A DNA stretch of 21,800 nt. Origin: a virus. The notes below the pieces were generated by a model, which saw only the letters and a list, made by a program, of their open reading frames with translations, ran no database searches and was not told the DNA's origin. Made by a program: the position numbers and the translations under genes. The stretch is from positions 1 through 21,800 of IMG/VR virus record IMGVR_UViG_3300003322_000268; one strand, given 5' to 3'. Below are positions 1-21,800 of the stretch, one piece after another; within the stretch, counting starts at the first letter, position 1; the number at the start of each line of letters is the position of its first letter.

Positions 1-2432
1 CGCTCGTCGCGCAGGCGGCCGGCGACGTAGGCTTGGCCCAGCGTGGAGACGGCCTCGATGACGCTCTGGTCGCTCTCGGTGAGCAGGGCCTCCCCGCTGG
101 CGCGCTCGTAGTCGCCCACCTGCTGGCGGAGCCAGTCGAGCGTGACGCGGCCTTCGCTGATGGCCCGCTTCGTCTCGCCCTCGACGCGCTCCTCGACCAC
201 GGTCAGCGGGCTCGCGCCGCGATGGAGCTTGATCGTGTCGCGGAAGATGTTGTCGCGCGTCTCGGCTACGTTCTCGCCAAGGATGCGAACTTCGTCGAGT
301 GGCGTGCCTGCCGAGAGGGCGGCAATACGCATGCGCTCCTGCACCTGCTCGATGGTGGCCTCGCCGGCATCCACGGCGCTTTGTAGCGTCTTCGGCTGGT
401 CGGAAACTTCGAATGTCTGCGCCTCTCCCCGGCCGGCCGCTTCGTTCTTCTGCTCATAGAATCGCACCATGTCCGCCACGGCCGTGCGGTCGGCGGCGTA
501 TTTCTGCGCGGCGGCGGTCGTGTAGGCCTCGCGGGCGGCGTCCTCGTCCGTGGTCTCGTAAACGGTCGCGCCCTTCTCGTTGCGGATCGTGAATTTCGTC
601 TCGCCTGTCTCCGTCGTGCCGGTCGTGATGGTCGGCATGTCGGGCGCGGTCTGCGCGGTATTGGCCGCGCGGCTGGCGGCGTCCGTATTTGCGATGAAAT
701 CGGCCTTCGCCTGCGGGTCGAGGCCCTGCCAGGCGGATTGAAAAGCCGCCTGCGCCTTCTCGGGGTCTTCCTCCGCGGCGATGTTCTCCGCCGTCTCGCG
801 GTCGATGCCGGTCGCCTCGATGGCGTCCGCCGTTTTCAGGAACGTCTTGCCGCGCTGCCATTCGTTCACGCTGATGGAGCCCGCGCCCAGCATCACGAGC
901 GGGAGCAGGGCGAAGAAGGTATCGACCTGCGCGCCATTGAAATCTTCGAATTCTTTGCCCCAATCGCGGTTCGGAATGTCGGCCCCGAGCGCGCGGCCAA
1001 CCTCCTCGACCACGATGGGCGTGAGATTCTGCAAGGTCTCCTGCCCGTATTGCTCGGCGAAATTCAGGCCGGCCCCGGCGGTGATGCGCTGCCACAGCGG
1101 GCGATTCGCCTTCGCGAGGCCATCGAGCAGTCGACCGGTCACCGGCAGCGCGCCGAGCACCGTGCGGGCCTGCAAACGATCGAGCGCGCCCTGGGCGGCC
1201 CCGGAGGCCACGGCCATCGCTTGAGCGTTGCCGAGGTCCATCTCGGGGTATTCCGTGCGCAGGCGCTCGTATTCCGTCGCCATGTATCCACCCATCGCGA
1301 GCGGCGCGCCGACGACGGGAATCGCCGCCACGGAGAGCAGCGGCAGCGAACCGGCGGCGTTGTAGGCCCCTTCCTCGATCTTGCCGAGGATGCCGCTCGC
1401 CATGGGCGCGATGGGATCGATCTCGCCATTGGCGATCTGCTTCAACTCGCGGGCGATCTCGATCTTCTTCCGCTCCTCGGGCGTGGCATCGCGCTCCCGC
1501 TCGACATTCGCGAATCCGCCCAGCACCTCGTAGAGATTGCGGTCGATGCTCTCCTGCATGTTCGCGAGGAAATGCGTAGCTGGGTCGAGGTCGTCGTTCT
1601 TGCCGGGCTTGCCCTTGGCCGCGAGCGCCGCCATCGCATAGACCTGCTGGCGCTGGTCGGGATCAAGCGCGGAGAGGTTCGTAAGGATCTGGTCGAACCG
1701 CGCGCCCACGGCCCCCTCGGCCTTGGCGAGATCGCCCGTCGTTTCGAGCGTCTGCGAATCCGCTCCCTTCGACCAATCCACGAGCACCTTGTAGGCATCG
1801 CGCGCCTGCGGGGCGGCCTCGCGCATCCATGCGTCGGTCTCGTTGAAGGCGGCATTCGAGAATTGCAGCATCTTCACCTCCTGCTCGGGCGGCATATCCT
1901 TGAGAAGGTCGGCGTGCTTCTGCCGCCAGTCGTAGATCAGCTCCGGTGTGGTGACTCCCTCGCCGCCTTCCGCGAAACGCCCGGCCACGATGGCAGCGGG
2001 GATTTCATCGAGCGCCGCCTGCCGCTGGCGCTTCGTCTCGAAATCCTTCGCGATGAGGCCATAAAATTCCGTATCGGAGACCTCCGCCTTGCCGTAGTGG
2101 TCCGCCGCCCATCGGTCGCGCGCGAGCGGGTAGTTGTATCGGAGGTCTTCCACCGTCTTGCCGAGCCGCTCGGCGAGGAATTGCCGGTTCGCCACGGCCG
2201 CCTTGTCCTCGTCCGTCCACGTCCCGCCGTCGTCCTGCCAGTTGCCGCCGAGCGTGCCAAGGTCGGAGTAAAGCGATTCCAGATGCGTCTCGCGCTGCTT
2301 CGCGAGGATGGCGTCGCGCTGCTCGTCGTATTGGCGCAAGGCCGTGCCAATCACTGCCTGCCGGGGCTCGTCGGCAGCCTGGTATTGGTCGTAGAGGTCA
2401 GCAGCCTCCGCGTCGGTGATGTCACTAAACAT
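1..2432 (-). CDS. Giant internal virion / polyvalent protein, C-terminus cut by window edge
   Basis: The frame is open from an ATG at 2432 to the left edge with no stop, giving at least 810 residues. The start overlaps the stop of the upstream 50-aa gene by 8 bp (ATGTTTAG), which suggests translational coupling; no strong Shine-Dalgarno is visible. The N-terminal half is charged and helical. Around residues 370-400 there is a Gly/Ala/Pro-rich hydrophobic stretch (AGSLPLLSVAAIPVVGAPLA) and another near 525-545 (FFALLPLVMLGAGS), possibly membrane-interacting. The rest is Asp/Glu/Ala-rich. Position after the gp14- and gp15-like genes matches T7 gp16 or the large DarB-like/polyvalent proteins that podoviruses and some temperate phages inject with their DNA. 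No catalytic domain is recognised in the visible part; one may lie beyond the edge. The gene is confident, the role is inferred from position and composition. Confidence 0.85.
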   Translation of the reverse strand, partial: MFSDITDAEAADLYDQYQAADEPRQAVIGTALRQYDEQRDAILAKQRETHLESLYSDLGTLGGNWQDDGGTWTDEDKAAVANRQFLAERLGKTVEDLRYNYPLARDRWAADHYGKAEVSDTEFYGLIAKDFETKRQRQAALDEIPAAIVAGRFAEGGEGVTTPELIYDWRQKHADLLKDMPPEQEVKMLQFSNAAFNETDAWMREAAPQARDAYKVLVDWSKGADSQTLETTGDLAKAEGAVGARFDQILTNLSALDPDQRQQVYAMAALAAKGKPGKNDDLDPATHFLANMQESIDRNLYEVLGGFANVERERDATPEERKKIEIARELKQIANGEIDPIAPMASGILGKIEEGAYNAAGSLPLLSVAAIPVVGAPLAMGGYMATEYERLRTEYPEMDLGNAQAMAVASGAAQGALDRLQARTVLGALPVTGRLLDGLAKANRPLWQRITAGAGLNFAEQYGQETLQNLTPIVVEEVGRALGADIPNRDWGKEFEDFNGAQVDTFFALLPLVMLGAGSISVNEWQRGKTFLKTADAIEATGIDRETAENIAAEEDPEKAQAAFQSAWQGLDPQAKADFIANTDAASRAANTAQTAPDMPTITTGTTETGETKFTIRNEKGATVYETTDEDAAREAYTTAAAQKYAADRTAVADMVRFYEQKNEAAGRGEAQTFEVSDQPKTLQSAVDAGEATIEQVQERMRIAALSAGTPLDEVRILGENVAETRDNIFRDTIKLHRGASPLTVVEERVEGETKRAISEGRVTLDWLRQQVGDYERASGEALLTESDQSVIEAVSTLGQAYVAGRLRDE

Positions 2433-2577
2433 AAGTAAAATCACTTGGTTTTGGCGCCTCATCTGACAACTGAGGGGCCGGCGCAGATGCGATTTCGTCT
2501 AAAATACGCTCCAGTTTCTTGGAGTCTCCATTCGTGACCTTTTCCACCGCGCGTTGAAGTGCCTCTTCTCGCGTCAT
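2425..2577 (-). CDS. Small 50-aa protein between virion genes
   Basis: A 50-residue ORF starting at an ATG that overlaps the TGA of the upstream lysozyme-bearing gene (ATGA) and ending inside the start of the giant downstream protein. The first 35 residues (beginning MTREEALQRAVEK) are charged and likely helical; the tail is Pro/Ser-rich. A longer version starting at 2613 is possible, but it would overlap the upstream gene more and lacks a reason to be preferred. No family was recognised. The tight overlaps on both sides support it as a real gene, perhaps a small virion or chaperone-like component, but the function is unknown. Confidence 0.65.
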   Translation of the reverse strand: MTREEALQRAVEKVTNGDSKKLERILDEIASAPAPQLSDEAPKPSDFTYV

Positions 2578-3137
2578 GCCATTCCGAGCGCGTCGCGCGT
2601 TTGGTTGTCCCAACGGTTCACGAGGCCTTTCCAGAAGGGGCTCTTCTCGCTGCGTCCGACGTATTTGCTGCGTTCATACCACTCGCGGGCGGTGCGGAAC
2701 TCGGTGAGCAAGGCCTTCGGGTCCTTCTCCGCCGCGTCGAAAGCGGCCTGCGTCTTCGGTCCCCATTTGCCATCCACTTCCACGCCGAGCGCCTTTTGCA
2801 TGATGCGCACCGCGCCGGTCGGCCCGCGGTTGAAAGCGGCATCCTGGAGCGCGAATTTCACGCCGGGGTTCGTGGCCTTTTCGGCGACGGCAGAGCCATA
2901 GCCGGCGATGTAACGCGCGGCCTCGGTCTCGGCCTCCTTGGATTTCCCGGCCTCCACCATGGCCTTGAGCTTGGCGGCCTCGGCTGGGTGGTATTTGTCG
3001 TTGATGCCGGCCACCTCGTAGGTGCCGCCGCCATCGCCGCTCGGGAGCTTGTAGACGGCGAGATTGCCCGCCTTGTCGCGTCGCGCCTCGTAGTTGACGA
3101 TGGTGCGCGCGGTTTCCGTGGAGTCGTTGCTGCTCAT
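2574..3137 (-). CDS. Possible internally initiated free endolysin (187 aa)
   Basis: Within the virion-lysozyme gene, in the same frame, the codons before Met558 read AAAGGAAAGGACATG. This places a purine-rich AAGGA Shine-Dalgarno about six bases from the ATG, better than the signal of the full-length start. Initiation here would give a 187-aa product (MSSNDSTETARTIVNYEARR at its N-terminus) that contains essentially only the GH108-like lysozyme domain. The boundary falls where the helical virion part ends. No separate endolysin gene was found in the window, so this product could serve host lysis. The signal is seen in the sequence; the use of it is inferred. Confidence 0.45.
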   Translation of the reverse strand: MSSNDSTETARTIVNYEARRDKAGNLAVYKLPSGDGGGTYEVAGINDKYHPAEAAKLKAMVEAGKSKEAETEAARYIAGYGSAVAEKATNPGVKFALQDAAFNRGPTGAVRIMQKALGVEVDGKWGPKTQAAFDAAEKDPKALLTEFRTAREWYERSKYVGRSEKSPFWKGLVNRWDNQTRDALGMA

Positions 3138-4808
3138 GTCCTTTCCTTTCAGGCCTTGGATTTGCTCCTTCGTGGGAGCGGGTTTGTCGGGGTTGAAATA
3201 CTTGTAGAGCCGGTATCCGTGCCACGGCGCGAAGGGAATGACGTCCGTCCAGTTGAAGCCGCTGCCCTCTGCTTTCTGGCCGGCCTTCTGCGTCTGGCGG
3301 TCCGCCGCGGTCTGCTTGCGAATCCACTCGATTCCATCGGCCTGCGTCGCCTTTGGGTTCTCCCGGTGCCAGTCCGTGAAGGCATCCATGAGCTGGTTCG
3401 CTTTCTGCGAGGCCTGGAGGTTGGATTCGATCTCTGGATTGGTGAGTGCCTTGCCGTCCTTCTTCGTGGCCATCTGGCCGAAGTAGCCATCGGAGAGCAT
3501 CCCGCGAATCTCCCCCGTCACGGCGCTCTTCACGGCGTCGCTCGGCTTGAGCTTGCCTTCCTTGCGCTTGGCCTTGAGGTCGTCGAGAAGGTCTTCCTGA
3601 TACCCCGGCGGCATCGTCCGCTTGATCTGGTCGAAGACGGCGTAATATTGCTCGAAATTCGGATCGGTCTCGGGATCGTAGGCCGCCACGATCGCGCGAT
3701 TCTGGGCGCGATTCTCGGCGATCTTCGCCTGCCCGGCCGGGCTATCGACGAAGTTGCGCGTGAGATCGGCCACGCCGCTTTCGATCATGCCTTGCGTCCA
3801 GTCGTTCGCCTCGCCGAACTTCCTCACCTGCTCGGGCGTCGTCCATTTACCGCTTGCGATGGCGTCCATGCCGGCCTCGTAGGAGTCGGCCCTGTTCGCG
3901 CGGAGGAGCGTCTTGGACTGCGATTCCGCACGCAGGATCTCCGCACCGTTCAGCCACGGGAAATGCTCGCTCTTGCCGCTCTTGCGCGCGGCGGCCATGT
4001 CCTCGGCCACGCTCTTCGGGTCCGCCGCGATGGCTGTCTCGACGATGTTCTGACGATGCTTCTGCTCGATGTCGAGCTGCTTGGCTTCCCACTCCTGTTG
4101 GGAAAAAATCCCAACATTCACCGATTCCTCGCCAATTTGATGAGCCAGCTCGAAATTATTGTCCGCGAGCGCGCGGTCGATGGCGTTAATCTGCGTGCCT
4201 CGCTTCAAAACAATGGCGCGACGAGTTGACTCAACCGCAATCTTGTTCGCGTTGTCGGCGAAGAATCGGGCGCTCTCGCTCTCGACGCGGCCTTTGATGC
4301 GGGTGGATGCCCCTAGCCCGGCGATCTTCTCCATCACCTTTGGCTGCATCTCGTTCCACTTCGGATTCCACTCCGAGGGAGGCGGATTGTTCTGCTCGAT
4401 CCATTGCTGATGTTCCGCGCGCGCGTCGCTCAGAATCACGGAGAGATCGCCCATGTCTGTGGCGTCCTTGGCCAGCGCCATCGCCTGCCCGAAATCGTTG
4501 ATCACGCCGGATGCGTGCTGGATGCCCTCGCTGATCGATTGCAGGGCCGCGCCTTCCGCCATGAAGGGCCGGGGATCAATCAGCTCACGCTTCGTCCCGC
4601 GCGTCGACTCGGCCACCCGGCTGGCGCTCCGCCGCACGGAATCTCCCGCGCCGGCCAGCAGGCTTTGCGCGCGTTGCAGTCCGCGGTCGTCCAGCGCCGC
4701 ACCGCTCACATCCACGCCGCGCGCCGTCGGCACACCGGGGAGATTCGGCAGCAGCACGGGCGAGCCCACATTGGGCGCTCCGGGAATATCGGCGAGAGGG
4801 ATGGGCAT
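2574..4808 (-). CDS. Internal virion protein with C-terminal GH108-like muramidase domain
   Basis: A 744-residue protein. Its ATG overlaps the TGA of the gp14-like gene (ATGA). Residues about 1-555 are Ala-, Glu- and Gln-rich, mostly helical and without a recognised enzyme fold, as in T7 gp15-type ejection proteins. From about residue 565 to the end there is a peptidoglycan-hydrolase module: a candidate catalytic Glu574 in VNYEARRD, then GDGGGTYEVAGIND and KYHP, then a helical half with NRGPTGAV and a putative peptidoglycan-binding segment (VDGKWGPKTQAAF). This pattern is that of glycoside hydrolase family 108/putative peptidoglycan-binding phage lysozymes. The protein would be carried in the capsid and open the cell wall during DNA entry. 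An in-frame Met558 has its own strong ribosome-binding site, described separately. Domain call good; exact family would need a profile search. Confidence 0.85.
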   Translation of the reverse strand: MPIPLADIPGAPNVGSPVLLPNLPGVPTARGVDVSGAALDDRGLQRAQSLLAGAGDSVRRSASRVAESTRGTKRELIDPRPFMAEGAALQSISEGIQHASGVINDFGQAMALAKDATDMGDLSVILSDARAEHQQWIEQNNPPPSEWNPKWNEMQPKVMEKIAGLGASTRIKGRVESESARFFADNANKIAVESTRRAIVLKRGTQINAIDRALADNNFELAHQIGEESVNVGIFSQQEWEAKQLDIEQKHRQNIVETAIAADPKSVAEDMAAARKSGKSEHFPWLNGAEILRAESQSKTLLRANRADSYEAGMDAIASGKWTTPEQVRKFGEANDWTQGMIESGVADLTRNFVDSPAGQAKIAENRAQNRAIVAAYDPETDPNFEQYYAVFDQIKRTMPPGYQEDLLDDLKAKRKEGKLKPSDAVKSAVTGEIRGMLSDGYFGQMATKKDGKALTNPEIESNLQASQKANQLMDAFTDWHRENPKATQADGIEWIRKQTAADRQTQKAGQKAEGSGFNWTDVIPFAPWHGYRLYKYFNPDKPAPTKEQIQGLKGKDMSSNDSTETARTIVNYEARRDKAGNLAVYKLPSGDGGGTYEVAGINDKYHPAEAAKLKAMVEAGKSKEAETEAARYIAGYGSAVAEKATNPGVKFALQDAAFNRGPTGAVRIMQKALGVEVDGKWGPKTQAAFDAAEKDPKALLTEFRTAREWYERSKYVGRSEKSPFWKGLVNRWDNQTRDALGMA

Positions 4809-5848
4809 CAGACAGCGGTCGCTTTGGGCGTGGTTCCAGTGTAATATTGAACGTTTCCGATCGCGTCTCCTATTGACGCACTTCCAAAATAGCTTCCGGC
4901 AGTGCCGGCGATGCTCGATGCGCCGGAAATCGCCGTGCCGATCGCGGCCATCTCCGTGGCCCGCGCCTGCGCAAACCCAGCCGCCTTCGAGATGCCGGCC
5001 TCTTCGAGAGACACCTCGTATTTGTCGCGCGCCAGCTCGGCCATTTTCTCGCCCTGGCTCGCCCGGAAATCCGCGGCATTCGCGGCCACATCGGCGGCCT
5101 CCTGCGAGAGCTTTGCCCCGGCGATCTTGAACGCCACGCCGACCTTCGAAATCTCCAGCGTCTTGAGCGCCGCCTTCGCATTGTGGCGCTCCTGCCTGGC
5201 GGAGAGCAGCGACCGCTTGGCCCCGAAGCGCAGCGCCTGTGCCTGCTGGTCGGCCTCGCGCGCATTCATGCGGCTCTCGTAAACGGCATCCTGCGCGGCG
5301 AGTTCGATATTCGCGGCATTTTCGCTCGCCACGATCAGCGGCGATCCCTCCATCACAAGGCCGCTCTTGGCGACCCGGTTGCGCACGACGCCCATTGCTC
5401 GCCGGCCGTCCTCCCGCATGCGGGCTACGCGCTCGCGCCCCTGTGCCTCGATCGTGCGGCCAAAGGCATTCAGCGTGCTCGCATTCTTGCGGGCCAGCGC
5501 GGAATCCATGCGATACAGCCGCGCATTCGTCGTGGCATTCCCGACCGCCGTGGCCGTGGCGTAGGTATTGCCGACATCCTCCAGCCCGGCGTTCAGCTCG
5601 TCGATCTGCCCGCTGCGCTTGGAAATCTGCGCGTTCTGCTTGTCCACCCCGGCTGCGTAGATTTCGCCATCCGCCTCGATGAGATTCGCGCGAAGCTCCA
5701 GCTCCGCGTTCTTGCGCATGATCTCCGCATTCGCCGACGCCACGCCCCGCTGCGCCCCGGCCTGCTGCATCGATCCATAAACAGAAAGGCCCGTTCCCGC
5801 CGCTGTGAGAGCAAAGCTTCCGATGCCAAGTGCGAGTCCCAAGCCCAC
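4808..5848 (-). CDS. gp14-like internal virion core protein
   Basis: A 346-aa protein starting with GTG; a GGGGAGG sequence lies about 11 bases upstream and the previous stop is only 3 bases away. Residues 1-25 form a Gly/Ala-rich hydrophobic helix (LGLALGIGSFALTAAGTGL), followed by about 280 residues of Ala/Glu/Arg/Gln-rich amphipathic helix with repeated A-N-A and R-E-A patterns, and a second Gly/Ala/Ile-rich segment near 285-325. This layout is the one seen in T7 gp14 and similar podovirus internal core proteins, which enter the host outer membrane first during ejection. Its place before a muramidase-bearing core protein and a giant protein agrees with the gp14-gp15-gp16 order. No close sequence match can be claimed. 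Confidence 0.75.
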   Translation of the reverse strand: MGLGLALGIGSFALTAAGTGLSVYGSMQQAGAQRGVASANAEIMRKNAELELRANLIEADGEIYAAGVDKQNAQISKRSGQIDELNAGLEDVGNTYATATAVGNATTNARLYRMDSALARKNASTLNAFGRTIEAQGRERVARMREDGRRAMGVVRNRVAKSGLVMEGSPLIVASENAANIELAAQDAVYESRMNAREADQQAQALRFGAKRSLLSARQERHNAKAALKTLEISKVGVAFKIAGAKLSQEAADVAANAADFRASQGEKMAELARDKYEVSLEEAGISKAAGFAQARATEMAAIGTAISGASSIAGTAGSYFGSASIGDAIGNVQYYTGTTPKATAV

Positions 5849-5851
5849 AGC

Positions 5852-6418
5852 CTACTCGACCTCCCCGTGGAAAAGTTGAGACCACGCCGTGATCCGGCCC
5901 ATCACAAACAGCAAAGGCGCGACATCGACGGGGATGCGGAGAGTCAGGGCCGTTGCGGCCGTAAATGCTCCTGGATTCGGGAAAAGAACCTTCCGATCAT
6001 TGATAAGGGCTCGCGTCACGGCGTTCATCCGCGCGTTCAGATTCGGGTTCATCTCCTCGATCAAAAGCGAAACCGGGGCCCAGATTGGGTCTGGCTCTCC
6101 GCTGGAAAAGCTTGTCCCCCACCCTGGAACCTTCATCCCAGCCGCGAGCATCCCCGGAACTTCATCCGCGGCGTTCTCATGGCTCAGAAATTCGCAAATT
6201 CGCTCGAGAGGTGCGTGCTTTCCCCCAAGGGACAAAAGCGCCGATGCGATGCTATTTGCGTAACTAGCTCCACCTCTCGCCGCGTTCACCACGGCTTGAG
6301 AGCTGGGATTGTTTCGGAACGACGATTGATGATGCGCCAGAAACAAGGCGTTCAGCAGGGCGAGTTCATTTTCATCGAGCGGAGTATCCCGCCATGCCGA
6401 GACATCAATTCCGAACAT
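5852..6418 (-). CDS. Degenerate citrate synthase / citryl-CoA lyase-like protein
   Basis: A 188-aa protein with a good Shine-Dalgarno (GAGGGAGGCGGCGCATG), overlapping the end of the sulfotransferase-like gene by 14 bp. It resembles the C-terminal catalytic part of the citrate synthase superfamily. Residues 25-70 (LFLAHHQSS, SYANSIASALLSLGGKHAP) match the block that holds the first catalytic histidine, here His68. Residues 96-104 (KVPGWGTSF) match the GFGHRVY block, but the second histidine is replaced. Residues 145-188 (LFPNPGAF, LRIPVD, LLFVMGRITAW) match the PNVDFYSG and FAIARxxGW blocks, but the catalytic Asp is replaced by Gly/Ala; Arg175 is kept. The protein is less than half the usual length of about 400 residues. 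Two of three catalytic residues are lost, so ordinary citrate synthesis is unlikely; a binding or structural role is possible. Confidence 0.6.
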   Translation of the reverse strand: MFGIDVSAWRDTPLDENELALLNALFLAHHQSSFRNNPSSQAVVNAARGGASYANSIASALLSLGGKHAPLERICEFLSHENAADEVPGMLAAGMKVPGWGTSFSSGEPDPIWAPVSLLIEEMNPNLNARMNAVTRALINDRKVLFPNPGAFTAATALTLRIPVDVAPLLFVMGRITAWSQLFHGEVE

Positions 6419-6974
6419 GCGCCGCCTCCCTCATCAGTTCGCGCCGCACTTCAATGTGCAGGGAGAGCATCTTTTCGATGTGAAATTCTGGGAGCGGAAG
6501 CCCGCCGGTGCAAAAATTCCACAGCCTCCGAAGAACATTCGGATTTTTCAGATCATCGAAAGAAAACTCCTCCGGTCGGTAGATCGTATTAAGCCTTTCG
6601 ATCTTCTTGAGAAGCGGGCGAATCGTCTGGCTTGCGCTTGCGACATCACACACAACCTCGAGCGACGCACAGCATTCCTGAGGATCGCGGCGAAGATACG
6701 CCACCCTTGCCCCGGTGCGCGTGATGACCTCCTCGGCAATGGAAGTCATCCCGCTGTCGCACACTCCAAACGCCTGCGCGTAGGAGTGCGTCAACCGGAT
6801 CGCAATTTCCTCCGCCGTCATGCCGTGCGTGTCGTGCAGGCAATACGAGCCAAATCCCGTAAGGAACGTGGAAACCCATGCCGTCATCGATCGCGGGAGC
6901 GCCAGAATGATGAACACGGTGGGCGTCATTGTTTCAACTCGAACCTCGCCAGTAAATGCCGTCAGGTCCGGCAT
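6405..6974 (-). CDS. Sulfotransferase-like P-loop protein
   Basis: A 189-aa protein. The ATG at 6974 follows the tail-gene stop by one base and has GGAG six bases upstream. A second in-frame ATG at 6929 would give 174 residues but has a poor ribosome-binding site. Residues 20-38 (VFIILALPRSMTAWVSTFL) form a beta strand and the 5'-phosphosulfate-binding loop of PAPS-dependent sulfotransferases (PRSxT). Residues 90-104 (RVAYLRRDPQECCAS) match the 3'-phosphate-binding motif with its Arg and Ser. The family transfers sulfate from PAPS to sugars, lipids or small molecules. The protein is shorter than most family members (about 250-300 aa). It is the first gene of a two-gene cassette with the citrate-synthase-like gene, inserted between tail and core genes. 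The substrate is unknown; virion or cell-surface modification is a guess. Confidence 0.65.
   Translation of the reverse strand: MPDLTAFTGEVRVETMTPTVFIILALPRSMTAWVSTFLTGFGSYCLHDTHGMTAEEIAIRLTHSYAQAFGVCDSGMTSIAEEVITRTGARVAYLRRDPQECCASLEVVCDVASASQTIRPLLKKIERLNTIYRPEEFSFDDLKNPNVLRRLWNFCTGGLPLPEFHIEKMLSLHIEVRRELMREAAHVRN
6930..6945 (+). repeat. Copy 4 of the repeated element, inverted, in the sulfotransferase-like gene
   Basis: TGTTTCAACTCGAACC on the plus strand, identical over 16 bases to the copies before terS and the capsid gene, and over 17 bases (with a leading T) to the terS copy. It lies just upstream of the second possible ATG (6929) of the sulfotransferase-like gene and points opposite to transcription, unlike the other three. 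Confidence 0.6.
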
Positions 6975-6975
6975 G

Positions 6976-9792
6976 TCAATCTCCGCTCGGGCTCCATTTC
7001 GCGATGATCGCCCGCAGGATAAAAGGCATCGGCGAATCCTGCCGCAGCATCACGTCGCCGCCGCCGTCGGTGAATCCACCGTCCGCGAAGGACTGCGTCT
7101 CGCCCGTGAACGGGGCAGGCGAGTCGTCCATCTCGTCCTCTTCGTCGCGGTAAAGAATATCGAACCACTCTTTTCCGCCGTCGGTCGAGTATTGGCCGCC
7201 GAGCGTCTTGTAAACATCCGCCACCACGCGATCGATGCGCGCTTTTCGTCCGCGCGAGGTGCCGTTGCGCATGTCCATGTGCAGCAACATCGGGGCTACC
7301 TTGGGCACGAAGGGCAGGCCGACGAGCACGGTATTCGCCGCCGTCGGCAGGGTGATCTCGCCGCCTTCCACGACATACGTCGCGCCTTCGGATGCGCCAT
7401 CGGCCAGCACGCCCACGGTCGCGCCTTCGAGGTGTTCAAGACCATCGATCACTGTCTCGCCGTCGAACGTCTGCCGCTTCGCGCAATCGAGGTGCCACCA
7501 GTTTTCCTTATCCTCGTTCTCGATCACCGCGCGGGCGTCCGGCCGGAATCTCTCGATGTAACGCACATCGGCCCCGTTGATCTCGCGACGCACCGCCAGC
7601 CACACCTCATCACCATCCGAGCCAGGCACCACGCACACGCTCTCGAAATCGCCAGCCGTCGTGTGCCGATGCCATGCCGACACGTCTTGGTCTCGCTCCA
7701 GAGTCATCCCAAGCAATACGCCGTCGCTTCGGATCGCCCATACGATGCTATCCGGCTGCTGCTGCGCGGCCCATTCCACGATGCCGCCGCGCGTCACATG
7801 CTCCGCGAGCAATGTAAGATCCGGCGCGACATAGCTCTGCTGGTCGTTGTCGAATACAAGCGACCTCACCTTGCGGCCCTGCCGTTGCAGGAAGATCAGC
7901 GAGTCGTTCAGTTCGACGGGCGCGAGAAAATCCGAGCCGAACTTCGTGGTATCCTTCCACGCAATGCTCGTCGCCGAGAGGGTGTCCGCCTGGCTTCCGC
8001 TCGAGAGAAGTCCCTCGGCATTCGCCTTGCCCACACTCAGCACTCCGTCCTTGCTAGCCATCCATTGCACGTGATTCGTCGTGCGACTGAATGCGGTGAC
8101 AAAAAACGCATCATCCGCCAACGTGCCGAGGCGGAAATTCTGGAAATCGTCGATGCGCGATCCCCACTCGCTTTGCGGGCGCATGGCCGTCCCGCCATAA
8201 ACCACCCGCCCCTCGTGCACCGTAATAGACCGCGGATAGCCTTGGTATTCGCTCCACGCGCCCTCGCTCCAGAAGGAGGTCGCCGACGTGCTCGCGAGAT
8301 CGTTGATGACCTCCGCGGTCGCGACATTGTCCGAGGAGATGATCGTGGCCGTGGCCGTGGCGGCAAAGACATATGGCCCCGGCGGATACGGCGGGGCACT
8401 GAATGTCACGGTCGGCGCGCTCGTGTATCCACTGCCTCGATTTGTGATCACCACCGCCGCCACGCGATAAACCGTCGTCGGCACGCCGAATAAATCCACC
8501 ACCACAGGATACATCACCGCGACGCCGGCCGCTCCACTGCCCCCTCCACCGGAGAAGGTGACCGTGGGCGGAGTCGAGGTGTAGGCACTACCCCCGTTTG
8601 TGACCTTGATTGATTGAATCCAACTCGTCGATCCTCCCACGGCCGTGATGCGCACCAAGCCGACATCGTAAGGGCTGTCCACCGAGAGCAGGCCGTAATC
8701 GCCCGACCCGCCGGCCGTGCGGCTTGCCAGCGTGAGGCGCAGCAGCGCCTCTTTCCGCTCGTTCCCCGCCGCCGTCACATTCCGGTCGCTCGCCGAGGTG
8801 TAGGAGCGAATCTGCGCCCACGTCGAGCCTCCATCATACGAGCGGTCCACAGTGAGCGTGCCGCCCCAGGTGCCATACGTCGTGAGCGACCATCCGCCAA
8901 AGACCTTGATCGTGGAGGACGAGCCATTCGCCGCGAACGTCTTCGAGATCGTCGAACTGGCCCGCGCCCAGGCAAGCTGGAAATACGCGCCGACGTGCTG
9001 CGTGTTGAAAACTCCCGGGCCAGCCAGCACGTTATCCGTGAGGGTGATCGAACCTGTCGTGCCGCTCGGCGTGAGCGTAAGGCTGGCGTCGAGGTTTTCG
9101 TCCAGAAGCGGCGGCCAGTCGTATTCCGTCTCGGCAAACGTCCAATCCGCTTGAAAAGTTCCCGCCGCATAGACCGGCGGCCGGTATTGGTTCCGAACGA
9201 GCCGCTGCGGCGGATAACCCGGGTGCGTGAAATAGATGAAGTCGTTGATCTGGACGAACTGCACCGCTCGCAGGTCGATTTCCGCATAAGGCGTAAAAAC
9301 CTCACTCACCGTCTGAGCTCGCCATTTCCCCGCGGCAAGATCCGTGGCGAAGCTGCCTGCCGTGCCGTCCGTCGTGTGCGAGACCAGGCAGATGTAGGTC
9401 GTGCCGCTGTGCGTGACGTATTCCCCCCGCAGGTAGCTCGTGGCGATGGCAGGGCTGCCGCCATCGTTCGCCGTCCATGCCGTTGCGCTGGTCTCCAGCA
9501 CCGGATCGCCCGACCTCGCGTGCCAGAATCGCAGGTAGCCCTCGCCCATCTCGATCACGTAGGCCTGCTCGGTGGAGAAGACGAAAGGGATGAGCCGGCA
9601 GCGGGTATTCGCATGCTCTGCCGCGCCGAGGTATTCCGTGCCCTGCCGGCCCATCGCCGCGCCGTAGGGAAGAGGAATCATGTTCTCCATGATCCGGCAG
9701 CCGGAATAATACTTGTCGCTATCCGTCCGCGAATGCAGCAGCGGCGAAAGCTCCCCGGCGTTGAAAGATCGGACGGCTTGGGCGACGGACAT
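6976..9792 (-). CDS. gp12-like tail tube/nozzle protein with inserted binding domains
   Basis: A 938-aa protein whose ATG shares one base with the stop of the gp11-like gene. Residues 5-55 carry the signature of podovirus tail tubular B/stabilisation proteins: RSFNAGELSPLLHSRTD, then KYYSGC and the GRQGTEYLG box. Residues about 123-158 (VTHSGTTYICLVSHT ... AAGKWRA) look like a small carbohydrate-binding module of the CBM5/12 type. Residues about 393-420 and 447-480 form two copies of a Gly-Tyr-Thr-Ser/PTVTFS beta repeat (GSAYTSTPPTVTFS and GSGYTSAPTVTFS). Residues about 525-700 read like the beta-propeller body (VHEGRVVYGGTA, RPQSEWGSR, FLQRQGRKVRSL). It would form the nozzle of the tail and may touch the host surface directly. 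The family call is firm; the binding-domain calls are by pattern. Confidence 0.88.
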   Translation of the reverse strand: MSVAQAVRSFNAGELSPLLHSRTDSDKYYSGCRIMENMIPLPYGAAMGRQGTEYLGAAEHANTRCRLIPFVFSTEQAYVIEMGEGYLRFWHARSGDPVLETSATAWTANDGGSPAIATSYLRGEYVTHSGTTYICLVSHTTDGTAGSFATDLAAGKWRAQTVSEVFTPYAEIDLRAVQFVQINDFIYFTHPGYPPQRLVRNQYRPPVYAAGTFQADWTFAETEYDWPPLLDENLDASLTLTPSGTTGSITLTDNVLAGPGVFNTQHVGAYFQLAWARASSTISKTFAANGSSSTIKVFGGWSLTTYGTWGGTLTVDRSYDGGSTWAQIRSYTSASDRNVTAAGNERKEALLRLTLASRTAGGSGDYGLLSVDSPYDVGLVRITAVGGSTSWIQSIKVTNGGSAYTSTPPTVTFSGGGGSGAAGVAVMYPVVVDLFGVPTTVYRVAAVVITNRGSGYTSAPTVTFSAPPYPPGPYVFAATATATIISSDNVATAEVINDLASTSATSFWSEGAWSEYQGYPRSITVHEGRVVYGGTAMRPQSEWGSRIDDFQNFRLGTLADDAFFVTAFSRTTNHVQWMASKDGVLSVGKANAEGLLSSGSQADTLSATSIAWKDTTKFGSDFLAPVELNDSLIFLQRQGRKVRSLVFDNDQQSYVAPDLTLLAEHVTRGGIVEWAAQQQPDSIVWAIRSDGVLLGMTLERDQDVSAWHRHTTAGDFESVCVVPGSDGDEVWLAVRREINGADVRYIERFRPDARAVIENEDKENWWHLDCAKRQTFDGETVIDGLEHLEGATVGVLADGASEGATYVVEGGEITLPTAANTVLVGLPFVPKVAPMLLHMDMRNGTSRGRKARIDRVVADVYKTLGGQYSTDGGKEWFDILYRDEEDEMDDSPAPFTGETQSFADGGFTDGGGDVMLRQDSPMPFILRAIIAKWSPSGD

Positions 9793-10391
9793 TATGCGAT
9801 GTCGCTGGAATAACGCGACGCGATGAAGGCGCTCTCGACCATCGGCAGCCGCACCTTCGGCCTCGCCTCGTTCGCGTCCGTCATCCGCGCCTCTCCCAGC
9901 ATGGCTTGATATTCACTCCGCAACGTCAGCCCCAGCGAGCGGTCGCCGGCCAGCGGGGCCGCCAGCTTCGAGGCCAGCAACTTCGCCAACAGCTCGACAA
10001 ACAGCGCATCGAAGATCGAACTGTCCGTCACCCGCTGCACATACTCAATCACCGCCGCGTCGGCATCCGTATGCAGCTCGCGCCCCACGACCTTGAAATC
10101 GTCCCGCGCCTCCCATGCCTCGAATCCATTGAGCTGCACCACGCGAAGAAAATCGCCAGGCAGAGCGTAACGGTGGCAGAATCCAGCCAGGGGCGGATCG
10201 GTCAGTTCGGAAAGCGCTGCCTGCGTCGTCGCGAAATTCCACGGATGCACCCGCAGCACCTTGTCGCGCGTGGTCTCGTAATGCGCCCGGCAGAATCTCG
10301 CCTGCGGCGTATTCTCCGCGATGTCCGTGATGCGTTTGTCGCCGATGTCGGCCAGTGCGATGTTGCAGATTTGCGTGACGGAGACAGCCAT
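9792..10391 (-). CDS. gp11-like head-tail adaptor (tail tubular protein A)
   Basis: A 199-aa protein. The N-terminus (VSVTQICNIALADIGDKRI), the central YETTRDKVLRVHPWNFA and the following RYALPGDFLRV are the conserved blocks of tail tubular protein A / P22 gp4-type adaptors, which bind the portal ring and carry the tail nozzle. An upstream in-frame ATG at 10448 would add 19 residues without similarity and lies in a structured gap, so the start at 10391 is chosen on homology; neither start has a strong Shine-Dalgarno. It lies directly upstream of the gp12-like gene, its structural partner, with stop and start sharing a base (TAATG). Confidence 0.85.
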   Translation of the reverse strand: MAVSVTQICNIALADIGDKRITDIAENTPQARFCRAHYETTRDKVLRVHPWNFATTQAALSELTDPPLAGFCHRYALPGDFLRVVQLNGFEAWEARDDFKVVGRELHTDADAAVIEYVQRVTDSSIFDALFVELLAKLLASKLAAPLAGDRSLGLTLRSEYQAMLGEARMTDANEARPKVRLPMVESAFIASRYSSDIA

Positions 10392-10499
10392 TTTATTCGT
10401 CGTGGTAATCGATCTGCATCGTGAGTGAGAGGAGCCGACCTTCCCCATGCAGGCCGGCTTTTCTCTCGAGAAACGTGAAAATGGGGAGTGATCGACGCC
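10392..10499 (-). promoter_or_regulatory. Structured 108-bp gap before the adaptor gene
   Basis: One of the larger non-coding gaps in the late region. On the minus strand CCCCAT (10481-10486) can pair with ATGGGG (10443-10448), enclosing a near-palindrome TTTCTCGAGAGAAA (10460-10473). This could be an mRNA stem, a weak attenuator or a protein-binding site that sets the ratio of capsid to tail proteins. There is no T-run, so a classical terminator is unlikely. Function is not shown. Confidence 0.3.
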
Positions 10500-10967
10500 T
10501 TACCGGAACGGGATGCGGAACGTGATCTTCTTGCCAGCAGTCAGCGCATTGGTGCGCGTGATCGGGACGAGAATCCGTTTGTTCGCTTCCGTGACGGTAT
10601 AACGAGGGATCACCGATGCTCCGACATTCGGCGTCACTCCCTGCACCGCGGCATTCGAGGAGTGAATGCTGATCGAGGTGCCGGAGTAACGGTCCGCGTC
10701 GCCCGCGTCGCCAATGGTCGTCAGTGCAATGACACTGCCGCCCATCGAGGCTTCGTTGGCAATTTTGATGTCTTCGGCGATCACCTGCGTGCCGGGCGGG
10801 ATGTCGCCGACTTCGATGGTGTCGCCAGAGGTCGCTTCCGTGCCGGTAGCGGTATAGACCGCCTCCAGCCAGTTGGTTTCCCCGGTGATCTTGCGGCCGT
10901 CCGGCATGTTATACCGGGGGCTCGCGTTATCCTGCGCCGTGGCGAGGTCCGTTTTGAATGAGGCCAT
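10500..10967 (-). CDS. Post-capsid structural protein, candidate capsid cement (Bbp16-like)
   Basis: A 155-aa protein following the capsid gene by 42 bases, with AAAGGA upstream. It is rich in Thr, Ile, Gly and Asp with predicted beta structure (for example DTIEVGDIPPGTQVIAEDIK and ALTTIGDAGDADRYSG), no signal peptide and no membrane segment. In BPP-1-like podoviruses the gene right after the major capsid protein encodes a cement/decoration protein that stabilises the shell, and size, fold type and position fit that. Sequence similarity to a named protein could not be verified, so the role rests on position. Confidence 0.65.
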   Translation of the reverse strand: MASFKTDLATAQDNASPRYNMPDGRKITGETNWLEAVYTATGTEATSGDTIEVGDIPPGTQVIAEDIKIANEASMGGSVIALTTIGDAGDADRYSGTSISIHSSNAAVQGVTPNVGASVIPRYTVTEANKRILVPITRTNALTAGKKITFRIPFR

Positions 10968-11009
10968 GTTATTTTGTTCCTTTCTTCAATGATTGGTTGC
11001 TGGCTCCTC

Positions 11010-11918
11010 CTACGGCGGCGACTGGTCGCAATAGACGGGGATGACCTTCTTTTCCTCCATGCGCACCGCACCCATGTCGGCGACGGAGCGGAGCTGGATG
11101 GCGTGGCTGTGCTCGGGGAGCACATCGACGTGCGTCACGCGCGCGTTTTCGGCAAACTTGATGCCGCTCTTCACGTAGGCCACGCAGGTGCGGACATCCG
11201 TGCCCGTGTTCAGCGGCAGACGCTGCGTCTTCACGAACTTGAAGCCCATGAAGTAGAAGTTCTTGCCGCCCTCGACGAGGACCTTGACGTTGTTGTAGTC
11301 GGCCGAGCTGACTTGGTTGACCGCAAAAAGCAGGTCGTCGAGCTGCGACTGGCTGTAGAGGAAGATGAATTCCTCGTCGTCATCGACCTCGTTCTGGCCG
11401 AGCTTGGATTTCGCCTGGATGATCTTCGCGAGGTTCAGGCCGACATTCGCCGCGCTGACGCCTGGACCTTTGTAGTCCACCGCGACCGTGTCGGAGATGT
11501 TGTTGGCCGTGTCGCCGTTCTCGCCGCTGTAGGATGCCCCAAGCAGATTGGAGATGATCACGTCGTCGATCTTCCGCATGTAGGCCGAGACGTGGGCCTG
11601 CATGACCTCGCTCGTGGGAAGCACCACGTCGCCGAGATACTCGCGATCCTTCTCGTCGAGACGAGTGGTGGCCTCACGAGACTTCATGCGAAGCCAGCGT
11701 TCCGCAAGCGGAAGGTCCTGAACCTGAGTCTTCGCCGCACGGCCGACTTTGTCGATCATCTCGATGTCGCCGTATTGGTTGAACTTGCGTTCCTTGCCGT
11801 TGACCGTCGTCATCGTGACGCGGTCTTTGAGCTTGGAGACCCGCTGAGTCACCAGCTGGTCCCAAGTCGTGCTGAACTGGGGCGTGAAAAACGCCGGCAG
11901 CCCGGTAATTGCAGACAT
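11010..11918 (-). CDS. Major capsid protein
   Basis: A 302-aa protein with the strongest ribosome-binding site in the window (AGGAGG, 8 bases before ATG), as expected for the most abundant virion protein. The N-terminal region has a charged helix (TWDQLVTQRVSKLKDRVT) followed by DIEMIDKVGRA and DLPLAERWLRMKS, and the body carries DDVIISNLLGASYSG and a C-terminal VTHVDVLPEHSHAIQL. This matches the HK97-fold capsid proteins of BPP-1/Bcep22-like podoviruses annotated as phage capsid family. It follows the scaffold gene, separated by a terminator and a candidate promoter element, and has a leader of about 150 nt. Independent, strong expression is therefore likely. Confidence 0.85.
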   Translation of the reverse strand: MSAITGLPAFFTPQFSTTWDQLVTQRVSKLKDRVTMTTVNGKERKFNQYGDIEMIDKVGRAAKTQVQDLPLAERWLRMKSREATTRLDEKDREYLGDVVLPTSEVMQAHVSAYMRKIDDVIISNLLGASYSGENGDTANNISDTVAVDYKGPGVSAANVGLNLAKIIQAKSKLGQNEVDDDEEFIFLYSQSQLDDLLFAVNQVSSADYNNVKVLVEGGKNFYFMGFKFVKTQRLPLNTGTDVRTCVAYVKSGIKFAENARVTHVDVLPEHSHAIQLRSVADMGAVRMEEKKVIPVYCDQSPP

Positions 11919-12088
11919 AAAAGTGTCCTCCTGTTTTGAAAGTTTGGGTGTCGTGCTCCCGTGCCTTCCGGAGTGTCCCGCTCGGGGTCTTTCGGCTTGG
12001 GCTGGACCTTGGGAGCAGGCTCCAAACGGAGGTGTCTGCGTGGTCTAGTTGGCTCGCTCTTACAAGGGTTCGAGTTGAAACACAAGAA
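11919..12088 (-). promoter_or_regulatory. Leader region of the capsid gene
   Basis: The 242-bp gap between scaffold and capsid genes is the longest non-coding stretch in the window. Reading leftward it holds an intrinsic terminator, the 17-bp repeated element at 12066-12082, then about 140 nt with several short complementary GC-rich segments (for example GGAG...CTCC near 12020-12040) and finally AGGAGG before the capsid ATG. No convincing ORF lies in it. The layout suggests that the capsid has its own transcript with an untranslated leader. Confidence 0.5.
12066..12082 (-). repeat. Copy 1 of 17-bp repeated element, upstream of capsid gene
   Basis: On the minus strand this reads TGTTTCAACTCGAACCC. 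It lies 7 bases after the T-run of the terminator that ends the scaffold transcript and 147 bases before the capsid start. It is identical to the copy before terS and differs by one base from the copy after terL. The position directly behind a terminator supports a promoter or activator site. Confidence 0.7.
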
Positions 12089-12133
12089 CAAAAAACCCCG
12101 CCTCGCGAAAAACCGTAAAAACGCGAGGCGGGG
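12089..12133 (-). terminator. Strong intrinsic terminator after the scaffold gene
   Basis: A perfect 12-bp inverted repeat (CCCCGCCTCGCG / CGCGAGGCGGGG) with a 14-base A/T-rich loop. On the minus strand it is followed directly by TTTTTTG (plus-strand 12095-12090 is A6). It sits 28 bases after the scaffold stop. This is a textbook rho-independent terminator for leftward transcription and separates the portal-scaffold unit from the capsid unit. Confidence 0.9.
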
Positions 12134-12160
12134 TGGCGGGTGCGGCCTTTTCGGGAAAAA

Positions 12161-13000
12161 TCAGCCGTTCGTAAACAGGCGCTGGACGTGCGCGTTCACT
12201 TCCGGATCGCCGTCCATGTAGCGCTGGTGCATCGGATGGGTGGGATCGCGGATGATGCGCTCGGCCTCGGTCTTGCCAGGATGGAGCGTGGCGTTGATGT
12301 CGCCACCAACCCACTTATCTTCGGAAATCATATCGAAAATTCCCGCTAAAGCAATAACCCCATCTGGATCAGATAGAAGTTTGGAATCTTCAACTTTCCA
12401 GTGTGCAGTTTGCGCGACCCGCCTTGCCTGATCCATTCGCTTTTCGTAGTTCTGGCCAAAATGCTTCCGGAGCGCTTTCTCGCCCTCCTGCTCCTCCTGC
12501 GCGATCCGGCTATTGTGCGCCTCGATCGAGGCCGTATCGTCGCCGATGATCGACTCGACAATCTTGCGCATCGCCGCGGGCGTCACGCCATTCTCGTGGG
12601 CGAGCTTCGCGTATTTCGCCGCGCGCTCCGCCGTCCACGGCGATCCGTCCACGGCCTTTTCCGGCCCCAGCTTGTAATCCTCCGGCTTCTCGGGAATGCC
12701 GAGCGCCTTGCGGTAGGCGGCAATTTCTTCGGGCGCGGCATTCTCGCCTGGCACCGTGATGGCGTTCGCTTTCTTGCCGAGCATCTGGTTCGCGTGATGC
12801 AGCGCCTTGAAGACATCAGGCAGCGACCGATATTTCGCGATCGTCGGCTTGGCCTCCGCGAGATCGGCTGGAATGCGATCGAGAAAGCCGTCCGAGAACG
12901 TGCCCGCCTCGTCGCGGGTCCAGTTGAAGGCTTCGCCCCCCGGAGTGGGAGCCGGTGAGGGCGTAGGTGTCGGCGTGGGAGCCGCTTCGAGTAGTGACAT
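12161..13000 (-). CDS. Scaffold-like head assembly protein
   Basis: A 279-aa acidic protein, start supported by AAAGGAT about 9 bases upstream. Residues 7-22 are a Pro/Thr low-complexity linker (PTPTPTPSPAPTP), followed by NWTRDEAGTFSDGFLDRIP, a helical block, and IPEKPEDYKLGPEKA, a phrase typical of podovirus scaffolding proteins. The region about 130-215 is a likely coiled coil (EAHNSRIAQEEQEGEKALRKH). The C-terminus is DINATLHPGKTEAERI and ends near a basic/hydrophobic tail that would bind the capsid protein. Its position right before the capsid gene supports a scaffold that is removed during maturation. No protease domain was recognised. Confidence 0.75.
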   Translation of the reverse strand: MSLLEAAPTPTPTPSPAPTPGGEAFNWTRDEAGTFSDGFLDRIPADLAEAKPTIAKYRSLPDVFKALHHANQMLGKKANAITVPGENAAPEEIAAYRKALGIPEKPEDYKLGPEKAVDGSPWTAERAAKYAKLAHENGVTPAAMRKIVESIIGDDTASIEAHNSRIAQEEQEGEKALRKHFGQNYEKRMDQARRVAQTAHWKVEDSKLLSDPDGVIALAGIFDMISEDKWVGGDINATLHPGKTEAERIIRDPTHPMHQRYMDGDPEVNAHVQRLFTNG

Positions 13001-13045
13001 GGCAGAGTATCCTTTCGGGTCTGTTGAGGTTGTGGGTGTAAGGGA

Positions 13046-13432
13046 TTACCGCAGCACTCCATTGACCTTGCGGCCACGGTAGCGCTCTTCGGCATCCTTC
13101 GGGTGATGGGTCGTGAGCCAATCGACGAATGCCGGCGTCTTGTCGCCAGCCTCCGGATCGATGGCTGGCGCGTCGGGATAGCGCTCGGAAAGAGTAATCG
13201 GCACCAGCTTGGCGTCGTTCTGCGCCTTCGTAGCCGGCACGTCTTCCTTCGGTTTGTTCTCTGGAAGGATGTCATAGGCCGGCGGCGTCTCGGTCCCGAG
13301 CAGCTTGTTGATTGCGCCCTTTTCGCGTGGAGCAAGCTGTCGCACGGCCAGCATGGTGTTCGAATCAGCCAGGTATTTGCCGATTTCCACGCCATCCTTG
13401 AGGATCGCGCCGTCTTTGATTTCAATGTTCAT
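13046..13432 (-). CDS. Hypothetical 128-aa protein of the head block
   Basis: The ATG overlaps the stop of the preceding 92-aa gene (ATGA). The protein is soluble and charged, with an N-terminal beta-hairpin-like start (MNIEIKDGAILKDGVEIG), a Pro/Lys-rich middle and a C-terminus with DWLTTHHPKDAEERYRG. No family was recognised. It lies between portal and scaffold, so a minor head component or assembly factor is the most that can be said. Confidence 0.75.
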   Translation of the reverse strand: MNIEIKDGAILKDGVEIGKYLADSNTMLAVRQLAPREKGAINKLLGTETPPAYDILPENKPKEDVPATKAQNDAKLVPITLSERYPDAPAIDPEAGDKTPAFVDWLTTHHPKDAEERYRGRKVNGVLR

Positions 13433-13707
13433 TCGGTGATGACTTTCGCTTGAGGTTGCAGGTTGGCGTCGCCGAGCACGGGCTTGGCGAGCTGTTCGTC
13501 GATATGGATCTTCACGCGGCGCTGGCCGCTGCGGACGAGGCCCATGTTCACGTCGGGGCCAAGGAATTCCGGGAGGGAGAACTGGAAATGTTTTTCGAGG
13601 TCCGCGAGGACAATCTTGCCATCCTCACTCTCAAAAACGCGGTGATAGGCATTCACCGCAAGCTGCGCCTCCTGCCTGCGCCGAAGCTCTTCCTCCACCT
13701 CGATCAT
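13429..13707 (-). CDS. Bbp19-like small phage protein (92 aa)
   Basis: The ATG overlaps the portal stop (ATGA) and is preceded by GGAGG at 4 bases. Residues about 18-36 (VNAYHRVFESEDGKIVLAD) match the pattern YxxxFxxxxGxxVLxDL seen in the small Bbp19-type proteins encoded next to portal genes of BPP-1-like podoviruses. The remainder includes FLGPDVNMGLVRSGQRRVK. The molecular role of this family is not known to me. Its conserved place beside the portal gene points to head assembly or packaging. Confidence 0.7.
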   Translation of the reverse strand: MIEVEEELRRRQEAQLAVNAYHRVFESEDGKIVLADLEKHFQFSLPEFLGPDVNMGLVRSGQRRVKIHIDEQLAKPVLGDANLQPQAKVITE

Positions 13708-15380
13708 GCCGCCTCCTGCGTGATATTCTGGCCAACGACGCTCTCGGGCGACACGCTGCCGCTATCCTTCGCGATCTTCGCCATCCGCTCGGCCTCCTGT
13801 AGTTGCTGCTCGCGCTGTTGCGCCAGTGACCGGCCCTGCTCGATCTGCGCCATCTCATCGTCCGTAGAAAACCACTCCGTTGGGAAAGCCTCGATACGCA
13901 TCAGGTCCGGCGTCACCTTCTTGAAGTTGATCGGGTCGAAAATCTGCGGTCCCACCACCTCGGCCAGCGGCATCAAGACGTTCATCACGCGATTCAGCGA
14001 AAGCAGCCGCCGCTCCTTGATGGCCAGCGCGATCCGCGAGCTGTAGCTGATGCGCGGGTCCGGAATGAAATACCCATTCGGCCCCTCCTGCACGAGTTCG
14101 CGCGGCACTTCCGGAAATTTTCCGCCGCGGATGCACAGCCCCCACACACGACGCAGCAGCGGGTCCAACTTCTCCGTCGTGCGCCGTGAAAACGTCGGCG
14201 AGAACTGGTCGATCTTCTCTGCCTTCCGCTCGAGGATTTCCGTCGCTGTGAATTCCTTGCCCGGCGGGAATTGATCCAACATGCGAAACAGCGGCACAAA
14301 AAACGCATCCTGGATCGCCTTGCGCTTCATCTCCTCACGGTCCTTGCCGATGTCGTAGCGGCCAGCCGTCAGCCATTCGCTCGGACGGCCATTCGCGTTC
14401 GATGTGTTCCAATACGTCACCCCGTGCCCCCGCACATCGATCATGCCCTCATGGTCATCCGGGAAAAGCATGCGCGGGAAAGCCTGCACCTCCGCCAGCA
14501 CATCCATCATCTTCACGAGGAAATTGAGCTGACGCGACTCCGGTAGCGCCCATATGCTCGGGCTCCATCCGTAGGCGTAATCGCCCCATTTCAGAAAACG
14601 CGACACCATCACCGGCATCTCGTGGTATCCTCCCTCGCGGATCAGATGCTTCGGCCCGACCTCGATGTAGCACGACGCGATCGGCTTATTTCCCCCATCA
14701 TTCTTCGACGGGTCATATTCCGTGCGCGGCGCGATCCAGTGAAGCACCTCGATTTCCTCGTTCCACCGCTTCGGCTCCCTGTAGGCCTCACGCACCTTTT
14801 CGCTCACTGCGCCTTCGCCGAATCGCTCCACCACCTGCCGCACCGTCATTCGCAGCGTCCGCGGCGTCGTGTCCACCAGCCCCTCGGCATTCTCCGCCAC
14901 CGCGAAGCTGCCCACCGGAATGCTCATGAAGTTCAGGAAATTCGTCTGCCCCTCCTCGCAATACAGCGCCGACGTGCCAAACGCCCCGCAATCCAAATCA
15001 TCCTCGTGCGTCTCCGTGTAGAAGTTCGATCGCGCCAGCAGCATTTCCACGATCTCCGTGCACCGCGCAAACCACCGTTTGACAGGCTCCTCCTTTTCCA
15101 GCTCCTCCGGTGGATCGAAGGAAAACCACCTGTCCTCCTTCGGCGTCATCCATGAAAGAGTCCCTGCCGCCAGCGTCTGGTTCGCAAGAATCGCCGTGCT
15201 GTCAAAGAGCTGGTTATGCTTCGAAGTGTCCGGCGAATCCGTCTTCGTCGTGATGTTCGCCTTCCGCGGCATCACATAGTTGCCCACGTCCTGCCACAGT
15301 GAGCGGAAGACCTCCAGCGGCCCTTGCATGCTCTGGTGCCGAGACAGGACCGTCTCGACGTAATGCTCTTTGGTTTCCAT
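13704..15380 (-). CDS. Head-to-tail connector (portal) protein, T7 gp8-like
   Basis: A 558-aa protein. The ATG at 15380 is preferred over a TTG one codon upstream. Conserved podovirus connector blocks are visible in order: LWQDVGNYVMPRKA near the N-terminus, FDSTAILANQTLAAGTLSWMTP, WFARCTEIVEMLLARSNF, DCGAFGTSALY, a middle block with YGWSPSIWALPESRQLNFL, and GKEFTATEILERKAEK in the crown-wing region; a Gln/Glu-rich coiled tail ends the protein. These are hallmarks of the Head-tail connector family (T7 gp8), a dodecameric ring through which DNA is packaged. It is preceded at 4 bp by a coiled-coil protein and overlaps the Bbp19-like gene. Confidence 0.93.
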   Translation of the reverse strand: METKEHYVETVLSRHQSMQGPLEVFRSLWQDVGNYVMPRKANITTKTDSPDTSKHNQLFDSTAILANQTLAAGTLSWMTPKEDRWFSFDPPEELEKEEPVKRWFARCTEIVEMLLARSNFYTETHEDDLDCGAFGTSALYCEEGQTNFLNFMSIPVGSFAVAENAEGLVDTTPRTLRMTVRQVVERFGEGAVSEKVREAYREPKRWNEEIEVLHWIAPRTEYDPSKNDGGNKPIASCYIEVGPKHLIREGGYHEMPVMVSRFLKWGDYAYGWSPSIWALPESRQLNFLVKMMDVLAEVQAFPRMLFPDDHEGMIDVRGHGVTYWNTSNANGRPSEWLTAGRYDIGKDREEMKRKAIQDAFFVPLFRMLDQFPPGKEFTATEILERKAEKIDQFSPTFSRRTTEKLDPLLRRVWGLCIRGGKFPEVPRELVQEGPNGYFIPDPRISYSSRIALAIKERRLLSLNRVMNVLMPLAEVVGPQIFDPINFKKVTPDLMRIEAFPTEWFSTDDEMAQIEQGRSLAQQREQQLQEAERMAKIAKDSGSVSPESVVGQNITQEAA

Positions 15381-15384
15381 CAAA

Positions 15385-15819
15385 TCATCCCAGCAGGCTC
15401 CGCCGCCCCGTTACCGGAGACAGCGCTCCAAAGATTCCAAACGGGCTCGCCGCAGGCCCTGTCGCCGTCTTCACCTGCCCCGTCGTGCCCACTCGCGGCG
15501 CACTCGCTGTATTCGTTGCCTTCACACCCGTTCGTCCCGCGGCGTCCATGCGCGCCTGCTCGGCCGCCTGCGCCACCTCCGCCATCGAGAGCGTTGGCAC
15601 TGCCGGCTCCGGCTCCGGTTGATTCGCCCGAATTGCCCGCAACAACGAACGCCGCTCCCGTCGATCCGCCCGGCGCTCCTTGCGAAACTGCCGCTGCGAA
15701 AGCGCAAGCTGGCTCTCCGCAATCGTGCGCTGGCTCGCGATCAATTTCGCCTGCTGTGCCAGCAACTCATCGATGCTCGACAGTCCGCCCAGCGTCGCAT
15801 TCGGATAATCACTGTTCAC
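15385..15819 (-). CDS. Hypothetical coiled-coil protein before portal
   Basis: A 144-aa ORF with a GTG start; no ATG is available before residue 78 and no clear Shine-Dalgarno is seen. Residues about 14-65 form a basic coiled coil (DELLAQQAKLIASQRTIAES, then RRADRRERRSLLRAI). The rest is Pro/Ala/Thr-rich and low in structure, ending in FGIFGALSPVTGRRSLLG. It ends 4 bases before the portal start. No family was recognised; a minor head or scaffold-associated protein is possible. Confidence 0.65.
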   Translation of the reverse strand: MNSDYPNATLGGLSSIDELLAQQAKLIASQRTIAESQLALSQRQFRKERRADRRERRSLLRAIRANQPEPEPAVPTLSMAEVAQAAEQARMDAAGRTGVKATNTASAPRVGTTGQVKTATGPAASPFGIFGALSPVTGRRSLLG

Positions 15820-15848
15820 CTGATTTGCGGCGATTAGCCGTAGATCGA

Positions 15849-15992
15849 CTATACAGCATTGAGTTCATCGGCCTTCTTTTGGACTTCGGCCTTTGTCCCG
15901 CAGCCTAGCGATTGCCAGAAAATCCATAACACCCGCTTTTGCAGCAGCCAGATGTCATTAATTACGTCGAAGGGTTTTATTCGGTATTTCAT
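15849..15992 (-). CDS. Small 47-aa basic/aromatic protein
   Basis: An ORF starting at an ATG at 15992 (MKYRIKPFDVINDIWLLQKR) with an aromatic run (VLWIFWQSLG) and a short helix (KAEVQKKADELNAV). The pattern resembles the widespread small phage proteins that pair a KYxIK strand, a FxxFW strand and a helix at the C-terminus. A longer start at 16061 would place the repeated 17-bp element inside the coding region and add residues without family-like character, so the short form is preferred. No strong ribosome-binding site. Function unknown. Confidence 0.55.
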   Translation of the reverse strand: MKYRIKPFDVINDIWLLQKRVLWIFWQSLGCGTKAEVQKKADELNAV

Positions 15993-16080
15993 AAGCTGTA
16001 TAACCGGTCGTTCGCCATGAAAACGGGTTCGAGGTGAAACACTCACTATTCCCTGCCCCATCTCGAATCAAGCCCAAAAC
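15993..16080 (-). promoter_or_regulatory. Non-coding gap after terL with copy 2 of the 17-bp element
   Basis: An 88-bp gap between the terL stop and the 47-aa gene. The element lies at 16025-16041 and reads TGTTTCACCTCGAACCC on the minus strand, one base different from the other copies. Since the neighbouring head genes downstream are tightly packed, this is the likely place for a new transcript start for the portal-scaffold block. Confidence 0.5.
16025..16041 (-). repeat. Copy 2 of 17-bp repeated element, after terL
   Basis: TGTTTCACCTCGAACCC on the minus strand, 16 of 17 bases identical to the copies before terS and before the capsid gene. Same orientation relative to transcription as those two. 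Confidence 0.65.
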
Positions 16081-17679
16081 TCACACGATCACCCGCGCCC
16101 GCCGCTCTCCGGAAAATCCCGTATCGGCGATTCCGTGGAGAACTTGCGCCACTCGTGATCTCGACCGGGCTGCTCGGGCCACCGTTCCGCCGCCCTCGAC
16201 CATCCCGCGATCGATTGCCTCCGCCATCGTGCGCAACGCATCTGCCGAATGGGACGACCAATCATGCACTGGCTCATTCTTCGCAAGCCCTGTCGCGCTC
16301 TCTGTGCGCATGTGGTAGGCCTCCAGCGCGGCAATCCCCTGCTCGCACATCGGCGTGCGAAAGACCATCCTCGGCATCATTTGCAGGCAGCCATTGATTC
16401 CCACCCAGATATCGATCGTCCGCGGCACCACCCGCACATTCGTCAGTCCTGCGTCCTCGAGCTGCCCTTTGAACGTCCGCCCACTCTTCTCTGTCTGCTC
16501 GCTCGCGTGCGTCAGATAATGATTCCCCAAAAGGTTTGCAAACGGCTTTGCCTTCATGTGCGCCACTCGTTCGACTGGCGTCAGTAGTAAATCCTTGTCG
16601 CAATCGATCAAGCGGATTTCCCCGCCCACGAATTGCACATACCACGCCACAGTGTTGGCCGGCGCTCCCTCATCCCAGAACGTATGCACCAGCGCCTCTC
16701 CGCTCACGGGGAAAGCCTTTATCGAGCCCTCGGCCCGCAGCTTGTCAAGCATTTCCGCGTAAATCGCCCCCTCGATCGGGGCGCGAAAGCACTCGTCCAG
16801 AAAGCTCGGAAACTCCTGGAATCGGAATAGCCGTTTCGACCACGCTTCCTTGAAATACCACAGCCTGCGATCCGGGCTCATCCGGTATTCGATTCCCCGC
16901 TCCTTGGAAATCCGCTGCTCCGTTTCATCCAGATACTTCACGCAGTCTGGCGATATCTGCGACGCATCCCCTTCCAACACGTAGTCCGCATCTCCCCACC
17001 ACGGGAAAAAATACAGGTGGAAATCCGCAGCCGTCATGTGCTCCGGCGGCGTTTCCATCGCCCGCTTCGTGATGTCCCAGAGATGGCCGCCCTTCCCGCC
17101 CTTCCACGTCGTCTCGATAAACTTGATGCCCCGCTTCGCCGCCGGCAAGGCACCAGTCAGGATTTCCTCGCTCCGCACCGGGTCGGAAAACGCAATCTTC
17201 CCCCACTCCGAAATCAAGAGGATCTGGAACGTGTCGCCGCGAGCGTTCATGCCGGCCTGCACCTCGCTCGCCGTATCGTCAGCCACCCCTCGCACCTTCA
17301 CGGAGAACACATGGTCATTGCTCTTCAGCACCTCAAAGCGCGCGCGCAAATCAGGGTGCAGCCGATCGAACGCAAACACGATCTTCCCCTTCAGCTTCTT
17401 CGTGGCATCCACCTGCGTCAGATCCACGATCGCCGCCTGTGTCCCCTCCTCGAAAAGGATCATGTCCAGAATGATGAGGCATATCACCGTGGAGAGACCG
17501 AGCTGACGCGCCTTGGGGATCAGCACATTTCGCTCTCCGCGCACATGCACAGCTTCAATGATCTCCATCTGCTCAGGCTTCGGACGGAACGGCACCACTG
17601 CCCCCGTCGGGTCCTTCACCACGTAGAGATTGCACAGCCTCCAGACCGGATCGTGGAGATTTTCCGTGCCCTCAAGCAT
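16081..17679 (-). CDS. terL: Terminase large subunit
   Basis: A 532-aa protein. The start at 17679 is supported by AGGAG five bases upstream and overlaps terS by 8 bp; the longer frame upstream belongs to terS coding sequence. The N-terminal ATPase has an atypical Walker A (KARQLGLST, 56-64), as in many terminases, and a Walker B near 154-160 (LLISEWG) with Glu158 as catalytic base. The C-terminal nuclease half contains FWDEG (334-338), IRLIDCDKD (355-363) and the late Asp/His cluster EPVHDWSSHSADA (469-481), giving the acidic residues expected for the RNase H-like nuclease. It cuts concatemeric DNA and drives it into the prohead through the portal. The C-terminal 40 residues are Arg-rich. 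Confidence 0.93.
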   Translation of the reverse strand: MLEGTENLHDPVWRLCNLYVVKDPTGAVVPFRPKPEQMEIIEAVHVRGERNVLIPKARQLGLSTVICLIILDMILFEEGTQAAIVDLTQVDATKKLKGKIVFAFDRLHPDLRARFEVLKSNDHVFSVKVRGVADDTASEVQAGMNARGDTFQILLISEWGKIAFSDPVRSEEILTGALPAAKRGIKFIETTWKGGKGGHLWDITKRAMETPPEHMTAADFHLYFFPWWGDADYVLEGDASQISPDCVKYLDETEQRISKERGIEYRMSPDRRLWYFKEAWSKRLFRFQEFPSFLDECFRAPIEGAIYAEMLDKLRAEGSIKAFPVSGEALVHTFWDEGAPANTVAWYVQFVGGEIRLIDCDKDLLLTPVERVAHMKAKPFANLLGNHYLTHASEQTEKSGRTFKGQLEDAGLTNVRVVPRTIDIWVGINGCLQMMPRMVFRTPMCEQGIAALEAYHMRTESATGLAKNEPVHDWSSHSADALRTMAEAIDRGMVEGGGTVARAARSRSRVAQVLHGIADTGFSGERRARVIV

Positions 17680-18145
17680 CTCGCTCCTCTCGCTTCTTCT
17701 CTCGCTTCCGCAGTGAGGCCAGGAACTGCGTGAGGGTGTCCCCTGCCTCATGTTGCACCTTCTCCGGCTCATTCCAGCCGCACATCTTCGCCATCAACTC
17801 AGCCGCCCGCAGCTTGTCCGGAATCTTGATCGACCGCTCGCTCTCAGTGTGCTTGTAGCTCTGGCAAAGTTTGTGGCCGTCCGTCACGTCGCCAGCCGGA
17901 GTCTTGAGCACGTCCACGAGGTATTCCAAGAGCTGCTGCTTGGTCATACTGTTCTTTTCCGAAGTCTCGTTTTTGATCTCCGCGACCCGCTCCGAAATCT
18001 CAACATTTCTCAACAATCTTCCGGCGCACGTATCCGCAGATGGACCTTCAGCCTCAAATCCAGCCTGCTCATAAGCGCGCCCGGCAGGAACGCCGGCCGC
18101 CACATGCTGGGCAAACCTCTCGTGCCTCGGATTATCAAGAATCAT
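17672..18145 (-). CDS. terS: Terminase small subunit
   Basis: A 157-aa protein. The N-terminal 60 residues contain NPRHERFAQHVAAGVPAGRAYEQAGF and an Arg/Glu helix (RVAEIKNETSEK), the DNA-binding helix-turn-helix block of Terminase_2-type small subunits. The C-terminal region is helical and ends in a charged tail (LRKREKKREERD) that would contact TerL. The ATG at 18145 is preceded by the 17-bp repeated element two bases upstream rather than by a Shine-Dalgarno, so this mRNA may be leaderless or start far upstream. A TTG at 18175 is less likely. Overlap with terL by 8 bp indicates coupling. Confidence 0.88.
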   Translation of the reverse strand: MILDNPRHERFAQHVAAGVPAGRAYEQAGFEAEGPSADTCAGRLLRNVEISERVAEIKNETSEKNSMTKQQLLEYLVDVLKTPAGDVTDGHKLCQSYKHTESERSIKIPDKLRAAELMAKMCGWNEPEKVQHEAGDTLTQFLASLRKREKKREERDA

Positions 18146-18253
18146 GCGGGTTCGAGTTGAAACAACTTGACACAAAAAGTCAATGCCACGTTACCCTCAG
18201 CCCTGAGCGACTCGCCGTCTTTCATGATTCGCCGAACTGTCGCCGAAGCGGAC
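18146..18253 (-). promoter_or_regulatory. Regulatory gap before terS
   Basis: A 108-bp gap separating the early block from the late morphogenesis block. On the minus strand it holds an inverted repeat TTGACTTTTTGTGTCAA (18183-18167; arms TTGAC/GTCAA), immediately followed by AGTTGTTTCAACT and then the 17-bp repeated element. The stacked symmetric sites look like an operator or activator region for the switch to packaging and head genes. No TATAAT-type -10 box is evident at 17 bp from TTGACT. Confidence 0.5.
18148..18164 (-). repeat. Copy 3 of 17-bp repeated element, at terS start
   Basis: TGTTTCAACTCGAACCC on the minus strand, two bases before the terS ATG and identical to the copy upstream of the capsid gene. 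Its closeness to the start codon rules out a separate Shine-Dalgarno. Confidence 0.7.
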
Positions 18254-18511
18254 CTATCGGCCGCTTGTCTCAGTGTTAGGACAAAGCGCGTGCATGGCCT
18301 CGAAAACTTCCTGCGCAGTTGTGAGCCACTCGTCTTTTTCAGTGTCCCGCACAAATCCAGATTCGGGGTCGAACACAAACCTAGCAGTCGTTCCTTCCTC
18401 CGAGAAATTTAGTAACCGCTCGCCAGCTTCACAGTTAGGGCATTCTTTTGGTCGATAATTTGCGAAGCTGATAACCCCGCATTTTTTGCAATGCATTTTG
18501 ATTTTTTTCAT
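18254..18511 (-). CDS. Zinc-ribbon protein (85 aa)
   Basis: A small acidic protein with two CxxC knuckles, Cys8-Cys11 (CKKC) and Cys24-Cys27 (CPNC), 12 residues apart, forming a single zinc ribbon. The C-terminal 50 residues are Glu/Thr-rich with a likely amphipathic helix (TTAQEVFEAMHAL). The start overlaps the end of a possible 29-aa ORF (ATGA). It lies between the replication block and terS, a common place for small late regulators, but no named family was recognised; a nucleic-acid or protein-binding role is the general expectation for a zinc ribbon. Confidence 0.7.
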   Translation of the reverse strand: MKKIKMHCKKCGVISFANYRPKECPNCEAGERLLNFSEEGTTARFVFDPESGFVRDTEKDEWLTTAQEVFEAMHALCPNTETSGR

Positions 18512-18597
18512 AAATTCCCGTGATTGCCTAAAACCTCGTCCGCCTTCAGCAGCCGACGCCCCCGCAACTGCGGTTCGATAGGTGTTACGATAATCAT
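18508..18597 (-). CDS. Possible 29-aa small ORF coupled to the zinc-ribbon gene
   Basis: ATG to TGA encoding MIIVTPIEPQLRGRRLLKAD and a short tail. Its stop overlaps the zinc-ribbon ATG as ATGA, the same junction type used by the surrounding genes. The ribbon gene has only a weak Shine-Dalgarno, so it may depend on coupling. Only a weak AGAAAG lies upstream of this ORF. Too short to assign; may be a leader peptide or chance. Confidence 0.3.
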   Translation of the reverse strand: MIIVTPIEPQLRGRRLLKADEVLGNHGNL

Positions 18598-18677
18598 ATG
18601 GTTACTTTCTCGTGCGCTTCTAAAGCCGTCTTGAATTTGAGTCGGGAGAAATAAAGAAACCGGCGGTTTTCTTTCAT
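18598..18677 (-). terminator. Possible weak hairpin after the helicase-loader gene
   Basis: Just downstream of the ATPase stop the minus strand reads AAAGAAAACCGCCGGTTTCTTT (about 18673-18652), which folds into a 9-bp stem with one bulged A and a tiny loop, followed by ATTTCTCCC. The stem is A/T-rich at its base and the T-run is poor, so termination would be partial. The rest of the gap shows no gene. Confidence 0.3.
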
Positions 18678-19361
18678 TTACGCGGCTTTGCGATAGCTCT
18701 CCCAGTCGCACACGATCAGGCCGCCGGTTTCCTCGGCGCGGCTCACGATGCTGGGGTTGATTTTGAAGCGGACCTCCGCCGGATTCATGTTCGCAATCAG
18801 CACGGTCGCCAGCATGGCGTCGTAACGGTGATCGATGATGTTCACCAGCGTGCGACTCTCCCAATCGCTATCCCCGCGTTCGTGGAACTCGTCGAGCACG
18901 AGAAACGGCGTGCGGCGGTATTTCGCGAGCACGTCGCTCTCGGTGCCGTGAGACTTCCCGCCGTCACTCCACGTCTGGCGGATTTCCGCGATCAGGTCGG
19001 TGGTCTTCCGATACCACCCGCACGATTGGCCATTCTCGCGCCGCTTTGCCGCCCAGAACGTCGCCATTTGGGTCTTCCCTGGTCCACGGTCCCCTACGAG
19101 CAACAAAAGCGCGTCACCGCCCTTTACGCGCGAAAGAAGGGCATTTGCCTTTTGCAGCGATGGGCCGTGCATCATTCCGAGATGCTCGCGATGCCGTAGC
19201 GGGTAGCCGCGCTCGCCGAGCTGGCAGGCGATCTCGATCGCATCCAGTGCCTTGTTTCGCGACGGCCTCGGCTCCTCAGAGCGTGCGGAGGCGGTCTCCA
19301 GCAGTCGAGCGCATGCCTGTGCGGTCGCGGTCTCGATCGGATTCGTTTCGTCGTTGTCCAT
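18678..19361 (-). CDS. DnaC-like helicase-loader AAA+ ATPase
   Basis: A 227-aa protein; the ATG at 19361 is preceded by AAAGGAAACC (good spacing) and lies 86 bp inside the end of the replication protein gene. Walker A is GDRGPGKT (90-97), Walker B is FLVLDEF (153-159), a sensor 1 Asn follows ATVLIANMN (185-192), and an Arg-finger-like Arg208 sits in IVSRAEE. These are the features of DnaC/IstB-type loaders, which place the replicative helicase on DNA at an initiator-marked origin. The N-terminal 80 residues would bind the helicase. No DnaB-type helicase is in the window, so it may recruit the host enzyme. It pairs with the initiator-like gene upstream, as lambda P pairs with O. Confidence 0.85.
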   Translation of the reverse strand: MDNDETNPIETATAQACARLLETASARSEEPRPSRNKALDAIEIACQLGERGYPLRHREHLGMMHGPSLQKANALLSRVKGGDALLLLVGDRGPGKTQMATFWAAKRRENGQSCGWYRKTTDLIAEIRQTWSDGGKSHGTESDVLAKYRRTPFLVLDEFHERGDSDWESRTLVNIIDHRYDAMLATVLIANMNPAEVRFKINPSIVSRAEETGGLIVCDWESYRKAA

Positions 19362-20064
19362 GGTTTCCTTTCGTCGTTGTTCTCTGTTGCCAGCCGAGCC
19401 AGTAGGCTTGCAGCGCGCTTTGCCAGTTTCCCATTTCATGGCCTCGGATGTCCGTCCACATGCCAGAGGGCGCGAAGGCGCGACTCTCGGCCTCGTGGTA
19501 AAACTTCTCCGCCACATCCGGCGGTATGCCGGCGTTCTGAGCGTGCGTCTTGAGCGCATCGAGGCTTGGGGGATGGCGATGTGCCGGAAAAACCGGATGC
19601 GTCTCCCCAGTCCCCTCGCGCGCGGTGTGTGTGCTCTTGGTTGGTTGGTTGGTTGGTTGGTTAGGCGGATTGTCGGCTGACTGTCGGCTGACAGGGATTT
19701 CGTAGAGGGATTGCACCTCTTTCCACCGTTCCGGCTGCCTTTTGAACCGGGTATCTCTCAGAAACCGGCCCGCGTAAAGCGGCCAGTCGTGCACACGGAA
19801 AACGCCGTTGCCGCGGTCGAGCCAACACGCTTCGACCATCGAGCGAACGAACTTCACCGACATGTCGGCTGACAGGCCAACACTCCCGCCAAGAACATTG
19901 TCGTTGAATTTCCGCAAATCTCCGGTGGGTGCAAAATCCAAGCACCACCACCAAAAGCGATGTAGCTTTCCAATCGTCTCGTCGAGCGACCACCCCATAC
20001 CCGCCATGAGGGCATGAGTTTTCGGATGTCGCTCCAATTGCTGATGCGATTCGAGCCAAGCCAT
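19276..20064 (-). CDS. Replication initiator / replisome organiser-like protein
   Basis: A 262-aa protein; start at 20064, 5 bases after the previous stop, with GGAGGAGG rather far (about 14 bases) upstream. Residues 1-110 have the winged-helix pattern of phage replisome organisers: WLESHQQLERHPKT at the start, then DETIGKLHRFWWWCL and VRSMVEACWLDRG with a WxxYAGR strand. A variable linker (about 130-170) contains NQPTNQPTKS, encoded by a tetranucleotide tract. Residues about 178-235 (LDALKTHAQNAGIPPDVAEK and NWQSALQAYWLGW) match the C-terminal domain common in phage initiators. It would bind the origin and bring in the DnaC-like loader encoded next. The last 30 residues, which overlap the loader gene, are Arg/Asp/Gly-rich and unstructured. 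Confidence 0.8.
   Translation of the reverse strand: MAWLESHQQLERHPKTHALMAGMGWSLDETIGKLHRFWWWCLDFAPTGDLRKFNDNVLGGSVGLSADMSVKFVRSMVEACWLDRGNGVFRVHDWPLYAGRFLRDTRFKRQPERWKEVQSLYEIPVSRQSADNPPNQPTNQPTKSTHTAREGTGETHPVFPAHRHPPSLDALKTHAQNAGIPPDVAEKFYHEAESRAFAPSGMWTDIRGHEMGNWQSALQAYWLGWQQRTTTKGNHGQRRNESDRDRDRTGMRSTAGDRLRTL
19637..19662 (+). repeat. Tetranucleotide tract (TTGG)6.5 inside the replication gene
   Basis: Six and a half perfect copies of TTGG (CCAA on the coding strand) run from 19637 to 19662. On the coding strand they encode the NQPT repeat of the linker. Slippage by one unit would shift the reading frame and remove the C-terminal domain. Tracts of this type drive phase variation in some bacteria. 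Confidence 0.8.
19671..19692 (-). repeat. Two tandem 11-bp iteron-like repeats in the replication gene
   Basis: TGTCGGCTGAC occurs twice head to tail (19671-19681 and 19682-19692; GTCAGCCGACA on the coding strand). A third exact copy is at 19863-19873 in the same gene. Repeats inside a replication initiator gene are how lambda-type origins are built, so this may be origin DNA. Confidence 0.55.
19863..19873 (-). repeat. Third iteron-like copy
   Basis: TGTCGGCTGAC, followed by AGG as in the second tandem copy (14-bp identity). It lies 170 bp from the tandem pair, in the same orientation. Confidence 0.5.
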
Positions 20065-20069
20065 AAAAT

Positions 20070-20258
20070 CTACGCAGCCTCCTCCCCGTGCTCGACGACG
20101 CGATTCCACGCGATCACGAGATCACGGTCGGCGCAGTTGTCGATGGCGACAGCCTCATCCGAGACGAGGCCGTGATCTTGCAGGCTGTTCATCAGCGCAT
20201 TGTCGTTCGTGACGCCGTGCACGCTGCGCAGTCGGGCGATGAGGAGTTCGCGGCTCAT
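20070..20258 (-). CDS. Small 62-aa protein between nuclease and replication gene
   Basis: The ATG overlaps the stop of the VRR-NUC gene (ATGA) and has GGAGGAG upstream at good distance. The sequence has an N-terminal helix (SRELLIARLRSVHG), DNALMNSLQDHGLVSDEAV and an acidic C-terminus. The pattern of a short helix, turn and second helix could be a small DNA- or protein-binding fold, but no family was recognised. Operon position points to early/replication functions. Confidence 0.7.
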   Translation of the reverse strand: MSRELLIARLRSVHGVTNDNALMNSLQDHGLVSDEAVAIDNCADRDLVIAWNRVVEHGEEAA

Positions 20259-20761
20259 TGGTTCTCCTCCGAAAGAGAATCCAAAATTGCCAAGGCTCCT
20301 TTACCAATCGGGCCAGACAAACAAGGGCTGTCTTCAAGCGCTTTAAAAATCTCGACCGCCTCGGCATAGCTGCGCACGACGGCGATGCGCCATCCATTTG
20401 CGCGCATGCGCTCGTGCATGGCTACCTGCTCGGGTTGCGGCTTCTGCCCCGGCAGTTTCACTTCCCAGGCAATCGACCGCCCGCGGTGCGAGAAAAGAAT
20501 GTCCGGCACGCCAACCTCGAGATTCGAGCGCCGGTCCATCCGCTGACGGATCGGGACGATATTTTCCCGCCGCAACAGTGCCTCGATCTGGTTTTGCAAA
20601 TCCTTCTCGCGCTTCGGCGCGTCGGCATTAGCCAGCGCGCGGTCGAATTTCTCGGAATCCCGTTTTTGCTGCTCCAGCACGCCGCGAATCATCGCGCCAT
20701 TTCGCGCCTTCGCCGCCGGAGAGAGCGCCGCCATCAATTCCGCCATCGTCGTCTTGCTCAT
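20255..20761 (-). CDS. VRR-NUC domain nuclease
   Basis: A 168-aa protein. The ATG at 20761 overlaps the integrase stop (ATGA); the frame stays open upstream inside the integrase gene, but that part is a shadow. After a charged helical N-terminus (1-50), residues 51-145 form the VRR-NUC fold of the PD-(D/E)XK class: Glu in KDLQNQIEALL, then GVPDILFSHRG with catalytic Asp87, and IAWEVKLPGQKPQPEQ with Glu100-x-Lys102 and a following Gln. Such stand-alone phage nucleases act on branched or flapped DNA during replication and recombination. Encoded between the integrase and the replication genes, it probably helps one of these. The C-terminal 25 residues are extra. Confidence 0.85.
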   Translation of the reverse strand: MSKTTMAELMAALSPAAKARNGAMIRGVLEQQKRDSEKFDRALANADAPKREKDLQNQIEALLRRENIVPIRQRMDRRSNLEVGVPDILFSHRGRSIAWEVKLPGQKPQPEQVAMHERMRANGWRIAVVRSYAEAVEIFKALEDSPCLSGPIGKGALAILDSLSEENQ

Positions 20762-21765
20762 GCAAACCTCCTCGCCGTCTCCGGCAACTCGAATCGCGGC
20801 ATCTCGACAATATTCCCCGGCCGTTGGTCGAGCGGGCTCACGATCCGCGCCGCCAGCCGCGGCAGGCAATGGAGGTAATTCTGCGTCGTCTCCAGATTCG
20901 TGTGCCCCAGCAGCTCCCGCAGCGAATTGAGATCGCCGCCATTGCGCAGGTATTCCGTCGCAAAACTGTGGCGGTAAACATGCGCCGTCACCCGTTTCAG
21001 CACGCGAGCGCGCCGCACCGCGATCGGGATCGCCTTCGCCAGCGTATCGGGATGGATATGGTGCCGCACGTTTCCCCACTGCGTCCCCCGCGCAAGTCCT
21101 GCCGCCGGCATCAGCCAAAAATTCCCCTCCGCGTATCCCGCCCGCGGCTGCTTGCGTGCCACGCACTCCGGCACCCACACCGGCCCGACGCCCCGTTCGC
21201 GATCCTGTCGCCACAGCGCCTCCGCCCGCGCGTCCTGCTCGCGCAACTTCTCGACCAGCGCGACCGGCAGGCATGTCACTCGATCCTTCTCCCCCTTGCC
21301 ATCGCGCACGACAATCGTCAGGTCCGCCCAGTTCACATCCCGCCGACGCAGCCGGCAGACTTCCGTGATTCGAAAGCCTCCGCCATACATCAGCTCACAC
21401 GCCAGCCTTGGCAGCCCGGTCATCTGTTCCAGCGTCGCCAACGCCTCCTCGTGCGTCAGCCAGACGGGAAGCCGCTTCGGTTTCTGCGCATAAGTCCACT
21501 TAGGCAAGTCGCCCAAAGGCTTTTCAAACCCATGTTTGAAAAGAAACACAATGGCATTTAGCGCCTGATTTTGCGTCGCCGCAGCCCATCCCGCCGCGTG
21601 GCGACTTAGGTAGTCGGACACCGCGTCTTCCGGAGTCCCAATCTTCCAATCCACCTCATCCAAGAATCGCGAAACACATCCGCGATAAGTCTGTCGCGTG
21701 CGATAAAGAGATCGCTTACGATCAAACCCACGCTCCAGCAACTCCATCGCTTCTGACTTTTTCAT
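20758..21765 (-). CDS. int: Integron-integrase-type tyrosine recombinase
   Basis: A 335-aa recombinase. The N-terminal SAM-like DNA-binding domain spans about 5-85 and the catalytic domain 95-315. Catalytic residues are all present: Arg132 (GGGFRITE), Lys157 (GKGEKDR), His262 and Arg265 (HVYRHSF), His288 (ELLGHTN) and nucleophile Tyr297 (TTQNYLH). Between the Lys motif and the His box lies an extra segment, about 187-222 (VWVPECVARKQPRAGYAEGN, then FWLMPA), followed by VRHHIHPDTLAKAI. This matches the additional domain of IntI enzymes (PxALxRKYPxA...FWVFP, RRHHxxxxxxQRA), as does SPLD near the end. XerC/D and ordinary phage integrases lack it. It is the first gene of the early block; only 35 bases lie upstream, so promoter and attachment site are outside the window. 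Confidence 0.88.
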   Translation of the reverse strand: MKKSEAMELLERGFDRKRSLYRTRQTYRGCVSRFLDEVDWKIGTPEDAVSDYLSRHAAGWAAATQNQALNAIVFLFKHGFEKPLGDLPKWTYAQKPKRLPVWLTHEEALATLEQMTGLPRLACELMYGGGFRITEVCRLRRRDVNWADLTIVVRDGKGEKDRVTCLPVALVEKLREQDARAEALWRQDRERGVGPVWVPECVARKQPRAGYAEGNFWLMPAAGLARGTQWGNVRHHIHPDTLAKAIPIAVRRARVLKRVTAHVYRHSFATEYLRNGGDLNSLRELLGHTNLETTQNYLHCLPRLAARIVSPLDQRPGNIVEMPRFELPETARRFA

Positions 21766-21800
21766 GATGTTTTAGAATTGGTTCCTGAGAATCATCTGTT

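Follow-up and report, generated by a model that had tools for sequence, protein, structure and literature searches.

A predicted sulfotransferase and a citrate-synthase-like pseudoenzyme in the gp13 slot of a phage virion operon

Two overlapping genes on the minus strand of a 21.8-kb virus record, the whole of which is the window analysed here, lie within the virion operon of a podophage at the place held by gene 13 in T7. The product of the upstream gene, ORF A, is very probably a sulfotransferase-fold protein whose predicted cofactor site is intact, as judged from conserved motifs and a structural model. The product of the downstream gene, ORF B, is by alignment a half-length pseudoenzyme of citrate-synthase type in which the catalytic positions have been lost. 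The reading that we favour, tentatively and with slightly less than even confidence, is that A and B together fill the gp13 slot and do a gp13-type job, with A an active sulfotransferase and B its partner or a docking factor. A search of an open-access literature library found no description of an A/B-type pair or of variability in the gp13 slot.

The gene pair and its operon

ORF A (6405–6974, minus strand) encodes 189 aa and ORF B (5852–6418, minus strand) 188 aa, the end of A overlapping the start of B by 14 nt (6405–6418, minus strand). The 5' neighbour of the pair encodes tail tubular protein B, the T7 gp12-like nozzle (6976–9792, minus strand; phrog_376, PHROG E = 3.5e-174; alignment A1), and the 3' neighbour a gp14-like internal virion, or pilot, protein (4808–5848, minus strand; phrog_418, E = 2.3e-9). 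Next downstream is a gp15/16-like internal protein with a C-terminal peptidoglycan-binding domain (2574–4922, minus strand; PF09374, E = 8.2e-7; phrog_1224, E = 7e-4). The coordinates and the PHROG neighbours agree with an earlier note on this DNA, which had described two genes with a 14-nt overlap at 5852–6974, between gp12-like and gp14-like genes.

By codon use both ORFs look coding: the in-frame score is +0.24 bits/codon for A and +0.17 for B, the other five frames being negative for both, and each ORF is preceded by a good Shine-Dalgarno sequence (GGAG for A, GGGAGG for B). Only 1 nt separates the stop of the tail gene from the start of A, and 3 nt separate the stop of B from the GTG of the gp14-like gene. 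In consensus scans of the A/B region, neither strand showed a sigma-70-like promoter, other promoter types escaping such scans, and the gene strand showed nothing resembling a terminator. The tight packing, together with this negative result for the gene strand, makes the pair look integral to the operon. A search of the region against Rfam gave no match.

Third-position GC is 0.63 in B against about 0.78 in the neighbouring genes, and A also falls below its neighbours. A compositional departure at least as large as that of A is found in 7 of 47 comparable slot genes, and one at least as large as that of B in 4 of 47. Recent joint acquisition of A and B was considered on these grounds, but the case is weak, as other slot genes deviate as much. 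The proposal in the earlier note that the two were acquired together is not borne out, given this modest shift and the existence of prophage loci, described below, in which the sulfotransferase is joined in one protein to another partner.

The same note had placed a copy of a regulatory element at the 5' end of the pair. The 15-mer GTTCGAGTTGAAACA is indeed present there; it occurs exactly at 6930–6944 (minus strand), 12068–12082 (plus strand) and 18150–18164 (plus strand), and with one mismatch at 16027–16041 (plus strand). These four matches compare with 0.54 expected, and none of 100 shuffles reached four. The copy in A lies within its first codons, ends just before an internal ATG (6929) and, taken in the direction of transcription, reads the opposite way to the other three. 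Those three agree with one another in their direction with respect to the genes and share an extended similarity (GTTTCAACTCGAACCC); two are close to gene starts, that of the terminase small subunit and that of a small gene following the large terminase, and the third is upstream of the capsid gene. The 15-mer is a possible operator or promoter element; a regulatory role for the copy in A is not established, because this copy is inverted and lies inside the first codons.

Of 289 genomes sampled from the phylum to which a Spartobacteria MAG belongs, 33 have a relative of the tail protein of this phage (L254–L283 among the loci), a hint that the phage group has a Verrucomicrobiota host. A tyrosine-recombinase-like ORF, recognized by eye at the edge of the window (20758–21765, minus strand), suggests a temperate phage. 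No tRNA was found within the 21.8-kb stretch. Limnohabitans phage DC33 (L228; PQ492659.1), among the other loci collected, has a genome of 39 kb yet is filed as Inoviridae, and its taxonomy line looks wrong.

ORF A, a predicted sulfotransferase

ORF A matches PHROG 10855 (E = 3e-12), and its phage homologues carry the labels NTP hydrolase or ‘similar to sulfotransferase’. Across an alignment of six homologues (A3), the segment L26-P-R-S-x-T-x-W33 and residues C45, H47, R96 and S104 are invariant; in A the loop reads LPRSMTAW, of which L, P, R, S, T and W are the invariant letters. We take this loop to be the 5'-PSB loop, and R96 and S104 to be the 3'-phosphate-binding pair, of PAPS sulfotransferases. 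In SULT enzymes the 3'-phosphate-binding Arg and Ser are spaced about eight residues apart, and the invariant R96 and S104 show the same eight-residue spacing. An AF2 model of A (pTM 0.64) gave seven Foldseek matches with E < 0.001, all of them sulfotransferases and including SULT1A1, Teg12 and TPST. Alignment of the model with VIA-align gave Z of about 9.5 to TPST and Teg12, a score tied with those of P-loop kinases, and the best named matches in a viral structure library were ‘Sulfotransferase family’ phage proteins. No Pfam sulfotransferase family was matched by A at its curated threshold, relatives of A reach PF13469 only sub-threshold, and the A3 profile yielded only a weak sulfotransferase match among PDB sequences (E = 0.29).

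The PHROG match and the Foldseek results sustain the sulfotransferase-like fold that had been suggested for A, and the conserved motifs indicate that A is probably an active PAPS-dependent sulfotransferase. Compared with SULT1A1, Teg12 and TPST, which it resembles in predicted fold and in both the 5'-PSB and 3'-PB motifs, A is shorter at 189 aa and lies below the Pfam thresholds. Members of the PHROG 10855 family in phages PaMx11, phiH1, PaMx28 and JG012 are homologous to A and have identical PAPS motifs, but their genes are located outside the virion operon and have no citrate-synthase-like partner.

ORF B, a citrate-synthase-like pseudoenzyme

ORF B scores 31.7 bits (E = 1.1e-7) with the citrate synthase family (PF00285, Citrate_synt), above its curated threshold of 27 and in keeping with the earlier assignment, and its matches among PDB sequences are 2-methylcitrate synthases and citrate synthases. 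The match covers profile positions 157–341 of 357, so that B corresponds to the C-terminal half of the family; the N-terminal half is absent, and the reading frame opens just upstream of the start of B. When B is aligned with seven cellular citrate synthases, HGGAN is deleted, GFGH has become GWGT, PNVD has become PNPG and the C-terminal RPRQ, with its Arg, is lost, whereas the PGWG loop, FPN and the Arg of FxxxRxxxW are retained. One local alignment puts a His of B near the first catalytic His, which leaves that position ambiguous; the other two members of the catalytic triad are clearly lost.

Profile and structure searches, put forward in the earlier note as a check on both proteins, thus bear out A by Foldseek and PHROG, and B by the Pfam profile; a single-sequence AF2 model of B, built without homologues, has a pLDDT of 35, and the citrate-synthase fold of B is read from its sequence profile only. 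Of the binding to CoA- or PAPS-like nucleotides that was also envisaged, PAPS binding by A is predicted through its motifs only, whereas CoA binding by B is doubtful because the catalytic residues are gone and the loop sequence is only partly left.

The possibility that B is a common phage gene was rejected when tblastn found no match in 50,697 phage records; B likewise had no match in viral contigs, and PF00285 none in 46 other virus records. Citrate synthases that do appear in ‘phage’ records look like bacterial DNA, being full-length enzymes amid housekeeping genes. Among the 289 genomes, B matched only long open frames of 378–415 aa, as long as cellular citrate synthases, with 25–30% identity.

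Occupants of the gp13 slot

The interval between phrog_376 and phrog_418 that holds A and B is the T7 gp13 slot. In most known relatives examined, it contains one gene of about 150 aa with a match to GNAT or to phrog_308, phrog_4177 or phrog_1249; such genes are present in BcepC6B, HTVC034P, Vibrio MZH0603, Manatee Spring ct8d5349, YeP5 and Caulobacter BL94. The GNAT slot families include phrog_308, an internal virion protein, and show weak matches to PF11090 (T7_Gp13). The slot of vir555 holds a phrog_831 protein and that of BPP-1 no gene. A GNAT of this kind has been equated with T7 gp13, for which a suggested role in virion morphogenesis was cited (PMC6775973). In T7 itself, gp13 is necessary for infection, its location being given as undetermined in a review (PMC8811829), and the virion proteome of the T7-like phage phiPsa17 names gp14, gp15 and gp16 as detected, gp13 not being in the list (PMC4517105).

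Scans with tail-protein alignments gathered the loci of a slot census (L014–L093 and L104–L226), of which 182 had enough downstream DNA. Our own HMMs assigned a GNAT gp13-like protein to 73 of these, a phrog_17252-type protein to 53 and a cupin-like protein to 21, and recognized nothing in 35. These are counts of loci, several of them near-identical, and not of independent lineages, and the 35 are an upper bound, as inspection by eye shows that L045, L087 and L088 have genes of GNAT appearance which the HMMs did not pick up. Neither a sulfotransferase of the A type nor a citrate synthase of the B type was found by HMM in the slot of any of the 182 related loci, so the co-occurrence at this locus that the earlier note had thought worth surveying did not materialize. 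Nor is the slot normally confined to structural genes, as that note had supposed; its usual occupant is a small GNAT-type or cupin-like protein.

Assignment of phrog_17252 as a firm GNAT was tried and dropped, as PDB and Pfam searches gave nothing clear and hhalign against the GNAT slot proteins was weak (E = 9e-4, probability only 23%); it is labelled GNAT-like here. The cupin-like label derives from weak Cupin_2 matches (structures, E = 0.015; Pfam, E = 0.009), and the PHROG labels of this family include ‘short tail fiber protein’ and ‘tail fiber adhesin’. Cupin-like slot proteins were seen in L107, L109, L121, L124, L150–L153, L158–L160, L163–L168, L170, L175, L178, L183 and L258. No relationship was detectable between the cupin-like and the Asp-hydroxylase-like slot proteins. 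The slot GNAT HMM matched neither A nor B, and hhalign of A3 against the GNAT alignment gave a probability of 0.1. The pair shares with T7 gp13 (PF11090) and the GNAT slot proteins (phrog_308, phrog_4177, phrog_17252) its place, a similar size and the possession of a small enzyme fold, predicted in its case, but differs in having no sequence similarity to them, in comprising two genes rather than one, and in its predicted sulfotransferase fold and citrate-synthase-like pseudoenzyme.

Sulfotransferase homologues beside pilot-type genes

The A3 profile was also searched against the 289 genomes and a further 240 genomes of one order. All matches came from a single genome, G243 (Verrucomicrobiota), where they fall in two prophages (L238 and L239). 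Each prophage has, between its tail gene and a gp14-like gene, a gene for a single 341-aa protein that joins a sulfotransferase domain (E = 2e-15 and 4e-14) to a domain of the phrog_17252 type (E = 1e-22 and 1e-24). This is the closest match to the A/B arrangement that was found: the slot, the sulfotransferase in first position, a second domain after it and the tail and gp14-like flanks are all shared. The differences are that the two parts form one fused protein and that the second domain is gp13-like rather than citrate-synthase-like. To judge from these domain matches, the A/B pair looks like the L238/L239 architecture in which a dead citrate-synthase domain has taken the place of the gp13-like half. 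In a tree, A groups with the slot-located L094 homologue and the L238/L239 domains (support 92/88), on a branch below the starred level and with long rows.

In three podophage-like contigs (L094, L095 and L098), a sulfotransferase homologue lies directly upstream of a pilot-type gene. In L095 this pilot-type gene has a match to phrog_598 (DNA ejection), and a structural gene upstream has one to phrog_578; in L094 and L098 the ‘pilot-type’ label was given by position and appearance, with no PHROG match of note. Genes resembling Asp/Asn beta-hydroxylases adjoin pilot or internal virion genes at several loci (L095, 4444–4995; L098, 5453–6061; L227, 4974–5528; L229, 4983–5579). The hydroxylase-like gene stands beside the sulfotransferase in L095 and L098, and in Pseudomonas phage PfAn1 (L229) it adjoins an acetyltransferase, the neighbours there being labelled ‘putative acetyltransferase’ and, twice, ‘putative internal virion protein’; in ctXG1253 a homologue lies inside a virion-like region. 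Most sulfotransferase homologues of isolated Pseudomonas phages are located outside the virion operons, amid replication and metabolism genes, and that of L097 is on the opposite strand amid siphophage tail genes. The A+B pair itself was found in none of the other viruses searched, and the exact combination is seen in one genome only.

Function of the pair

Occupying the T7 gp13 slot, A and B would have a gp13-type task, helping to make the ejection apparatus or to arm it. In this task A would contribute PAPS-dependent sulfotransfer, and B would stand where related phages have the gp13-like domain, serving as the partner of A or as a docking or assembly factor for pilot proteins; translational coupling would hold the two at matched levels. 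The analysis shows the position, the folds (that of B by profile), the motifs kept in A and lost from B, the pattern of replacement and the fusion in the slot. Beyond these, we infer that the occupants of the slot share a function, and that A is a catalyst which B binds and which acts on a virion or pilot protein. In favour of a gp13-type job we count the slot census, the L238/L239 fusion, the motifs of A, the Foldseek matches, the packing of the operon with no promoter found on the gene strand, the grouping in the tree, the recurrence in L094, L095 and L098, the weak PF11090 matches of the GNAT slot families and the similarly placed Asp-hydroxylase-like genes of L095, L098, PfAn1 and ctXG1253. 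Against it we count the single genome from which the exact pair is known, the lack of sequence similarity between B and gp13-like proteins, the profile basis of the fold of B, the tree branch below the starred level and the 35 of 182 relatives with nothing recognized in the slot. The job may be dispensable or done elsewhere in some lineages, because of these 35, and the sulfotransferase family can serve other roles, since most of its Pseudomonas phage members lie outside virion operons.

The main rival, which we think has a limited but real chance of being correct, is that the pair is late-expressed cargo for host takeover or modification, A sulfating a host molecule such as a surface glycan, a lipid or a regulatory protein and B being a regulator or a remnant. 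The setting of the Pseudomonas phage relatives among replication and metabolism genes would fit such a role, as would the empty slots and the example of Rac of LUZ19, a GNAT that acts on host RNA polymerase and adjoins the structural cluster (PMC7552054). It is harder to reconcile with two genes for which the consensus scans found no promoter or terminator of their own on the gene strand, with a slot that, in the relatives examined, is flanked by the nozzle gene and the pilot genes, and with the L238/L239 fusion, which ties a sulfotransferase to the slot protein. The evidence is undecided between a gp13-type job and this late host modification. That A and B are both virion components, structural parts made from enzyme folds and packaged with the pilot proteins, is improbable: their location in the virion operon and the tail-fiber labels of the cupin-like slot proteins speak for it, but gp13 was not among the proteins named as detected in phiPsa17 virions (PMC4517105), and A keeps cofactor-binding motifs for which a purely structural part has no need.

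Two further explanations concern B, and both are very unlikely. The slightly less remote of them holds that B is a decaying, functionless fragment of a captured host citrate synthase, as its half length, its lost catalytic residues and its low third-position GC might indicate; against decay stand an intact frame, coding-like codon use, a strong Shine-Dalgarno sequence, tight packing with the neighbouring genes and a divergence from cellular enzymes that normally brings stop codons in an unconstrained frame. The other makes B a functional small acyl-CoA-binding enzyme and the pair a two-step metabolic cassette, for which the most that can be cited is the retention of the PGWG loop, FPN and the FxxxRxxxW Arg; with HGGAN, GFGH, PNVD, RPRQ and the whole N-terminal half missing or altered, we consider it the least probable of all.

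Implications for gp13

The place of the pair, at which related phages usually carry a T7 gp13-type gene with an acetyltransferase fold, suggests a slot open to unrelated enzyme folds that serve one job, whether in building the virion or in taking over the host. A bolder version of the gp13-type reading, which we regard as speculative and rather unlikely to hold in full, would make the slot an interchangeable enzyme-fold position, open to GNAT, cupin-like, Asp-hydroxylase-like, sulfotransferase and pseudo-citrate-synthase proteins that modify or chaperone the pilot proteins; in the present phage a dead citrate synthase would have been recruited as the gp13-like partner of an active sulfotransferase, leading to sulfated virion or ejection proteins. 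If unrelated folds do replace gp13 in place, the job is likely to be set by partner and timing and not by one chemistry, and comparing the occupants of the slot would then be a route to the job of gp13 itself. The pair could also give a case of a citrate synthase made into a pseudoenzyme by a virus, and it could mean that phage ejection proteins are subject to post-translational modification, possibly sulfation.
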